DNA from: Cupriavidus respiraculi
Lineage (GTDB): Bacteria; Pseudomonadota; Gammaproteobacteria; Burkholderiales; Burkholderiaceae
Assembly: GCF_914271545.1 (NCBI RefSeq)
Contig: NZ_CAJZAH010000001.1
Span: forward strand, 744,001 to 808,000
Reading direction: 5' to 3'
DNA: 64,000 nucleotides
The position numbers were made by a program, and so were the translations under genes. Under the pieces are notes generated by a model. That model was not told the origin of the DNA, searched no databases, and saw only the letters and a list, made by a program, of their open reading frames with translations. Shown here in pieces: positions 1 to 64,000 of the stretch. Within the stretch, counting starts at the first letter, position 1, and each line of letters begins with the position of its first letter.

Positions 1-40
1 CCCTCTCCTTCGGGAATGATGGTGAGCGAAGTGTCCGTGT

Positions 41-1021
41 TCAGGGGATCAGCACCACGGCGCCGGTGGTCAGCCGGCCCTCCAGCTGCCGGTGCGCCTC
101 GCGCACGTCTGCAAGCCCGAAGCGGTGGCCGACGGCGAGCCGCACCTGCCCCGCCGCATGCGCGGCGAACAGCGCCGCGGCTCCGCGCCGCAGCGAGGCC
201 GCGTCCGCGATGAACGTGCGCAGCGTGGGCCGGCACACGCTCAGCGACTTCGCATGCAGCAACTGCAGGTCGAACGCCTCCACGTCGCCCGAGGCGGTGC
301 CGTAGTTGATCGCCATGCCGAGCGGACGCAGGCAGGCCAGCGAGGGCACGAAGACATCCTTGCCGACCGCGTCATAGACCACCGCCACACCCTTGCCGTC
401 GGTCAGCTCCAGCGTGCGCGCGGCGAAGTCCTCGCTGCGGTAGTCGATCACGTGATGGCAGCCATGGGCCAGCGCGATATCGCGCTTGGCCGCCGACCCC
501 ACGGTGCCGATCACCGTCGCGCCCAGCGCACGGGCCCATTGCGACAGGATCACGCCCATGCCGCCCGCGGCGGCATGCACGAGCACCGAATCGCCCGGCT
601 GCACCACGTACAGCCGGCGCAGCAGATATTCGGCCGTCAGTCCGCGCAGCAGCGTCGCGCCGGCCACCTCCTCGCTGATGTCACCGGGCAGCGCGACCAC
701 GCGCGAAGCGGGCACGTTCCGCACCGCCTGGTAGGCCCCGGGGTGGAAATACGCCACGCGCTCGCCCGGCACCAGTCCCTGCACGTCCTCGCCCACCGCC
801 ACGACGTGGCCGGCGCCCTGCGCGCCGAGCGTGATGGGGAACGGCGTCGCCGCATGCGGGCCATGGCTGCCACGGCGCTGGTAGACGTCGGCGAAATTGA
901 GTCCGATGGCGGTCTGGCGGATCTGGACTTCGCCCGGTCGGGGCGGGGTCACCTCGACCTCGACCGTCTCCAGCACCTCCGGCCCCCCATGTCTTTGTAT
1001 ATGTATTGCGATTGTATGCAT
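41..1021 (-). CDS. NADPH:quinone oxidoreductase (zinc-independent MDR family)
   Basis: This 326-residue protein has the usual length of the quinone oxidoreductase branch of the medium-chain dehydrogenase/reductase family. These are cytosolic enzymes that reduce quinones or enones with NADPH. The N-terminal GroES-like part carries GLNFADVYQRRG, and the Rossmann part carries the nucleotide-binding signature AAAGGMGV near residue 150. The cysteine/histidine zinc ligands of alcohol dehydrogenases are not apparent, as expected for this branch. The ATG at 1021 lies inside a GTATGCATAC palindrome. The gene is divergent from the CoA-transferase at 1210, with a 188-base shared control region. The true substrate is not deducible. 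The family call is secure. Confidence 0.9.
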   Translation of the reverse strand: MHTIAIHIQRHGGPEVLETVEVEVTPPRPGEVQIRQTAIGLNFADVYQRRGSHGPHAATPFPITLGAQGAGHVVAVGEDVQGLVPGERVAYFHPGAYQAVRNVPASRVVALPGDISEEVAGATLLRGLTAEYLLRRLYVVQPGDSVLVHAAAGGMGVILSQWARALGATVIGTVGSAAKRDIALAHGCHHVIDYRSEDFAARTLELTDGKGVAVVYDAVGKDVFVPSLACLRPLGMAINYGTASGDVEAFDLQLLHAKSLSVCRPTLRTFIADAASLRRGAAALFAAHAAGQVRLAVGHRFGLADVREAHRQLEGRLTTGAVVLIP

Positions 1022-1182
1022 ACGAATTCCTTGGCGGAGGTGGCAAGGCAGGCGGACAGGGTCATGCGGCGGGACGCAGAAACAGGAAGGCCCGCGCGAA
1101 GTTCAGGCATCTTACCGTCGGTCGCACGCTTTCGTATCAAGGAAATCCCGTATACGTATTTTTATGGATGATGTTCGTATAC
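1014..1182. promoter_or_regulatory. Divergent promoter region with repeated GTATAC-type palindromes
   Basis: A perfect 10-base palindrome, GTATGCATAC, lies at 1014-1023 across the start codon of the quinone reductase. CGTATACG is at 1149-1156 and CGTATAC recurs at 1176-1182, so the two copies sit 27 bases apart. The local sequence is clearly AT-richer than the genes around it. FCD-type GntR regulators commonly bind short palindromes of this shape, and one is encoded at 3480-4157. Control of both divergent genes by it is an inference. Confidence 0.45.
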
Positions 1183-1209
1183 TTTGCTATCCATCCGCCG
1201 GACGACCTC

Positions 1210-2409
1210 ATGACCCAGACCGCCTCTTCCCTGCCACTGCACGGCTACAACGTTCTCGATCTCACGGTGGCGCGGGCTGGCCCGGCAGCCGTGCGCCTGC
1301 TGTCGGACTGGGGCGCGAACGTGATCCGGGTAGAGCCGCCGCCGCCGCAGGACCGCGGCTCGGTCACGGGCCGGCGCCGCGGCTCGGACGAGCAGAACCT
1401 GCACCGCAACAAGCGCAGCATGTGCGTGGACCTGAAGACGGAGGAAGGGGCGCGCATCCTTTCCCGGCTGATCGCGAACACCGATGTGGTGGTCGAGAAC
1501 TTCCGCTCCGCGGTGAAGGCGCGGCTGGGGCTGACCTACGACAAGCTGAGCGCCGCCAATCCCCGCGTGATCCTCGCCAGCATCTCCGGCTTCGGCCAGG
1601 ACGGCCCCTACTGCGAGCGGCCGGGCGTGGACCAGATCGTGCAGGGCATGAGCGGGCTGAGTTCGGTCACCGGCGAACCGGGACGCGGGCCGGTGCGGGT
1701 AGGCATCGCCATCTCGGACACCACCGCCGGCATGTTCCTGGGCCAGGGCATCCTGCTCGCCCTGCTCCACCGCGAGCGCACGGGCCGCGGGCAATGGGTC
1801 CATACGTCGCTGATCGAATCGATGCTCAACAAGCTCGACTTCCAGGGCGCGCGCTACACCGTGGACGGCGAAGTGCCGACGCAGCAGGGCAATGCCCATC
1901 CGACCCTGGTGCCGATGGGCACCTACCGCGCCAGCGACGGCCTGGTCAACATCGCCGCCAGCACCGAGCGCATGTGGACGAACTTCTGCCAGGCGCTGGA
2001 CGCGCAGGCCCTGCAGGCGGACCCGGACTATCGCGACGCCGCCTCCCGCGCGCGCCATCGCGCGCAACTGGACGAAGCCATCAACCGCTGCACCTCGCGC
2101 TACACCTGCGCCGAGCTGATGGCGCGGCTCAATCCCGCGGGCGTGCCGTGCGGACCGATCTTCGATATCGGACAGGCGTTCGAGGACCCGCAGGTGCGCC
2201 ATCTGGGCATGACGCGTCCGGTGCGGCACCCCGTCCTCGGCGAATTGAACCTGCTGCGCTCGCCGATCAATCTGTCGGCCGCCCCGCATCCGGAACGCTT
2301 CGGGCGCGCCGCCCCCGATCCCGGCGAGCAGACCGAGGAACTGCTGAGCGAGCTGGGCTACGACGCGGACCAGGTGGCCCGCTGGAAGCGGGACGGCGTC
2401 GTGGCCTGA
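1210..2409 (+). CDS. Class III (CaiB/BaiF, formyl-CoA transferase type) CoA-transferase
   Basis: This 399-residue protein is of typical family length. Such enzymes move CoA between acyl-CoA and a free carboxylate in the cytosol. The N-terminus GYNVLDLTVARAGPAAV and the later segments NIRVEP-like, NKRSMCVDLK and VENFRSAVKARLGL are standard for the family. The candidate catalytic aspartate is D170 in AISDTTAGM, matching the position in formyl-CoA transferase. The frame stays open upstream to 1006, but the ATG at 1210 begins the conserved domain and is preferred. A Bug solute receptor follows 58 bases downstream, so the pair probably imports and CoA-activates a carboxylic acid. The identity of the acid is unknown. 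Confidence 0.9.
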   Translation: MTQTASSLPLHGYNVLDLTVARAGPAAVRLLSDWGANVIRVEPPPPQDRGSVTGRRRGSDEQNLHRNKRSMCVDLKTEEGARILSRLIANTDVVVENFRSAVKARLGLTYDKLSAANPRVILASISGFGQDGPYCERPGVDQIVQGMSGLSSVTGEPGRGPVRVGIAISDTTAGMFLGQGILLALLHRERTGRGQWVHTSLIESMLNKLDFQGARYTVDGEVPTQQGNAHPTLVPMGTYRASDGLVNIAASTERMWTNFCQALDAQALQADPDYRDAASRARHRAQLDEAINRCTSRYTCAELMARLNPAGVPCGPIFDIGQAFEDPQVRHLGMTRPVRHPVLGELNLLRSPINLSAAPHPERFGRAAPDPGEQTEELLSELGYDADQVARWKRDGVVA

Positions 2410-2467
2410 AAACGGCCGCACCACGGCGCCACCCGACAACAAGACAAGACAAGACAAGGAGACACCG

Positions 2468-3451
2468 ATGTTCCACTACCCACGCCTCGCCGGGCGCGCC
2501 ATCGCGGCGGCGGCCATGTCGCTCGCGCTGGTGCCGGCCGCCGGGCATGCCCAGGGCTACCCGAACAAGCCCATCCGCCTGGTGATCGGCTACTCGCCGG
2601 CGGGCGCGGCCGACTTCATCGCCCGCATCGTCGGCGAAGCCATGTCCAAGGAGCTGGGCCAGCCCGTGCTGGTCGACAACAAGCCCGGCGCGGGCAGCAC
2701 GCTGGCCTCGACGCTGCTGGCGCAGGCGCCGGCCGACGGCTACACGCTGGGCCTGGCGACGGCGACGATCTACGGGATCGACCAGCTGCTGTACAAGACC
2801 AAGTACACCGCGGACAGCTTCACGCCGGTCACGCGGCTGACCGTCTCGCCGCTGATCCTCGCGGTCAACAAGGATCTAGGCGTGGCCGATATCAAGGCGC
2901 TCGCCGCCAAGGCGAAGGCCAATCCGGGCAAGTACAACTATTCGTCGTCGGGCGTGGGCGGCTCGCCCCATGTGGCGGCGCTGACGTTCGAAAAGGCGAT
3001 GGGCGTGAAGATGACCCACGTGCCCTACAAGGGCGGCGCGCCTGCGTTGCAGGCCGTGGCCGCCGGCGACGTGGAGCTGTCGTTCGGCACGGCGGCGTCG
3101 GTGCTGCCGCTCGGCACGCAGGGCGTGGTGAAGATGCTGGGGGTCACCACGGCGCAGCCCTCGGCCGTGGCGCCCGGCGTGCCGGCTCTCGCCGAGCAGG
3201 GACTGCCGGGATTCGAATTCACGTTCTGGTTCGGCCTGTTCGGGCCGGGCGGCATGCCCAAGGAGGTCACCGACAAGCTGTATGCGGTTGCCACCAAGGT
3301 GCTGGCGGACCCCAACGTGCGGGCTCGCCTGGTGGCCAACGGCAACGAGGCGGCGCCCTCGCCGTCGCCGCGGGAATTCGGCCAGTGGGCCGCCGCGGAC
3401 GGCGCCCGCGCCCGCGAGCGCGTGGTGCAGGCCGGCGTCAAGCTGGACTGA
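2468..3451 (+). CDS. Bug-family tripartite tricarboxylate (TTT) solute receptor
   Basis: This 327-residue periplasmic binding protein has a signal peptide ending near residue 29 (AAGHAQG). The Bug hallmarks are present: YPNKPIRLVIGYSPAGAAD at the start of the mature protein, GQPVLVDNKPGAG, ADGYTLG, and MTHVPYKGGAPALQ. Bug proteins capture carboxylates or related organic acids for TctAB-type permeases. No TctA or TctB gene is nearby, which is common for the expanded Bug sets of Burkholderiales. The ATG at 2468 follows an AAGGAG ribosome site. It is probably co-transcribed with the upstream CoA-transferase. The ligand cannot be predicted. Confidence 0.93.
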   Translation: MFHYPRLAGRAIAAAAMSLALVPAAGHAQGYPNKPIRLVIGYSPAGAADFIARIVGEAMSKELGQPVLVDNKPGAGSTLASTLLAQAPADGYTLGLATATIYGIDQLLYKTKYTADSFTPVTRLTVSPLILAVNKDLGVADIKALAAKAKANPGKYNYSSSGVGGSPHVAALTFEKAMGVKMTHVPYKGGAPALQAVAAGDVELSFGTAASVLPLGTQGVVKMLGVTTAQPSAVAPGVPALAEQGLPGFEFTFWFGLFGPGGMPKEVTDKLYAVATKVLADPNVRARLVANGNEAAPSPSPREFGQWAAADGARARERVVQAGVKLD

Positions 3452-3479
3452 GGCGCCAAACCAAGCCGGCGCCGCCGCC

Positions 3480-4157
3480 TCAGCGGCGCGGCCTGCCCGC
3501 CTCCGGCGGCATCGCCGCGATCATGTCGGCATAGACGTTCCCGCCGGTGGCGATGTGGCGCACCATGGCCTGGGCCGCGGCCTCCTCGTCGCCGCGCAGG
3601 ATCGCTTCCATCACGGCGCCGTGCTCCTGCAACGAGGCCCGGATGCGCGCCGGCTTCTCGAAGCGCAGATCCCGCATGCCACGCATCCGCGCGCGCATGG
3701 TGCGGATCTGCCGGCTCAGGATCTCGTTGCAGCAGGCCTCGTAGATGACCGCGTGGAAGCGGTCGTTCGCCATGCGGTATCCATCCGGGTCCAGGCGCTC
3801 GGCCGCCTCGGCGCAGTCCGCATGGGCAGCCTGCATGGCCTCGCGCTGCCCTGGCGAGATGCGCCGCGCGGCCAGCTGCGCGGCCAGCGATTCGAGCTGC
3901 ACCAGGATCTCGCTCATCGCCACGTACTCGCGCAGCGTGATCGACGACACGATCGCGCCCTGCCGCGGCACCAGTTCCACGAGACCGGCCGACGCCAGCT
4001 GGATCAGTGCCTCGCGGGCCGGCGTGCGCGACACCCCGAACCGCGACAGCAGCTGCTGTTCGTCGATCTGGCTGCCGCTGGGCAGCTTGCCGGACAGGAT
4101 TTCCTGCTCGATGGCGGAGCGGATCGTTTCGGCGCGACTCTTTCTTTCTTCCGGCAT
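3480..4157 (-). CDS. GntR-family (FadR/FCD subfamily) transcriptional regulator
   Basis: This 225-residue regulator has an N-terminal winged helix at about residues 8-75 (IRSAIEQEILSGKLPSGSQI, then FGVSRTPAREAL) and a C-terminal all-helical FCD ligand domain. Acidic and histidine residues of the usual metal site are visible in NDRFHAVIYEAC and the late H of MVRHIATGG. The frame remains open to 4439, but the ATG at 4157 puts MPEERKSRAETIRSAI at the proper start of the DNA-binding domain. It ends 28 bases from the convergent Bug gene. It is the natural candidate to control the CoA-transferase/Bug pair and perhaps the quinone reductase, with an organic acid or acyl-CoA as likely effector. Confidence 0.9.
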   Translation of the reverse strand: MPEERKSRAETIRSAIEQEILSGKLPSGSQIDEQQLLSRFGVSRTPAREALIQLASAGLVELVPRQGAIVSSITLREYVAMSEILVQLESLAAQLAARRISPGQREAMQAAHADCAEAAERLDPDGYRMANDRFHAVIYEACCNEILSRQIRTMRARMRGMRDLRFEKPARIRASLQEHGAVMEAILRGDEEAAAQAMVRHIATGGNVYADMIAAMPPEAGRPRR

Positions 4158-4570
4158 GCGGGGTGGGGACAGTTCAGGCAAGGGGGCAAGGGCAATGGAG
4201 CCAAGGAGACTGGCCGATTCTACTATGCCGCCGCGGTCGTGGCCCCTTATGCATGCGCACGCCGTCGCTGTGTGTACGCAACGGTCGACGTCCCCGCGCC
4301 GGGAGGTCTTGGCATAGCGCCGGGAGGCGGGTAGCATGCGCGGCTTCACGCGATTCCAGGGGCCCGCCGAAGGCGCCGGGATCGCGGCCTGCCGTGCCCC
4401 AGCGGACCCCCGCAAAGAGTTACGCCAAATGGCCCTCATACGGGAAACTATCTACAACTTCTGTGCGATAGCGTCGTGGTGACCCATTGTTTAGTCTTCG
4501 CTTCCAATGAAATCGCATTGCCGCGCCCGACCGGCGGCCCGACGTCACACGGTGTGCATGGGAGACTCTA
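4158..4570. other. Noncoding stretch between GntR gene and response regulator
   Basis: About 410 bases that lie upstream of both divergently read genes. No reading frame here has family character. A GCATGC-centred element (TTATGCATGCGCA near 4238-4250) resembles the palindrome at 1014-1023 and could be an autoregulatory site for the GntR protein. The last 100 bases before 4571 are AT-richer and probably hold the promoter of the response regulator. Confidence 0.4.
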
Positions 4571-4987
4571 GTGGAAAGGAATATCAGAATCCTGGTGGTC
4601 GACGACCAGGAAGCCATGCGCCGGATTCTCCGGGCCGAGCTGGCGGAACTGGGCTACGAGAACGTAGACACGGCCGTTGACGGCGCCTGGGGCCTGGTCA
4701 AGCTCAGGGAAGGCCGCTACGACCTGGTCATCACGGACTGGAACATGCCGCACATGGACGGCCTGAGCATGCTCAAGGCGATCCGCAAGGAGTATTCGCG
4801 GCAGCAGCTGCCGGTGCTGATGGTCACGGCCGAGGCACGCCGGCAGAACATTGTCGCGGCGGCCGTGGCGGGCGCGGACGGCTATATCGTCAAGCCGTTT
4901 TCGCTGGCCACGCTGGAAAGCAAGATCGCGAAGATCCTGGAGCGGCGCGAGGCCGGAAAAACCGAGGACGACACCGCGTTCGTCTGA
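4571..4987 (+). CDS. CheY-like single-domain response regulator
   Basis: This 138-residue protein is a receiver domain with only a short charged tail and no output domain. The acidic pair D11-D12 (ILVVDDQEAM), phospho-acceptor D56 (DLVITDWNMP), T86 and K108 (VKPF) are all in place, and the segment after D56 (NMPHMDGLSML) is close to that of chemotaxis CheY. The start is GTG at 4571 behind GGGAGA. No histidine kinase, CheA or flagellar gene is present in the window. It is convergent with pgaD, 150 bases away, so it is not co-transcribed with the pga operon. A role in motility or in switching to biofilm growth is plausible from the family and position but not shown. Confidence 0.9.
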   Translation: MERNIRILVVDDQEAMRRILRAELAELGYENVDTAVDGAWGLVKLREGRYDLVITDWNMPHMDGLSMLKAIRKEYSRQQLPVLMVTAEARRQNIVAAAVAGADGYIVKPFSLATLESKIAKILERREAGKTEDDTAFV

Positions 4988-5137
4988 CCTTCGCGCATCG
5001 TCCATGCGGCCGATGCGCTCCCATACCCCGCATCGCCAGCCCCGCCGCATCATCCATCGGTCGCCCCACCTCCGTGGGGTCTCTCATTCCCCGGCCTGAC
5101 CCGGGAAACGTTACTCCCCCAGCCTCGACCTGCTGCC

Positions 5138-5575
5138 CTACGGCAGGCGTACCGCCGCGATCGTGCCGTCGGCGTCGTGATCCACCACCGCGATCTTCGC
5201 CTGCTGCAGCGCTGCCAGGCGCGGCACGGGCAGCGCGAAACTGCGCGCCAGTTCGTCGTTGCGCAGCGCGGGAATCGCCTTGCGGCGGTCCATGCCCGAG
5301 AAGCGGTACTGGTTGTAGATGGCCCAGGTCAGCAGCACCACGCCGTTGAAGACGCCAACGACCACATAGAGCGTGAGTGTGCTCATGGTGGGGAGCAGCG
5401 CCGACCACACCGGCACGCCGGGGCCCGCTTCGGCCTCCCGCAGGATGGCGAGGATGCCGGTCACGCACAGCCAGCCGAAGCCGATCCACGCAATGGCGGT
5501 CAGCAGCGCATCGAACAGCCAGCCAAGGCGCGAACGGGGGGTGCGGACGATCAGGTCTTCGGAGTGCGGGTTCAT
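5138..5575 (-). CDS. pgaD: PgaD, small membrane subunit of the PNAG synthase
   Basis: This 145-residue inner-membrane protein has two predicted helices, at about residues 20-45 ([20 protein letters not shown]) and 60-85 ([22 protein letters not shown]), followed by a cytoplasmic tail. PgaD partners PgaC to make poly-beta-1,6-N-acetylglucosamine, and in known systems the pair is the target of cyclic di-GMP. The RFSGMDRRK segment just after the second helix matches the conserved part of the family. It starts at ATG 5575, overlapping the pgaC stop by four bases (ATGA). It is the last gene of the operon, and the C-terminus is longer than in some homologues. Confidence 0.88.
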
Positions 5576-6909
5576 GAGGATTTCACCGAGTGGATGCCAC
5601 GATCCGGGCTGGTCCAGCGGGCACGCCGGCGCCGGGTGTTGAGCATGACTTTGGGAAAGGCCAGCAGCGTGGTGAGCATGCCCACCATCCAGTAGGCCAG
5701 CGGATACCAGATGATCCAGTACAGCGAACGCCCGAGCCGGGGCTCGTAGCGGCGATCGATCGCGATGCTGACGGCGAACTGCAGCACGCACACCGCCGCC
5801 AGGACCATGCCGGTGAAGCCGGGCGGCATCAGCTTCTCGATGCGGATATTGGCGGGCAGCTCGACGAAATGCCCCAGCGCCCACAGGATGATCGACATGG
5901 CGAACGCGAAGGCCCAGCCCGCGGACAGGCAGTACTCGATCACCAGCGGCCACAACCGGCGATGCCGCCAGCTCCAGATCGACCGCACGTTCTTGAGGAA
6001 GACCTCGGCACCGCCCTGGGCCCAGCGCAGGCGCTGCTTCCACAGGCCGCGCACCGTCTCCGGCATCAGGATCCAGCACAGGCCGCGCGGCTCGTAGAAG
6101 ATCGACCAGTGGTCGCGCTGCAGCTTCCAGCTGATGTCGATGTCCTCGGTGATCATGTCCAGGCTCCAGTAGCCCACGCGGTCCAGCGCGCGGCGGCGGA
6201 AGGCCGCCACCACGCCGGAGACCGTGAACACCTGGCCGTAGACGCGCTGGGTACGCTTGATCAGGCCGATGATCGAGGAGAACTCGCCCACCTGGATGCG
6301 GCCCACCAGCGTGGAGCGCGTGCGGATGCGCGGGTTGCCGGTCACCGCTCCCACTCGGGGGTTGTCCACCATGGGTGCGACCAGATACGCGGCGGCGTCC
6401 GGGTCGAGCACCGCGTCGCCGTCGATGCAGACCAGGTACTCGCCGCGCGCGGCCAGCGTGCCCATGCGCAGCGCCATGGCCTTGCCCTGGTTGTGCGACA
6501 GATGGACCACGCGCAGCCGCTCGTTGTGCGCCGCCATCGCATCGAGCACGGCGCCCGTGCCGTCGCTCGAGCCATCGTTGATGGCGATCACCTCGAAGTT
6601 GGGGTAGCGCTGCGCCAGCGCGGCGCGTAGCGTTTCCTCGCCGTTGCCCTCTTCGTTGTAGCAGGGCACCAGGATGGAGATGAAGGGCTGGCCCGTGACC
6701 TGCGGCGGCTCGCGCCGCTCGCCCCAGGACCAGTTGCCCTCCCAGTGCCACCAGAAGTAGATGCCGCCGGCCATCCACAGGCCGGACATGAACAGCGGAT
6801 AGAAGAAGACGAAGGCGAGCAGCAGGTCTCCCGTGGCGAGCGCGGCCAGGCCGAACGGCAGGCCGAGCGCGATGCAGAGGATGACGAGGGCAAAGAGGCG
6901 GTCGATCAT
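5572..6909 (-). CDS. pgaC: PgaC, PNAG synthase glycosyltransferase (GT2)
   Basis: This 445-residue inner-membrane GT2 enzyme polymerises N-acetylglucosamine from UDP-GlcNAc with beta-1,6 linkages. Two N-terminal helices (residues 5-25 and 30-53) precede the catalytic domain (about 75-330) with NDGSSDGT (D112), CIDGDAV (D163, D165), the base TED (D256) and QRLRW (292-296). C-terminal membrane helices follow from about residue 315. The ATG at 6909 overlaps the pgaB stop by four bases, which fixes the start even though the frame is open to 7266. Spacing and order match canonical pgaABCD. Confidence 0.95.
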
Positions 6910-8924
6910 GGCGCGGGGTACCAGGCGTTGGAGAGCGCCGGCCGTATCGCGTCGAGCCGGGGCTGGTTGCTGTGGAAGTCGTCCGGGTAGTAGCCGAAAT
7001 TCGCGGCGCCGCGCCGTTGCAGGCGCTGCATCCAGCCGGCCAGCACCGCGCTGTCCACGGGCGGCGCGTCGGGCGTGCGCCAGTCGCGGCTCTGCAGCTC
7101 GAACACGGTGCGGTTCAGCGCACCGGGACGGCGGGCGATGGTGTCGACGAGCGCATCGAGCCAGGCGTGTTCCTGACCCGCCGGTACCTGCTCCATGTAC
7201 GGCATGGCCATCGGCGCGGTCCAGTCGTAGGCGGCCAGGAAGTCGTCCAGGTTCTGTGCGAACCATGCCTCGCTCTCGGGCTGCAGGATGGGTGCGGCAA
7301 AGATGTTGCGCGCCGTCTTGATGGCCGGCCCGCGGATGGCGCGAACCTTGCCCGTCAGCTCCTGCGTAAAGCTCACCAGCGCGCGGCTCTTCATGCGCGT
7401 CCAGCGCTGCATCAGCTCGGGATCGGCGCGCAGCGCGGCGATGGACGTGGGCAGTCCGGCGTCGCGGTACGCGGCGAGCGCGGGGGCGCTGGCGTCCTCG
7501 AAGTCGCTCAGCACCGCGTCGTCGTGGAACAGGATGCCGTCGAACACCGCGTGGCGCGACAGGTCTTCATACAGCTCCCCGATGCGCACGCGGGCCTGCG
7601 GGTCGAACGGCGACAGGCGGCGGTACTGCTTGCCGTCCACGGCAGTCTTGCCGGTCTGCGGATCCCAGCGTTCGACCCGCGCGATGGCCGGATCGAGGTC
7701 CACCGCCAGCACCGGCATCCACGCATAGACCTTCACGTTGGCGCGATTGCGCAGCTGCCACGCCACGCGGTTGAACAGGTCTGCGCGCACCGGCAGCAGG
7801 CGGTTGGGGAAGTACACCGACTTCACCAGTCCGCTACCGTCCGGGTCGGCGAACGCCTGCAGGAACACCGTGTCGATGTTCAGGTCGGCGATGCGCTGCA
7901 CCAGCTTGTCGAGGTTGCGGTCGATCTGGGTGGGATCTGCATCGTAGACATAGTCCAGGTCCACATGCGCCACCCGCATCGGCGTGCGCTCCTCCATGTT
8001 CGCCACCGACTGCGCGAAGCCGCGCAGGCTGGGATCGTCGCCGAGCAGCAGGCGCGGTGCGGACATCAGGCGTTCCACCGTCGCCAGCCCGTCCTGCAGC
8101 GTGAAGGCCATGCGGTAGCCGTTCTCCCCGATGATGCGCAGCGCGGTGCCGCCTTCGGCGCCATAGGGCCAGATCCACACGCGCACGGGCTTGCCGGTGG
8201 CACGCTGCACCTTCTGCGTGATGCGCTCCACGTCGGCGCGCACGCGTCGTTCGTAGGCGGCGTCGGTCTCGTAGGTGCCGGTCGCCGGATCGAAGGCGCG
8301 TACCGCCGCGGCAGGCTGCGTGTTGCCCTGCGGGTTGGCGCGCGCGCCGTAGTGCAGGTCGTCGGTGTGCGCGCCGATTTCCACGAGCCCGGAGGCGGCG
8401 ATCTCGCGCACCTGGCGCCAGGTCAGCATGCGCTCGCGCTCGGTCGGCGTGCCGCCGAAGTCGACGGGCGCGTCATCCGGCGTATCCATCCACTTGCCCA
8501 CGGGGGCCAGCACCGCTGGCCAGCGGTATGCCTTGAGCAGCGGCATCACGCGGGTGTAGAAGCTGCGATAGCCGTCGTCGAACGTGAGCAGCACGGCCTT
8601 GGCGGGCAGCGCCTGGCCGCCTTGCCGCGCGGCCAGGATCTGGTCCACCGAGACCGCCTGGTAGCCGTTCTCCCGCAGCCAGGCCAGTTGCCCGATCAGG
8701 TGGTCGGTGCGCACGCTCAGGTAGGCCTGGTCCGGGTCCTTGTCCTCGACGTCGTGATACGCGAGCACCACGACATGGTTGGCCGGCCAGGGGCGCTCGG
8801 CCTGGGCCACCGGCCGCTCGGCCGGGGGCGTGAAGACCGGAATGTCCTTGGCGCAGGCGCCCAGCAGCACGGCGGTGACAAGCAGAAGAATGAAGCGATA
8901 GGCACGCATCAGTGTGGCGTTCAT
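6906..8924 (-). CDS. pgaB: PgaB, poly-GlcNAc N-deacetylase lipoprotein
   Basis: This 672-residue outer-membrane lipoprotein partly deacetylates PNAG during export. The lipobox LLGAC places the lipidated cysteine at residue 24. The N-terminal carbohydrate esterase 4 domain (about 50-300) carries [17 protein letters not shown], the catalytic pair D116-D117 in [11 protein letters not shown] and the metal-ligand region HTDDLHYG. The C-terminal glycoside-hydrolase-like half begins at [13 protein letters not shown], about residue 350, and contains [12 protein letters not shown]. The ATG at 8924 is chosen, and a second in-frame ATG at 8909 is possible. The pgaA stop lies 11 bases upstream, so translation is probably coupled. 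Confidence 0.95.
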
Positions 8925-8935
8925 GGCGTGCGTCC

Positions 8936-11419
8936 TCAGAAGCGGTAGGTCAGGTCGAACACGATGCGCAGTTCGCGCTCGCGCTGGCCGTCGTAAGGGC
9001 GGCTGGTGCCGGTGATGGTCGCGCCGATGTCGAGCACGTCGTTGGTGCGAAAGCGCTGGCCGTAGCCGACCAGCAGGATCGCGCCCGTGCCGTAGCCCTG
9101 CTGGCTGTACGAGCCGGCGCCGGCGAGGAACTGCTGCTCCCACACCGTCTCGTAGCGGCGGTACAGCGTGTGCGTGAGCCGCGCCGACGGCAGCACCGTC
9201 AGGTCGGAACGCGGATTGAAGTACGGCGCGTCCTCGCGCGAATTGCGCGAGGCCCACAGGTCGACCAGCAGGTCGGCCTTCAGGTGCGGCGCGGTATAGA
9301 GTCGCTCGGCACCGGACGCGCCGGCCTCCATGCGGTCGTTGCCGTCGCTGAAGCGCGACGGCGACACCGTAAACAGCCACTCGCTGCGTTCGCTGCGGCG
9401 CCAGCGCGCGTAGGTGCGCACCGTGTCCGCGTAGATGCCCTGCTTGAGCGCGCGCAGCGGCGTGCCGGTCGAGCGCAGCGCGGCCGAGGCGCCGACCTGC
9501 CAGCGGTCGCTCAGGTCATAGTCCAGCGCCAGGCGTCCGCCGGCCTGGCCGCCCTGCCCATACAGGTGGGTGGAGACTTCGCCTTCCACCGTGAGATCGC
9601 GCACGCGCCATTGCACGCCGGCGCGGGCCCACTTGTAGTCGACGGTGCCTTCCTCGAAGCGGCCGGTGGCGTAGCCAATGCCGCCGAAGGCGCGCCAGTC
9701 GTAATTGATCGGCGGCGTGTAGAGCACCGACTCGATGCCGAAGTTGCCGTTGCCCACCACCGCGCTGTCGTTGGCCAATCCACGATAGCCCTCGATGCGC
9801 AGTTCCGACTTGTTGTGGACCTGCCATTCGCGGTCCAGCCGCCGGACGGCGAGGTTCTCGGGATAGCGCGCCACGGTGTCGTCGCGCAGCAGCTCGGCCT
9901 GGCGCCACTCCTGCAGATCGAGCGCGGCATGGCCCTGCTGCACCTCCACCTGCATGCTGCGCGGGGCCAGCGTCTCCGCGAGCTTCAGTTCGCTTTCGGC
10001 GGCGCGCGGCCAGCCGCGCGCGCGGTAGACGTCGGCCAGCGCCACGCGCAGGCCCGAATGGCCGGGCGCGCGGCGCACGATGTCTTCCACGCGGCGTTGC
10101 GCGTCGACGGTGTCGTCGGCCTGCAGGCGCGCCTGCATCGCGACCTGCTCGGCCTGCAGCCACAGATCGTTGGGCTGGCGCGTGGGCTGGCCACGCACCC
10201 AGCGCCAGCGGGGCTGTTCGGCGCTCGCCTGCTGCACCACCTGCCCGGCCGGATCGAACGCCTCGGCTTCGGCATGGGAGTAGTAGAGACCGGTTTGCGC
10301 CGCCAGCCGCGCCTCGGCGTCGCCGCCCTGCGGATACGCCTCCTGGACCTGCCGGTACAGAGACTCGGCACGCTCCGGATGACGAAGATAGAGATAGGCG
10401 GCGGCCACGTCGGACAGCGCATACGCTGGCACCTTGATGCCTTCGGCACGCAGGCCCTCGTAGGCGTTCACCACGTCCTGCATGCGCACACGGGCATGCA
10501 GCGCCGCGAGGCGGTCGATGCGCGCGCGGCGCAGCTGCGCGTCGCCCCGGGCCCCGAGCGCGGACAGGTCCGCCATCACTTTGTCGTAGCGCGCCAGCGC
10601 GCGGTCGGCGATGGCGAAGCGTTCGGCTTCGCTGCGCGTGGGCATGTCCGCCAGGCGTGTCAGCTCCGCGGCCTCGTCGACCTGCAGTTCCAGGATGGCA
10701 AGCGGGTCAAGCAGACCGGGATGCTCGCTGGCCACGCGCAGCGCGGCCTCGGGCAGACCGGCCTGGCGCAGCGCGCGCACGTATTCCCGCACGACGTCGG
10801 CGCGCTTGGGCGCCAGCGTATGGGCCTGGTCCGCTTCGTACAGCGCCTCGTAAGGCTGCGCGGCGCGCGTGTAGGCGTAGGCCAGCGCCAGCCGCGCGTC
10901 GGCATCGGCCGGATGGCGCGCGACCAGCGCCTGCGCGGCGCTCACCGCCTCGGCCGTGCGGCCGCTATCGGCCAGCACCAGCGCTTCGCCCACGGCGAAG
11001 TCCATCCGCTGCGCAAAGCGCTGCCGTCCCTCGCGATAGTGCGCCAGCGCCTCGTCCCAGCGCCGCTCGTCGCGCAAGGCGCGGGCCACGGCGCCCAGCA
11101 CCTCGGGCGGCAGTGCCGTGCCCGTGCCGAGCTGGCGGTACGTCTCCAGAACCTCGGCCGGACGGCCGGCCCAGCCAGCGATGACGATGCGGTCATGGGC
11201 GGCGCGCCGGTCCGTGGGCTGGCTCGCCATGCGCTCGCGCAGCAGCACCAGCGCCGGTTCGTAGTCGCCGGCGCGGGCACGCTGGATCAGCGTGTCGTAC
11301 ATCGGATCTGCCTGCGCGGGCAGCGCCAGGCAGGACATCGCGGCGGCCAGCCCGACGGCAAGCCGGAGCGGCGCATGCCGGCGCAATGCCGGCCGCCGGC
11401 GCGTATTCAGTGACTCCAT
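8936..11419 (-). CDS. pgaA: PgaA, outer-membrane PNAG export porin with TPR superhelix
   Basis: This 827-residue protein has a signal peptide cleaved after AQA at about residue 38. Roughly 480 residues of helical TPR repeats follow, with repeated A-x3-Y-x-A patterns such as WDEALAHYREG and LALAYAYTRAAQPYEALYEA. The C-terminal beta-barrel ends in LRIVFDLTYRF, whose terminal phenylalanine is the outer-membrane insertion signature. PgaA exports the polymer, and its TPR part holds PgaB and deacetylated product. It is the first gene of the operon and is preceded by about 780 noncoding bases. The length matches known PgaA proteins. Confidence 0.94.
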   Translation of the reverse strand: MESLNTRRRPALRRHAPLRLAVGLAAAMSCLALPAQADPMYDTLIQRARAGDYEPALVLLRERMASQPTDRRAAHDRIVIAGWAGRPAEVLETYRQLGTGTALPPEVLGAVARALRDERRWDEALAHYREGRQRFAQRMDFAVGEALVLADSGRTAEAVSAAQALVARHPADADARLALAYAYTRAAQPYEALYEADQAHTLAPKRADVVREYVRALRQAGLPEAALRVASEHPGLLDPLAILELQVDEAAELTRLADMPTRSEAERFAIADRALARYDKVMADLSALGARGDAQLRRARIDRLAALHARVRMQDVVNAYEGLRAEGIKVPAYALSDVAAAYLYLRHPERAESLYRQVQEAYPQGGDAEARLAAQTGLYYSHAEAEAFDPAGQVVQQASAEQPRWRWVRGQPTRQPNDLWLQAEQVAMQARLQADDTVDAQRRVEDIVRRAPGHSGLRVALADVYRARGWPRAAESELKLAETLAPRSMQVEVQQGHAALDLQEWRQAELLRDDTVARYPENLAVRRLDREWQVHNKSELRIEGYRGLANDSAVVGNGNFGIESVLYTPPINYDWRAFGGIGYATGRFEEGTVDYKWARAGVQWRVRDLTVEGEVSTHLYGQGGQAGGRLALDYDLSDRWQVGASAALRSTGTPLRALKQGIYADTVRTYARWRRSERSEWLFTVSPSRFSDGNDRMEAGASGAERLYTAPHLKADLLVDLWASRNSREDAPYFNPRSDLTVLPSARLTHTLYRRYETVWEQQFLAGAGSYSQQGYGTGAILLVGYGQRFRTNDVLDIGATITGTSRPYDGQRERELRIVFDLTYRF

Positions 11420-12200
11420 GAGGGTCCGCAGCCTGTTCTGTAAGGGTCAAGCCCGCGCGGCGCCGGGGAGGCGGGCACGAGATCGGTTATCGGCTAGGGG
11501 TATGCGGCACAGGGGCACGGGACCCGCCTGCCCGGACCGGCGCGCGGGCGGCGCGTGGCGGGCTTCGGGATCCGGCGCGCACCGAGGAATCGCGCCGGAT
11601 GGCCATCCGCTTGCGCGATGGCGTCGTGCATTCGCGCCACCGCTGACGCGGAGTGCGATGCCGTAAAACGTGCCGAATTGTAGGAAGGGAGCGCGGAAAC
11701 GATTGTGAACAATGGCAAACATCCGGGCGCCCCAGGGGTCCGGAAACCGGTCGCAAAGCGGCCGAAAAGCCATGTTTGGGCCGTGGCGAACGGGCTTTGC
11801 AACGACATGGGAAGCGGTCCGTCATGTTCGCCGCGCGCGTGCCGATATACGGATTGAGACCCCGCGCAAGCACCCTGCGCAAACGCGGCGGCCCCGATTT
11901 CTCAAGGCGCCAACGCGACAAGCCGGTTCGACGCCTTTGTCGACACCGAGACCATCATGCACACACTGAACGCTTGCCAACGCACCCATATCCCGCCCAG
12001 CTGCGCGCGGGTCAGTTCCGGCCGTATCGCGCGGCGTCAGTACGCCGCGGTGCACCGGATGGACGGCGCACGGCGCTGAGCCGCACCACGCCGGGCGGCG
12101 CCGCCGCGGCGCAGGGCGCCCGGCCCGCAACCGCTGCCCACAAAATAGGCAGCCACCGGGGCGCGGCAGTGTAAACTGCGGGGTTTTTCGCTCTGGCGCT
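11420..12200. other. Long noncoding region between pgaA and the DUF3348 gene
   Basis: About 780 bases separating divergent operons. Open frames exist on both strands (for example 11653-12174 plus and 11487-11921 minus), but their products are arginine/proline-rich, mutually overlapping and unlike any family. The segment 11650-11800 is visibly AT-richer than its surroundings and is a likely promoter region for pgaA. A regulatory leader or a small RNA could be present, but I could not identify one. Confidence 0.4.
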
Positions 12201-12947
12201 ATGTTGCAATCTCCACGGCGCACAGGTCTGAGCGGCCCGACGCTGGTCCGGCTGCTGGCGCGCCTGCAGGACGCCGACGCCCCCGAGGCCGGACAGTCGC
12301 TCGCGCTCCAGCTCAGCCAGTGGCTGGACTGGACCGCCGCGATCGCCCTGTCCTCGGCCCTGAAGGCCCAGCCCGCACCCGCGAAGTCCCGCGCACCGGC
12401 GCCCGAAAGCGCCGAGGAGCAGGACTGCGCGCGCGTTCGCGCGGCGCTCGCGGCCGCGGTCGCCGATGCCGCGACGGGCAGCGCGCCAACGCGTCGCCGG
12501 GGGTCGGGGCGGCCGGTCATCCCGGACCCCGTCGAAGCGTCCGCGGCCTTCGCGCCCTATCGCCGCCGCTACGCTACCGTGCAGCAGACGATGGAATCCA
12601 CCATCGAGAGCTTGCGCGGCCGCCTGCGCGCGACGCTCGCCGCGCGCGGCGCGGACAGGACCAAGCTGGCGATGGTCGATGCCGTGATGGAACGCGTGCT
12701 GGGCCCGCGCGAACAGAACCTGCTGGCCGCCGTGCCGACGCTGCTCGAAGCGCGCTTCGACCATCTTCGCCAAAGCGCGGAGACACCGCGCGCCGAGGCC
12801 GACGCGGCCGCCGCGTCGACCGCGCCATCCGCGCCCGGCGCCTGGGTCGGCGTGTTCCGCAACGAGATGCAGAGCGTATTACTGGCCGAGTTGGATATCC
12901 GCTTCCAGCCGGTCGAAGGCTTGCTTGCCGCCCTGCGCGGCGGCTAA
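12201..12947 (+). CDS. DUF3348 protein, first gene of a ZorAB-like motor cluster
   Basis: This 248-residue protein of unknown function is recognisable as DUF3348. The N-terminus GLSGPTLVRLLARL and the phrase QLSQWLDWTAAIAL are typical, as is the central segment AAFAPYRRRYATVQQTMESTIESLRGRLR. The final third has REQNLLAAVPTLLEARF and LDIRFQPVEGLLAALR. There is no signal peptide or membrane helix, so it is probably cytosolic and mostly helical. Low-complexity alanine linkers lie at about 55-75 and 200-215. The next gene starts 10 bases after its stop, pointing to one transcript with the membrane protein. Its job is unknown. A cytosolic partner of the motor tail is one possibility. Confidence 0.85.
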   Translation: MLQSPRRTGLSGPTLVRLLARLQDADAPEAGQSLALQLSQWLDWTAAIALSSALKAQPAPAKSRAPAPESAEEQDCARVRAALAAAVADAATGSAPTRRRGSGRPVIPDPVEASAAFAPYRRRYATVQQTMESTIESLRGRLRATLAARGADRTKLAMVDAVMERVLGPREQNLLAAVPTLLEARFDHLRQSAETPRAEADAAAASTAPSAPGAWVGVFRNEMQSVLLAELDIRFQPVEGLLAALRGG

Positions 12948-12957
12948 CCCGTACATC

Positions 12958-15312
12958 ATGACCAGATACCTACTCCCTATCGCCGCTTTCGTGGCCGGCC
13001 TGATCGTGGTTGGCTGGATCGGCATCGGCTACGCGGGCTCCAACGCCCTGGGGCTGGCCGCGACGCTGCTGATCGGCGCGTTCTACGTGGCCGGTGCCTG
13101 CGAGCTGTACCGCTACCGGCGCGCGACCGACTCGCTGTCGGAGGCCGTGGCCGACCTCGCGCAGCCCCCGGCCACGCTGGCCCCCTGGCTCGAGCGCATC
13201 CACCCGAGCCTGCGCAATGCCGTGCGGCTGCGCATCGAGGGCGAGCGCGTCGCCCTGCCCGGCCCGGCGCTGACGCCGCACCTGGTCGGGCTGCTGGTGC
13301 TGCTCGGCATGCTGGGCACCTTCCTCGGCATGGTGGCGACGCTGCGCGGCACGGGCCTCGCGCTCGAAAGCGTGACGGACCTGCAGGCCATCCGCGCGTC
13401 GCTGGCGGCGCCGGTCAAGGGCCTGGGCTTCGCCTTCGGCACCTCGGTCGCCGGCGTGGCGACCTCCGCGATGCTGGGGCTGCTGTCGGCGCTGTCGCGG
13501 CGCGAGGCCATCCACACCGCGCAGCGGCTGGACGCGCGCATCGCGACGACGTTGCGCGTCCACTCGCGCACGCACCAGCGCGAGGAAGCGTTCCGGCTGC
13601 TGCAGCGCCAGACCGAAGCCATGCCCGCGCTGGTCGATCGGCTCCAGGCCATGATGAGCGCCCTGGAGCAGCAGAGCCAGGCGCTGAACGAACGGCTGGC
13701 CGCGAGCCAGGACGCTTTCCACAGCCGTACCGAAGCGGCCTACCAGGGGCTGGCCGCGTCCGTGGGCCAATCGCTGAAGGACAGCGTGGCCGACGGCGCG
13801 CGCGCCGCGGGCGCCGCGATCCAGCCGGCCGTGGAAGCCACCATGGCGGGCCTGGCGCGCGATACCACGGCATGGCGCGAGACCGTTGCGCAGGCGGTGC
13901 AGCAGCAGCTGGACCAGCTGTCTGCCCGCTTCGACACCACCACCGCCACCGTCGCCCAGACCTGGAGCCAGGCACTGGCGGAACACCAGCGCACCAGCGC
14001 AGCCATGACGCGCGACCTGGGCGCGTCGCTCGGGGAATTCACCGCCACGCTGGAGCAGCGCTCGGCGGGGCTGCTCGATGGCGTGGCCGCCCGCATCGAC
14101 GCGGCGGCGGCCAATACGGCCGAGGCCTTCGGCACGGCGCTGTCCCACCACGAGCGCACGGGCAACCGGCTGGCCGAGGACAACCAGCGTGCGCTGACGG
14201 CCGCCGCGGCGGCCTTCGAGCAGCAGGCGGCCACGCTGGTGCAGGCCATGACGCGCTCGCATGCGGACCTGCAGGACGCGCTGGCCGCGCGCGACGCGCA
14301 GCGCCTGGCGGTCTGGAGCGACAGCTTCGGCGCCCTCGGCGCGACGCTGCGCGAGCAGTGGACCGACGCCAGCGCCCGGGCGGCGGCTCGTCAGCAGGAG
14401 ACCTGCGACGCGCTGGCGCGCACCGCCCGCGATATCTCCGCCCAGACGCAGGCCCACGCCAGCAGCACGATCGCGGAGATCGACCGCCTCGTGCAGGCCG
14501 CGGCGCAAGCCCCCGAGGCTGCGCTGGCGCTGCAGGCCGAGCTGGCCCAGCGCGACGAAACACGTCTGGCCCACTGGAGCGACAACCTTGCCACCATGGT
14601 CGCCGCGCTGCGCGCCGAATGGGAGCAGACCAGCGCGCAGACGGCCAGCCGCCAGCAGGAAATCTGCGAGACGCTGGCGCGGATCGGCAGCGACATCGCG
14701 GCGCGCACGCAGGAACACGCGGGCAACACCATTGCGGAGGTGGCCCGCCTGGTCCAGTCCGCGGCGGAGGCACCGAAGGCCGCGGCGGAAGTCATCGCAG
14801 AACTGCGCGAAAAGCTCACCGAAGGCATGGCCCGCGACAACGCCATGCTGGAGGAGCGCAGCCGCATGCTGGAGACACTGGGCACGCTGCTCGATGCCGT
14901 CAACCACGCGTCGACCGAGCAGCGCACCGCCGTGGATACGCTGGTAACGACCACGGCCGATGTGCTGGACCGCGTCGGCACGCGCTTCACCGACAAGGTG
15001 GAGGACGAGACCGGCAAGCTCACGGACATCGCCGCGCAGGTCACCGGCAGCGCCGTCGAGGTCGCGAGCCTGGGCGAGGCGTTCGGCGCGGCCGTGCAGC
15101 TGTTCGCCGAGTCGAACGGCAAGCTGGGCGAACAACTGGCGCGCATCGAGGCGGCGCTGGACAAGTCCATGGCGCGCAGCGACGAGCAGCTCGCGTACTA
15201 CGTCGCGCAGGCCCGTGAGGTCGTCGACCTCAGCATGCTGTCGCAGAAGCAGATCCTCGAAGACCTGCGGCGCCTGCCGGGCCAGCCGTCCCCGGCGGCC
15301 GAGGCGGCATGA
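12958..15312 (+). CDS. DUF802 protein: MotA/ExbB/ZorA-like membrane core with long coiled tail
   Basis: This 784-residue protein has four predicted membrane helices, at about 4-24, 29-49, 108-128 and 155-177. The third and fourth hold LLVLLGMLGTFLGMVATL and LGFAFGTSVAGVATSAMLGLL, the pattern of the MotA/TolQ/ExbB proton-channel superfamily. From about residue 195 to the end it is almost entirely alanine/glutamine-rich predicted coiled coil, including two 87-residue DUF802 repeats. A long intracellular tail on a MotA-like core is the design of ZorA from Zorya anti-phage systems. The ATG at 12958 is preferred over an upstream TTG at 12925. Its stop overlaps the OmpA-type gene by four bases. The family name is secure. 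The motor role is inference. Confidence 0.82.
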   Translation: MTRYLLPIAAFVAGLIVVGWIGIGYAGSNALGLAATLLIGAFYVAGACELYRYRRATDSLSEAVADLAQPPATLAPWLERIHPSLRNAVRLRIEGERVALPGPALTPHLVGLLVLLGMLGTFLGMVATLRGTGLALESVTDLQAIRASLAAPVKGLGFAFGTSVAGVATSAMLGLLSALSRREAIHTAQRLDARIATTLRVHSRTHQREEAFRLLQRQTEAMPALVDRLQAMMSALEQQSQALNERLAASQDAFHSRTEAAYQGLAASVGQSLKDSVADGARAAGAAIQPAVEATMAGLARDTTAWRETVAQAVQQQLDQLSARFDTTTATVAQTWSQALAEHQRTSAAMTRDLGASLGEFTATLEQRSAGLLDGVAARIDAAAANTAEAFGTALSHHERTGNRLAEDNQRALTAAAAAFEQQAATLVQAMTRSHADLQDALAARDAQRLAVWSDSFGALGATLREQWTDASARAAARQQETCDALARTARDISAQTQAHASSTIAEIDRLVQAAAQAPEAALALQAELAQRDETRLAHWSDNLATMVAALRAEWEQTSAQTASRQQEICETLARIGSDIAARTQEHAGNTIAEVARLVQSAAEAPKAAAEVIAELREKLTEGMARDNAMLEERSRMLETLGTLLDAVNHASTEQRTAVDTLVTTTADVLDRVGTRFTDKVEDETGKLTDIAAQVTGSAVEVASLGEAFGAAVQLFAESNGKLGEQLARIEAALDKSMARSDEQLAYYVAQAREVVDLSMLSQKQILEDLRRLPGQPSPAAEAA
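14269..14790 (+). repeat. Two tandem 87-residue DUF802 repeats inside the tail
   Basis: Residues 438-524 and 525-611 of the membrane protein align without gaps. Shared landmarks in each unit are RD-x2-RLA-x-WSD, a TLR/ALR-x2-W segment, RQQE-x-C-x-LAR, DI-x-A-x-TQ and STIAE/NTIAE-x-x-RLVQ-x-A. At the DNA level the units begin at 14269 and 14530. The units have diverged too far for recent duplication. Repeats of this kind fit a modular rod whose length can change by unit gain or loss. Confidence 0.8.
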
Positions 15313-15956
15313 GGGAGGATATCGACGCCGGCGTGGAACCGGCGGTGCCCGCCTGGGCGGTCTTCGGCGACCTGATGTCGGTCCTGCTCGGCGCCTTCGT
15401 GCTGATCCTGCTCGGCGTCGTCGCGGTCCAGATGGAGCTCTCCGCCAAACTGGAGGACGAGGTCAGGCAGCGGCAGCAGGAAATGCAGCGGCGCGAGACG
15501 CTGGAGAAAGCGCTGGCCGGGCCGCTGGCCGCCGGCCGCGTGACGCTCGTCAACGGCCGCATCGGCATCAACGGCAGCGTGCTGTTCGACCAGGGCTCGG
15601 ACCAGTTGCAGCCGCAGGGCCAGGAAGTCCTGAAGAGCCTTGCCGGTCCGCTCGCCGCGTACCTGCGCACGCGCGACGATATGCTGATGGTCAGCGGCTT
15701 TACCGACGACCGGCGCGTGCGCGGCAGCAATCGCGAGTTCGCCGACAACTGGGAGCTGTCGGCCCAGCGTGCGCTGACCGTGACCCGGGCGCTGATCGAG
15801 GCGGGCGTTCCGCGCTCGTCGGTCTTCGCGGCGGCGTTCGGCTCCACGCAGCCCGTCAGTCCCAACAGCGACGCCGAGGGCCGGGCGAAGAACCGGCGGG
15901 TCGAGATCGCGCCTATCCCCCGCGTGTCGGCCGGCGGCACGAAGGCCAATGGCTGA
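15309..15956 (+). CDS. OmpA/MotB/ZorB-like peptidoglycan-binding stator protein
   Basis: This 215-residue protein has a short cytoplasmic N-terminus and one membrane helix (about 15-40) holding WAVFGDLMSVLLGAFVLIL. Aspartate D21 at the start of this helix corresponds to the proton-carrying aspartate of MotB and ZorB. A charged linker (about 42-70) leads to an OmpA-like peptidoglycan-binding domain (about 85-205) with GSVLFDQGSDQL, VSGFTDD, NWELSAQRA and NRRVEI. It starts at ATG 15309, overlapping the preceding stop (ATGA), and itself overlaps the next gene by eight bases. As partner of the four-helix protein upstream it would complete a MotAB-type unit anchored to the cell wall. Confidence 0.87.
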   Translation: MREDIDAGVEPAVPAWAVFGDLMSVLLGAFVLILLGVVAVQMELSAKLEDEVRQRQQEMQRRETLEKALAGPLAAGRVTLVNGRIGINGSVLFDQGSDQLQPQGQEVLKSLAGPLAAYLRTRDDMLMVSGFTDDRRVRGSNREFADNWELSAQRALTVTRALIEAGVPRSSVFAAAFGSTQPVSPNSDAEGRAKNRRVEIAPIPRVSAGGTKANG

Positions 15957-16584
15957 GGAACAGGCACGCGACGCCCGCGCGCTGCTGGACGCCTGGCGCG
16001 ACAGCGGCGCGGACCGGCTCGATCCGGTGCGCTTCGGCACCATGCAGGCACTGGCCCGCCGCGCCGAAGGCTACGACGGCGCCGTCCGGCGCGTGCTCGA
16101 AGACCGGCTCGCCGCGCTGGCCGACGCCTATCGCACTACGGTGGCGCGCGCGGCCGGGACGCAGGCCGCAGCGGATGCCGAAGCGAGCGCGCCCGGATCG
16201 GCCGCCCTGGCCGATCTCGTCGCGCGCATGCAGGGCAAGCCGCATGGCGGCGAACCCGATGGCCTGGCGAGGCTCACCGACTACTTCCGCGACACCTGGA
16301 TCCAGGTGCGGGCCCGCCGCGAACTGCGGCACTCGGTCGAGCGCGTACCGGAGAACGCGGGCCCGCTGAACTCCAGCCACCTCGTGCAGCGCGCGCTGTC
16401 GCTGATGGGCGAGGTGTCGCCCGGCTACCTGCAGCAGTTCCTGACCTACGTGGACGCGCTATCGTCGCTGGAACGCCTGCAAGGCACGACCAGCGCGCCC
16501 GGCAAGGAGCCTTCCCAGGGCAGTGGCGCAAAAAAGGCCGCCCGCACCCGGCGGCCGAAGGACGGCGCGCGCGCCGGGACGTAG
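15949..16584 (+). CDS. DUF2894 protein, last gene of the motor-like cluster
   Basis: This 211-residue protein of unknown function matches the DUF2894 pattern. It has an N-terminal helix RDARALLDAWRDSGADRLDPVRF, then ALARRAEGYDGAVRRVLEDRL, a middle segment LADLVARM, and the C-terminal core LTDYFRDTWIQVRARRELRHSVERVPENAGPLNSSHLV followed by SPGYLQQFLTYVDALSSLE. The last 35 residues are lysine/arginine-rich and probably disordered. There is no signal peptide or membrane helix, so it is probably cytosolic. It overlaps the OmpA-type gene by eight bases, indicating coupled translation. A basic tail could contact nucleic acid or membrane, but this is speculation. Confidence 0.82.
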   Translation: MAEEQARDARALLDAWRDSGADRLDPVRFGTMQALARRAEGYDGAVRRVLEDRLAALADAYRTTVARAAGTQAAADAEASAPGSAALADLVARMQGKPHGGEPDGLARLTDYFRDTWIQVRARRELRHSVERVPENAGPLNSSHLVQRALSLMGEVSPGYLQQFLTYVDALSSLERLQGTTSAPGKEPSQGSGAKKAARTRRPKDGARAGT

Positions 16585-16657
16585 GACGCGCACCGCGTGC
16601 ACGGCAGCGCGATTGCCGCTACCCTGTCGCCATCCCCTCGCCGATTCCGACCCCGCC

Positions 16658-17299
16658 ATGAAGACTCCCCTCAAGATCGATTTCGTTTCCGACGTCGCGT
16701 GCCCGTGGTGCGCCATCGGCCTGCAGTCGCTGCAACAGGCGCTGGCAAGGCTGGGCGACGAGGTCGATGCCACCATCCATCTGCGCCCGTTCGAGCTTAA
16801 CCCCGACATGGGCGGCGAAGGCGAACCCATCGCCAGCTATATGAAGCGCAAGTACGGCCGCAGCGAGGCCGAGATCGCGCAGACCCACGAGATGATCCGC
16901 CAGCGCGGCGCCGAAGTGGGCTTTACGTTCGGGCCGCGCACGCACGTGTACAACACCTTCGACGCGCACAGGCTGCTGTGGTGGGCCGATCTCGAGGGCA
17001 AGCAGCTGCCGCTGAAGCTGGCGCTGCTGCGCGCGTACTTCACCGCCGGCAAGGACGTCTGCAAGTACGACGTGCTGGTCGACGCCGCCACGGAGGCCGG
17101 CCTCGATGCCGCCCGCGCCCGCGAGGTGCTGGAGAACGACTGGTATGCCAAGGATGTCCGCGAGATGGAAAAGCGGTATCGGGACATGGGCATCACCTCG
17201 GTGCCGTCGATCATCTTCGACGACACCTACCTGATCTCAGGCGGGCAGCCGGTCGACGTGTTCGAAGGGGCGATCCGCGAGATCCTGGCGAAGAAGTAG
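16658..17299 (+). CDS. DsbA-family FrnE-like oxidoreductase
   Basis: This 213-residue protein has a thioredoxin fold with a helical insertion, typical length for the FrnE/2-hydroxychromene-2-carboxylate isomerase-like group. The N-terminal strand KIDFVSDVACPWC carries the redox motif CPWC, and the cis-proline region is TSVPSIIFDD. There is no signal peptide, so it is probably cytosolic and may be involved in disulfide handling or oxidative stress. The ATG at 16658 begins the fold. The frame is open further upstream to 16523 but overlaps the DUF2894 coding end there. The 73-base gap suggests it is transcriptionally separate from the motor-like cluster. Confidence 0.9.
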   Translation: MKTPLKIDFVSDVACPWCAIGLQSLQQALARLGDEVDATIHLRPFELNPDMGGEGEPIASYMKRKYGRSEAEIAQTHEMIRQRGAEVGFTFGPRTHVYNTFDAHRLLWWADLEGKQLPLKLALLRAYFTAGKDVCKYDVLVDAATEAGLDAARAREVLENDWYAKDVREMEKRYRDMGITSVPSIIFDDTYLISGGQPVDVFEGAIREILAKK

Positions 17300-17342
17300 C
17301 CGGGGCCCAGGCGGGCGGTCACCCTCACCGGCCCCCGCATGC

Positions 17343-18638
17343 TCACGACGGGCAGCACAAACCCCTGCCCTGCCCGTCCGGCCTCTGCCGTCCGCCAAGC
17401 CTTCGCCACACCCACCGCTCCAGACCTGGCAACGTCAGCACCAGCGTAACGATCAGCGCGCCGGTGGCCAGCGCGAACAGCAGCCGGTGATCCCCGCCCG
17501 TCGCGCTGAATACCGCCGAATAACCGTAGCCCGCCAGCGCCTGGAACGTGGCGAAGCTGATCGTGGCACGGCTCCAGGCGCGGCTCTGCGCATGCCGGTC
17601 ATGCGGAATCAGCTCGTGAATCCGCGACAGCGCCAGCGGCACGATGCCCGGCGGAAACATGCCGACGAACACCGTCGCCACGCCAAGCCAGACAGCGTCG
17701 TGTGCGGCGCACAGGCTGCCCACCGCCACCGCCTGCACCAGCAACACCACCCGCAGCGCCGGCCGCGCGCCCAGTCGGTCCCCGATCCAGCCGAATAGTG
17801 GCGGGCCCATCATCGCGCCGATGCCGTAGAGCACCCAGTAACCCGCGCCCACGTGCGCGCCGGCGCCAAGTCCGCGAGCCACGAAGTCCACCAGAAACAC
17901 CATCGCCGGTACCAGCGCGACGGCCATCAACCCATACTGCGCAAACAGCACCGCAACGCCCGCCTTGGCCTTCGGCAAGCCGTGGGCGGCCGGCGCCGCC
18001 GGCTCCTGCCCATGTGCCGGGGCGTCGGCGTGCGCCCGTTCGGCCGGCCAGGCGAACCACGTCAGCAGCGTCAACAGGGCCGAGACGGCGCCCAGGCCCA
18101 ACCATGTCGTCCGCAGGCCGTCATGCAGCAGCAGCGGCACGATGGTCCCCGAGCCAGCGATACCGACCCCGATGCCAAGAAAGATCGCCCCGCTGGCGAT
18201 ACCCCGGCGCTGCGCCGGCACATGCGGCAGGACGGTGGCCGCCACCAGCACCATGATGGCGCCCCCGGAAACGCCCGACAGCAGCCGCCAGAAGAAAAAC
18301 CAGGCCGAAGAGAGCGGATACGCGCAGGCCACGAAGGCCGCCGTCACCACCACCATCATCGTGCGCAACGCCCGGGGATTCGACATGCGGCGCCCGAGCG
18401 GATGCCCGACCAGCGCGCCGATCAGATAGCCGGCCAGATTGGCCGCGCCCAGGAACACGACCTTGTCCGCGGAGAACCAGTGCGCCTCGATCAGCGCCGG
18501 CACCAGCGGCGCGTAGGCGAACCGCGCGAGCCCGATGCTGGCGAGACTGGCCGCGAAGCCGGCGGCGATGTACAGCCATACGTGCCGGGTGGGCGCTGGG
18601 CCCGGCCGAACGGCGGGGGAAGAAGAAGCGGAATGCAT
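17343..18638 (-). CDS. YbfB/YjiJ-type major facilitator transporter
   Basis: This 431-residue inner-membrane protein has about 12 helices. The first helix segment SIGLARFAYAPLVPALIEAHWFS is characteristic of the YbfB/YjiJ group (MFS_4), and FFFWRLLSGVSGGAIMVLV occupies the fourth helix region. The central loop is rich in alanine and histidine (about 205-225). The substrate is unknown. It lies 130 bases downstream of, and in the same direction as, a LysR regulator, so common control is possible. Its stop faces the FrnE-like gene 43 bases away. The C-terminus GQGRGLCCPS is unusually basic and cysteine-containing. Confidence 0.9.
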   Translation of the reverse strand: MHSASSSPAVRPGPAPTRHVWLYIAAGFAASLASIGLARFAYAPLVPALIEAHWFSADKVVFLGAANLAGYLIGALVGHPLGRRMSNPRALRTMMVVVTAAFVACAYPLSSAWFFFWRLLSGVSGGAIMVLVAATVLPHVPAQRRGIASGAIFLGIGVGIAGSGTIVPLLLHDGLRTTWLGLGAVSALLTLLTWFAWPAERAHADAPAHGQEPAAPAAHGLPKAKAGVAVLFAQYGLMAVALVPAMVFLVDFVARGLGAGAHVGAGYWVLYGIGAMMGPPLFGWIGDRLGARPALRVVLLVQAVAVGSLCAAHDAVWLGVATVFVGMFPPGIVPLALSRIHELIPHDRHAQSRAWSRATISFATFQALAGYGYSAVFSATGGDHRLLFALATGALIVTLVLTLPGLERWVWRRLGGRQRPDGQGRGLCCPS

Positions 18639-18768
18639 GACACCACCTGTGTTGAGGGCGATCCCGATGGATCACGATGCGGCCGAGTATAGGACCGCAA
18701 TGTGCCGCACGGATGCGGCACATTTTCATCGGCGTCATGCGTTTTTGCAGCGCTGGCGGGGGCCGGCG

Positions 18769-19647
18769 CTACGTGGCCGTGCCTGCGGCAAACTCCTGCG
18801 CCACGGCGTCGATCATCGCTCGCACGCGGGCGGTATGGCGCAGGTCCTGGTGGGTGACCAGCCAGACTTCGTAACGCCCCGCCCTCTCCCGGCCCGGCCA
18901 GATCCGCACCAGCCCCGTGCGCTCCGCCAGCGGCACGGGAATCTCGCCGATGGCCACGCCGGCGCGCACCATGGCCCGCAGCATCAGGCTCGAATTGACG
19001 CCGGACACGATGCGGCCCGCATGGATCGGCTCGCCGACCAGCGTCGGCATCCGGTTGCCGGCCATGTAGGGCTGGTAGATCGCCAGGTCATGGCCCGCGA
19101 AGCCCGCGCCCGGCTCCGGTTCGCCATGCGCTTCGAGATAGCCGGCGGACGCATAGAGGCCGACGGGCCAGCGCGCCAGCAGGCGGGTCACCAGATCGGG
19201 ATTCTCCGGCTTGATATTGCGGATCGCGATGTCGGCCTCGCGGCGGGCCAGATTGAGCATCTGCGTCGACGTATTGAGCATGACCCGGACATCGGGGTGC
19301 GCCGCGTGCAGGCGCGCGATCGCCGGGATCACGAACTCCAGCGCCAGCGAGTCCGTGGTGGTCACCTTGACCTCGCCCTCCAGCCGGCTGTCCACACCCT
19401 GCGCCTGTCTCACCAGTTCGTTGGCGAACTGCTCCATCTTCTCGGCCGAGCGGAGCACGTTTTCGCCCGCGGGCGTCAGCGCATAACCGTCCGAGCGGCG
19501 CAGGAACAGCGTCGCGCCCAGCGCCCGCTCCATCGCGGCGATGCGCCGTCCCACCGTGGCCTGGTCCAGCCCGACCACCCTCGCCGCACGCCGGAGCGTG
19601 CCTTCTCTTTCGAGCGCCAGAAAAATGCGGGTGTCGTCCCAGTTCAC
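18769..19647 (-). CDS. LysR-type transcriptional regulator
   Basis: This 292-residue regulator begins with GTG at 19647 (NWDDTRIFLALEREGTLRRAAR). The helix-turn-helix spans about residues 4-62 with LDQATVGRRIAAMERALG. The effector domain shows the usual LysR layout (LEGEVKVTTTDSLALEFVIPAI). It resembles the group in which the N-terminus reads WDD and the wing ends in RRSDGYALTPAG. It is divergent from the metallo-beta-lactamase-fold gene at 19790, with a 142-base gap that should contain its binding site. Likely targets are that gene and the following hydrolase. The effector is unknown. Confidence 0.9.
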   Translation of the reverse strand: MNWDDTRIFLALEREGTLRRAARVVGLDQATVGRRIAAMERALGATLFLRRSDGYALTPAGENVLRSAEKMEQFANELVRQAQGVDSRLEGEVKVTTTDSLALEFVIPAIARLHAAHPDVRVMLNTSTQMLNLARREADIAIRNIKPENPDLVTRLLARWPVGLYASAGYLEAHGEPEPGAGFAGHDLAIYQPYMAGNRMPTLVGEPIHAGRIVSGVNSSLMLRAMVRAGVAIGEIPVPLAERTGLVRIWPGRERAGRYEVWLVTHQDLRHTARVRAMIDAVAQEFAAGTAT

Positions 19648-19789
19648 GATACGGTCGGATGCGAGCAAAGGTTGGAGGGTACCAGAGCGATGGCGAGGTT
19701 CGTGCCGGCGCGCCCCCATACGAAGGCACTATGGCGCCGTCCCCGGAGCGCGCCTACTCTGCGCAGCGTTATCCACTCGGGACTTTCCC

Positions 19790-20863
19790 ATGTTCTCCAT
19801 CCTCAACCAGCTGCGCCGTTGGACCGGCCGCGCCGGCATCGCCCTTGCGGCTTCGTTCGTAGCCTGCGCGAGCGCGTCAGCGGCGGCGCCCCAGCAGCGC
19901 ACGCAGGCGCCCGGCTTCTACCGGATGATGCTCGGCGACTTCGAGGTCACCGCCCTGCTCGACGGCACGCACGACTTCCCCGTGCGGGAGGTACTGAGCC
20001 GCCCCGCGCCGCCGCCTGCAACCGCCGGCCATGTCGCGTTGTCCGAATCCAACCCCGGCGAAGCGGACGCGCTGCTGGCGGCCGCCCATCTGGCCGCCCC
20101 CGTCGAGGGTTCGATCAACGCCTTTCTGATCAATACCGGAACCCGTCTCGTGCTGATCGACAGCGGCGCGGGTGCCCTCTATGGCGCCGAAGGGGGGCAT
20201 CTGCTGGCGAACCTGCGTGCCGCCGGCTACCGGCCTGAGCAGGTCGACGACGTCCTGCTGACGCATCTGCACGCCGACCACGTCGGCGGCGTGGTCGATC
20301 AGGGCCGGATCGTCTTCCCCAACGCGACTGTCCACGTCAGCCGCGAGGACGAACGGTACTGGCTGTCACCGGCCAATCGCGCCACGGCGCCCGCGCTGCT
20401 GCATGCGATGTTCGATGCGGCATCCGGCTCGCTGAAGCCCTATCTCGCCGCCCAGCGGCTGCGCACGTTCGAAGCCGGCGCGGAAATCGTCCCGGGCATC
20501 CACGCCGAGGCGGACGCCGGCCACACGCCGGGCCACACCATCTATCGCGTCCAAAGCCGCGGGCAGACGCTGATCGCCTGGGGCGACACGGTGCACGTCG
20601 CGCCGGTGCAGTTCGCGGATCCGGGCGTCACGGTGCGCTACGACAGCGATGCGGCGCAGGCCGCGCAGCAGCGGCTGCGCCTGTATGCCGACGCCGCGCG
20701 GCAGGGCCACTGGATCGCCGCAGCCCATATCGCCTTTCCGGGCCTCGGGCACATCGGCGCCGGTGCCAGCGGGTTCCGCTGGATTCCGGCGAACTACACG
20801 ACGCAGCTCGCGCCGCCTCCCTCGCCCCGGCCAGCGCGCGACGCCGGGGCAGCCGCCCGTTGA
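19790..20863 (+). CDS. Exported metallo-beta-lactamase-fold hydrolase
   Basis: This 357-residue protein has an N-terminal signal peptide ending near residue 32 ([11 protein letters not shown]). The metal motif H-x-H-x-D-H is present as H159-L-H161-A-D163-H164, with later ligands in HTPGHT and in HIAFPGLGH. The fold resembles the AHL lactonase/AttM and SDSL-like MBL hydrolases, but export to the periplasm argues against a cytosolic quorum-quenching role. The substrate is therefore left open. The ATG at 19790 gives a clean signal peptide. The chloroperoxidase-like hydrolase follows 44 bases downstream, and the LysR gene is divergent. Confidence 0.9.
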
Positions 20864-20907
20864 CAGCCCCTCTTCGACTTTCCAACACCTCCGCAGGAAC
20901 CACACGC

Positions 20908-21729
20908 ATGACTACCATCACCGCCAAGGACGGCACCCAAATTTTCTACAAGGACTGGGGCAGCGGCCGCCCAGTCGTGTTTTCCCATGGCTGGCCCCTG
21001 AACGCCGATGCCTGGGACGCGCAGATGCTGTTTCTGGCCGGCAAGGGCTTCCGCGTGATTGCGTACGACCGCCGCGGCCATGGCCGCTCGGACCAGCCCG
21101 CGCAGGGCAACGACATGAATACCTATGCGGACGACCTCGCGGCCCTGCTGGATGCGCTCGACCTCCGCGACGCGACGCTGGTCGGCCATTCGATGGGCGG
21201 CGGCGAGATCGCGCGCTATATCGGCCGGCATGGCAGCCAGCGCGTGGCGAGCGCCGTGCTGATCGGCGCGGTGCCGCCGTACATGGGAAAGACGCCGGCC
21301 AATCCGAACGGGCTGCCGCCAGAGGTATTCGACGGCATGCGCAACGGCGTGGCAGCCAACCGCGCGCAGTTCTATCGCGACCTCGCGATGCCCTTTTTCA
21401 GCTTCAACCGTCCGGGCGCCAAGGTGTCCCAGGGCGCGCTCGACGCGTTCTGGTTGCAAGGCATGAGTGGCGGCATCCTGGGCCAGTACGCCTGCATCCG
21501 GGAATTCTCCGAGATCGATTTCACCGACGATCTGAAGGCGATGACCATGCCGACGCTCGTACTGCACGGCGAGGACGATCAGCTGGTATCGGCCGACAAC
21601 ACGTCGCGGCAGGCCGTGCGCTTCCTGAAGAACGGCACGCTGAAAACCTATCCCGGAGGCTCGCACGGCCTCTGCGTCGTCAACGCCGACGAAGTCAACG
21701 CGGACCTGCTGGCTTTCCTGACAGCCTGA
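20908..21729 (+). CDS. Alpha/beta hydrolase, non-heme chloroperoxidase type
   Basis: This 273-residue cytosolic alpha/beta-hydrolase is very close in layout to cofactor-free haloperoxidases/perhydrolases. It opens with [17 protein letters not shown], and [15 protein letters not shown] forms the oxyanion loop. The catalytic triad is S95 (GHSMGG), D224 (HGEDDQLV) and H253 (GGSHGL). Many members act as esterases, and the peroxidase activity may be incidental. It probably forms an operon with the upstream MBL-fold gene. The ATG at 20908 follows GCAGGA-type Shine-Dalgarno sequence. The exact substrate is unknown. Confidence 0.92.
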
Positions 21730-21747
21730 GCGCCGTGCGCCCGCCGC

Positions 21748-22149
21748 CTATCTGACCGTAAAGCGCACCGTCACGGACTTGCCGTCGGCGAAGCGGACCA
21801 GCGCCACCGCCTTCGCGCCCTTGGCGAGCTGCATCCTGTCTGCGGCCACCAGCGCATTGCCCGCGCCCGCGGCCAGCGCGGTCTCGGTCTTCTGCGCGCC
21901 GGTGAGCACCGTGAGCTTGCCGGTGGCGCCGGCCACCGGCAGCTTGCGGTCGTGGTCGTCGACATAGAGGGTGACGGTGCCGTCCCGGTTGACCAGTTCG
22001 AACTGCAGGTCGCTGGCGACCTGAACCACCCCGCCGTACTGCGCGGGCTTGGCGCCATGCGCCAGCACTATCGCGGGGGCGGCCAGGCTCGCTGCCATCC
22101 ATGCCATCGCCAGCCGCCTCTTCAGCCGTGTCTTCAATTGCTGCTGCAT
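21748..22149 (-). CDS. Small periplasmic protein at the end of the metal-efflux operon
   Basis: This 133-residue protein has an N-terminal signal peptide ending about residue 31 (IVLAHG). The mature part begins HGAKPAQYGGVVQVASDLQFELV and looks like a single all-beta domain (TVTLYVDDHDRKLPVAGATGKLTV). Proteins of this type are often found beside heavy-metal RND genes, but I know no assigned function. Its ATG lies 55 bases after the stop of the RND permease gene on the same strand, so it is probably the last gene of that operon. A periplasmic metal-binding or assembly role is inference. Confidence 0.75.
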   Translation of the reverse strand: MQQQLKTRLKRRLAMAWMAASLAAPAIVLAHGAKPAQYGGVVQVASDLQFELVNRDGTVTLYVDDHDRKLPVAGATGKLTVLTGAQKTETALAAGAGNALVAADRMQLAKGAKAVALVRFADGKSVTVRFTVR

Positions 22150-22204
22150 CGTTCATTCGCTCCAAGGTCGCGGCGACTTGCGGGCGTCGCCGCCGGGGCC
22201 CGTT

Positions 22205-25200
22205 TCAATACGACTCTTCGCCCTCTCGCGCGAGGATGGCTTCGAGGGGCTTGCGTCCGAACAGCCAGAACGCCAGTGGCGTCAGCAGCGAATCCAGAAT
22301 GGTCGAGCTCACCAGCCCGCCGAAGATCACGATCGCGACTGGATGGAGGATTTCCTTGCCCGGCGCATCGGCCGAGATCAGCAGCGGAATCAGCGCGAAG
22401 GCGGCCACCAGCGCGGTCATCAGCACCGGGGTCAGCCGCTCCAGCGAACCGCGCACGATCATCGGCACGCCAAAGGTCTCGCCTTCGAAGCGGCACAGAT
22501 TGATGTAGTGGCTGACCTTCAGGATGCCGTTGCGCGTGGCGATGCCCGTCAGTGTGATAAACCCGACCATCGAGGCCACCGATAGCGTCAGTCCCGCCAG
22601 CCACATCGCCAGCACGCTGCCGATCAGCGCGAACGGAATGTTGGCCATGATCACAAGCGCCAGCGTGCCGGACCGATAGCGCGAGTACAGCACCAGGAAG
22701 ATCAGTGACAGCGAGACCAGCGACAGCATCACGATCAGCCGGGTGGCCTGTTCCTGGGCCTGGAACTGTCCCTCGATGCTGACGAAGTAGCCGCTCGGCA
22801 GCCCTGCGCCGCCGACGGCATCGCGCACGCCCGCGATCACCCCCGCCATGTCGGAGCCGTCGGTGTTCGCGGAGACGACGATGCGGCGGCGGCTGTTCTC
22901 GCGGCCGATCTGGTTCGGGCCATCTCCCTCCTCCACCGTGGCGATCGCCGCCAGCGGCACAGGGCCGCGCGGCGAGTCCAGCATCACGCGCGCCAGATCC
23001 TGCGGGGTGCGGCCGGCGTCGGGCAGGCGGACCACCAGATCGAAGCGGCGCACGCCCTCGATGACCTGCGTGATGCGCGTGCCGTCGGAAAGCGTCTGCA
23101 GCGCCTTCAGCGCTTCGCCGGCGGGAATGCCGTACTGGGCCGCCGCGCGGTAGTCCAGCCGGACATTGACCTGCGGAATCAGCACCTGCCTCTCCACCGT
23201 GATATCGACCAGACCGGGCACCGCAGCCAGCCGCGACCGCAGGGTTTCCGCCAGCCCGCGCAGCGTGTCGAGGTCGTCCCCATAGAGCTTGAGCGCGACC
23301 TGCGCGCGCACGCCGGACAACAGGTGGTCGAGCCGGTGCGAGATGGGTTGGCCGATCGCCACCGAGGCCGGCAGCGTCGCCATCTGCGCGCGGATGGCGG
23401 CCATCACCGCTTCGCGGCTGCGCGCCGACGGCTTCAGGTCCACGTCGAGCTCGGACGAATGGACGCCCTCGGCGTGCTCGTCCAATTCCGCGCGGCCGGT
23501 GCGCCGGCCCACCTTCGTCACCTCCGGCACCTGCCGGACCAGCGTTTCGGCCAGCGCCCCCATGCGGTTGGCTTCGCTCAGCGAGGTGCCCGGCTGGAAG
23601 ATCAGCGACATCACCAGCGAGCCCTCGTTGAACGCGGGGAGGAATGCGCGCGGCAGGAAGGGCACGGTCGCCGCCGCGAGCGCCGCGGCCACGGCAGCCC
23701 CGACCAGGATGCCGCGGGCCTGGGGCAACGACCAATGCAGCAACCGCGCATCGGTCCGCTTGAGCCACCGTACCAGCGGGCTGTCGTCGCGATGCAGCCG
23801 CTTCATGCCGGGCAGGAGGTAATACGACATCACCGGCGTGACGGTCATCGACACCAGCATCGACGCCAGGATGGACACGATATAGGCGATGCCGAGCGGC
23901 GCGAACAGCCGTCCTTCGATGCCCGGCAGCGCGAACAGCGGCACGAACACCAGCACCACGATCAGCGTGGCGTAGACGATGCCCGAGCGCACCTCCACCG
24001 AGGCGCGCCATATCGCTTGCAATACCGGAGGCGGGTCCGCCATGGTGGCGCGCTGGCGCAGCCGCCGCAGGATGTTCTCCACGTCCACCACCGCATCGTC
24101 GACCAGCTCGCCGATGGCGATCGCCAGCCCGCCGAGCGTCATCACATTGATGGACTGGCCCAGCAGCTGAAAGACCAGCGCGGTGACCGCCAGCGACAGC
24201 GGAATCGCGACCAGCGAGATCGCCGTGGTCCGCACGCTCAGCAGAAAGGCGAACAGCACCACCGCCACCATGATCGCGCCATCGCGCAGGGCCTCGACCA
24301 CGTTGCCGATCGACGCCTCGATGAAGTCGGCCTGGCGGAACAGCACCTGCGGCGGCGCGACGCCCGGCGGCAGGCCCTGCTTCAGTTCCGCCAGCGCGGC
24401 CTCGATATCGCGGGTCAGCCGGACCGTATCGGCGGCCGGCTGCTTCTGGATGCTGGCGATCACCGCCGGCTTGCCGTTGAAGCCCGCGTCGCCGCGCTTG
24501 ATCGCCGCCGCATGGCGCACGCCCGCGACCTGTTCCAGCAGCACGGGCGCGCCGTTCCTGTAGGCGACGGCCAGCCCCTTCAGGTCATCCAGCCGCTGTG
24601 TGCGCCCGAGGTTGCGGATCAGATATTCCCGGCCGTTCAGGTCGATGAAGCCCCCGCTGGTGTTGGCCGCGAAGTCGCGCAGCGCGGTCTCGATCTGCGC
24701 CAGCGTGACGCCGAACTGAGCCATCCGCGCGGTATCCGGTTCCACGCGAAGCTGGCGCACCTCGCCGCCGATCGGGATCACCTGGGACACGCCGGGGATC
24801 GACAGCAGGCGCGGACGCAGCACGAAGTCCGCGTATTCGCGCGCCTGCATGGGGCTGGCGCGGGCGGGGTCGATGGGCAAGGCGATCAGCATGATCTCGC
24901 CCATGATCGACGAGACCGGTCCCATGACCGGCGTCAGCCCGCCCGGCAACTGCTCCTTCACCAGCGTCAGGCGCTCGGCGACCAGTTGCCGGTTGCGGTA
25001 GATGTCCGTGCCCCAGTCGAACTCCGCGTAGACGACGGACAGGCCGACGCCCGACACCGAACGCACCCGCGTGACACCCGGCATGCCGTTGAGCGTGGTT
25101 TCCACGGGGAACGACACCAGCAGTTCCACCTCCTGCGGCGCCATGCCGCCGGCCTCGGTGATCACCGTGACCAGCGGCTTGTTCAGGTCCGGGAAGACAT

Positions 25201-25309
25201 CCACGGGCGTGCGCCATGCGGTCAGCGCGCCGTAGACCATCAGCATCACGGCGATGGCCAGCACCAGCAGCCGGTTGCGCAGACTGGCGCGAACGATCCA
25301 GTTGAACAT
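22205..25309 (-). CDS. Heavy-metal efflux RND permease (HME family, CzcA/CusA-like)
   Basis: This 1034-residue inner-membrane pump, driven by proton influx, has the full length and 12-helix layout of HME-RND proteins. It starts [16 protein letters not shown] and contains [29 protein letters not shown] and [18 protein letters not shown]. In the fourth helix the diagnostic motif is [17 protein letters not shown] (residues 396-412), with D404, D405 and D409. CzcA has DFG-x3-DGAV at this position, so the metal specificity probably differs from cobalt-zinc-cadmium pumps of that type. It lies in an operon with adaptor and TolC-type genes. The metal is not assignable from sequence alone. Confidence 0.93.
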
Positions 25310-25318
25310 GCGCGTCCC

Positions 25319-26470
25319 CTAGCGGATCTGGTTGACCAGCGCGGCGCCGGACACCACCACGCGGTTGTCCGCGGCCAGGCCCTTGATGGCGACGACGGTG
25401 CGCGCGTCGAGCGCCACCGCTTCCACCGGCTGCGCGACAAAGCGCTGGGCACCCGCCTTGATCCACACGATGGTCTCGTTGCCCGGCCCGCGCACCAGCG
25501 CCTCGCTGGGCAACGCAATGCCGGTGACCGTGTCCGCCAGCCGCGCGATCACGGTGACCGGCTGGCCCACCGCGAGCGGCACCGCGCCGACCTCGCCGCT
25601 GGTGCGGAACAGCAGGGGCACTGCACCATTGCGCAGGCTGCGGCCCGCGCCGACGAAGGCCAGCGCGCCACCAGCGGGCTGCCGGAGCGCGCCATCGCGG
25701 ATGCGCGCGGCCAGCGCCGGGTCCGCCGTGCTGGCCTCGATCAGCAGCCGCGAAGGATCGACCACTTCGTACAGCACGTCTTCGGCCGCCACCACCTGGC
25801 CGGCCACCACGTTCGAAGTCGCAATCACCCCGCTGGCCGGCGCCCGCAGCGCTTCGACCTGCCGCAGGCTACGGCCCACGGCGCTGCGCTGTCCCGTCAG
25901 GCTCAGGACCTCCGCGCGCGCGGCTTCGATCTCCTTGCGGGGGACGCTGTCCTGCAGCGATTCGAGGCGTTGCAGACGCTGCTGCGCCAGCTTCAGGCTT
26001 GCGCTCAGGCTGGCAAGCTGCGCCTGCTGGTTGCCAGCCTCGTAAGGCGGAGCCTTGTGCCGCAGCAGCGCGAGCACGTCGCCCTTGCGTACGCGCTGGC
26101 CCAGTGCCGGAAATCCGCCCGGCGGCGGCTCGATCCAGCCGGGATATCCCGCCTGCAGGCGGCCGCCGGCATTGGGATCGATCGTCACCACCGCGTTCAG
26201 CTCGACGGTCCGCGGATGCTCGCCCTGCGTCGCGACCACGGTGCGGATGCCCATCCTGCGCTGCGCGAGCTTGGGCACGTGGACGCTGCCATCGGGCAGC
26301 CGCGCCAGACCGGCTCCCGTGGCTGCGGCCGGCGCATCGAGATGCTCGCCGCTCGGTCCATGCGCGCCGGGCCCGGCGAACGCGGGCATCGGCGCGAAGG
26401 CCATCAGCGCCATCGCCGCGAAGAATGCCGATGCGACGGCCGATGCCAAGACGTTGGTGTTCCCGTTCAT
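25319..26470 (-). CDS. RND periplasmic adaptor (CzcB-like membrane fusion protein)
   Basis: This 383-residue protein has a signal sequence (MNGNTNVLASAVASAFFAAMALMAF, cut near residue 32). A short histidine-bearing segment AHGPSGEHLD follows. A lipoyl-like half (PALGQRVRKGDVLALL) is split by a helical hairpin (about 160-230) from its partner (LRAPASGVIATSNVVAGQVVAAEDVLYEVVD). Beta-barrel and membrane-proximal domains follow. It links the inner-membrane pump with the outer-membrane channel. The ATG at 26470 overlaps the preceding stop by four bases, and the permease starts nine bases downstream. Confidence 0.92.
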   Translation of the reverse strand: MNGNTNVLASAVASAFFAAMALMAFAPMPAFAGPGAHGPSGEHLDAPAAATGAGLARLPDGSVHVPKLAQRRMGIRTVVATQGEHPRTVELNAVVTIDPNAGGRLQAGYPGWIEPPPGGFPALGQRVRKGDVLALLRHKAPPYEAGNQQAQLASLSASLKLAQQRLQRLESLQDSVPRKEIEAARAEVLSLTGQRSAVGRSLRQVEALRAPASGVIATSNVVAGQVVAAEDVLYEVVDPSRLLIEASTADPALAARIRDGALRQPAGGALAFVGAGRSLRNGAVPLLFRTSGEVGAVPLAVGQPVTVIARLADTVTGIALPSEALVRGPGNETIVWIKAGAQRFVAQPVEAVALDARTVVAIKGLAADNRVVVSGAALVNQIR

Positions 26471-27102
26471 GGCTGTTCCCGCCTGGAAGATTGGAGACGG
26501 TGCAGGCGCCGGGCCAACGCCGGCACCGACACCAGCACGGCGATGGCCAACACCAGCAAGCCGACCCACAGCCAGCGTGAGCCGTGCAGCCATCGCTCCT
26601 GCGCGTGGGCGTCGGCGGCCACCTGCAGCGTGCCTTCCATCAGGTCGCTATCCCCGCCCGCGACCAGCGTAAAGACCAGCGGATGCGTGCCGGGCTCGCG
26701 CAGCGCCCGCAGCAGCGCCTCGTCGGTGAAGGCGAAGTCGCCGGCATCGGCATGCAGCTTGCCGCTGGCCCGGATGCCGTTGAACTCGACCTCCAGCGTG
26801 CCCTCTGTCACGGGGTCGTTGGTGGCGTAGCGATCCACCATCACCGACAGTTCGCCGGCCGCCAGCGTGCCGACCAGCTCGAACATCTCGGTGTGGGCCT
26901 CGATCACCGGCTGCTGGCCCTGGGCCGCGGCAGCATCGGCGGCCGCATGGTCATGATCGCCCTCGGGGCCGTGGGCGTAGACGGTCCCCGCGAGCATGGC
27001 CACGACGACGATCAGGACCAGGACTGGCATCGCGGCCAAGGCATGACGGCGCTTCTTGATGGCCCACGAAGACCGCGGTTGTGGGGTCGATAGTCTGTTC
27101 AT
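26467..27102 (-). CDS. Histidine-rich membrane-anchored accessory protein of the efflux operon
   Basis: This 211-residue protein has one N-terminal helix (about 25-43) and a second helix near the C-terminus (about 176-196, [19 protein letters not shown]), so most of it should face the periplasm between two anchors. Just after the first helix comes HGPEGDHDH, a probable metal-binding stretch. The central part (VIEAHTEMFELVGTLAAGELSVMVDRYATNDPV) resembles the N-terminal extensions seen on some metal RND adaptors. It overlaps both its neighbours by four bases, so it is translated with the TolC-type and adaptor proteins. No characterised homologue is known to me. Confidence 0.75.
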   Translation of the reverse strand: MNRLSTPQPRSSWAIKKRRHALAAMPVLVLIVVVAMLAGTVYAHGPEGDHDHAAADAAAAQGQQPVIEAHTEMFELVGTLAAGELSVMVDRYATNDPVTEGTLEVEFNGIRASGKLHADAGDFAFTDEALLRALREPGTHPLVFTLVAGGDSDLMEGTLQVAADAHAQERWLHGSRWLWVGLLVLAIAVLVSVPALARRLHRLQSSRREQP

Positions 27103-28313
27103 GGCAGGACTCCAAGGGCCTGATTGAGAGTGGCAATGGCAAGGCCGTGGCGGGCGCGCTGGCGCGCGAGATCCGCCTCCGCTTCCAGTGCCTGGTTCTG
27201 TGCCCGCAGCGCTTCGGTCAGCCCGATCTCGCCGAAGTCGAAGGTCTTGCGCAACAGCGCCGCGCGCTCGTTCAACGCCGCGCTGCGCTCCGCGTTGAGC
27301 GCGAGCTGGCGTTCGGCGAGCGCAAGCGCCGCGGTGGCCGCGTCGATATCCGAGCGCACCACGCGCTCGGTGCGCTGCACATCCGCGCGCGCCGTCATCA
27401 GCTCGGTCTGCGCGGCGGTCTCGCGCGGCAGGTTGCGCGCGTCGGTCGCGAACGGAATGCGCACGAAGACACCGATGGTCCGGTCGCTCGGCTGGCCGCC
27501 GCCCGCCCTGTCGGTCCGGTAGGCGACGCCGACCTCGGGCGGATCGCGGCGGGACTCGCGCAGGTAGCCGACCTGCCGCTCGGCGCGAAGCAACGTGCGC
27601 TGCGCCCCTTCGACGAGCGGATGCAGCGGATGCAGCGACGGGTCGTCCGGCTTGGCGGCGATTTCCAGATAGCGCAGCGGCAACTGCGCAACTCCGGTGG
27701 CCTGCTGCAGGCGCGCGCGTGCCTCGACCACCCTCGCCTCGGCCTCGACCAGTTGCGCTTCGGCCGCGAGGTGATCCTGCCGCGCCAGCAACAGATCCGT
27801 CCTGGCCAGATCGCCGGCCGTCACCCGTCGATGCACATCGTCACGCAGCGACGCCGCGACCTGCACGCGCCTGCGCAGCGCATCCCGCTCGCCTTCGCTG
27901 GCGGCAAGCGCCCAGACGCGCACGCGCACCTCGGCGGCCAGGTTCAGGCGGGCCAGGCCCGCCCCGGCCTCGGCTTCGGCGGCCTCCGCATCGGCCAAGT
28001 CGCCGCGCGCGGCACGCTGGCCGGGCATCCAGATGGGCACCGCCATCGCGATCTCGCTTTCGCGGGTGCCGCGGCTGTCGGTCATGCTGTCGCCGCGATG
28101 AAGCAGTTGCACGGACGGCGGGCCGGCGATCAGCGAGTCGGCCTGCACGCGGCTCGCGGCGGCCTGCAGGCGGCGGCCCTCGGTAGCCTGGACCGCCACG
28201 GACCGCTCCCACGCGGCGTCGAACAAGGCGCGCAGATCGGGCAGTGCCGGCTGTGCATGCGCGACGGCAATGCCCGCCAGCGACGAGACAAGGAATACGA
28301 CTGTTTTGAGCAT
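27099..28313 (-). CDS. TolC-family outer-membrane channel (CzcC-like)
   Basis: This 404-residue protein has a signal peptide (MLKTVVFLVSSLAGIAVAHAQ, cut near residue 21) and two long helical repeats typical of TolC-family efflux channels. Examples are ARLNLAAEVRVRVWALAASEGERDAL in the first half and LALAERQLALNAERSAALNERAALLRKTFDFGEIGLTEAL in the second. It forms the outer-membrane exit of the tripartite metal pump. The start at ATG 28313 is chosen because it begins the signal peptide, although the frame is open to 28367. It overlaps the next gene by four bases. Confidence 0.92.
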   Translation of the reverse strand: MLKTVVFLVSSLAGIAVAHAQPALPDLRALFDAAWERSVAVQATEGRRLQAAASRVQADSLIAGPPSVQLLHRGDSMTDSRGTRESEIAMAVPIWMPGQRAARGDLADAEAAEAEAGAGLARLNLAAEVRVRVWALAASEGERDALRRRVQVAASLRDDVHRRVTAGDLARTDLLLARQDHLAAEAQLVEAEARVVEARARLQQATGVAQLPLRYLEIAAKPDDPSLHPLHPLVEGAQRTLLRAERQVGYLRESRRDPPEVGVAYRTDRAGGGQPSDRTIGVFVRIPFATDARNLPRETAAQTELMTARADVQRTERVVRSDIDAATAALALAERQLALNAERSAALNERAALLRKTFDFGEIGLTEALRAQNQALEAEADLARQRARHGLAIATLNQALGVLP

Positions 28314-28409
28314 GAGAACCCCAACGCGAAGCGCGGACCAGCAATGCGGCGGGGCGGCCGGGCGCAAGCGCGCACGGCGGCTGGAATCAGAAGGACGAAG
28401 GCCCCGCCG

Positions 28410-28763
28410 TCAGGCGGGCAGATGAGGCGGTCTTAGCGGGGGACTGCCGGTGGGATCGGGCACGTAGCCGTGGCGGAATCCCGGCGCCGGCTGCGCATGC
28501 GGCAGCACGGGCACCAGGAACGGCGTCGCCACGACGCCCTGGAAGTTCGCGCTCGAATCGAACTCGAGCAGGTGGGAAAGCGAGGACTGGGAGTCGTCGT
28601 GCTCGATGTCGCCGTCATCGTCGTGATGATGCGGGACATGTTCGGCGTGGGCCATCAGGTGTTCCAGCATGGCGCCGGCCGAGTGCGCGAGCTGGCGGTC
28701 CGCCGCGGCAAAGGCCTGCAGCGGCAGGATCAGCATCAGGAGAATGGCTACGACCCGCGACAT
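28410..28763 (-). CDS. CzcI-like histidine-rich periplasmic protein
   Basis: This 117-residue protein has a signal peptide (MSRVVAILLMLILPLQAFAAA). The mature part carries a strong metal-binding stretch, HAEHVPHHHDDDGDIEHDD, and ends GSPPLRPPHLPA. This resembles the CzcI group encoded at the head of cobalt-zinc-cadmium resistance operons, where it is thought to influence metal sensing. It lies 96 bases upstream of the TolC-type gene on the same strand and so heads the six-gene efflux operon. The CzcI assignment rests on size, signal peptide, histidine block and the proline-rich end. Confidence 0.75.
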   Translation of the reverse strand: MSRVVAILLMLILPLQAFAAADRQLAHSAGAMLEHLMAHAEHVPHHHDDDGDIEHDDSQSSLSHLLEFDSSANFQGVVATPFLVPVLPHAQPAPGFRHGYVPDPTGSPPLRPPHLPA

Positions 28764-28843
28764 GGGCGCGATTCTACACCAGCGCCTGCCGCCGGTTCTC
28801 GACCCCGCCCGCGAAGCCGGGCCGCCGGCTCAGCGCGACACGG

Positions 28844-29461
28844 TCAGCGCGACACGCTGGCGCTGGCCAGCAGCCCGCCGAAGCCGATCAGCAGCGCGCC
28901 GAACGCGCGGTCGATCCAATGCCGCACGCGCAGCATCCGCGCGCGAACCGCGCCTGTCGAAAAGAACAGTGCGACCAGCACGAACCACACCACGTGCGCC
29001 ACCGAGATAAAGGCGCCGTAGCCGAGTTGCACCGGCAGCGGCGTGCCCGGCTCGGCCACCTGCATGAACAGGCTGACGACAAAGACCGTGGTCTTCGGAT
29101 TCAGCGCATTGGTCAGGAAGCCGGTGCGCAGCGCGCCGAAGTCCGACACCGCCGCCAGCGCGCCGGAGGGCGCCGTGGTGCCCGGCCCGGCACGCAGCAT
29201 CTTCACGCCGAGGTAGACCAGGTAGGCGGCGCCCACCAGCTTGAAGGCATGGAACAGCGCGATGGACCGGCTGATCAGCAGGCCGATGCCAAGCAGGGTG
29301 TAGCCGACGTGGACCAGCACGCCGAGCCCGATGCCGAGCGCCGTCATCACGCCGGCACGCCGGGACAGCATGAGGCTGGTGCGGGAGACCATGGCGAAAT
29401 CGGGGCCGGGACTGATCACGGCCAGTATGGTGATGGTGACTACGGCTATCAGTTCTGTCAT
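28844..29461 (-). CDS. LysE/RhtB-family amino-acid exporter
   Basis: This 205-residue inner-membrane protein has about six helices. The start is MTELIAVVTITILAVISPGPDFAMVSRTSL, with the family signature SPGPDFAMV. The second landmark is GFLTNALNPKTTVFVVSLF. Family members export amino acids or related metabolites by proton antiport. It is divergent from the LysR gene at 29527 with a 65-base gap, the standard arrangement of a LysE-type exporter with its regulator. The substrate is unknown. Confidence 0.93.
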   Translation of the reverse strand: MTELIAVVTITILAVISPGPDFAMVSRTSLMLSRRAGVMTALGIGLGVLVHVGYTLLGIGLLISRSIALFHAFKLVGAAYLVYLGVKMLRAGPGTTAPSGALAAVSDFGALRTGFLTNALNPKTTVFVVSLFMQVAEPGTPLPVQLGYGAFISVAHVVWFVLVALFFSTGAVRARMLRVRHWIDRAFGALLIGFGGLLASASVSR

Positions 29462-29526
29462 TGGCGGGACATCGTATGAAGTAGACTGCGCGGCAGATTA
29501 ACGCCGTCTTGCGCGCAGGAATAACG

Positions 29527-30450
29527 ATGTCTTCTGACAATGATGGTGAGCTGCACTCACGATTCGGGCCGAGTCGCATGCCCTCCCTCGCGGGCCTGCG
29601 CTGCTTCGAGGCTGCGGCAAGGCTGGAAAACTTCAGCCGGGCGGCCGACGAACTGCACCTGACACATGGGGCCATCAGCCGCGCGGTGCGCAGCCTGGAG
29701 GAAGACCTGGGCGTGGCCCTGTTCGAGCGCCGCAGCCGCCGCGTCTTTCTGACGGACGCGGGACGCCGCCTGTACCGGGCCGCCCACGATGGCTTCGCGC
29801 TGATCCAGGAGGCGGCGCACGAACTGCGAACCCCGCCGCGCGACACGCCGCTGGTGCTGTCGTGCGAACCAACGCTGCTGATGCGCTGGCTCATTCCCCG
29901 CTGGCCCGCGTTCCAGGCCACACATCCGGACATTTCCGTGCATCTGGTCGCTGGCGGCGGTCCCTTCTCGTTCGGCGACGGCATCGATCTGGCGATACGC
30001 CGCAACGACTTCGCGTGGCCGGGCTCGCTCCATGCCACACCGCTGTTCGCGGAGCGCATCGGGCCCGTCTGCCGGCCCGACAAGGTGGATACGTTCTTCG
30101 ACAACGCCAGCGCGGCCCCGCGTCTGGCGCGCGGCGCGCCGCGCCTGCAGACCCGCACCCGGCCCGACGCGTGGCGCGACTGGGCCAGATTGTCCGGGCA
30201 GCGCCAGAAGGCGGCGCGCGAGCAGGCGTTCGAGCACTTCTATTTCAGCCTGCAGGCCGCGGTGGCGGGCATCGGCGTGGCGATCGGCCCGTGGCATCTG
30301 GTCTGCGACGACCTGGCCAGCGGCGTTCTTGCGGCGCCGCTCGGTTTTGTCGAGGACGGTTCGCACTACTGCCTGCTTGCGCCCTCGGCGTGGGAGGCGG
30401 GCAGCCAGCCGGCGCGGCTGGCCGCGTGGTTGCGCACCGCGGCGCAATAG
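29527..30450 (+). CDS. LysR-type regulator (GcvA-like group)
   Basis: This 307-residue regulator starts at ATG 29527 behind an AGGA site. The N-terminus MPSLAGLRCFEAAARLENFSRAADELHLTHGAISRAVRSLEEDLG is close to the GcvA/AmpR group, where the first helix reads LRAFEAAARH. The effector domain includes FSFGDGIDLAIRRND. It is divergent from the LysE-type exporter and probably controls it in response to the exported compound. The in-frame TTG at 29509 is a weaker start. Confidence 0.91.
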   Translation: MSSDNDGELHSRFGPSRMPSLAGLRCFEAAARLENFSRAADELHLTHGAISRAVRSLEEDLGVALFERRSRRVFLTDAGRRLYRAAHDGFALIQEAAHELRTPPRDTPLVLSCEPTLLMRWLIPRWPAFQATHPDISVHLVAGGGPFSFGDGIDLAIRRNDFAWPGSLHATPLFAERIGPVCRPDKVDTFFDNASAAPRLARGAPRLQTRTRPDAWRDWARLSGQRQKAAREQAFEHFYFSLQAAVAGIGVAIGPWHLVCDDLASGVLAAPLGFVEDGSHYCLLAPSAWEAGSQPARLAAWLRTAAQ

Positions 30451-30647
30451 CTTCCAGCGTCCGCCGCCGCACCGGGGGCCCGATGTAGCACCGGCATAGG
30501 CAAAAGCACCCGCATTGGCAAAACTACACCGGCCGGCAACGCGCGAAGTGGCGCAGGGCGGGTTTCCGCCGTACCTTCGCCGCTCGCCGCGGATGGAACG
30601 GAAGTTGCGCTTGCAGTGCCTGCTTGTCCCTAACCCAGGAGAACGAC

Positions 30648-30869
30648 ATGGCTGCAGGAAGAACCACGACGGTAGGCGCGATCAGCCTGGTATTGCTGAT
30701 CATCGGCGGATTGAACTGGGGACTGGTTGGCCTGGCCAACTTCGACCTCGTGGCGGCGATATTCGGCGAGGGCTCGATGCTCTCGCGAATCGTCTACATC
30801 ATCGTCGGCATCGCCGCGATCGTGACAGCCGTGTTGTTCGCGCGGCTGGTGCGGGTGGAGCCGCACTAG
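30648..30869 (+). CDS. DUF378 small membrane protein
   Basis: This 73-residue protein has two membrane helices. The first (about 10-30) contains SLVLLIIGGLNWGLVGLANFDLVAAIFG and the second SRIVYIIVGIAAIVTAVLFARL. GGLNWGLVG and FDLVAAIFG are the DUF378 signature (YuzA-like). The function is unknown. ATG 30648 follows a strong CAGGAG site, so this start is preferred to an upstream in-frame ATG at 30624. It appears monocistronic, with LysR upstream and a convergent P450 gene downstream. Confidence 0.88.
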   Translation: MAAGRTTTVGAISLVLLIIGGLNWGLVGLANFDLVAAIFGEGSMLSRIVYIIVGIAAIVTAVLFARLVRVEPH

Positions 30870-30931
30870 AGCCGCACTAGCGCCGCACTAGCGCGGCCCG
30901 GCCGGCGGCGAGCGGTCCGCCGCCGGCCGGG
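30858..30931. repeat. Triple GCCGCACTA repeat and GC hairpin between convergent genes
   Basis: GCCGCACTA occurs three times between about 30860 and 30890, with the first copy containing the stop codon of the DUF378 gene. A perfect GC stem follows: CCCGGCCGGCGGCG at 30897-30910 pairs with CGCCGCCGGCCGGG at 30918-30931. There is no thymine run, so it is not a classical intrinsic terminator. Its position between two converging transcripts still suggests an end-of-transcript role. Confidence 0.5.
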
Positions 30932-30937
30932 ACTTGA

Positions 30938-33289
30938 TCAAAGCTCCAGCACGAGGCGCCCGCCGTTCCGGGCGCGGGAGCAGCACGCCATCATGCGGTT
31001 GTTGGCCTCGCGCTCGGCGCGCGTGAGCACGACATCGCGGTGATCGATCTCGCCCGCCAGCACGCGCACTTCGCACGAGCCGCACAGCCCTTCCTCGCAG
31101 TCGCTCTGCACATCGATATTGACGCCGCGCAGCGCGCTCAACAGGGTCTGGTCGGCCGGCACCGCGACCACAAGCCCAGAGTCCTTCAACTCGACCTCGA
31201 ACGGCTGCTCGTGCTCGGGGTCCAGCGTCTTGGGCGCCGAGGCGAAGTGTTCGATGCGCAGCGCATCGTCCGGCCAGCCGGCGCAGGCGGCCTCAAGGGC
31301 CTCGATCATGCGCGCCGGTCCGCACGCATAGACGTGCGTGCGCGCATCGGGCCGCGCCAGCAGCGCCGCAAGGTCGTTGCGGCCGCCTTCTTCCTTCACG
31401 TACAGATGCAGGCGTTCGCCATGCAGCGCGGCAAGCTCGTCGACCATCGCCATCGACGCGCGCGAGCGGCCGCTGTAGTGCAGCGTGTAATCCATGCCCA
31501 GCGCTTTGGCCCGCCGCGCCATCGCGCTGATCGGCGTGATGCCGATACCGCCGGCGATGAAGATGACCCGGGAGGAGCCCTCGTCGAGCCGGAAATGATT
31601 GCGCGGCCCACGGATGCGCAGGCGGTCGCCGGTCTTCACGTGGCCATGCACCCAGGCCGATCCGCCCCGGCTCTGCGCCTCGCGCAGTACCGCGAACTCC
31701 AGCGCGCCGGTGTCGTCCGGATCGCCGCAAAGCGAATACTGGCGCGACAGCCCGGTATCCCCGCATTCGACGTCGATATGCGCGCCCGGCGACCAGCGCG
31801 GCAGCGGCTTGCCATCGGGCGCGACCACGCGCAGCCTGACGATGTCCTCGGCGAGCGGCGTGACGGCTTCCACCACGACGGTGCGGCCCAGCGCATGCGT
31901 GCTTGGCTCGCCGATGCGCACCGGCACCTGCGTGGCAAGCAGCGAAGCGTCGCGGCGCTCGGGATTCTGCGCCGGGTCCCATTCCACCCACAGATGCTCG
32001 GGACCGCGGAACGAGGTGTTGGGCACATAGGTGAAGGTCTGCTCCGACAGCCGCATATGGGGCAGGCGGCGCGTCAGTTCCTCCAGGAAGATCTGCATCT
32101 CCATGCGCGCGAGATTCTTGCCCATGCACTGGTGCGAGCCATAGCCGAAGGTGAGCTGGTCGCTCGCGTTGTCGCGGCGGATGTCGAACAGGTCCGCATC
32201 GGCGAAGTGGCGTTCGTCGTGATTGGCCGACGAGGTCACGATCAGCAGTTTCGATCCGGCGGGAATGGCCTGCCCGCCCACCACGGTGTCGCGCGTGGCC
32301 AGCCGGCGCCATGCCGCCACCGAGCCGTTGTGGCGCAGGCATTCTTCCACCGCGTTCGGAATCAGCGCGGGGTCCTCGCAGATCTCTCGCCAGACATCGG
32401 GATGCTGCAGCAGCAGCTTCAGCGCATTGGCCGTGGCGTTGGCGGTGGTCTCGTGCGCCGCGACGATGCCGGCCATCATCATCGAATGCAGGTAGGAGTC
32501 GGTGACGACCTCGGGCAGCTCCTTCTGCTTACGGATGCCGTACTGCATCCAGCCCGGGCCGGACGGGTCCTGCCGCATCTTGTCGAGCACCTTGCCGGCG
32601 AACTGCCAGAAATTGCCGACCGCGTGGGCGACGGCCACCTGCTCTTCCGGCTTCGGCCGGCCCCAGGTATTGACGGTATGGGCGATGGAGTACTGCCGCA
32701 GCAGGTCCATGTCCTCCTCGGGCACGCCCAAAAAATGCAGCGCGACGGTCAGCGGCACCTCCCACAGCATCTGGTCCACCAGGTCCGCCTTGCCGTCGTC
32801 GATGAAGCGGTCGACATACTCGCGCGTCAGGCGCCGCACCATCGGTTCGTGGTGCTTCAGCGCCTCGGGCGTGAAGGGCTCCATCAGCGCGCGCCGGCGT
32901 GGCATGTGGGCCGGCTCGTCCTCGTTGACCAGCGTGCGGTTCATCGCATAGCCGTAGGACGCCAGCACCGCATTGGCCTCGGGGCCGGTGGGCGTGATTT
33001 TTTCGAGAGCGATGGAAGGGCTGAACGTCTGGTTGTCGCGGAAGATCGCCTTGATGTCGTCGTAGCGCGTCACGACCCAGTAGCCCAGCTGCGGGCTGTA
33101 GAACACCGGCTCCTGCTCGCGCGCCCAGCGCACGTACTCGGGCGGGTCCTGCTGGTAGCCGTCGCCGAATGGATCGAACTCGGCGGCGCGCGCGCTGATC
33201 GGGCAGCCGGTGGGACCGCGCTGGCCGGAGAACTGGCGATGGTCGATGGGGCAGCCCCGCGTGGTTGGCGTGTCGCTGGCTTGGCTCAT
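30938..33289 (-). CDS. Self-sufficient cytochrome P450-reductase fusion (CYP116B type)
   Basis: This 783-residue fusion has three modules. The P450 domain (1-450) has I-helix AAHETT (278-282), ExxR at E316-R319 and heme ligand C388 in FGYGSHQCMGKNLAR. The FMN/NADH reductase domain (about 465-690) has RQYSL, GGIGITPISAM and YACGPARMIEA. The C-terminal plant-type 2Fe-2S ferredoxin (about 697-783) has C731, C736, C739 and C769. Such proteins hydroxylate or dealkylate organic compounds without separate redox partners. It starts at ATG 33289 behind GGAG, 85 bases after a Bug receptor on the same strand, which suggests import and oxidation of the same compound class. Confidence 0.95.
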   Translation of the reverse strand: MSQASDTPTTRGCPIDHRQFSGQRGPTGCPISARAAEFDPFGDGYQQDPPEYVRWAREQEPVFYSPQLGYWVVTRYDDIKAIFRDNQTFSPSIALEKITPTGPEANAVLASYGYAMNRTLVNEDEPAHMPRRRALMEPFTPEALKHHEPMVRRLTREYVDRFIDDGKADLVDQMLWEVPLTVALHFLGVPEEDMDLLRQYSIAHTVNTWGRPKPEEQVAVAHAVGNFWQFAGKVLDKMRQDPSGPGWMQYGIRKQKELPEVVTDSYLHSMMMAGIVAAHETTANATANALKLLLQHPDVWREICEDPALIPNAVEECLRHNGSVAAWRRLATRDTVVGGQAIPAGSKLLIVTSSANHDERHFADADLFDIRRDNASDQLTFGYGSHQCMGKNLARMEMQIFLEELTRRLPHMRLSEQTFTYVPNTSFRGPEHLWVEWDPAQNPERRDASLLATQVPVRIGEPSTHALGRTVVVEAVTPLAEDIVRLRVVAPDGKPLPRWSPGAHIDVECGDTGLSRQYSLCGDPDDTGALEFAVLREAQSRGGSAWVHGHVKTGDRLRIRGPRNHFRLDEGSSRVIFIAGGIGITPISAMARRAKALGMDYTLHYSGRSRASMAMVDELAALHGERLHLYVKEEGGRNDLAALLARPDARTHVYACGPARMIEALEAACAGWPDDALRIEHFASAPKTLDPEHEQPFEVELKDSGLVVAVPADQTLLSALRGVNIDVQSDCEEGLCGSCEVRVLAGEIDHRDVVLTRAEREANNRMMACCSRARNGGRLVLEL

Positions 33290-33374
33290 GCTGGTTCTCC
33301 GGTGATGCGGTAAGGCCGTGATGCGGTGAGACGGTGAAGCGTCGATGCAGGGATGCGGGGATCGGCGCGTGGTG

Positions 33375-34361
33375 TCAGTCCAGCGAGATCTTCAGGTCGC
33401 GGATCAGCTTGTGCCAGCGCGTCGTCTCGCTGCGCAGCAGGTCGGCGTACTGCGCCGGCGTACTGCCCACTGGTTCCACGCCGAAGTCCACCATGCGCTT
33501 GTTGACGGCCGGATCCTTGATGGATGCGACCACCTGCTTGTTCAGCGTGGCAATCACGTCGGGCGGCGTCGCGGCCGGCGCGACCATGCCGACCAGCGCC
33601 GCGGCCTCGACGTTCTTGTAGCCGAGCTCCGCGAAGGTCGGCACATCGGGCAGCTGCGGCAGGCGCGTGGCATTGGCCACCGCGAGCGCGCGGATCTTGC
33701 CGCCCTTGATGAAGCCGGCACCGGCCGCATAGTCGACCATCATGGCCGGAATCTGGCCCGCCGCCACATCGGCCAGGGCGGGCGCCGCGCCGCGGTACGG
33801 CGCGTGGGTCATCGTCAGCCCGGCTTCCACCTTGAGCAGCTCCATCGCCAGATGGTGGGGACTGCCGGCGCCGGCCGAGCCGTAGTTGAGCCCATCCGCA
33901 CGCGCCTTCACCTGCGCGATGAAGTCCTTGGCGCTCGTCGCCTGCGAGCCCGATCCGACCACGAGAATCATCGGGAAGCGGCCCAGCAGCGTGACCGGCG
34001 CGAGGTCCTTGGGGTTGTACGACAGAGACTTGTACAGCGCGGGATTGAACACCAGCGTGCCGTTGTCCGCGGACAGCACCGTATAGCCGTCCGCCGCGGC
34101 CCGCGCCGTCTCCGACGCGCCGATCGCGGTATTGCCGCCCGGCTTGTTGTCCACCACCACCGGCTGGCCGATCCGGTTGGCCAGATCCTGGCTGATCGTG
34201 CGCGCGAGGAAGTCCGAACCGCCGCCGGCCGCATAGGGCACGATCCAGCGAACGGGCTTGGACGGATAGCTCTGCGCGGCCGCCTGCGAGGCGATGCCAA
34301 GTCCCGCGACGACGGGGCCCAGGGCGAGCAGCGAACGGATGAGGGTGCGGCGGGTGGTCAT
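33375..34361 (-). CDS. Bug-family TTT solute receptor next to the P450
   Basis: This 328-residue periplasmic binding protein has a twin-arginine-like N-terminus (MTTRRTLIRSLLALG) and a signal end near residue 29 (SQAAAQS). Bug landmarks are YPSKPVRWIVPYAAGGGSD, GQPVVVDNKPGGNT, ADGYTVLSADN, and MTHAPYRGAAPAL. It is the first gene of a probable two-gene unit with the P450 fusion. It is divergent from an IclR-family regulator, with inverted TGCGTA elements between them. The ligand is unknown. The P450 suggests an aromatic or otherwise recalcitrant carboxylate. Confidence 0.93.
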   Translation of the reverse strand: MTTRRTLIRSLLALGPVVAGLGIASQAAAQSYPSKPVRWIVPYAAGGGSDFLARTISQDLANRIGQPVVVDNKPGGNTAIGASETARAAADGYTVLSADNGTLVFNPALYKSLSYNPKDLAPVTLLGRFPMILVVGSGSQATSAKDFIAQVKARADGLNYGSAGAGSPHHLAMELLKVEAGLTMTHAPYRGAAPALADVAAGQIPAMMVDYAAGAGFIKGGKIRALAVANATRLPQLPDVPTFAELGYKNVEAAALVGMVAPAATPPDVIATLNKQVVASIKDPAVNKRMVDFGVEPVGSTPAQYADLLRSETTRWHKLIRDLKISLD

Positions 34362-34410
34362 GTGGTCTCCGGTTATGGGGTCGCCGGCGCAAGCGCCGGT
34401 CGCCTCGTTT

Positions 34411-34436
34411 TGCGTAAATCATATACGCATTGCGTA
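34411..34436. promoter_or_regulatory. Probable IclR operator (TGCGTA inverted repeat)
   Basis: TGCGTA at 34411-34416 is mirrored by TACGCA at 34424-34429, with a seven-base spacer, and TGCGTA occurs again at 34431-34436. The element lies in an AT-rich gap between the divergent Bug gene (start 34361) and the IclR-family gene (start 34497). This is where an IclR regulator of the operon would bind. Binding itself is inferred. Confidence 0.5.
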
Positions 34437-34496
34437 ATGATGGGATGAGGGTTAACCTTGGGCGCAGCCCTCCTGACTACCGATGTTCCTCTTCCT

Positions 34497-35318
34497 ATGG
34501 CCCCTGCCGACAACGATCCCGCGCCGCCGCGCCCACGTGAGCGCCGACAGCGCGTGCAGTCCGCGGTCACCGGCATGGCCGTGCTCAAAGGCCTGGCCCG
34601 CCTCGGCGGCCGCGCCAGCCTGACGGCGCTCGCCACGCACATCGGCGAAAGCCCTGCCAAGGTCCACCGCTATCTGGTCAGCCTGATCGAGGAGGAACTG
34701 GTCGCGCAGGAGCCGGGGTCACCGCAGTACCAGCTTGGCGTCGAGGCGCTGCATATCGGCCTGGCCGCGATGCGGCAGGCGGACCCGATCCGGGTGGCAG
34801 AGCCGGCGCTGATCCGGCTGCGCGAGCGGCTGGAGGTCACCTGCTTTATCGCGGTGATGGGCAACAAGGGGCCCACGATCATGCGGATCGAGGAGCCCGG
34901 CCTGCCGGTGACCGTCAACGTGCGCGCCGGCTCCGTGCTGTCGCTGCTGTGGTCGGCCACGGGCCGGGTCTTCCTCGGCATGCTCGACGATTCGCGCGTG
35001 CGCGCGCTGGCCGAGCGGGAGCTGGGCAACGCGCCGGCGGACCTGCGCGCCCTGCTCGACCGCAAGGACCCTATCGGCGCGCTGCGCCGCGAGGTACAGG
35101 CGGCGGGCTGCGCGGCGGTGCGGGACACCAACCTGAAGGGCATCAGCGCGGTATCGGCGCCGGTGCACGACTACACCGGCCGGCTATGCGCGGTGGTGAC
35201 GGCGCTCGGCGCGACGGGCGGTTTCGACCCGGCCATCGACGGGCCCATCGGCAGCGCCGTGCGGCAAGAGGCGCGCGCGGTCAGCACCCAGCTCGGGCAT
35301 GCGGATGGGCGCCTATAA
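34497..35318 (+). CDS. IclR-family transcriptional regulator
   Basis: This 273-residue regulator has an N-terminal winged helix (about 22-80, VQSAVTGMAVLKGLARLGGRASLTALATHIGESPAKVHRYLVSL) and a C-terminal GAF-like effector domain (VNVRAGSVLSLLWSATGRVFLG, then GISAVSAPVHDYTGRLCAVV). The ATG at 34497 is chosen; a TTG at 34458 is in frame. It is divergent from the Bug/P450 genes and is the likely regulator of both. IclR proteins often respond to aromatic acids, which fits the operon, but the effector is not known. Confidence 0.92.
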   Translation: MAPADNDPAPPRPRERRQRVQSAVTGMAVLKGLARLGGRASLTALATHIGESPAKVHRYLVSLIEEELVAQEPGSPQYQLGVEALHIGLAAMRQADPIRVAEPALIRLRERLEVTCFIAVMGNKGPTIMRIEEPGLPVTVNVRAGSVLSLLWSATGRVFLGMLDDSRVRALAERELGNAPADLRALLDRKDPIGALRREVQAAGCAAVRDTNLKGISAVSAPVHDYTGRLCAVVTALGATGGFDPAIDGPIGSAVRQEARAVSTQLGHADGRL

Positions 35319-35348
35319 CGGGTGAATCTCTGTTCCTGGGAGGCCCGC

Positions 35349-35819
35349 ATGGCGAACAAGATTTCCGGCAAACCCTCGCCGGCATCGGCAAAGTCCGCCG
35401 ACAAGGCTTCCCCGCCGGCCCCGCGCCTGCTCTCTGGCGGGAACCCGCAGATTCCCAAGGGGGATGGCGACGGCCCGGTCCAGGCGTACATCGCCGCGAT
35501 GCCCGGCTGGAAAAGCGACATGGGGCGCCGGCTGGATGCCTTGATCGTCCAAACCGTGCCGGGCGTGCAGAAAGCGGTGAAATGGAATTCACCCTTCTAC
35601 GGCGTCGAGGGGCAGGGTTTCTTCCTGAGCTATCACTGCTTCACCCGGTACATCAAGGTGGCGTTTTTCCGCGGCGCCTCGCTGAAGCCGCTGCCGCCGG
35701 GCGAATCGAAGAACAAGGACACCCGCTACCTCGACATTCACGAGGACGCTGGGCTCGACGAGACGCAGTTCGTGGATTGGGTGCGACAGGCGGCCGGCCT
35801 GCCGGGGTGGCAGCCATAA
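35349..35819 (+). CDS. DUF1801 (YdhG-like) protein
   Basis: This 156-residue cytosolic protein has a disordered, proline/lysine-rich first 35 residues. A DUF1801 domain follows with VQAYIAAMPGWKSDMGRRLDALI, VPGVQKAVKWNSPFYG and FFLSYHCFTRYIKVAFF. Family members share the fold of small frataxin-like/YdhG proteins, with no agreed function. The ATG at 35349 has a good GGGAGG site; the GTG at 35322 is an alternative. It is followed by the SOS-type promoter of the next operon and is not obviously linked to it. Confidence 0.85.
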   Translation: MANKISGKPSPASAKSADKASPPAPRLLSGGNPQIPKGDGDGPVQAYIAAMPGWKSDMGRRLDALIVQTVPGVQKAVKWNSPFYGVEGQGFFLSYHCFTRYIKVAFFRGASLKPLPPGESKNKDTRYLDIHEDAGLDETQFVDWVRQAAGLPGWQP

Positions 35820-35905
35820 GCTGAAAGACCGGCGGAAATTTGCTCTAAAAGCCTCGCCTACGGCATTTCCGGACGTCCAGCGCGTCGATATGGGGTTGCG
35901 TTGAA

Positions 35906-35925
35906 TACTGTATATCCATACAGTA
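35906..35925. promoter_or_regulatory. LexA (SOS) box upstream of the radical SAM/UdgX operon
   Basis: TACTGTATATCCATACAGTA is a near-perfect palindrome that contains the proteobacterial LexA consensus CTGT-N8-ACAG exactly. Its right end lies seven bases before the ATG at 35933, so a bound repressor would block initiation or early elongation. The downstream genes encode probable DNA repair proteins, which fits SOS control. The match is seen directly. LexA binding is inferred. Confidence 0.85.
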
Positions 35926-35932
35926 TGGCACC

Positions 35933-37144
35933 ATGGAACTGCTCAAGAAACTGGAAATCCTGGCTGACGCGGCGAAGTACGACGCCTCGTGCGCCAGCAG
36001 CGGGGCGCCGAAGCGGGATTCGCACGGCCGGGCCGGACTCGGCGCGACCACCGGGGCCGGCATCTGCCACAGCTTTACGCCGGATGGCCGCTGCGTCTCC
36101 CTGCTCAAGATCCTGCTGACCAATTTCTGCCAGTACGACTGCCAGTACTGCGTGAACCGGCGCTCCAGCAATGTGCCGCGCGCGCGCTTCCTGCCCCGCG
36201 AAGTCGTCGACCTGACGATGGACTTCTACCGCCGCAACTATATCGACGGCCTGTTCCTGAGCTCGGGCATCATCCGCAGCGCCGACTACACCATGGAACA
36301 GCTGGTGCAGGTCGCCCGCTCGCTGCGGGAAGAACATCAGTTCCGCGGCTACATCCACCTGAAGACCATTCCCGACGCCGACCCCGCGCTGATCGCCGCC
36401 GCGGGCCAGTATGCCGACCGCCTCAGCGTCAATATCGAGCTGCCGACGGACGGCGGGCTGCAACGGCTCGCCCCCGAAAAAAGCGCGCAGACGATCCGGC
36501 GCGCCATGGGTTCGATCCGGCTCGCCCAGGAGGAGGCCGAAGGCAACGGGCCCTCGGCCGCCCGCGCGCCGGCCGGGCAAAGCACGCAGATGATCGTCGG
36601 TGCCGACGATGCCGACGACCGCACGATCCTCCAGACCGCGCAGACGCTGTACGGCGCCTACCGGCTCAAGCGCGTCTACTACTCCGCGTTCAGCCCGATT
36701 CCGGAAAGCCCCTCGGGCCTGCCCGCGCAGGCACCGCCGCTGCTGCGCGAGCATCGGCTGTACCAGGCCGACTTCCTGCTGCGCGGCTACGGTTTCCGCG
36801 CCGAGGAACTGTTCCAGGATGCCGGCGCGCTGCCGCTGGACATCGACCCCAAGCTCGCCTGGGCTTTGGCGCACCGCGAGTCCTTTCCCGTCGACCTGAA
36901 CCGGGCCCCGCAGCGGCTGATCGCGCGCGTGCCGGGCATCGGCATGCGCAACGCGAAACGGCTGACCGAGCTGCGCCGGCAGCGCGCCATCCGCTACCAG
37001 GACCTGGTGCGGCTGCGCTGCGCGATGGCGACCGTGAAGCCGTTCGTCGTCGTGCAGGACTACAAGCCCGCGCTGTCCGAGCCAACGTCGGACCAGCTGC
37101 GCCAGGCGCTGTCGAAGGCGCCGGAGCAGTTGTCGCTGCTATGA
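35933..37144 (+). CDS. Putative DNA modification/repair radical SAM protein
   Basis: This 403-residue protein is of the family described as putative DNA modification/repair radical SAM proteins. The 4Fe-4S motif C66-x3-C70-x2-C73 (FCQYDCQYCVNRRSSN) is present, and conserved C45 and C54 lie upstream of it. SGIIRSADYTMEQLV and YIHLKTIPDADP are family signatures. The C-terminal third has a helix-hairpin-helix (PQRLIARVPGIGMRNAKRL, about 323-345) that would bind DNA. It carries a LexA box at its promoter and overlaps the UdgX-type gene by four bases. The chemical reaction is not established for this family. Confidence 0.93.
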   Translation: MELLKKLEILADAAKYDASCASSGAPKRDSHGRAGLGATTGAGICHSFTPDGRCVSLLKILLTNFCQYDCQYCVNRRSSNVPRARFLPREVVDLTMDFYRRNYIDGLFLSSGIIRSADYTMEQLVQVARSLREEHQFRGYIHLKTIPDADPALIAAAGQYADRLSVNIELPTDGGLQRLAPEKSAQTIRRAMGSIRLAQEEAEGNGPSAARAPAGQSTQMIVGADDADDRTILQTAQTLYGAYRLKRVYYSAFSPIPESPSGLPAQAPPLLREHRLYQADFLLRGYGFRAEELFQDAGALPLDIDPKLAWALAHRESFPVDLNRAPQRLIARVPGIGMRNAKRLTELRRQRAIRYQDLVRLRCAMATVKPFVVVQDYKPALSEPTSDQLRQALSKAPEQLSLL

Positions 37145-38646
37145 GCGCCGTTTGCCCCGGCACGCTGGTGGTCGATGGCGGCTATGCAAGCTGGCGCGCG
37201 CAGGCGCTGCGCGCGTTACGGGCCGGATGGCCGCCGGAAGCGGTGACATGGGTGGATGCCGACGGCCCGGCCGGCGCCGCCACCGCGTCCTTGCCGCTGG
37301 ACAGCGGCGGCGCGGCATTGCCTGCCGATGATCCACCGGCACGGCTGCCCCGCGCCGGCGTCGAAGACGCCGGTCCCCCGATCCGCATTTCAAGGGAACT
37401 GGCCACGCTGCTGCGGGACGCCGCGCAATATCGCTCCCCGCAACGATGGGCCCTGCTGTATCGCGCGCTCTGGCGCTGGTGCCGCGGCGAGCGCGCCGTG
37501 GCGTCGGCCGCCGACCAAGACGGCGCGCGGCTTTACGCCATGGCCAAATCCGTGCGCCGCGCGCGGCACGACATGATCGCCTACGTGCGCTTCCAGCGGC
37601 GCAGCGCGCCGGGCGTGCCCGAGTACATCGCCTGGTACGAGCCGGAGCACGACGTGCTCGCCTATGCGGCCGAGCATTTCGCGGCGCGGATGGGCGGCTC
37701 GACATGGTGGATCGGCACCCCGCATGGCGCGGCACTGTGGAACGGCCACGCCCTGCACTATTCGTCGACGCCGGACGATGCGCCCAGGCCCCGCGCAAAC
37801 GACGCCACCGACGGCGTGGAAGCGCTCTGGCTCGCCTACTACCGCAATATCTTCAACCCCGCGCGGCTCAATGAAACCGCGCTGCGCCAGCACATGCCGG
37901 TGCGCTTCTGGAAAGGGCTGCCCGAGGGCGCGCTGATTCCGGGCATGATCGCCGAGGCCAGGCAAGGCGCGCGCCGCGTCGCGCAGGCCAGCAATATCGG
38001 CGGCATGACCGGCAAGCAGGTGGCCGTCGACGCCGGGCGGGCGCTGCCGCAGCGCCCCGCGCCTTCCTCGCTGGACCAATGCCGCCGCTGTGAACTCTGG
38101 CGCCATGCCACCCAGCCGGTGCCGGGCAGCGGCCCCCAGACGGCGCGCATCATGCTGGTCGGCGAGCAGCCGGGCGACCACGAGGATCTGGCCGGCCGCG
38201 TCTTCGTCGGACCCGCCGGCCAGATCCTCGACGAAGCGTTCCGCCGCGCCGACGTGCGGCGCGATGCCGTCTTCCTCACCAACGCGGTCAAGCACTTCAA
38301 ATGGACGGCACACGGCAAGCGCCGCCTGCACAAGACGCCGGGGCAGCTCGAGGTCGAGGCCTGCGCCCACTGGCTGGAGGAGGAAATGGCGCGACTGCGC
38401 CCGGCGGTAGTCGTCGCCCTCGGCGCCACGGCACTGCGCGCGATCCTGGGCCGCAAGGTCCCGATGCGCGACGCCATGGCCGGACCGATACGGCTGGGCG
38501 ACGCCGTCGTCCTGGCCACGTGGCATCCCTCCTACGCCCTGCGGGTGGCCGATGCCACCGCCCGGGAGGCCGTAGTCGCCGCCATCGCGCAGACTGTCGC
38601 GCAGGCCGCCCGGCTCGCCGGCGGCACGGACGACATACGGGCCTAG
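37141..38646 (+). CDS. udgX: DUF4130-UdgX fusion uracil-DNA binding protein
   Basis: This 501-residue fusion has two parts. Residues about 10-270 are a DUF4130 domain (the partner usually encoded with the radical SAM protein), with LYRALWRWCRG, LYAMAKSVRRARHDMIAYVRF and WWIGTPHGAALWNG. Residues about 300-495 are a family-4-like uracil-DNA glycosylase domain with GEQPGDHED (341-349) and the UdgX-type insertion KRRLH, whose H397 corresponds to the histidine that forms a covalent bond with uracil-DNA in UdgX. Iron-sulfur cysteines C314, C317 and C408 are visible. A fourth ligand is not obvious. Its start overlaps the radical SAM stop (ATGA), so it shares the SOS promoter. Confidence 0.92.
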   Translation: MSAVCPGTLVVDGGYASWRAQALRALRAGWPPEAVTWVDADGPAGAATASLPLDSGGAALPADDPPARLPRAGVEDAGPPIRISRELATLLRDAAQYRSPQRWALLYRALWRWCRGERAVASAADQDGARLYAMAKSVRRARHDMIAYVRFQRRSAPGVPEYIAWYEPEHDVLAYAAEHFAARMGGSTWWIGTPHGAALWNGHALHYSSTPDDAPRPRANDATDGVEALWLAYYRNIFNPARLNETALRQHMPVRFWKGLPEGALIPGMIAEARQGARRVAQASNIGGMTGKQVAVDAGRALPQRPAPSSLDQCRRCELWRHATQPVPGSGPQTARIMLVGEQPGDHEDLAGRVFVGPAGQILDEAFRRADVRRDAVFLTNAVKHFKWTAHGKRRLHKTPGQLEVEACAHWLEEEMARLRPAVVVALGATALRAILGRKVPMRDAMAGPIRLGDAVVLATWHPSYALRVADATAREAVVAAIAQTVAQAARLAGGTDDIRA

Positions 38647-38720
38647 CAAACGCCTTGGCACGGAGCCGGAAGTGGCGAGCCCGACTTGTCTTGGCCCACG
38701 GCTGTCGGTATCTTGTGCCC

Positions 38721-39704
38721 ATGCCCCCGCCCTCCACTGTCCCCCACGCCGAACCCGTCGCCACCCTCTCCGGGGACGAGCCCTTTTTCATTGTGTTCAA
38801 TGGTGGCTCGGGCAGCGAGGATGCGGCACAGACCCGCAGGACCATTGAAGGCAAGCTGACGGACGCGGGTCGCGCCTATACCCTCTTCACGGTGGACCAG
38901 CCGAAGCATCTGCCCCGCATCGCGGAGATGGCCGTGGAACGCGCGCGTCGAGAGAACGGCGTCGTCGTGGCGGCGGGCGGCGATGGCACCCTGAACGCGG
39001 TCGCCGCGGCCGTTCTGCCAACGGGGCTGCCGTTCGGCATCCTGCCCAGCGGCACCTTCAACTACTTCGGCCGGACCTACGGCATTTCGCGCGAAACGGA
39101 AGAGGCCGTGGCCAGCCTGCTGGACGCGCGGATCGAACCGGTACAGGTCGGCCTGCTCGATGGGCGGCCCTTTCTGGTCAATGCGAGCCTGGGGCTGTAC
39201 CCGCAATTGCTCGAAGACCGCGAGGTCTACAAGCAGATGCTCGGCAGGCGGCGCTGGGTGGCCGTGCTGTCGGCATTGATCACACTCGCGCGCACCCCCG
39301 CACAGCTCACGCTGGACCTGCTGTCGCACGGCGAGCACCGGCTGTTGCGCACGCCGACGCTCGTGGTAGGCAACAACAGCCTGCAACTGGAGCAGGTCGG
39401 CATTCCGGAGGTGGCCCATCTGGAAGACAACCGCCTGGTCGCGATGGCCGTGAAGCCGGTCGGCACGCTGGCGCTGTATGGCCTGCTGCTGATGGGCGCC
39501 ATGGGAAGGCTCGGCGACGCCGCCAGGGTCGTCAGCTTCGGTTTCGAAACGCTGACCGTGCGCGTGCGCGGCAACCGCCGCCGCATCAAGGTGGCCATGG
39601 ACGGCGAGATCTCGTGGGCCCGCACGCCGCTCGAATTCTCCGTCTCGCCGATCCGCCTGCAACTGCTGATTCCGCGCGACACGAGCCGGCTGGACCGCTC
39701 ATGA
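38721..39704 (+). CDS. Diacylglycerol kinase-like lipid kinase
   Basis: This 327-residue protein has the diacylglycerol kinase catalytic fold (DAGK/YegS type). The N-terminus FFIVFNGGSGSED, the ATP/lipid signature VVVAAGGDGTLNAVAAAV and the following LPSGTFNYFGRTYG are clear. The C-terminal beta domain contains KVAMDGEISW. Members phosphorylate lipids at the membrane surface from the cytosol. The start is ATG 38721, though the frame is open to 38301 inside the preceding gene. The stop overlaps the metallophosphoesterase ATG by four bases, so the two are probably translated together. Confidence 0.9.
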   Translation: MPPPSTVPHAEPVATLSGDEPFFIVFNGGSGSEDAAQTRRTIEGKLTDAGRAYTLFTVDQPKHLPRIAEMAVERARRENGVVVAAGGDGTLNAVAAAVLPTGLPFGILPSGTFNYFGRTYGISRETEEAVASLLDARIEPVQVGLLDGRPFLVNASLGLYPQLLEDREVYKQMLGRRRWVAVLSALITLARTPAQLTLDLLSHGEHRLLRTPTLVVGNNSLQLEQVGIPEVAHLEDNRLVAMAVKPVGTLALYGLLLMGAMGRLGDAARVVSFGFETLTVRVRGNRRRIKVAMDGEISWARTPLEFSVSPIRLQLLIPRDTSRLDRS

Positions 39705-40498
39705 ACCGCGTCCTGCATATCTCGGATACGCATTTCGGCACGGAACAGGAGCCAGTCGTGGAGGCCGCGCTCGCGCTCGCGCGCGAACTGGTGCCGGATG
39801 TGGTGGTGCTGTCCGGCGACATTACCCAGCGCGCGAGACGACGACAGTTCGCGCTCGCGCGCGAATTCCTCTCGCGGCTGGCACTGCCGGCGCTCGTCAT
39901 ACCGGGCAATCACGATATTCCGCTGTTCAATCTCGCGGCGCGCGTGCTGGACCCCTACGGCAGCTACCATCGCGAACTCGGCACGGCGCTCGAACCGGTG
40001 TTCAGCAACGACGGTGTGCTGGCCATCGGCGTGAACACCACCCGGCCATCGCGGCACAAGAACGGCGAGGTGTCCGGCGAACAGATCGCGCGCGTCTGCG
40101 AACGGTTGCGCCAGGCCCGGCCGGGGCAACTGCGGATCGTGGTCGTGCATCAACCGGTGCGGGCGCTGCACGAGTCCGATACGGAGAATCTGCTGATCGG
40201 GCGCGAGGCCGCCGTGCCGGCGTGGGTCGATGCGGGCATGGACATGGTGCTCGGCGGGCATATCCACCTGCCCTATGTGGTGCCGCTGCCGACCGGCTCG
40301 CCGCGCCGCGCGTGGGCCGTACAGGCAGGCACGGCGCTCTCGCACCGGGTGCGCGGGTCCATTCCCAATTCCGTCAATGTCATCGAGCACGGCGGCCATG
40401 GGGACGGCGCCGGCTGTCGCGTGGTGCGCTGGGACTACGATGCCGGGCGCGCGGCCTTCGCGCCGGTGAAGACCACGGCCATCGATCTGAGCCGATAG
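39701..40498 (+). CDS. Calcineurin-like metallophosphoesterase
   Basis: This 265-residue cytosolic enzyme has all five metallophosphoesterase blocks: D9-x-H11 (ISDTHFG), D40 (LSGDIT), N70-H71 (PGNHDI), a central HQP, and the late GGHIHLP. These ligate two metal ions. Members hydrolyse phosphodiesters or monoesters, and the substrate here is unknown. The coupled upstream lipid kinase suggests phospholipid-related work, but this is only positional. An AraC-type regulator begins eight bases after its stop. Confidence 0.92.
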   Translation: MNRVLHISDTHFGTEQEPVVEAALALARELVPDVVVLSGDITQRARRRQFALAREFLSRLALPALVIPGNHDIPLFNLAARVLDPYGSYHRELGTALEPVFSNDGVLAIGVNTTRPSRHKNGEVSGEQIARVCERLRQARPGQLRIVVVHQPVRALHESDTENLLIGREAAVPAWVDAGMDMVLGGHIHLPYVVPLPTGSPRRAWAVQAGTALSHRVRGSIPNSVNVIEHGGHGDGAGCRVVRWDYDAGRAAFAPVKTTAIDLSR

Positions 40499-40506
40499 CG
40501 AGCCAC

Positions 40507-41406
40507 GTGTCCGACTCCCCCGCCTCCGCCCGCTCCGGCGAGTTTCCGGTCTTCGAGACCTCCGACTTCGGGGGCGAGGGCGCGTTCTACTTCGACCTCG
40601 TGCGGCTGGAGGACCGCGACGATATTCCGCGCGGCTTCCTGCACCGGCACAACTACTACCATCTGCTGTGGATGACCCGGGCAAGCGGCACGCACATGCT
40701 CGACTTCGCCCATTTCGACGTGCGGGACCACTCGGTGTTCTTTCTGTCGCCTGGCCAGGTCCATGCGTGGACGTCGTCGGTCAAGCCGTACGGCTACGTG
40801 CTCAATTTCAGCACCGATTTCTTCGCCCGGATGTTTCCCCGCGCCGACGACGTCGCCAAATTTCCTTTCTTCCATCCCACGCGCGGCAACAGCGCGCTCT
40901 ATCTCACGCAGGCCCAGCACGACGACATGCTGCCGCTGCTCGGCGAGCTGGAGCGGGAGGCCCGCGAGCGCCAGCCCGGCTTCCCCGACGTCCTGCGCGC
41001 CTGCCTGCTGATCCTTCTGACGCGGCTGCGCCGGCTGTGCCCGGACAACGAGCCCGCCGGCGGCGTCGGCCCGCACCAGGCGCTGACGCGCCGGTTCGCG
41101 ATGCTGGTGGAAACGCACTACCTGCGCTTCGGCACGATCGGCCAATACGCCGAAGCGCTTTGCGTCAGCGAGCGCCAGTTGAACGACGCGGTCAAACGCA
41201 CGCTGGCGCGCACCGCCAGCCAGGTGGTGCAGGAACGCGTGCTGCTCGAGGCCAAGCGCTGGCTGAGCAATACCGAAACGGGCATCGCCGAGATCGCGTT
41301 CCGACTCAATATCGAGGACCCGGCGTACTTTGCCCGCTTCTTCAAGAAGCAGACCGGCCTCACGCCGGGCGACTTCCGCAGGAAATATTGCCGTCCGCTG
41401 GAATGA
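40507..41406 (+). CDS. AraC-family transcriptional regulator
   Basis: This 299-residue regulator has an N-terminal cupin-like effector domain (FLHRHNYYHLLWMTRASGTHMLDF, then FFLSPGQVHAW). The C-terminal pair of helix-turn-helix motifs (about 195-297) includes LCVSERQLNDAVKRTLARTASQVVQERVLLEAKRWLSN and IAEIAFRLNIEDPAYFARFFKKQTGLTPGDFRRKY. The most likely start is GTG 40507, giving MSDSPASARSGEF. It lies eight bases after the metallophosphoesterase but may serve the Bug/NIPSNAP genes 237 bases downstream. The effector is unknown. Confidence 0.9.
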   Translation: MSDSPASARSGEFPVFETSDFGGEGAFYFDLVRLEDRDDIPRGFLHRHNYYHLLWMTRASGTHMLDFAHFDVRDHSVFFLSPGQVHAWTSSVKPYGYVLNFSTDFFARMFPRADDVAKFPFFHPTRGNSALYLTQAQHDDMLPLLGELEREARERQPGFPDVLRACLLILLTRLRRLCPDNEPAGGVGPHQALTRRFAMLVETHYLRFGTIGQYAEALCVSERQLNDAVKRTLARTASQVVQERVLLEAKRWLSNTETGIAEIAFRLNIEDPAYFARFFKKQTGLTPGDFRRKYCRPLE

Positions 41407-41643
41407 CGCGCGAAAAAGTCCAATCCAACGTCTGATCCGTCCTAACGCGGCCGCCACGCGGCTGCGTAGAGTAGCCCCATGGTGCAGCCGCCTCCGGCGC
41501 AGCCGCCGACCCCGCGCCTTCATGCGCCGCGGGGACGCGATCGGCGCGAGGGCGCGGCATGACACCCATTGCCACGGCCGCCCGGCCCGATCGGATGCGG
41601 GGCGCCGGCGATGCCATAAGAACCAGAGGCACAGGAGACAGAC

Positions 41644-42618
41644 ATGGACAAAGCAATCGCCCGGCTGCGGGGCCTTGCCGTGGCCGCCGCATTGGCGCTC
41701 ACCACCTTCAACGCGATGGCGGACTACCCGGATCGACCCTTGCGCATCATCGTGCCGTTCGCCGCGGGCGGTGCCACCGACGTGATCGCGCGCACCGTGG
41801 CGCAGGCCATGTCGACCCGGCTCGGCCAGTCCATCGTCGTGGAGAACAAGGCCGGCGGCAACGGCAATATCGGCGCGGTCACGGCCGCGCGCTCGGACGC
41901 CGACGGCTACACGCTGCTGATGGCCACGTCCAGCCACGCCATCAACGCCTCGCTGTACAACAAGCTCAACTACAGTCTTACGCGGGATTTCGTCGGCCTG
42001 TCGAACCTCGCGTCCGTGCCGCTGCTGCTGGTGGTCAATCCGTCGATACCCGCCAGCACCCCGGCCGAACTGGCCGCCTACGCCAAGGCCAACGCCGGCC
42101 GCGTCAACTATGCCTCCGGCGGTACCGGCACCGCCTCGCACCTCGCCGGCGAGCAGTTCAGCACACTGGCGGGCACGAAGATGACGCACGTGCCGTACAA
42201 GGGCGGCGCCCAGGCGCTGACCGACGTCATGGGCGGCCAGGTGCAGGTCATGTTCGCCAACCTTCCCGAAGTGCTCGCCCAGGTGCAGAGCGGCAAGCTC
42301 AAGGCGCTCGCCGTCACCGGCAGCAAGCGCCACGCCGCCCTGCCCGACGTGCCCGCCTTCTCCGAAACGCCTTTCCCCGCCATGACCGCGCGCTCGTGGT
42401 TCGGCCTTTTCGCCCCGGCCGGCACACCGCCCGCCGCGGTGGACAAGCTCTCGCAAGCCATCGTCCAGAGCGTGGCCGACCCCACCGTCAAGGAACGGCT
42501 CAAGGGCCTCGGCGCCGACCCGGTCGGCGACGACCACGCCGCGTTCCAGAAGTACGTCGGCCAGGAGGTCGCGCGCTGGGCGGTGCTGGTCAAGCAGTCC
42601 GGCGCCACCGCCGACTGA
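41644..42618 (+). CDS. Bug-family TTT solute receptor with NIPSNAP partner
   Basis: This 324-residue periplasmic binding protein has a signal peptide ending near residue 27 (TTFNAMAD). Bug landmarks are YPDRPLRIIVPFAAGGATD, GQSIVVENKAGGNGN, ADGYTLLMATSSHAIN, and MTHVPYKGGAQALTD. The ribosome site AGGAGAC precedes ATG 41644. A NIPSNAP-family gene follows after 34 bases, so uptake and processing of one compound by the pair is likely. No permease genes are nearby. The ligand is unknown. Confidence 0.94.
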   Translation: MDKAIARLRGLAVAAALALTTFNAMADYPDRPLRIIVPFAAGGATDVIARTVAQAMSTRLGQSIVVENKAGGNGNIGAVTAARSDADGYTLLMATSSHAINASLYNKLNYSLTRDFVGLSNLASVPLLLVVNPSIPASTPAELAAYAKANAGRVNYASGGTGTASHLAGEQFSTLAGTKMTHVPYKGGAQALTDVMGGQVQVMFANLPEVLAQVQSGKLKALAVTGSKRHAALPDVPAFSETPFPAMTARSWFGLFAPAGTPPAAVDKLSQAIVQSVADPTVKERLKGLGADPVGDDHAAFQKYVGQEVARWAVLVKQSGATAD

Positions 42619-42652
42619 CCCTACTCATCCGTCATCACCCAAGGAAACCTCG

Positions 42653-42970
42653 ATGCTGTACGACGTCCGCACCTACACCTGCCGCCCCGGCACGATCAAG
42701 AAGCACCTTGCCCTGTACGCGGAGCACGGCTTCGCCACGCAGAGCCGCCATCTGGGCAAGCCCCTTGCCTACATGCAGACCGAGACGGGCAACGTCAACA
42801 GCTACATGCACATCTGGGTCTACGACAGCGCGGGGGATCGCGAGGCCAAGCGCAAGGCGCTGCAGAGCGATCCGGCGTGGGCCAACTACCTGAAGATCAG
42901 CGCCGAGGCCGGTTACCTGATCAGCCAGGAGAACCGGCTGATGACAGCGGTTTCGTTCTTCCAGCCGTAG
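42653..42970 (+). CDS. NIPSNAP-family protein
   Basis: This 105-residue protein has a dimeric alpha/beta-barrel (ferredoxin-like) fold of the NIPSNAP type. It begins MLYDVRTYTCRPGTIKKHLALYAEHGF and has YMHIWVYDSAGDREAKRKALQSDPAW, then ISQENRLMTAVSFF, all standard. Bacterial members often lie in catabolic or transport operons and may act as small enzymes or carriers, but their activity is generally unproven. It probably forms a two-gene operon with the Bug receptor upstream. Its stop is 31 bases from the convergent SDR gene. Confidence 0.93.
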   Translation: MLYDVRTYTCRPGTIKKHLALYAEHGFATQSRHLGKPLAYMQTETGNVNSYMHIWVYDSAGDREAKRKALQSDPAWANYLKISAEAGYLISQENRLMTAVSFFQP

Positions 42971-43001
42971 CGCCCGACGGCGGGCGCGGCGGGGACGCCG
43001 T

Positions 43002-43757
43002 TCAAATCTGCGCTTGCCCGCCGTCCGCCATCACTTCGGCGCCATTCATGAAGCTGGAGTCGTCCGACGCAAGGAAGGTCACCACGCGCGCGATCTCCGA
43101 CGGATCGCCCAGGCGCCCCATCGGCACCAGGGACGCCAGATAGCCCAGCAGCCCGTCCTGCGCCTCCTTCGACTCGCCGCCGAGTTCGGCCAGGCCCACG
43201 GTTCGCGTGGCGCCCGGGCTCACCACGTTGACGCGGATACCGCGCTCCTTCAGATCCAGCACCCAGCTGCGCGCCAGCGCCCGCACCGCGGCCTTCGAGG
43301 CGCTGTAGATGCTGAAGCCCTGCGTGCCCGTCGATCCGGCGATGGAGCCGGTCAGGATGATCGATCCGCCGACGCGCATCAGCGGCAGTGCCTTCTGCAC
43401 CGTGAAGACAACGGCGCGCACATTGCGCTGGAACGTATCGTCGAAATGGGCCGGCGTAATGTCGCCCAGCGGCGCGAGGCCACCGCCGCCCGCATTGGCG
43501 AACAGCACGTCCAGGCGCCCCTCGGCTTCGCCGATGGTCTTCATCAGCGCATCGAGGTCCGCCTCGACGGTAACGTCGCCCTGCACGCCCACGGCGCCAT
43601 GGCCTAGCAGTTGCACAGCCTTGTCCAGTTCTGCGGCACGACGGCCGGTGATGTACACCTTCGCCCCTTCCCGCGCCATATCGTGCGCAGCCGCCAGTCC
43701 GATGCCGCTCGTGCCGCCGGTCACCAATGCAATCTTGCCTTCCAGTCGTTTGCTCAT
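43002..43757 (-). CDS. Short-chain dehydrogenase/reductase
   Basis: This 251-residue cytosolic NAD(P)-dependent oxidoreductase is of classical SDR length. The cofactor motif is TGGTSGIG (residues 13-20), an R at position 39-40 of ITGRR suggests NADP preference, NAG lies at 88-90, and the catalytic residues are S138, Y151 and K155 (YSASK). [31 protein letters not shown] is the usual C-terminus. It is divergent from a LysR gene at 43919, with an operator-like inverted repeat between them. The substrate is not predictable. Confidence 0.94.
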
Positions 43758-43840
43758 GATTCGCTCCTTGCGTGTGAATGAGTGGATGGCGTAACGATAG
43801 ATTCTTCCATGACATGAATAAACTACGCATTCGCTAAATG

Positions 43841-43862
43841 ATTATTCAAGTTCATGAATAAT
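43841..43862. promoter_or_regulatory. Probable LysR operator between SDR and LysR genes
   Basis: ATTATTCA at 43841-43848 is matched by TGAATAAT at 43855-43862, a perfect eight-base inverted repeat with a six-base spacer. CATGAATAA also occurs directly repeated at about 43813 and 43853. The 161-base gap is far more AT-rich than the flanking genes. A LysR regulator encoded at 43919 would be expected to bind such a site and control the divergent SDR. Confidence 0.55.
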
Positions 43863-43918
43863 TTCGGCATACTGCAGCCGACGCCCTTTTACCGATCCGA
43901 TACCGACCCGCTCCCGAA

Positions 43919-44845
43919 ATGGACCAAGTACTCGCCCTGCGCGTCTTCGTGCGAATCGCCGAATCTGGCGCGTTCGGCAAGGCCGCGGACACGCTGAACA
44001 TGCCCCGCCCGACGGTCACCAAGCTCGTCCAGGACCTGGAATCGCATCTGCGCGTGAAACTGTTCCAGCGGTCCACGCGCAAGGTGGCAGTAACTGAAGA
44101 AGGACAGGCCTACTACCATCGCGCGGTAAAGCTGCTGGCCGACATCGACGAAATGGACACCCTCTTCGCCGACGCGCGCGGCGCGCCGCGAGGCCGGCTG
44201 CGCGTGGACATCGGCTCGTCGCTCGCGAATCTGATCCTGTTGCCCAGGCTCGGCGCCTTCCGGCAGCAATATCCGCAGATCCACCTGGAAGTCGGCGTGG
44301 GAGACCGGCACGTCGACCTGATCGGCGACGCCGTCGATTGCGCGATCCGCGGCGGCGAACTCACCGATACCTCGCTCGTCGCACGCCATATCGCCAGCCT
44401 GGACTGGGGCACGTACGCCAGCGCCGACTACATCGCGCGCCGTGGCACGCCATCGCATCCGTCGGCGTTGCACGGCGACCATGACGTCGTGGGGTATTTC
44501 TCCTCGCTATCGGGGCGCGTCATGCCGCTGCTGTTCGACAGGAACGGGGAACACACCGAAGTGGATCTGCGCGGCCGGCACGGCGTGTTCGTCAACGAAA
44601 GCACCGCGCATCTGACCTCGCTGGTCAGCGGCCTGGGCGTCGGTCAGACCTTCGGCTTCATGGCCCGACCGTGGGTGGATAGCGGCCAACTCGTCCGCGT
44701 GCTGCCCGAGTGGACCCGTCCGCTGCATCCCCTGCATATCGTCTTTCACCGCTCGCGCAATCAGAGCGCGAGGCTTCGGGCGTTCGTGGACTGGGTGCTG
44801 GAACTGTTTGCGCCGTATGACTGTTCCGGAGCCGAACCCGAATAG
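43919..44845 (+). CDS. LysR-type transcriptional regulator (divergent from SDR)
   Basis: This 308-residue regulator has the helix-turn-helix at about residues 1-60 (MDQVLALRVFVRIAESGAFGKAADTLNMPRPTVTKLVQDLESHL). RGRLRVDIGSSLANLILLPRLGAF begins the effector domain, and DLIGDAVDCAIRGGEL is typical of the group that controls divergent oxidoreductases. The ATG at 43919 fits the family start. It probably represses or activates the SDR and itself through the inverted repeat at 43841-43862. The inducer is unknown. Confidence 0.92.
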   Translation: MDQVLALRVFVRIAESGAFGKAADTLNMPRPTVTKLVQDLESHLRVKLFQRSTRKVAVTEEGQAYYHRAVKLLADIDEMDTLFADARGAPRGRLRVDIGSSLANLILLPRLGAFRQQYPQIHLEVGVGDRHVDLIGDAVDCAIRGGELTDTSLVARHIASLDWGTYASADYIARRGTPSHPSALHGDHDVVGYFSSLSGRVMPLLFDRNGEHTEVDLRGRHGVFVNESTAHLTSLVSGLGVGQTFGFMARPWVDSGQLVRVLPEWTRPLHPLHIVFHRSRNQSARLRAFVDWVLELFAPYDCSGAEPE

Positions 44846-44920
44846 AATCGATTCGGCTGACGCATGATGCGAGGACACCCCTCCAGTCTTGTGTCCATCG
44901 TTCCACCACTTCTCGCGACA

Positions 44921-45619
44921 ATGAAAACTCTCGGCCTGATTGGCGGCATGAGTTGGGAATCGACAATTCCCTACTACCGTCAGATTAACGAAACCGTCAA
45001 ATCGCAATGCGGCGGCTTGCACTCTGCACGCATCATTCTCTATAGCGTCGACTTCGACGAAATCGAAAAGCTGCAGCATGCAGGCAAGTGGGATGAGGCC
45101 GGCGCAATGCTTGCGGATGTCGCGTTACGGCTGGAGGGCGCCGGCGCAGCCGGATTGGTGTTATGCACGAACACCATGCACAAGGTTGCCGCCGCTATCG
45201 AGACGGCTGTCGGCATTCCGTTGTTGCATATTGCCGATCCCACCGCGGAAGCGATCAAGGCCGCCGGATACACGCGTGTCGGACTGCTGGGCACCCGCTT
45301 CACGATGGAGCAGGAGTTTTACCGAGGGCGCCTCGAACGGAAGCATGCCCTTGAAGTGCTGACCCCCGATGCCGATGAGCGCGGCGCAGTACACCGCATC
45401 ATCTACGACGAGCTTTGCCAGGGAATCATCAAGAAAGAATCGCGAGACATCTACCTCTCGACGATCGATCGCCTTAAAGCCGAGGGGGCGGAGGCGGTCA
45501 TACTCGGATGCACGGAAATATCCTTGCTGGTCCAGCCGCAGCACGTCGAAGACACGCCTTTGTTCGATACGACGGCCCTGCATGCTACCTACGCGGCGCA
45601 GTGGGCGCTGGATCATTGA
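44921..45619 (+). CDS. Aspartate/glutamate racemase family protein (YgeA-like)
   Basis: This 232-residue cofactor-independent racemase has the family length. It starts KTLGLIGGMSWESTIPYYRQIN. The two catalytic cysteines are C82 (LCTNTMHK) and C197 (LGCTEISLL). Members interconvert L- and D-amino acids, sometimes with broad specificity. ATG 44921 begins the conserved core. The frame is open to 44864, but that extension has no family character. It lies 75 bases after the LysR gene in the same direction and may or may not be co-transcribed. Its GC content is lower than that of the genes to its left. Confidence 0.92.
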   Translation: MKTLGLIGGMSWESTIPYYRQINETVKSQCGGLHSARIILYSVDFDEIEKLQHAGKWDEAGAMLADVALRLEGAGAAGLVLCTNTMHKVAAAIETAVGIPLLHIADPTAEAIKAAGYTRVGLLGTRFTMEQEFYRGRLERKHALEVLTPDADERGAVHRIIYDELCQGIIKKESRDIYLSTIDRLKAEGAEAVILGCTEISLLVQPQHVEDTPLFDTTALHATYAAQWALDH

Positions 45620-45667
45620 CGGGAATTCAGTGGTTCCCTCGAGCGTGACGGCTTGACATCCCACCCA

Positions 45668-45680
45668 ACCAACTAGTAGG
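45668..45680. promoter_or_regulatory. TetR operator copy 1 (upstream of the tetR-type gene)
   Basis: The sequence ACCAACTAGTAGG here matches the first 10 bases of the perfect palindrome at 46398-46411. It lies 77 bases before the TetR-type start codon, close to a TTGACA-like hexamer (CTTGACATC near 45653). Two copies flanking the regulator gene indicate autoregulation. The match is seen directly, the binding protein is inferred. Confidence 0.65.
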
Positions 45681-45756
45681 ATGGTTCATCGAGTCGACGA
45701 GACAGTTTGGGCAAGCAGGGAATCGATCGTCCCGAAGCGCAGCCGCCCCTTATTTC

Positions 45757-46341
45757 ATGATTGTGGAACTCTCACCCCGCGCCACCGAAATCGCCGAGCA
45801 TGCCCGCCAGCTGCTCGCCGTGGGCGGCTATAACGGCTTCAGTTATGCGGACCTGTCCGAGCGGGTGCGTATCGGCAAAGCCAGCATCCATCATCACTTC
45901 CCGGGCAAGGCCGATCTCGTTCTGACCGTGGTCATGCGCCACCGTCAGCAGTCATCGGAGGGGCTGGCGGCGCTCCAGCGCCACGTCGGGGATGATCCAT
46001 TGGCGCAATTGAAGGCCTACGCAGACTATTGGGCGCAATGCATACGCGACGGTTCCTCGACCATGTGCATCTGCGCCATGCTGGCCGCGGAATCCCCCAT
46101 GATTCCCGCTGAGATTGCCGCCGAGGTGCAAGGCTATTTCCAGGATCTGACGGCCTGGATTGCAGGCGTGCTGGAACGGGGCGAGCGCAAGGGACAGATA
46201 CGCTTGCAGCGCGACGCCCTGGTCGAAGCCCAGACTTTCATGTCCACGGTGCATGGCGCCATGCTGACGGCTCGCGCCCTCGGCGATGCCGAGGTGTTTC
46301 GAACCATCACACATGCCGCCATCGATCGTCTGAGTCTCTGA
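45757..46341 (+). CDS. TetR-family transcriptional repressor
   Basis: This 194-residue regulator has an N-terminal helix-turn-helix (about 8-55, ATEIAEHARQLLAVGGYNGFSYADLSERVRIGKASIHHHFPGKADLV). The helical ligand domain follows with the pattern of the YxaF/AcrR-like group (CICAMLAAESPMIPAEIAAEVQGYF). One copy of the ACCAACTAGT element lies upstream of it and another immediately after its terminator, before the small membrane-protein gene, so it probably represses itself and that gene. The ligand is unknown. Confidence 0.92.
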   Translation: MIVELSPRATEIAEHARQLLAVGGYNGFSYADLSERVRIGKASIHHHFPGKADLVLTVVMRHRQQSSEGLAALQRHVGDDPLAQLKAYADYWAQCIRDGSSTMCICAMLAAESPMIPAEIAAEVQGYFQDLTAWIAGVLERGERKGQIRLQRDALVEAQTFMSTVHGAMLTARALGDAEVFRTITHAAIDRLSL

Positions 46342-46346
46342 AACGG

Positions 46347-46383
46347 ATCGCTTGGCTTGCTGGAAGGGCCAAGCGATTTTTTT
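46347..46383 (+). terminator. Intrinsic terminator after the TetR-type gene
   Basis: ATCGCTTGGC at 46347-46356 pairs perfectly with GCCAAGCGAT at 46368-46377, with an 11-base loop, followed by seven thymines to 46383. It starts five bases after the TetR-type stop codon and separates that gene from the next promoter. Confidence 0.92.
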
Positions 46384-46397
46384 AACCCTCTCAACCG

Positions 46398-46411
46398 ACC
46401 AACTAGTTGGT
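46398..46411. promoter_or_regulatory. TetR operator copy 2 (before the membrane-protein gene)
   Basis: ACCAACTAGTTGGT is a perfect 14-base palindrome located 22 bases before the start codon at 46434, so it overlaps or lies just after the expected promoter of that gene. It shares its left arm and centre with the element at 45668-45680. Confidence 0.75.
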
Positions 46412-46433
46412 TGATAACCTCGTAGAGAATCTC

Positions 46434-46925
46434 ATGCCACATCCCCTCTCCCCGCTCGGCGCCCTGCATACCGCAATCAGCCTGGTGCCATTCGCGGCCG
46501 GCCTCTACAGCTTTGTCCGCTATCGATCCATCGACCCCGACCGGCGTTCCGGCCGGGTCTATCTGGGGGGTTTGGTGTTGTCCGTGCTCACGTCGTTCGG
46601 CTTGTCCAGCACCGGCGGCTTCAATGCCGGCCACGCCCTGGGCATCCTGGCATTGTTGGCAATGACTGGCGCGTTGCTCGTTCCACGACTGTCCTTCTTC
46701 GGCCGTGCGCGTAGATACCTCGCACAGCTCGGCTTTTCCTTCACGTTCTTCCTGTTGCTGGTGCCGGGCATCAACGAGACATTGACCCGCCTGCCGGTCG
46801 CACATCCGCTGGCCACCGGCCCTGACTCCCCCATCGTGCGGGGTGCGCTGGGGACGTGGTTGGCACTCTTCGTGGTGGGGGTCTTGCTGCAGCTCTGGTC
46901 GATGCGTTCGCTGCGCCGGGCCTAG
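46434..46925 (+). CDS. Four-helix membrane protein under TetR control (DUF2306-like)
   Basis: This 163-residue inner-membrane protein has four predicted helices, at about 8-28, 47-68, 75-105 (two short spans) and 137-158. The pattern HTAISLVPFAAGLYSFVRYRS, RRSGRVYLGGLVLSVLTSF and GHALGILALLAM resembles DUF2306-type membrane proteins, including the RxxGxxY motif between the first helices. Function is unknown. The ATG at 46434 is preferred over the GTG/TTG codons further upstream, since those fall in the operator. It is probably the main target of the adjacent TetR repressor, which suggests a role in tolerance to a small molecule. Confidence 0.75.
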   Translation: MPHPLSPLGALHTAISLVPFAAGLYSFVRYRSIDPDRRSGRVYLGGLVLSVLTSFGLSSTGGFNAGHALGILALLAMTGALLVPRLSFFGRARRYLAQLGFSFTFFLLLVPGINETLTRLPVAHPLATGPDSPIVRGALGTWLALFVVGVLLQLWSMRSLRRA

Positions 46926-47647
46926 CGGGAAGCATCGATGACCATCGTTCGCGCCCTGCCCCCGGTGCCCTGCGTAATGCCGAATGCGATGGGTGGCCCC
47001 CGCGGCAATCACGATCCGCGCGCAGTAAGCGCGAGCCACGAGTTCCAGACCCTCGTGAAGGCACGGATCCAGCCACCGCTGGCTTCGCATGACCCGGCAA
47101 ACCCGCTAGCGCAAGCCGTACAAGCCAGCGACCCGCCGCAGGGACCGATCGTCGAGGCAATGCTTCAACAGTTGCACGCATGCAGAAAAATGCGGTCACA
47201 TGGTGCGCCCGACGCTCACGCGCCGACCGAGTGCGAGCCGGAGGTCCCACCAGGGGCGCCGATGCTGCCGGCCAACATCGTCATATGGATACCGGTGGAA
47301 ATCCGGACGACGAGGTATCTTGGCGGCCCACGGCGTCGGCGCCGAGCCCGGCCTCGCCGGCCCGACGGTTATCGTTATCGCCGCTAGGCGCCCAAGCTTC
47401 GATGCGATAAACGCGCGCCGCGAGGCGTTAGAACGTAGTCAGCGTGAAGCGCAGGGCGAGAAGCCGAGGGTCGATCAGGGTCGCGGTCGTGCGAACTCCC
47501 TACGCTTCTTGACACCGGCAAGACCGGCGCACATTCGTTTGTCCATCCGCGGGTGCGCGGCGGCTTTCGCCGAGTCGTCGATGCACGCAGCAGACCCGCA
47601 CCGTGCACGGGACCCAATGCCGGCCGGTCTTCTTTGGTGTCCCGGTC
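46926..47647. other. Noncoding or decayed stretch
   Basis: About 720 bases without a convincing gene. Open frames exist on the plus strand (46938-47387, 47200-47718) and minus strand (46771-47250, 47384-47617), but their products do not resemble families and they overlap one another. The plus frame 46938-47387 has the most protein-like composition in its middle part. No terminal inverted repeat or transposase fragment was recognised. A decayed gene is possible. Confidence 0.4.
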
Positions 47648-48226
47648 TTACTGACCTGCGCAGTATGGCGTGCGTACGGCGATGTTCGCCGGCACGAGTT
47701 GGCTTGAGCCGTCGCTGACGACGATCTCGGATACCGCCACCGAGCCAAGCGCATTGCCCAGCAGCACTTCGTAGTCCTTGCGCGGCTCCAACGTAACGAC
47801 CCATTGCGCATAGCGCGGAATCGAGTTGATTTCTCCCCGCAACTCGATAAATCGCAAGGCGACCGGCGTGCCAGCACGCACGCGCGCTTCGGTGTAGGAA
47901 ATCGACGAATATTGTTCGCCGCCCGGCATGCCGATACGGTCGAGCCGACTTTCGACGATCCACCGGATGGCCTGCGTGTTGTAGCTCAGATCGGCAATTC
48001 GGCCATTCGTGGCATCGGTCGAGTAGAAGCACTGGGTCGCGGATGCTTCGCGGATGAATACAGTCCCGGGCGATTCCAGCCGAAACCGAACGCGCGCGGC
48101 GTCCGGGCCGGGATCGGCGTTTGTTGTCATTTCGACGATCGTTGCGCAGCCGGTCAAGAGCGTCGCCATCGCGGCCAGGGCAGCCGTTGCCAAGATGCTA
48201 AGTTGTCGCTGATGCAATATCGTCAT
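47648..48226 (-). CDS. Hypothetical lipoprotein
   Basis: This 192-residue protein has an N-terminal signal with lipobox LLTGC (C27), so it is probably lipidated. The mature part is beta-rich (ARVRFRLESPGTVFIREASATQCFY, VRAGTPVALRFIEL, YAQWVVTLEPRKDYEVLLG) and has cysteines near the end (RTPYC). I do not recognise a family. It overlaps the stop of the MalM-like gene by four bases, so the two are co-translated and probably act together in the cell envelope. Confidence 0.8.
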   Translation of the reverse strand: MTILHQRQLSILATAALAAMATLLTGCATIVEMTTNADPGPDAARVRFRLESPGTVFIREASATQCFYSTDATNGRIADLSYNTQAIRWIVESRLDRIGMPGGEQYSSISYTEARVRAGTPVALRFIELRGEINSIPRYAQWVVTLEPRKDYEVLLGNALGSVAVSEIVVSDGSSQLVPANIAVRTPYCAGQ

Positions 48227-48813
48227 TTGGCGTGGACCTTTTTCAGCGAAATATCCACGCGGCCGGTGTACGAATAGGGAATGCCGTACACGGTGCCGTT
48301 TTCCGAGCTGATGGTGCTGCGCTCAGCGCGCGGGCTTCCGGAATAGACAACGACAAATCGGGCTTGCGCCGGCACCTCATATGTCGCGATTTTCGACATC
48401 GACCACGCAAGAATTCCCTTGCGGGTGCGCAATGGCGCTTCGCGCGGGCCGGGCAGCGGATTGCGCGCCGCATCGAGAAACAGCGCATTCGGCCTGAAAA
48501 TCGACATCGATGGTATCGTCGGGCCACCCTTTACAAAGGCGCGCAGCTCAAGAACGGCGCCTTCCGATGCCGGCGGCAACGTGTAGGCCGCAAAAACGCC
48601 ATTGCCTTCGGGGAACGCAAACACGGGCGAACGTTCGGCATCGAACGACACCGATTTGGTGTCGTCGAACGCCAGGCTATCGACCGGCAATTGCTGAAGC
48701 GACTGGCAGCAGACCCGTGCTGCAGCGGGGGCAACGGGAATCAATGGCGGGCGTGCACAACCGGCAAGCAGCAGCACCGTGGCGAAGATGGAGATTCGTA
48801 ACGACAATTGCAT
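48223..48813 (-). CDS. MalM-like lipoprotein
   Basis: This 196-residue protein has a signal with lipobox LLAGC (C19). The mature part resembles the MalM family of periplasmic proteins. It has CCQSLQQLPVDSL near the start, VFAAYTLPPASEGAVLELRAF in the middle, then SMSIFRPNALFLDA and the late ARFVVVYSG, each matching the order of blocks in Escherichia coli MalM. MalM has no settled function. No maltose uptake genes are in this window, so the role here is likely structural or general. It is followed with four-base overlap by another lipoprotein. Confidence 0.75.
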   Translation of the reverse strand: MQLSLRISIFATVLLLAGCARPPLIPVAPAAARVCCQSLQQLPVDSLAFDDTKSVSFDAERSPVFAFPEGNGVFAAYTLPPASEGAVLELRAFVKGGPTIPSMSIFRPNALFLDAARNPLPGPREAPLRTRKGILAWSMSKIATYEVPAQARFVVVYSGSPRAERSTISSENGTVYGIPYSYTGRVDISLKKVHAK

Positions 48814-49319
48814 AGATCCATGGGCTATTGGAATGGACGCCGGCTAGGCGCACACCGTTTATAACGGCACGCCGGGCGGAAATTGCACCCTACGGTCGCA
48901 GGGGGAGACGCCCCGCTTTCCCGAGCACGCCGCGTCCATGCACGTCCACCTGGAGAGCTGGGCTGCGCCAGTCAGATTCCTTGAAATAAGCCTCTTACCG
49001 ACAGCCGCCGCAGGCCCTAGCAGCGCCGCCTACCAGGCGTGCGTCCATACGCATTTTCTATTTCAAGTTTCGCGCTTCTCAGGACGATCAATCGCTGATC
49101 TCGGCATTGGTTTGACCGGTTACGTTTACTGGAGGCACCTAATCGGTGTGCAGCAAATGTTGAAGGTTGCCCAAAGCAGCATTGCCCGGGCAATTGTCTG
49201 ACGCCAGGTCACCCGCCGATAGTCCAATGAGCTCCTAGTCATCAAGCCCCAATACCGGCGGAGCGGCGGGGCAAAGGCAACCGTTCATTTTTGCGGTTGC
49301 CCGCCCCGACGAAGACCGC
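48814..49319. other. Noncoding region with a hairpin
   Basis: About 500 bases. The plus-strand frame 48938-49201 has no family character and no ribosome site and is probably random. Near the right end GGCAACCG (49276-49283) pairs with CGGTTGCC (49294-49301), a stem that could terminate the DUF2846 gene transcribed leftward. Nothing else was recognised. Confidence 0.4.
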
Positions 49320-49784
49320 TTAGTCGCCGCAGGTGCCGGGCTGGGCCAGACCCAGTTTGGCCACATCGTCCTTGCCTTGCTCTTCCGGCATCTGCTCCAG
49401 ATCGGCTCCGCCGACGAAGGCGCCGAGCTTGATGTACTGGCGGACGAAGTAGTTCTTGCCGGCTTCCATGAACACTTCCAATGCGTTCGGCGAAAACTCG
49501 GATTCCGTTTCGATCTTGTGCTTCTTGCCGCCTTCGACCTGCGTGTAGAAGAACACGTCCGCGGCGCTCTCGCCGAGGCACTTGCCGTCGACCCAGATAT
49601 CCTTCTTCAGTGCCTGTCCGACAAAGCTGTTGCGGTAGACATAGAGGCCCGCGTTTCCAGCGCTCGGGGCGCTGAATTGCTTGGCCTTGTCGGATTCTTC
49701 CTTGCTGGCCATGTTGACGGATGCACATCCGGTCAGCGCCAGGGCGGAGAGAGCCAGGATGGTGATGCTGCGATAGATCTTCAT
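49320..49784 (-). CDS. DUF2846 lipoprotein
   Basis: This 154-residue protein has a signal and lipobox ALTGC (C20). The mature part matches DUF2846: GLYVYRNSFVGQALKKDIWVDGKCLGESA, FFYTQVEGGKKHKIETESEFSPNAL and GKNYFVRQYIKLG. It is probably anchored in the outer membrane. Function is unknown. It stands alone with noncoding DNA on both sides. The ATG at 49784 gives a standard lipoprotein signal. Confidence 0.88.
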   Translation of the reverse strand: MKIYRSITILALSALALTGCASVNMASKEESDKAKQFSAPSAGNAGLYVYRNSFVGQALKKDIWVDGKCLGESAADVFFYTQVEGGKKHKIETESEFSPNALEVFMEAGKNYFVRQYIKLGAFVGGADLEQMPEEQGKDDVAKLGLAQPGTCGD

Positions 49785-50120
49785 TCTGTGTTTCTTGGAG
49801 GTTCCCGATGCGCGCGAAGCGCGGGCCGGGATGATTTCGACGAAAGGCGTTCGCGGTCGCCGCCATGGTGGGCACTCCGCGGAACGCTTCCGGTACTATC
49901 GGCAATAGAACCCCATCTCCGTACCCCTCCTTGGCCGGGTATCCGCACGCGCTGTGACCCGACCTGGAAGATCGCGAACGCAACGAGACACGCATCGAGA
50001 CAATCGGCGTTGGGCCGCGGCGCGCAGGTCTGTGCAGGCCGCCCTCTTGATGTGGCTCACGAAACGCGCCGGTATCTTCGGCTACGATAGGTGCACACCG
50101 ACTGCACGCTCTGAGGATCC
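49785..50120. other. Noncoding region between divergent genes
   Basis: About 336 bases between the DUF2846 gene and the L,D-transpeptidase gene, which are read in opposite directions. It should hold both promoters. Short frames crossing it are arginine/tryptophan-rich and not credible as genes. No palindrome of note was found. Confidence 0.4.
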
Positions 50121-51692
50121 ATGGCCTCCCACTCCGTGCTCCTGGCAATCATCGTTTGCCGCCTGACCGTCCGCTCCGCGCTCTCCGGTGCCATTGCGGC
50201 GTGTCTGCTCGCTGTTGCCTCGGGGGCCACGGCACAAGCCCTATGGTTCCTCGATGGCCGCCCCTCGCCGACCGCCCAGCAGGCCATCGCAGCGCTCGCG
50301 GACGCCGGCGCGGACGGGCTGGACCCGCGCGACTACAACGTGGACGGCCTGCGGCAAGCGCTTGTGCAAGCCGGTACCGGCCCCGTACAGCCGCCAGAAT
50401 CCATCGACCGCCTCGACGTCGCACTCACCGCGGCGATGCACCGCTATCTCTCCGACCTGCACAAGGGCCGCGTCGATCCGCGCACGGTGCATGCGGACTT
50501 TTCCCTGCTGGAGGACAAGCCCTTCGATCCCGACAGCTATCTGCGCGCCGCGCTCCTGGGGAACCGGCTTCCCGCCGCGGTCCGCGAAGCGGCACCGGCT
50601 TTCCCCCTGTACGGGACGCTGCGCGAGGCGCTGGCGCGGTATCGGGCGCTGGCGGCGCTGCCGTTCTGGAACACGTCCCTGCCCGTCGTGGCCGGCGGGT
50701 CGCTCAAGAACGGACAGTCCTACGCCGGGCTGGCGCAGCTTGCGCAACGGCTGGAAGCCCTGGGCGATCTTCCGGCCGGGACGCCGCTGCCCGCGCGCTA
50801 CAGCGGTCCGCTGGTGGCGGCGGTGAAGTCGTTCCAGTCGCGGCATGGCATCGAGCCGGATGGCGTGATCGGCCGGGTCACGTTTGCCCAGCTCAATACG
50901 ACGCCCGCCGAACGCGTGCGCCAGATCGCGCTGACGATGGAGCGCCTGCGCTGGACGCCGCTCGCCCAGGGGCCGCGCATGATCGTGGTGAACATTCCCG
51001 AGTTCATGCTGCGCGCCTATGAATTCCGCGACGGCAAGCTCGATATCAAGCTGGAGATGAAGGTCATCGTAGGAAAGGCGCTGGATACGCGCACGCCGCT
51101 GTTCATGGAGGACATGCGCTATATCGAGTTCAGCCCGTACTGGAACGTGCCGCCGTCCATCGCGAAGGGCGAGATCATTCCGCGGCTGCGGCGCGATCCG
51201 GGCTATTTCACGCGGCAGGGCTTCGAGTTCGTGTCCGGCGGGAAGCCCGTCAACGCGCTGTCCGAAGCCAATATGCAGGCGGTGCTGAAGGGGCAGATGC
51301 GCATCCGCCAGCGGCCCGGGCCGCTGAACGCGCTCGGCGATATCAAGTTCGTGTTTCCCAACAACGCCAACATCTATCTGCATCACACGCCGACGCCGCA
51401 GCTGTTCAAGCGCGACCGGCGAGATTTCAGCCACGGCTGCGTTCGTGTGGAGGCGCCGGTCGCGCTAGCGCAGTTCGTGTTGCAGGACATGCCGGGCTGG
51501 AGCGAGGCGCGCATCCGGCAGGCGATGAGCAAGGGCAGCTCCAATACGGTGTCGCTGCACGAGCCGCTGCCGGTGGTGCTGGCCTACGGCACGGCGATTG
51601 CGCGGGCGGACGGACGGGTATACTTCCTGCCTGACATTTACGGCCACGACAAAGTGCTGGATCGGGCCCTGCGTAACGCCGCGGGCACCTGA
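50121..51692 (+). CDS. L,D-transpeptidase (YcbB/LdtD type)
   Basis: This 523-residue periplasmic enzyme has an N-terminal signal region to about residue 40. A helical scaffold (LDVALTAAMHRYLSDLHKGRVDPR) is followed by a peptidoglycan-binding domain (about 228-262, LVAAVKSFQSRHGIEPDGVIG). The YkuD catalytic domain (about 285-450) has H and C440 in HTPTPQLFKRDRRDFSHGCVRVE. It forms 3-3 cross-links or anchors in the cell wall. The length and layout match YcbB rather than the small YkuD enzymes. The start at ATG 50121 follows GAGGATCC. A DUF882 peptidase gene follows after 75 bases. Confidence 0.93.
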   Translation: MASHSVLLAIIVCRLTVRSALSGAIAACLLAVASGATAQALWFLDGRPSPTAQQAIAALADAGADGLDPRDYNVDGLRQALVQAGTGPVQPPESIDRLDVALTAAMHRYLSDLHKGRVDPRTVHADFSLLEDKPFDPDSYLRAALLGNRLPAAVREAAPAFPLYGTLREALARYRALAALPFWNTSLPVVAGGSLKNGQSYAGLAQLAQRLEALGDLPAGTPLPARYSGPLVAAVKSFQSRHGIEPDGVIGRVTFAQLNTTPAERVRQIALTMERLRWTPLAQGPRMIVVNIPEFMLRAYEFRDGKLDIKLEMKVIVGKALDTRTPLFMEDMRYIEFSPYWNVPPSIAKGEIIPRLRRDPGYFTRQGFEFVSGGKPVNALSEANMQAVLKGQMRIRQRPGPLNALGDIKFVFPNNANIYLHHTPTPQLFKRDRRDFSHGCVRVEAPVALAQFVLQDMPGWSEARIRQAMSKGSSNTVSLHEPLPVVLAYGTAIARADGRVYFLPDIYGHDKVLDRALRNAAGT

Positions 51693-51767
51693 TACGGTAG
51701 CCGTGGTCGCCGCGGCCGCTGCACTGCGGCTCCGCTCCCTCGCCACACCGTCCCACAGAACACCGTC

Positions 51768-52331
51768 ATGACGACACCCCGCATTCCGGCGCGCCGCCAT
51801 TTTTTACATCGCACCGGGCGCCTTGCCCTGGGAGCCGGGCTAGCCGGCCTCGCGCCGCGCCTCGCGCAGGCCAGTACCGCCGCCGAGCGTTCGCTGGCCT
51901 TTGACCACACCCATACCGGCGAGCATCTGTCGCTGGTCTTCGCGCTCGGCGACCGCTTGCTGCCGCAGGCCCACACGAGGCTGAACCGCTTCCTGCGCGA
52001 CCACTACTCGGGCGAAGTGGGCACGATGGACCCGCGCCTGTTCGGGCTGCTGCACGAACTGCGCACCACGCTGGGCAGCGATGGCGCCTACCACGTCATC
52101 TCGGGCTACCGCAGCCCGATCACCAATGCGCACCTGCGCAAGACGCGCGCGGGCGGTGTGGCAAAGCACAGCCTGCATATGGATGGCATGGCCATCGACA
52201 TCCGCCTGCCCGGCGTGGCGCTGGGCGACCTGCGGGACGCGGCGGTGTCTTTGCAGGGCGGCGGCGTCGGCTTCTATCCGGGCGAGAACTTCGTGCACAT
52301 CGATACGGGGCGCGTGCGCCGCTGGGGATAG
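51768..52331 (+). CDS. DUF882/MepK-like peptidoglycan endopeptidase
   Basis: This 187-residue exported protein has a twin-arginine motif in its signal (ARRHFLHRTGRLALGAGLAGL), so it may use the Tat route. The DUF882 (YcbK/MepK) core has DRLLPQAHTRLNRFLRDHYSGE, then SGYRSPITNAHLR and the zinc-ligand segments KHSLHMDGMAIDIR and NFVHIDTG. MepK-type enzymes cut the 3-3 cross-links that L,D-transpeptidases make, so pairing with the upstream LdtD-type gene is functionally sensible. It is followed closely by a convergent MFS gene. Confidence 0.9.
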   Translation: MTTPRIPARRHFLHRTGRLALGAGLAGLAPRLAQASTAAERSLAFDHTHTGEHLSLVFALGDRLLPQAHTRLNRFLRDHYSGEVGTMDPRLFGLLHELRTTLGSDGAYHVISGYRSPITNAHLRKTRAGGVAKHSLHMDGMAIDIRLPGVALGDLRDAAVSLQGGGVGFYPGENFVHIDTGRVRRWG

Positions 52332-52350
52332 CGGCGCAAGGCGGCCTCTG

Positions 52351-53613
52351 TCAGTCCTCGTGACCGGTCTTCGCGTTTGACATCGCCTGCGCCAGCTCCT
52401 CCGTCACGCGGATCTCCGCGCCGATCGGCGTCATCTGCGGTGTGGCCGCGAAAGGCGCGGCGGAGACCGAAGACGGATGACTGTTGCGCCGCCACAGGAA
52501 GAAGGACGCGAGCCCCGCGTGCAGGACGACAAAGGTCAGGAACAACCCCTCCGCGCCCACCCTCGTCATCAGCGGCGATATGATCAGCGGACTGAGGGCC
52601 GAGCCCACCGAGTTGATCAGCAGCATGCCCTGGATGACGCGCACCAGTTCGCGCGCATCCGCGCGGTCGGCCGAATGGCTGACCGCCACCGGGTAGATCG
52701 CAAAGACGCCCCCACCGATCAGGAACAGCAGCACCATCAGCAACGGTGGATAGCTGGGCAGGATCAGCACGAGCAGCGACACCACTGCACATCCCACGGA
52801 GAGCGCCAGCAGCACGGACTGCCTGTCACGCCTGTCCGACCAGCGTCCCACGGGATATTGCAGGGCCATGGCGCCGAAGATGGCGCTCGCCATCAGCTGC
52901 CCGACCTCGGCGACGCTCATGCCCTGCCGTTGCAGATAGATCGGTAGCAGCGTGTAGACCGCCGCAATGCCGATGCCCGATCCAAAGCTGCCGATGGCGC
53001 CCGCGGGCGTGATACGCACGAGGTCCTGCGGCATCAGCGGCTCGACGTGTCCGACCTCGGGCGCGGTCCTCGGCAGGATCACCATCGGCAATACGGCGAG
53101 CGAACCGAGGACGCCAGCGACCATGAAAGGGACGCTGTCCCCCGCGGAACTGACCGCGCCCAAACCCATCTGGGCCAGCATGATCGAGCCGTAGAGCGCG
53201 ATCATGTAGATGGCCAGCAAGCGCCCCCGGGATTTCGTGTCCCCGGCCAGCAGCAGCCAGCTTTCCACCACCAGATAGATGCCGACCATCGCCCAGCCGT
53301 TGACCAGACGCAGGAAGAGCCACAGCCATGGGTCGAAGATCAGACCCTGAAGCAGATAGGTGATCGAAGCCAGCGACGCGAAGCTGCTGTAGGAGCGGAT
53401 ATGGCCGACGCGGGTAATGAGCCGGTCGCTGGTGACCGCGCCGAGGGTCAGTCCGACGAAATAGGCCGAGGAGATGGCGCCGATCATCGTGGCGGAGACG
53501 GCGGCGGCGTCGAGCCGAAGGGACGTCAGGGACGACATGAAGCCGCTGCCCAGACTGACGATGAATAGTCCCAAAAGTGGCCCAATAGCCATGGCCGTGG
53601 TGTTGCGCGACAA
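52351..53613 (-). CDS. Major facilitator superfamily transporter (YcaD-like)
   Basis: This roughly 420-residue inner-membrane protein has 12 helices. LLGLFIVSLGSGFMSSLTSLRLDA begins the first helix, YFVGLTLGAVTSDRLITRVGHIRSY is the loop-2 MFS motif, and GRWSDRRDRQSVLL is its repeat in the second half. The frame is open to 53718. I choose TTG 53613 because it follows GAGAGGAAG at good spacing, and ATG 53592 is an alternative that loses little. The C-terminal 60 residues form a cytoplasmic tail. The substrate is unknown. Confidence 0.85.
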   Translation of the reverse strand: MSRNTTAMAIGPLLGLFIVSLGSGFMSSLTSLRLDAAAVSATMIGAISSAYFVGLTLGAVTSDRLITRVGHIRSYSSFASLASITYLLQGLIFDPWLWLFLRLVNGWAMVGIYLVVESWLLLAGDTKSRGRLLAIYMIALYGSIMLAQMGLGAVSSAGDSVPFMVAGVLGSLAVLPMVILPRTAPEVGHVEPLMPQDLVRITPAGAIGSFGSGIGIAAVYTLLPIYLQRQGMSVAEVGQLMASAIFGAMALQYPVGRWSDRRDRQSVLLALSVGCAVVSLLVLILPSYPPLLMVLLFLIGGGVFAIYPVAVSHSADRADARELVRVIQGMLLINSVGSALSPLIISPLMTRVGAEGLFLTFVVLHAGLASFFLWRRNSHPSSVSAAPFAATPQMTPIGAEIRVTEELAQAMSNAKTGHED

Positions 53614-53884
53614 AACTTCCTCTCGGAGCAATACGAATGCAGCCGCGGAGGATACCTGACCTTGGCCGTCATGCTCGCGGCTGCCGCCAAAATACATCAC
53701 GGCGTTTCCCGCCCGCATTTGCCCCTCGCCCCGCCTTTTCCTCGCGTCTGTTTTCTCTTATGATGCCGGCCATCCAACCTATCGGCCGGCAGAAGGAGAC
53801 CGCCGGCCGGTAATCGACGCGCCGCGCCTCCGCCATTAGTCAGCACCGTGCCGGGCGAGGTGGACGTCTACCAAGTCCTGCCAC

Positions 53885-55402
53885 ATGAAAACAGAAGAAG
53901 GCGCACACGCGCCCGGGCTGCGTCGCACCTTGCGCGCACGCCATCTCAGCATGATCGCCATCGGCGGTTCCATCGGCACAGGCCTGTTCGTGGCCTCGGG
54001 CGCCACGATCGCCCAGGCCGGCCCGGGCGGCGCGCTGGCCGCCTACATCCTGATCGGCGCGATGGTCTATTTCCTGATGACCAGTCTCGGCGAGCTTGCC
54101 GCCTACATGCCGGTGTCCGGTTCGTTCGCCACCTACGGCGCGCGCTACGTGGACGAAGGGTTCGGCTTCGCGCTGGGCTGGAACTACTGGTACAACTGGG
54201 CGGTGACCATCGCCGTGGAGCTGGCGGCCGCCCAGCTCGTCATGCAGTACTGGTTCCCCGATACGCCCGGCGTGCTGTGGAGCGCGCTGTTCCTGGGCCT
54301 GATGTTCGCGCTCAATGCGATCTCGGTGCGCGGCTTCGGCGAGGCCGAATACTGGTGCGCGCTGATCAAGGTCGTGACCGTCATCGCCTTTATCGCAATC
54401 GGCACGCTGATGATCTTCGGCATCATGCGCGGCGATTTCTCGCAGGCGCACGGACTCGCCAACCTGACCACCGGAGACGCGCCGTTCGTCGGCGGCCTGC
54501 CCGCGCTGATGGGCGTGGCGATGATCGCGGGCTTCTCCTTCCAGGGTACCGAGCTGATCGGCGTGGCCGCCGGCGAATCCGCCGACCCCGCGAAGAACAT
54601 CCCGCGCGCCGTGCGGCAGGTGTTTTGGCGCATCCTGCTGTTCTACGTGCTGGCCATCGCGGTGATCGGCGTGTTGATTCCCTACACCGATCCGAGCCTG
54701 CTCAAGAGCGATGTGGAGACCGTGGGCATCAGCCCGTTCACGCTGGTGTTCCGCCATGCAGGCCTCGCCTTCGCGGCCGGCGTGATGAACGCGGTGATCC
54801 TGACCGCCGTGCTGTCGGCCGGCAATTCCGGCATGTACGCGTCCACGCGGATGCTGTACAACCTCGCCACCGAAGGACGCGCCCCGCGCGTATTCGCGCG
54901 GCTGACGCGCAATGGCGTGCCCCTGATGGCCCTGCTGGCCACCACGGCGGTCGGCGCGCTGTGCTTCCTGACCTCGCTGTTCGAGAGCAAGGCGGTCTAT
55001 CTGTGGCTGCTGAACCTGTCCGGCATGACGGGCTTTATCGCGTGGCTGGGCATCGCCGCGAGCCACTACCGCTTCCGCAAGGGCTTCATGGCGCAGGGGC
55101 TGGACCTGAACCGCCTGCCCTACCGCTCGCCGTTCTTCCCGTACGGGCCCATCTTTGCGTTCACCCTGTGCATGATCGTGACGCTAGGCCAGAACTACCA
55201 GGCCTTCACCGAGGGCAATATCGACTGGGTGGCCGTGGCCGCCACCTACGTGGGCATTCCGATCTTCCTGCTGATCTGGCTCGCCTATCGCATCAAGCGC
55301 AAGACCCGCTTCGTGCGCTACGCCGACATGAAATTCCCCGCGCTGCCCGCCGCTCCCGGTGGCGCACCGGCGCCCGGCACGGCCGCGGCGCACGGCGAAT
55401 AG
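53885..55402 (+). CDS. lysP: Lysine-specific permease LysP
   Basis: This 505-residue APC-family transporter has 12 helices. It matches Escherichia coli LysP very closely over its length: LSMIAIGGSIGTGLFVASGATI, VYFLMTSLGELAAYMPVSGSFATYGARYV, GFALGWNYWYNWAVTIAV, GFSFQGTELIGVAAGESADPAKNIPRAVRQVFWR and VLSAGNSGMYASTRMLYNLA. It imports lysine with protons across the inner membrane. No CadC sensor or lysine decarboxylase is nearby. The exported amidohydrolase gene begins 62 bases downstream, which may release amino acids for uptake. ATG 53885 starts the conserved N-terminus. Confidence 0.93.
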   Translation: MKTEEGAHAPGLRRTLRARHLSMIAIGGSIGTGLFVASGATIAQAGPGGALAAYILIGAMVYFLMTSLGELAAYMPVSGSFATYGARYVDEGFGFALGWNYWYNWAVTIAVELAAAQLVMQYWFPDTPGVLWSALFLGLMFALNAISVRGFGEAEYWCALIKVVTVIAFIAIGTLMIFGIMRGDFSQAHGLANLTTGDAPFVGGLPALMGVAMIAGFSFQGTELIGVAAGESADPAKNIPRAVRQVFWRILLFYVLAIAVIGVLIPYTDPSLLKSDVETVGISPFTLVFRHAGLAFAAGVMNAVILTAVLSAGNSGMYASTRMLYNLATEGRAPRVFARLTRNGVPLMALLATTAVGALCFLTSLFESKAVYLWLLNLSGMTGFIAWLGIAASHYRFRKGFMAQGLDLNRLPYRSPFFPYGPIFAFTLCMIVTLGQNYQAFTEGNIDWVAVAATYVGIPIFLLIWLAYRIKRKTRFVRYADMKFPALPAAPGGAPAPGTAAAHGE

Positions 55403-55464
55403 GGCGCCATCCCGGGCGCTCTCGACAACACCATAACGACACAGCACAACAACAAGGAGTCATC

Positions 55465-57144
55465 TTGAAGACATCCATTCGCGCCAGCCTGCTGGCGCTG
55501 GCCGCCATGGCGGCCTTGCATGCGCACGCCGCACCCACGCTGGTGGAATCCGTGCAGGGCTATACGCTGCAGAACGACAAGCTGGTGACCTTCAGCGGCC
55601 TGGTGTTCGACCAGGGCAAGGTGGTGGCCACCGGCGACGCCGCCGCCCTGCGCACCAAATATCCGGACGCGAAGCGCATCGACGGCCAGGGCAAGACCCT
55701 GCTGCCGGGCCTGATCGACGCCCACGGCCACGTGTTCCGCCTCGGCTTCAAGACCACCGAGATTTCGCTGTCGGGCACGCGCGACCTGCAGGAAGCGCAG
55801 GCGCTGATCCGCGCCTATGGCCAGAGGAACCCGCAGCGCCAGTGGCTGCTCGGCTATGGATGGAACCAGGTGAACTGGAAGCTGGGCCGCTTCCCGACCG
55901 CCGCCGAACTCGATGCCGCGGTCTCGGACCGCCCGGTGCGGCTGGTGCGCGTGGATGGCCACGCGGCGTGGCTGAACACCAAGGCGCTGCAGGCGGCCGG
56001 CATCACGCGCGACACCAAGGACCCGGCCGGCGGCCGCATCGAGCGCGATGCCAGCGGCAACCCGACCGGTGTGCTGGTAGACAAGGCCATGGCGCTGGTC
56101 AACAACGTGATCCCGCCCTACTCCGACGACGACCGCCGCGCCGCGCTGGCCGCCGCCGTCTCCCATATGAATGCGCTGGGCCTGACGGCCGTGGGCGATG
56201 CCGGCGTGACGGTGGCCGACGACCGCATCTACCGCGAATTCGCCGACCAGGGCAAGCTGACCACGCGCATCTACGGCATGATCCGCGACACCGGCGACGA
56301 CTTCAAGGCGCTGTCCGCGAAGGGACCGCTGACCGGCTATGGCAACGACCGCTACTATCTGCGGGCCGTGAAGCTCTACGGCGACGGCGCGCTCGGCAGC
56401 CGTGGCGCCGCGCTGATGGAGCCCTACACGGACGACCACGCGCACAGCGGCCTGCTGTTCATGAGCGACGCCGCGATGCAGGCCAGCGTGAAGACCGCGC
56501 TCAAGGGCGGCTATCAGGTCAATGTCCACGCGATCGGCGACAAGACCAACCATCAGGTGCTCGACGCCATGGAAGCGGCCTACAAGGAAGTGGGCGGCCG
56601 CGAGCTGCGCAACCGTATCGAGCACGCGCAGGTGGTCTCGCTGCCCGACATTCCGCGCTTCAAGGCGCTGGACCTGATCGCGTCGATGCAGCCCACCCAC
56701 GCCACCAGCGACATGAACATGGCCGAAGACCGCGTCGGCAAGGAGCGCATCAAGGGCGCCTACGCCTGGCAGACGTTCCTGAAGCAAGGCACCATCATCG
56801 CGGGCGGCTCCGACTTCCCGGTGGAATCGGCCAACCCGTTCTATGGACTGCACGCGGCGGTCACCCGCACCGACCACGAGGGCCGGCCGATCCGGGGCTG
56901 GCATCCCGAGGAAGCGATGACGCTGCCGCAGGCGTTCCGCGCGTTCACCATGGACGCCGCCTACGCCGAGCATCAGGAGAAGACGCTGGGCTCTCTGGAG
57001 CCGGGCAAGTGGGCGGATTTCATCCTCGTCGACCGCGATCTGTTCAAGGTGGCACCGGCCGATATCTGGAAGATCCAGGTACTGCAGACGTGGGTGGCGG
57101 GTGAGCGGGTGTACGACAAGGGCAGCCAGCCGGCGAAGCGTTGA
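55465..57144 (+). CDS. Exported YtcJ-like amidohydrolase
   Basis: This 559-residue metal-dependent hydrolase has a signal peptide (KTSIRASLLALAAMAALHAHAA, cut near residue 23) and so is periplasmic. The amidohydrolase barrel shows DAHGH for metal 1, HAIGDK and EHAQ further on, and GSDFPVES near the end, followed by the QAFRAFTMDAA and GSLEPGKWADFILVD blocks of the YtcJ group. The start is TTG 55465, supported by the ribosome site AAGGAG five bases before it, and by the signal peptide beginning there. It follows lysP and ends before a strong terminator. The substrate is unknown. Confidence 0.93.
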   Translation: MKTSIRASLLALAAMAALHAHAAPTLVESVQGYTLQNDKLVTFSGLVFDQGKVVATGDAAALRTKYPDAKRIDGQGKTLLPGLIDAHGHVFRLGFKTTEISLSGTRDLQEAQALIRAYGQRNPQRQWLLGYGWNQVNWKLGRFPTAAELDAAVSDRPVRLVRVDGHAAWLNTKALQAAGITRDTKDPAGGRIERDASGNPTGVLVDKAMALVNNVIPPYSDDDRRAALAAAVSHMNALGLTAVGDAGVTVADDRIYREFADQGKLTTRIYGMIRDTGDDFKALSAKGPLTGYGNDRYYLRAVKLYGDGALGSRGAALMEPYTDDHAHSGLLFMSDAAMQASVKTALKGGYQVNVHAIGDKTNHQVLDAMEAAYKEVGGRELRNRIEHAQVVSLPDIPRFKALDLIASMQPTHATSDMNMAEDRVGKERIKGAYAWQTFLKQGTIIAGGSDFPVESANPFYGLHAAVTRTDHEGRPIRGWHPEEAMTLPQAFRAFTMDAAYAEHQEKTLGSLEPGKWADFILVDRDLFKVAPADIWKIQVLQTWVAGERVYDKGSQPAKR

Positions 57145-57222
57145 ACGTCGCCAGTCCAACGTCGGAAGCGTGACGCCGGCAGGCGTCTCGCTTCACCGCG
57201 TGCTGGCCCGCCAATGAAGAAC

Positions 57223-57259
57223 CCCGAAGGCCGGACATCTCCGGCCTTCGGGTTTTTTT
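57223..57259. terminator. Strong intrinsic terminator
   Basis: CCCGAAGGCCGG (57223-57234) pairs with CCGGCCTTCGGG (57241-57252), with a six-base loop, followed by seven thymines. It ends the lysP/amidohydrolase transcript. On the other strand the run of adenines is short, but the stem could also help to stop the leftward Bug/M20 transcript, whose last gene ends at 57289. Confidence 0.93.
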
Positions 57260-57288
57260 CGGCGCGCCGCCGGTGAAAGGACCGCGGG

Positions 57289-58296
57289 TCAGGCGTTGGT
57301 CTTTCGCCCCACTCCCTGGATCAATTGCGTGACGCGGCTCATATACAGTTCGAACGTCTTGTTTGCCTGGGCCTGCGAATCGATGGGCGATGCCACCGTG
57401 CGGCCTTCCGCCTCCAGCTTCGCGCGGATTTCCGGGGTGGCGAGCGCATCCCCGATGGCCTTGCGCAGCACGGCCACGCGGTCCTCGGGCGTGCCCCGCT
57501 TGACGAAGTAGCCGCCGCTGATGGCGTATTCGAAGTCCGGCACCTGCCGGCTCTGCGAAATCAGCGGAATATGCTTCAGCGGTGCCGGCACCGTCTTCGA
57601 GAAGCAAGTCAGGATCCTGAGCCGGCCCTGCGATGCCATCGCATCGAAGCTGGTCTGATACGGCAGGATCGCGAAATCCACTTCGCCGCCGGCCAAGCCT
57701 TGCAGCGCCGGCGCCCCACCCTTGTACGGCACGTGCAGGAACGGCGCGCCGATCTTCGCGCCGAGCGCGTCGCCCATCAGGTGGTACATCGAATCGACAC
57801 CCACGGTGGCGTACGTCATCGGCCTCGCCTTGTTCTGCTTCGCCAGGTCGAGGAACTTGTCGAAGGTATCGGCGGCGAGCCCGCTGCGGACCATCAGCAC
57901 GATCAGGCCGTCGGTGATCGGCGCGGCCAGCGAGAAGTCCTGCGGCCTGTAGCGCGCCGCGGGATTGAGCAACGGTGCGAGGAATACCTCGTTGATCGAG
58001 CCGTGAAAGAAGGTGTATCCGTCCGCAGCGGCGGACAGCACCTTGTTGGCGCCGATCAGTCCGGTGCCGCCGCCATAGTTCTCCACCACCACCTGCTGCT
58101 TCACGCTGCGGCTGATCGACTCCCCGAAGATGCGAGCGGACGTATCGCTCGCCCCGCCGGCCGGGTATGGCACCACCAGCGCCAGCGGACGGCTGGGAAA
58201 CGTCTCTGCCGCCCAGGCCGGCAGGCCGGCAAGCAGCGAGGCACCGGCGGTCAGACCGGCGTGTTGCAGGAAGCGGCGGCGTGGCTGCGAGGTCAT
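57289..58296 (-). CDS. Bug-family TTT solute receptor (M20 operon)
   Basis: This 335-residue periplasmic binding protein has a twin-arginine-like signal (MTSQPRRRFLQHAGLTAGASLL, cut near residue 30 after AWA). Bug landmarks are FPSRPLALVVPYPAGGASD, KQQVVVENYGGGTGL, ADGYTFFHGS, and FLHVPYKGGAPALQG. It starts 25 bases after the M20 amidohydrolase stop on the same strand, so a two-gene operon is likely: the receptor may capture an N-acyl or amide compound and the enzyme hydrolyse it. The ligand is unknown. Confidence 0.93.
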   Translation of the reverse strand: MTSQPRRRFLQHAGLTAGASLLAGLPAWAAETFPSRPLALVVPYPAGGASDTSARIFGESISRSVKQQVVVENYGGGTGLIGANKVLSAAADGYTFFHGSINEVFLAPLLNPAARYRPQDFSLAAPITDGLIVLMVRSGLAADTFDKFLDLAKQNKARPMTYATVGVDSMYHLMGDALGAKIGAPFLHVPYKGGAPALQGLAGGEVDFAILPYQTSFDAMASQGRLRILTCFSKTVPAPLKHIPLISQSRQVPDFEYAISGGYFVKRGTPEDRVAVLRKAIGDALATPEIRAKLEAEGRTVASPIDSQAQANKTFELYMSRVTQLIQGVGRKTNA

Positions 58297-58321
58297 GGTC
58301 AACTCCGTGTTGTCGATGAAG

Positions 58322-59503
58322 TCAGGCGAGGTAGCTCTTGGCGAGCGCGGCCCAGAAGGCGGCGCCGATGGGCAGCGCGCGGTCGTTGAAGTCGTACAGC
58401 GGGTTGTGGACCATGCAGCCGCCATCCTCGCCGAGACCATTGCCCAGCCGCACGTAGGCGCCGGGCCGGTGTTCCAGCATGTAGGCGAAGTCCTCGCTGC
58501 CCATGACGGGGCCGCGCGCGACCACGTTGTCTTCGCCCAGCAGCTGGATCGCCACCTCGCGTGCGCGCGCGGTCTGGCGTTCGTGGTTGACCAGCACCGG
58601 ATACTTGCGCTCGTAGAGCACGTCGGCCTCCAGCTGAAAGCTGCGCGCCTGCGCCACGATGAAATCGCGCAGCCGCGTTTCGATCTGGTTGCGTACCTGG
58701 GAGTCCAGCGTCCTGACGCCGATCTTGATCGTCGCGGTCTCGGGGACCACGTTGTAGGTGGCGCCCGCCTGGATGGAGCCCACGGTAATGACTGCCGACC
58801 GCAGCGCATCCACCTCCCGGCTCACGATGGATTGCAGTCCCAGCACGATGCTGGCCGCACCCTGCATCACGTCGATGCCGTGGTGCGGCATGGCACCGTG
58901 GGCGGAGCGGCCGGTCAGCGTGACGGTGGCGCGGTCGAAGGATGCCATCGCGGGGCCGGCGATCATGCCGATCTGTCCCACCGGCAAGCCGGGGGCATTG
59001 TGCAGCGCATAGATCTCGTCGCAGGGAAAGCGCTCGAACAGCCCTTCCTCCACCATCCGCAGCGCGCCGCCTTCGTTCTCCTCGGCCGGCTGGAAGATCA
59101 GGTGCAGCGTGCCGTTGAAATCCACCGATTCGGCCAGGTAGCGCGCCGCGCAAAGCAGGATGGCGGTGTGGCCATCGTGCCCGCACGCGTGCATCTTGCC
59201 GGGCAGCGTGCTGGCGTACTCGAGTCCGGTCTTTTCCTGGATCGGCAAGGCATCCATGTCCGCACGGATACCCAACGTCCTGTCGCCCGTCCCCTTCCTG
59301 AGCGTTCCCACCACGCCTGTCGTACCCAGTCCGCGGTGCACCTCGTAGCCGTGCGCGGCCAGCTGTTCCGCCACGAGGTCGCTGGTGCGGCGCTCTTCGA
59401 ATGCCAGCTCGGGATGGGCATGGATGCGGTGGCGGATCGCCACGAATTCGGGGGCGATAGCCTGAATGGACTGGTGCAGATCGGCGTCGTGGGCTGTTGT
59501 CAT
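58322..59503 (-). CDS. M20-family amidohydrolase (hippurate hydrolase-like)
   Basis: This 393-residue metal-dependent hydrolase has family length. The segments HRIHAHPELAFEE, IRADMDALPIQE, KMHACGHDGHTAILLCAARYL and FQPAEENEGGALRMVEEG are the conserved blocks, with the metal ligands in HACGHDGH and the catalytic glutamate in PAEEN. SVMGSEDFAYML-like SEDFAYMLEH carries the final ligand region. There is no signal peptide, so it is cytosolic. It is divergent from the LysR gene at 59637 and is followed by a Bug receptor. The acyl group and amine of the substrate are not known. Confidence 0.94.
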   Translation of the reverse strand: MTTAHDADLHQSIQAIAPEFVAIRHRIHAHPELAFEERRTSDLVAEQLAAHGYEVHRGLGTTGVVGTLRKGTGDRTLGIRADMDALPIQEKTGLEYASTLPGKMHACGHDGHTAILLCAARYLAESVDFNGTLHLIFQPAEENEGGALRMVEEGLFERFPCDEIYALHNAPGLPVGQIGMIAGPAMASFDRATVTLTGRSAHGAMPHHGIDVMQGAASIVLGLQSIVSREVDALRSAVITVGSIQAGATYNVVPETATIKIGVRTLDSQVRNQIETRLRDFIVAQARSFQLEADVLYERKYPVLVNHERQTARAREVAIQLLGEDNVVARGPVMGSEDFAYMLEHRPGAYVRLGNGLGEDGGCMVHNPLYDFNDRALPIGAAFWAALAKSYLA

Positions 59504-59636
59504 GTCGTTGTGGTAGGCGGCATCGATGGGGCATTATCTGCAGAAACCATCGTCGCATCCATGACAACTGAATAGCTAAATCGTTGCGAATCCGGCAACA
59601 TTAAAGTCGTGGACCGAGCTGGGGGAGAACAAGCAG

Positions 59637-60560
59637 ATGGAAGACATCCTGGACCGCAAGCGCGCCCTGTGCCTGCTGCAGATCGTGGAGACGGGATCGG
59701 TGCGCGGCGCGGCCGACGCCCTGTCGGTCGACCCGTCGATGGTGAGCCGCGCGGTGGCCAAGCTGGAACACGACACTGGCCTCACGCTGCTGGAACGGCG
59801 CGGCCGTGGCGTCGTCGTGACCGACGCGGGGCGGATGCTCGCCCTCTTCGCCCGCCGCCAGCAGGATCTGCACGACACTTTCCTGGCGGAGGTGGACAGC
59901 ATGCGGAATGCAAACCACGGCCATGTCGAACTGGTCTTCGGCGGGGGCTTTGTCGACCTGGTCCTCGAACCGCTATTGCGCGACTTCATGGTCGAGCGGC
60001 CGGGCGTGACCTACAACCTCCACGTGGCCGGCACCGAGGAATCGGTGCGCCGCATCCTGGAGGACATGGCGCATATCGGCCTGGTGTTCCAGCCGCCCGA
60101 CGACCAGCGCCTGCGCTCCCACTACTCGCGGCTGTCGCCCATCCGCATTTACGTGCGCAACGATCATCCGCTCGCCACGCGCCGCCGCGCGCTGGCATTG
60201 AAGGATCTCGCCCCGCACCAGGGCGCAGCGCTGGTGGGATCGTTCGGCGTGCGCAAGCACGTGCAGGCCGCCGAGCTGGACGAGCAGGTCACGCTGCGGC
60301 CCATGCTCGAGACGAACTCGTTCCAGGTCCTGTGGGATTTCGCCGCGCTGGGCCTCGGCTACATCATGACGCCGCGCTCCGTTCCGCTGAAGGGCCCCAA
60401 GTTCGCGGAGCTGGTGGCGCTTCCGCTCGCCAACCCCATCCTGAACAACAGCCGCATCCATGTCGTCACGCGCGCCGGGCGTCCGCTGTCGCCGATGGCG
60501 AACAGCCTGCTGGCCCATGTGGTGGGGAGGCTGCCGGAGGCACTGCGTACGGGGGCGTGA
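59637..60560 (+). CDS. LysR-type regulator of the M20/Bug operon
   Basis: This 307-residue regulator has the helix-turn-helix at about residues 7-66 (RKRALCLLQIVETGSVRGAADALSVDPSMVSRAVAKLEHDTGL). GHVELVFGGGFVDLVLEPLL begins the effector domain. It is divergent from the M20 gene (133 bases apart), so control of that operon is likely. A GC hairpin follows its stop directly. The effector may be the compound bound by the Bug receptor. Confidence 0.92.
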   Translation: MEDILDRKRALCLLQIVETGSVRGAADALSVDPSMVSRAVAKLEHDTGLTLLERRGRGVVVTDAGRMLALFARRQQDLHDTFLAEVDSMRNANHGHVELVFGGGFVDLVLEPLLRDFMVERPGVTYNLHVAGTEESVRRILEDMAHIGLVFQPPDDQRLRSHYSRLSPIRIYVRNDHPLATRRRALALKDLAPHQGAALVGSFGVRKHVQAAELDEQVTLRPMLETNSFQVLWDFAALGLGYIMTPRSVPLKGPKFAELVALPLANPILNNSRIHVVTRAGRPLSPMANSLLAHVVGRLPEALRTGA

Positions 60561-60562
60561 CG

Positions 60563-60599
60563 GCGCTTTGCCGGACGGCAGCACCGCCCGGCAAAGCGC
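60563..60599. terminator. Hairpin after the LysR gene (no thymine run)
   Basis: GCGCTTTGCCGG (60563-60574) pairs with CCGGCAAAGCGC (60588-60599) around a 13-base loop. There is no poly-T, so it may be only a transcript-stabilising stem. It lies two bases after the LysR stop codon and nine bases before the truncated M24 gene read from the opposite direction. Confidence 0.5.
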
Positions 60600-60608
60600 A
60601 CCGGCGTA

Positions 60609-60947
60609 TCAGAGGACCGTGGCGTTGTCGAGGGTCTTCGGCAGGGGGTTCGCGACGCGCGGATGCTCGGCATAGTAGGTGACGTCATCGAACCAGACCG
60701 TGCCCTTCCCCGCGGCGAAACGCATATGGTTGGTCGACAGTTCGTTCATCACCGCGAAGGTCTCGCCATTGCGCGGCACGACGACGAAGACGGGCCTTTC
60801 CCATGGCCACACATCCAGCTGGAAGTTCGTCGCGTATTGAAAGAAGTCCGGCGTGCCGAAGACCGGCGCGTCCATGCGCCGGCGGTCCATCAGCTGTCGC
60901 ATCGCCGACAGGCGGTATTCGTGTACTGCGCTCGTCAGATGAGGCAT
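60609..60947 (-). pseudogene. 5' fragment of an M24 (creatinase-type) metallohydrolase gene
   Basis: The 112-residue product begins as a normal creatinase-type N-terminal domain: HLTSAVHEYRLSAMRQLMDRRRMD, FGTPDFFQYATNFQLDVWPWERPVFVVVP and STNHMRFAAGKGTVWFDDVTYYAEHPRV. It then stops after a short unrelated end (PKTLDNATVL). Full-length members have about 390-400 residues, with the metal-binding catalytic domain in the missing C-terminal two thirds. The gene is therefore broken, with the junction near 60640. Its ATG at 60947 lies eight bases after the stop of the Bug relic, which shows that the two once formed an operon. Confidence 0.8.
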
Positions 60948-60955
60948 GGCGTGGC

Positions 60956-61120
60956 CTACAGAGAGATGTTGAGACGGCGGATGATCGAGCCCCAGGCATC
61001 GGCGTCGCGCTTCATATGGCGCTCCACTTCCGACGGCGGCCCCTTGATGGCATCGAGGAACTGGAAGCCCAGCTTCTCCTTGAACTGCGGGTCGTCCAGC
61101 TCGCGGGGCAGGCGCCAGCA
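60956..61120 (-). pseudogene. 3' remnant of a Bug-family receptor gene
   Basis: Reading leftward to the TAG at 60956-60958 gives LDDPQFKEKLGFQFLD, then PPSEVERHMKRDADAWG and IIRRLNISL. This is the normal C-terminal end of a Bug receptor, where family members have D-P-x-F-x-x-K/R-L followed by E-x3-R-D-x3-W and a final hydrophobic strand. Nothing corresponding to the rest of the protein is found to the right of about 61120. Only about 50 of the usual 320 residues remain, with no start codon in frame for a stable product. Confidence 0.75.
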
Positions 61121-61293
61121 AGTACTGCGTTTCGTTCAAACGGAAAGGGTCGGGCGCGATTGCAATTCCCTTGCGCATGCGCGGCTAGCTGCTATGTTGA
61201 ATCCATTTGGAATCGCTTGCCGCTTTGGGCCTCGGTCGTTCTCGACCGAGCGTCAGGAGCGCGGGTCGCCGCCGCCTTGCGAGGTGAAAAGAC

Positions 61294-61587
61294 ATGCACA
61301 ACTACGTCGTCCGGGTCCGCGGAAAAGCCTATGCGTGGGGGTCGAGCGAGATTCACGTCGACCTTCAATACCCCCTGCTTCTTGTCGTCAACAACGACAT
61401 GCTCGGAGATCCGGTCGAACTCCGGTCGGAGAATGTCGCCGGTGGCGTGACGGCACTGGGGACTCTCCATCCGGGGGAATGCTGGACGATTCCGCTGGAA
61501 GGTCTTCGCGGCGTATCCGCAAATTGTTCGACCGATACTTCGCTGGCCTGCTCGCTGCTGATTCCGCAGTTGGGCCCGCAGCAATAG
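61294..61587 (+). CDS. Small hypothetical protein, first gene of an accessory cluster
   Basis: This 97-residue protein has no signal peptide or membrane helix. It looks all-beta (VDLQYPLLLVVNNDMLGDPVELRSENVAGGVTALGTLHPGECWTIPLEG) and has cysteines C63, C78 and C85 approximately. I recognise no family. ATG 61294 follows GAGGTGAAAAGAC. It precedes, in the same direction and 55 bases apart, an adaptor-like protein, so the two are likely co-transcribed. Codon and base use are less GC-biased than in the genes at the left of the window. Confidence 0.65.
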   Translation: MHNYVVRVRGKAYAWGSSEIHVDLQYPLLLVVNNDMLGDPVELRSENVAGGVTALGTLHPGECWTIPLEGLRGVSANCSTDTSLACSLLIPQLGPQQ

Positions 61588-61642
61588 GAAAGCAGCAGGA
61601 AGCCGCACCCGCAATGAAAGCCACGTCCACCGGGAGGTGCAA

Positions 61643-62770
61643 ATGGCAACGGGAAAAGCCATCGATCTGAGAGTCCGACCCGTCTTGTCCGTGGACCTGT
61701 GCTATCCGGTGGATGGTGTGATCGGGCGGCAATCGGCCACGCTGATCGGGCAGCCGGTCCAGGGCCTCGACGTCGGACAGTCTCTGTACCCTTTTCTCGG
61801 GCAGACAGACCCACAGGACTCCGGCCGGCTGATGTTCCATTCGAATGCCCTCTATGGCAGGGTGGCGGGCTCTGTCCTATCCTCCCTTCGCAACGAGCCC
61901 CAGGCGGTGGACGTAGACACCGCCGTCACCATGCGTTGGAACACGTATCTGTCGACGTACTCGCCCGACGCGATCGCAAAAGCAAGGGAGACCTTCTGGG
62001 ACGACCCGAACGACGCATCGTCTCCCCAGTGGGCGTTGCTGAGCGAGCTGGAAGAACAGTCCAGGCACCTCAACGCCCTGCTCGCTCAGGCATACAAGGA
62101 CGCGGGCCTGGAAAACCAGGTGGTCAAGCTGCAGAAAAGCACCAACGACAACAAGGCCACGCAATATACGGGCGCGCAGCACGTGCAGTTCGAGGGCATC
62201 AGCGATCAGACCATGGATCTGATCGATTTCCGCATACCGTCGATAGAGAACACCGTGCGTTATCTCCGCGCCAGGTTGGGATTGCGCATGGAGTCGCTCA
62301 ACGCATGGCGGCAGGCCGAGAAGTACCGGACCGACCGAAGCCTGTACAACGAACTCGACGTCATCGATCAACAAATCCGGAAGCTGCAGGTCCGATATCT
62401 CGACACGTTTCTGATCTCGCCATTCGACGGTGTGGTCACCGGCGTGTTCCGGGGCGTGGGCGACTATGTCCGGGCCGGCCAACCTGTCATTCGCGTAGAG
62501 AACGACGAGAGGATCTATCTCGTTGGCACCATCAAGTACCGGGGCCCGCTGCGCGTTGGCGACACCATCACCGTAACCACCACCCTCTTCGATGCCCCCG
62601 GCACGCAGCCCACGGTGACGCAGGGCAACCTCGCTGCCGTGCGGGGACATGACGCCGTGGACGAGCAGTGGGACGTGCTGATCGAATGCGAAAACCGGAC
62701 AGCCGGCGGAGAACCCGTCCTGCCGGTGAACTACAACTTCGATTTCAAGAGCACTACCCTGGAGGTCTGA
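61643..62770 (+). CDS. Soluble adaptor-like protein with HlyD-type lipoyl segment
   Basis: This 375-residue protein lacks a signal peptide or membrane anchor. Residues about 257-290 (LISPFDGVVTGVFRGVGDYVRAGQPVIRVEN) have the form of the C-terminal lipoyl half found in HlyD/MFP adaptors. A beta-barrel-like part follows (IYLVGTIKYRGPLRVGDTITVTTTLF). The preceding 130 residues are helical (SELEEQSRHLNALLAQAYKDAGLENQ, YRTDRSLYNELDVIDQQIRKLQ), as an adaptor hairpin would be. ATG 61643 has a good GGGAGG site. The toxin-like gene starts five bases after its stop. No characterised family is recognised. A chaperone, secretion or delivery role is inference. Confidence 0.6.
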   Translation: MATGKAIDLRVRPVLSVDLCYPVDGVIGRQSATLIGQPVQGLDVGQSLYPFLGQTDPQDSGRLMFHSNALYGRVAGSVLSSLRNEPQAVDVDTAVTMRWNTYLSTYSPDAIAKARETFWDDPNDASSPQWALLSELEEQSRHLNALLAQAYKDAGLENQVVKLQKSTNDNKATQYTGAQHVQFEGISDQTMDLIDFRIPSIENTVRYLRARLGLRMESLNAWRQAEKYRTDRSLYNELDVIDQQIRKLQVRYLDTFLISPFDGVVTGVFRGVGDYVRAGQPVIRVENDERIYLVGTIKYRGPLRVGDTITVTTTLFDAPGTQPTVTQGNLAAVRGHDAVDEQWDVLIECENRTAGGEPVLPVNYNFDFKSTTLEV

Positions 62771-62775
62771 GCATC

Positions 62776-64000
62776 ATGGATGAAGTGGTCGTCCGCGGAG
62801 AGCGAGACAGGGACAGGCGCGACGCCGGAGGGTTCTTCCTCGGTTGGGCAGCCGCGCAGTCCTTCTTGAAGGATGCGGGGCCTCTGGGCCAGTATCTCGG
62901 CGTGGTCTTCGGCATTCCGGGCCCCGGCGGCGGCTCCAATCTCTCGTGGCTCGATCCGGCCAGCCAGGATGGCCGGGGCCGGACGCATGCAGGCGGAAAG
63001 AGCGATGCAGGCCGCGATACGGCCCATCAAGGCAACCGGACGCTGGAGCGCCTGGACGCGGGAGATCCTTATCACCCGCGGTCGCCTGCAAGCCCCGTCG
63101 AAGAGGTCTACGTCTTCGGCTCCCCGCCGGAGCGCCGCGACGAAGCGCTCTGGTGGCTGGCGCCGACGGCCCCTGGCTCGCTCCAGGAGATACAACTGGA
63201 TGTCGAGCGCCCGCCGGCAAAGCCACCGCCTTTCGTCAAGCCGCCCGCTCCCCCGGCCCGGCGACCGAAGCAAGCCACCCAAGCCGAAGAGTCGGCCCCG
63301 AACGACGACGAGACGCCGACCGTCAACGTGCAAGGCGAGCGCCCCGAGCGCGACAGTGCCCATGCGTATGGCGACGGCGCCGGTCCATACCGCATCGGCC
63401 GCGACTTCTCGCCCTTTCAGTCCGACGTAGACACCCCATCCGACCTGCTGGACTGGAACCTGCACACTCAGCGCCCGGAACGGCGTGCCGCGCCCCGAGA
63501 CGAACGCGCGGCTTTCACCGAGACCGAATGGGTGTTCGCCACTACTCCGCATTCGCCGATTCCCATGATCCGTCAGTTCGATACCGGCAACTCGGCACTG
63601 AACTTTGTCGCGAACAAGCTGCTGCTGCCGTGGCGCAACCTTCTTGCCGCCATCGAGAACACTCCTTTCGAGATGGCCGGCGCGCTCGACGATGCCATGA
63701 GGAAAAGCGCCTTCAGCGCGGAGTGGGAGGCATCGCAATCCATGACGCCGCTGTTTCCCGCAATGGGGCTCACCATGGAAACAGCCGGGACACTGAACTA
63801 CCTGCGCGGCCTTCTTGCCGACGCCGGTCGCGAGGCGGGCGACCTCAATCGCATGTTTGCGCTCGGCTTCGTCGCGACTGGCGGCCTTGGCGGCTATTCG
63901 CGAGGCGGCGCAGTCAGAACGATGGTCAGCGTCGACCCTCCCGGATTTCGTCGGTCCGGCAACGCCTACAAGCGCATCCTGGGCGTCGAGCGCACGGCCG
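62776..64000 (+). CDS. Proline-rich toxin-like protein (5' part, runs off the window)
   Basis: The frame is open from ATG 62776 to the window end with no stop, giving 408 residues. The first 215 residues are rich in proline, arginine and glycine and repeat a V-x-V-x-G motif with ER nearby: VVVRGER (4-10), VYVFGSPPER (111-120), and VNVQGERPER (183-192), with IQLDVERPP (139-147) as a weaker copy. Such motifs are often seen in the N-terminal parts of polymorphic toxins and effector proteins. From about residue 255 the sequence is more globular (SALNFVANKLLLPWRNLLAAIENTPFEMAGALDDAM). The toxin domain, if any, lies beyond the window. It starts five bases after the adaptor-like gene. Confidence 0.6.
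   Translation, partial: MDEVVVRGERDRDRRDAGGFFLGWAAAQSFLKDAGPLGQYLGVVFGIPGPGGGSNLSWLDPASQDGRGRTHAGGKSDAGRDTAHQGNRTLERLDAGDPYHPRSPASPVEEVYVFGSPPERRDEALWWLAPTAPGSLQEIQLDVERPPAKPPPFVKPPAPPARRPKQATQAEESAPNDDETPTVNVQGERPERDSAHAYGDGAGPYRIGRDFSPFQSDVDTPSDLLDWNLHTQRPERRAAPRDERAAFTETEWVFATTPHSPIPMIRQFDTGNSALNFVANKLLLPWRNLLAAIENTPFEMAGALDDAMRKSAFSAEWEASQSMTPLFPAMGLTMETAGTLNYLRGLLADAGREAGDLNRMFALGFVATGGLGGYSRGGAVRTMVSVDPPGFRRSGNAYKRILGVERTA

Follow-up and report, generated by a model that had tools for sequence, protein, structure and literature searches.

The four genes between positions 12201 and 16584 of the window (the whole 64,000-nucleotide stretch of Cupriavidus respiraculi DNA that was analysed) form an operon that almost certainly belongs to Zorya type III. 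It is best explained, with good probability, as an anti-phage operon in which an ion-driven ZorA3/ZorB3 motor would act together with helical adaptor or effector partners. Two features that go beyond the known system are worth keeping: the long tail of ZorA3, whose length has changed many times in evolution by steps that keep the helical twist in phase, and the high single-copy presence of the operon in one bacterial family. Neither the tail elasticity nor this presence was found in the open-licence literature reached, among the matches listed.

Zorya type III was defined by Payne et al. in 2021, and the accessible part of that paper counts 6,401 such clusters (PMC8565338). The sequence-only reading had described the window cluster as uncharacterised, and DUF3348 and DUF2894 as possible new subunits. 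Both descriptions have been overtaken, since the four-gene set had already received its name and, according to the same accessible part, an operon from Stenotrophomonas nitritireducens reduced the plaques of at least one phage in E. coli, while PADLOC-DB and that paper list both proteins as Zorya III subunits. A new motor system with unknown partners is ruled out, as all four proteins are named in PADLOC-DB and the set is described there (PMC8565338, part accessible). The defence evidence, as far as the accessible text goes, comes from plasmid expression in E. coli of an operon of another genus; by analogy with it, the window copy may also have anti-phage activity.

Genes and Layout of the Operon

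All four genes lie on the forward strand. The genes for DUF3348 (ZorG3 in PADLOC-DB; 12201..12947, 248 amino acids, Pfam DUF3348 8.8e-88) and DUF2894 (ZorF3 in PADLOC-DB; 15949..16584, 211 amino acids, Pfam DUF2894 1.4e-50), whose products are both predicted to be all-helical, flank zorAB, as in Zorya type III. Between them, zorA3 (12958..15312) encodes from an ATG a MotA/ExbB/TolQ-type motor subunit of 784 amino acids with a long cytoplasmic tail, matched by Pfam DUF802 in two stretches (6.2e-26); an alternative, longer frame starts from a TTG at 12925. The next gene, zorB3 (15309..15956), encodes a MotB-like protein of 215 amino acids with an OmpA peptidoglycan-binding domain at residues 92-196 (7.7e-20); the pair of features expected of a Zorya ZorB, a membrane aspartate (Asp21) and a peptidoglycan-binding domain, is present. 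In operon order the intergenic gaps are +10, -4 and -8 nt; the open reading frames and Pfam domains confirm the four tightly spaced genes proposed earlier. The PADLOC-DB models match at 5.7e-88 (ZorG3), E=0 with 1306.6 bits (ZorA3), 5.9e-112 (ZorB3) and 9.6e-68 (ZorF3).

The complete four-gene order was found in 75 of 80 relatives, the remaining five loci (L037, L050, L055, L089 and L097) lying at contig ends, and this conservation is far beyond chance. With script-picked starts, the gap between DUF3348 and ZorA is 10 nt in 67 of the 75, and ZorA and ZorB overlap by 4 nt in 68 of them. Scans for tRNA and Rfam families gave no match. It is important to note that GC-rich Zorya III operons have long open frames on both strands, which is a trap for automatic annotation: at L061, L070 and L101 the gene picker took an antisense or other frame over zorB. 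The subunit letters are a further source of confusion, because the PADLOC-DB models PDLC00652-00658 use ZorG for DUF3348 and ZorF for DUF2894, and the text of PMC8565338 and PMC11890865, in its accessible parts, has them reversed. Genes for a pga (PNAG)-type polysaccharide export system, including a PgaA barrel, a deacetylase with a GHL13 domain and a family 2 glycosyltransferase, adjoin the operon on the reverse strand (5572-11419).

The Motor Subunits

Four membrane helices are predicted in ZorA3 from a reading of its sequence and from family homology. The two conserved channel motifs noticed earlier in the DUF802 protein, GMLGTFLGMVATL and LGFAFGTSVAGV, are indeed present (residues 111-175; 13288..13482, forward strand), and we take them to be MotA/ExbB-like. 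The NCBIfam ZorA_2 model scores 2.4e-8, below its cut-off, the Pfam MotA/ExbB model has no match to ZorA3 at E<=1, and a single-sequence search of the PDB with ZorA3 gave no match. A profile of 24 ZorA3 N-termini retrieved one solved chain alone at E<=0.01, 8vvn_C (E=0.0025, residues 110-199). Together with the PADLOC matches of ZorA3 and ZorB3 and the weak ZorA_2 match, this result upholds the kinship to ZorAB proposed by the sequence-only reading. The chain has 696 residues and the molecule name MotA/TolQ/ExbB proton channel protein; judging from this name and from its length, it is probably the ZorA of Shewanella, whose rod model spans residues 237-696 (PMC11890865).

In ZorB3, the candidate ion-carrying residue Asp21 (codon 15369..15371, forward strand) is found where the earlier reading had placed it and occurs without exception in the 149 distinct ZorB rows; the wall-domain residues F144, D146, N147 and R154 are each equally invariant. 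Conservation along ZorA3 is uneven. Among 35 proteins of base length, column means are 0.90-0.91 at residues 101-200, 0.68-0.73 at residues 301-500, 0.83-0.86 at residues 501-700 and 0.74-0.79 in the other regions, the channel region and the distal tail being thus conserved above the middle of the tail. Since the distal tail is conserved nearly to the level of the channel, it may serve as a binding site for a partner. Over its last 60 residues ZorA is on average acidic (-2.8).

An Elastic Tail

The tail was compared in 152 distinct full-length ZorA3 proteins drawn from 168 sources (80 + 80 genome loci, 7 class-wide loci and the window), after one source without ZorA, 10 cut sequences and 5 duplicates were dropped. 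They range from 631 to 1229 residues. A tail of fixed length that would serve as a ruler is not supported. A base form of 690-705 residues is shared by 35 proteins from Burkholderiaceae, Variovorax, Stenotrophomonas, Dyella and Rhodanobacter. A strong tandem repeat occupies the tail in 107 of the 152 proteins (score >=170, the maximum in 40 shuffled tails being 60; this threshold and the use of the top offset were fixed after the pattern had first been noticed). The window protein has one 87-residue unit more than the 698-amino-acid base form; its tandem pair (14269..14814, forward strand) consists of approximately two such units, from 14269 and from 14530, and the extra unit shares 54% amino acid and 68% nucleotide identity with its neighbour. 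In L132 and L161 neighbouring units are up to 99-100% identical, because of which some of the tail growth is recent or homogenised.

The tandem units come in 12 lengths (22, 29, 33, 51, 62, 69, 80, 87, 98, 113, 131 and 149 residues), each of them a sum of 7s and 11s. At 3.632 residues per turn, none of these lengths departs by more than 0.12 turn from a whole number of turns (R=0.960). When 20,000 sets of 12 random lengths were each fitted with their own best period in the range 3.3-4.0, R reached 0.887 at most and equalled the observed value in no set. Base-length tails have a hydrophobic period of 3.65-3.67 when long stretches are taken and of 3.56-3.68 in windows of 90 residues; when the period was fixed from hydrophobicity, 22, 1, 0, 673 and 361 of 20,000 random sets reached the fit for five stretches, so that this support for the phase depends on the stretch chosen. 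Measured against one 698-residue protein, most insertions of at least 15 residues fall at base positions ~300-520, while two others lie near 600 and another near 246. Deletions of 29, 40 and 55 residues, likewise near whole turns, occur in two shorter ZorA3 proteins.

The shaft length of ZorA3 has changed many times by in-phase steps. With tails binned by 7 residues into 30 classes, the rpoB tree and the Zor tree each require 42 changes of length class, the minimum being 29. Within species no variation was seen in a tiny sample of two C. metallidurans records (1031 residues), which may represent one lineage, and three P. caribensis records (811 residues). The helical phase lends indirect support to a continuous helical rod and not to a pentamer as such, because in-phase duplication would be expected of any long coiled coil.

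A wider reading can be put forward tentatively, in which the Burkholderiaceae have Zorya III as a resident motor, passed on mostly by inheritance, and the ZorA tail is an elastic drive shaft, free in length but constrained in phase, channel and distal tail. If true, the tail would convey twist or register to partners at the distal end instead of measuring distance, and DUF3348 and DUF2894 would dock there. Natural tail-length variants allow length to be separated from register and from tip, which offers a testable handle on the role of the long ZorA tail.

The Partners DUF3348 and DUF2894

AlphaFold2 models of both partners consist entirely of helices, with mean pLDDT 79 and pTM 0.71 for DUF3348 and mean pLDDT 78 and pTM 0.42 for DUF2894, in which the C-terminal end has low confidence. 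Foldseek found no solved structure at E<=0.001 with either model, and VIA-align gave middling Z scores (best 8.3 and 8.1, respectively) for helical arrangements that are possibly merely common and from which no function was read. In profile searches of the PDB, the best match of DUF3348 was a myosin fusion at 0.044, and DUF2894 had no match at 0.1. A relationship of DUF2894 to DnaG_DnaB_bind was not accepted, the match of 0.0057 being below cut-off. As neither fold nor profile searches recognised an enzymatic fold or motif in DUF3348 or DUF2894, the operon appears to have no evident nuclease or helicase.

DUF2894 ends in a basic, low-confidence tail (last 30 residues; 16492..16581, forward strand), with a net charge of +6 in the window protein. 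This end carries +2 or more in all 151 distinct proteins (mean +5.0) and +4 or more in 132 of them; other 30-residue windows average -0.07, and 3.3% reach +4. Four C-terminal K/R positions are listed as nearly invariant. The two partners also travel together, the identical 8 of 281 class-wide genomes carrying both. In the control genome of Corynebacterium glutamicum the DUF2894 model matched above cut-off and the DUF3348 model gave no match, which might be a stray relative or chance.

Distribution and Inheritance

Within the genus, 51 of 60 species have DUF3348, as do 47 of 54 when the good genomes alone are counted; some of the nine congeners without it have incomplete genomes. The family sample has it in 101 of its 150 species and in 11 of its 24 genera. 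It is rare elsewhere: 8 of 281 genomes of the class sample have it, the window genome being the sole member of its own family among the matches listed, and 17 of 299 genomes of the phylum sample, one of them below cut-off. The gene is single in nearly all genomes, including the window genome; G042, G072 and G105 apparently hold one copy in two pieces, and G107 has a second match below cut-off. Two defence markers were looked for as controls in the 150 genomes of the family sample: EH_Signature, the marker of Zorya I, occurs in 12 (9 of 24 genera) and PglZ, the marker of BREX, in 3, two of them above cut-off. Most of the 20 listed out of the 49 family genomes without DUF3348 measure 0.2-3.8 Mb, and G001, G035, G063 and G074 measure 5.4-6.4 Mb. 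The sequence-only reading had named a conserved core-genome distribution joined to a known non-motor role as evidence against its interpretation; the first half holds in part, given the wide presence in the family, and we know of no non-motor role for the Zorya III operon.

No match to DUF3348 was found in 50,697 phage records and none was confirmed in viral contigs. A ZorA query matched 27 of 72,556 plasmid records, and the 25 matches listed are replicons of 0.37-3.5 Mb. With this outcome, mobile-element cargo was rejected as the main mode of spread. Among 39 few-contig genomes, chosen by hand from the genomes of this kind, 31 have the operon and rpoB on different contigs (3 of the remaining 8 have a single contig), and the operon is therefore usually placed on a second large replicon.

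Zor protein distances, calculated with the middle of the ZorA tail left out, agree with rpoB distances over 77 genomes (Mantel r 0.668, 0/2000 permutations). Within the window's genus r is 0.773 (38 genomes, 0/1000 permutations), and in other genera with at least four genomes it is 0.964, 0.768, 0.68, 0.989 and 0.964, and -0.342 in a genus of four genomes; for mean distances between genera the correlation is 0.49. On the Zor tree 14 genus changes are required, versus 10 on the rpoB tree; the two trees have 22 supported splits in common, and 16 of 43 supported Zor splits clash with a supported rpoB split. The correlation and the conflicts together indicate that the operon is inherited mostly by vertical descent, the exceptions being transfers or poorly resolved branches. 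Neighbourhood conservation, raised in the sequence-only reading, applies to the operon itself, whose order is kept, and not to its flanks, which by eye vary between genera and between groups within Paraburkholderia. Also by eye, all 8 Achromobacter loci have downstream neighbours in common, and of the 4 informative Rhodanobacter loci 3 agree on both flanks. DUF3348 is also found on a contig that was binned as Acidobacteriaceae and whose upstream neighbour clusters match those of Caballeronia mineralivorans (L050, L056); this contig probably comes from Burkholderiaceae and was mis-binned. Around the window operon, a PADLOC scan of 20 of the 52 other script-picked ORFs (10 at 1.0-25.3 kb and 10 at 38.3-51.7 kb) gave two weak matches (2.6e-6 and 6.6e-6), which concern a response regulator and a metallo-beta-lactamase-fold protein and are taken as spurious.

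Possible Mechanism and Alternatives

For types I and II, published work describes a 5:2 motor with a rod, in which peptidoglycan binding, ion flow and the tail are needed; in type II, ZorAB recruits ZorE as an effector. By analogy, ZorA3 (probably five copies) and ZorB3 (two) would build an ion-driven motor in the inner membrane with the same dependences, and its defensive role would carry over to the window copy. A phage that disturbs the envelope may cause the ZorB domains to grip peptidoglycan, as in the type I model, where phage entry makes ZorB grip the wall (PMC12904381, accessible part). Ion flow past Asp21 would then turn ZorA, the long helical tail would carry the motion into the cytoplasm, and the conserved distal tail might engage DUF3348 and DUF2894, non-enzymatic helical proteins that would stand in place of ZorC, ZorD and ZorE as adaptor or effector. 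The basic end of DUF2894 is a candidate nucleic-acid contact. The observed starting points are gene content, homology, conserved residues, the in-phase helical tail, the conserved distal tail and the helical folds; beyond a ZorAB motor with helical partners, we infer the wall grip on phage entry, the rotation of the tail, the action of DUF3348 and DUF2894 at its far end and all contacts proposed for them.

The empty single-sequence search of the PDB with ZorA3, the pTM of 0.42 for DUF2894 and the source of the published defence, a plasmid-borne operon of another genus in E. coli, count against this anti-phage motor. The commonness of the operon and the weakness of the defence matches around it are also counted against it, as they would fit a housekeeping envelope motor, near-core in the Burkholderiaceae and serving envelope stress, wall remodelling or energy transduction, whose protection of E. 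coli against phage would be a by-product of its expression. Such a motor agrees with a presence in 101 of 150 family species against 12 and 3 for the two defence markers, with the single copy in nearly all matches, with the host-tree agreement, with the weak, probably spurious matches of the 20 window ORFs, and with the lack of any match in phage records or confirmed one in viral contigs. It is nonetheless unlikely, considering that 11 of 24 family genera have DUF3348, that 9 of 60 congeners are without it (some incomplete), that it is rare elsewhere (8/281), that neighbours vary between genera and within Paraburkholderia, that the Zor tree has 14 genus changes against 10 and conflicts in 16 of 43 supported splits, and that a homologous operon reduces plaquing (PMC8565338, accessible part). 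The common single-copy presence makes laboratory strains of Cupriavidus a natural host for asking whether Zorya III is only defence; Cupriavidus necator H16 is reported to carry a Zorya system, whose type the accessible part does not name (PMC12645576).

Two further alternatives keep the defensive role and differ in what the partners do. DUF3348 and DUF2894 might only gate ZorAB, infection opening the channel and leaving a depolarised cell with the phage DNA untouched. The lack of a recognised enzymatic fold in both agrees with such an abortive ion leak, as does the proposal, in the accessible part of PMC8565338, that the two DUF proteins regulate ZorAB. We regard it as improbable, given that type II uses ZorE as an effector recruited by ZorAB, that the tail is needed in types I and II, and that the conserved distal tail points to a site for a partner. 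It is more doubtful still that the basic end of DUF2894 holds phage DNA at the tip of the ZorA rod, where the motor would trap or reel it with no cutting: the strong positive charge of the last 30 residues (mean +5.0, minimum +2, n=151, versus -0.07 elsewhere) and the four nearly invariant K/R positions speak in its favour, but disordered ends of basic charge are widespread and also attach to membranes or to acidic proteins, the acidic last 60 residues of ZorA (-2.8) may be what this end binds instead, and no DNA-binding fold was recognised in DUF2894.

Comparison with Related Motors

Of the known systems, the window operon is closest to Zorya type III, all its proteins matching the PADLOC models of this type in one tight operon; it differs in coming from Cupriavidus and in the extra 87-residue unit of its ZorA3 tail. 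With MotAB and ExbBD-TolQR it shares the channel motifs, the membrane aspartate of ZorB and a wall domain of OmpA/MotB type, whereas the long, often repeated ZorA3 tail, the two extra partners and the lack of a Pfam MotA/ExbB match set it apart. Zorya type II is approached through the ZorA2 profile, which matches ZorA3 weakly (2.4e-8, below cut-off), but no ZorE model matched the four proteins of the operon; neither ZorD nor ZorE matched these or the 20 of 52 other window ORFs scanned.

Zorya type I likewise has a MotA-like ZorA with a long tail and a MotB-like ZorB, and differs in having ZorC (EH_Signature) beside zorAB. A tail tandem was found in a single one of the 9 ZorA1-like proteins that could be read, compared with 107 of 152 type III proteins, the comparison covering the loci where the script found the motif (9 of 13 tried). 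Its unit of 138 residues is also in phase (138/3.632 = 38.0, a single case), and rods of this kind may in general grow by steps that preserve phase. The window genome itself holds a Zorya type I locus (L240; C10:81519-86408) with a ZorA-like protein of 663 amino acids and a ZorB-like protein of 252 amino acids, and with no DUF3348 gene, the sole one being in the type III operon. The ZorC gene of this locus (C10:85915-87063) is the genome's only EH_Signature and the window lies on contig C1, in agreement with the earlier statement that no ZorC stands beside the type III operon.
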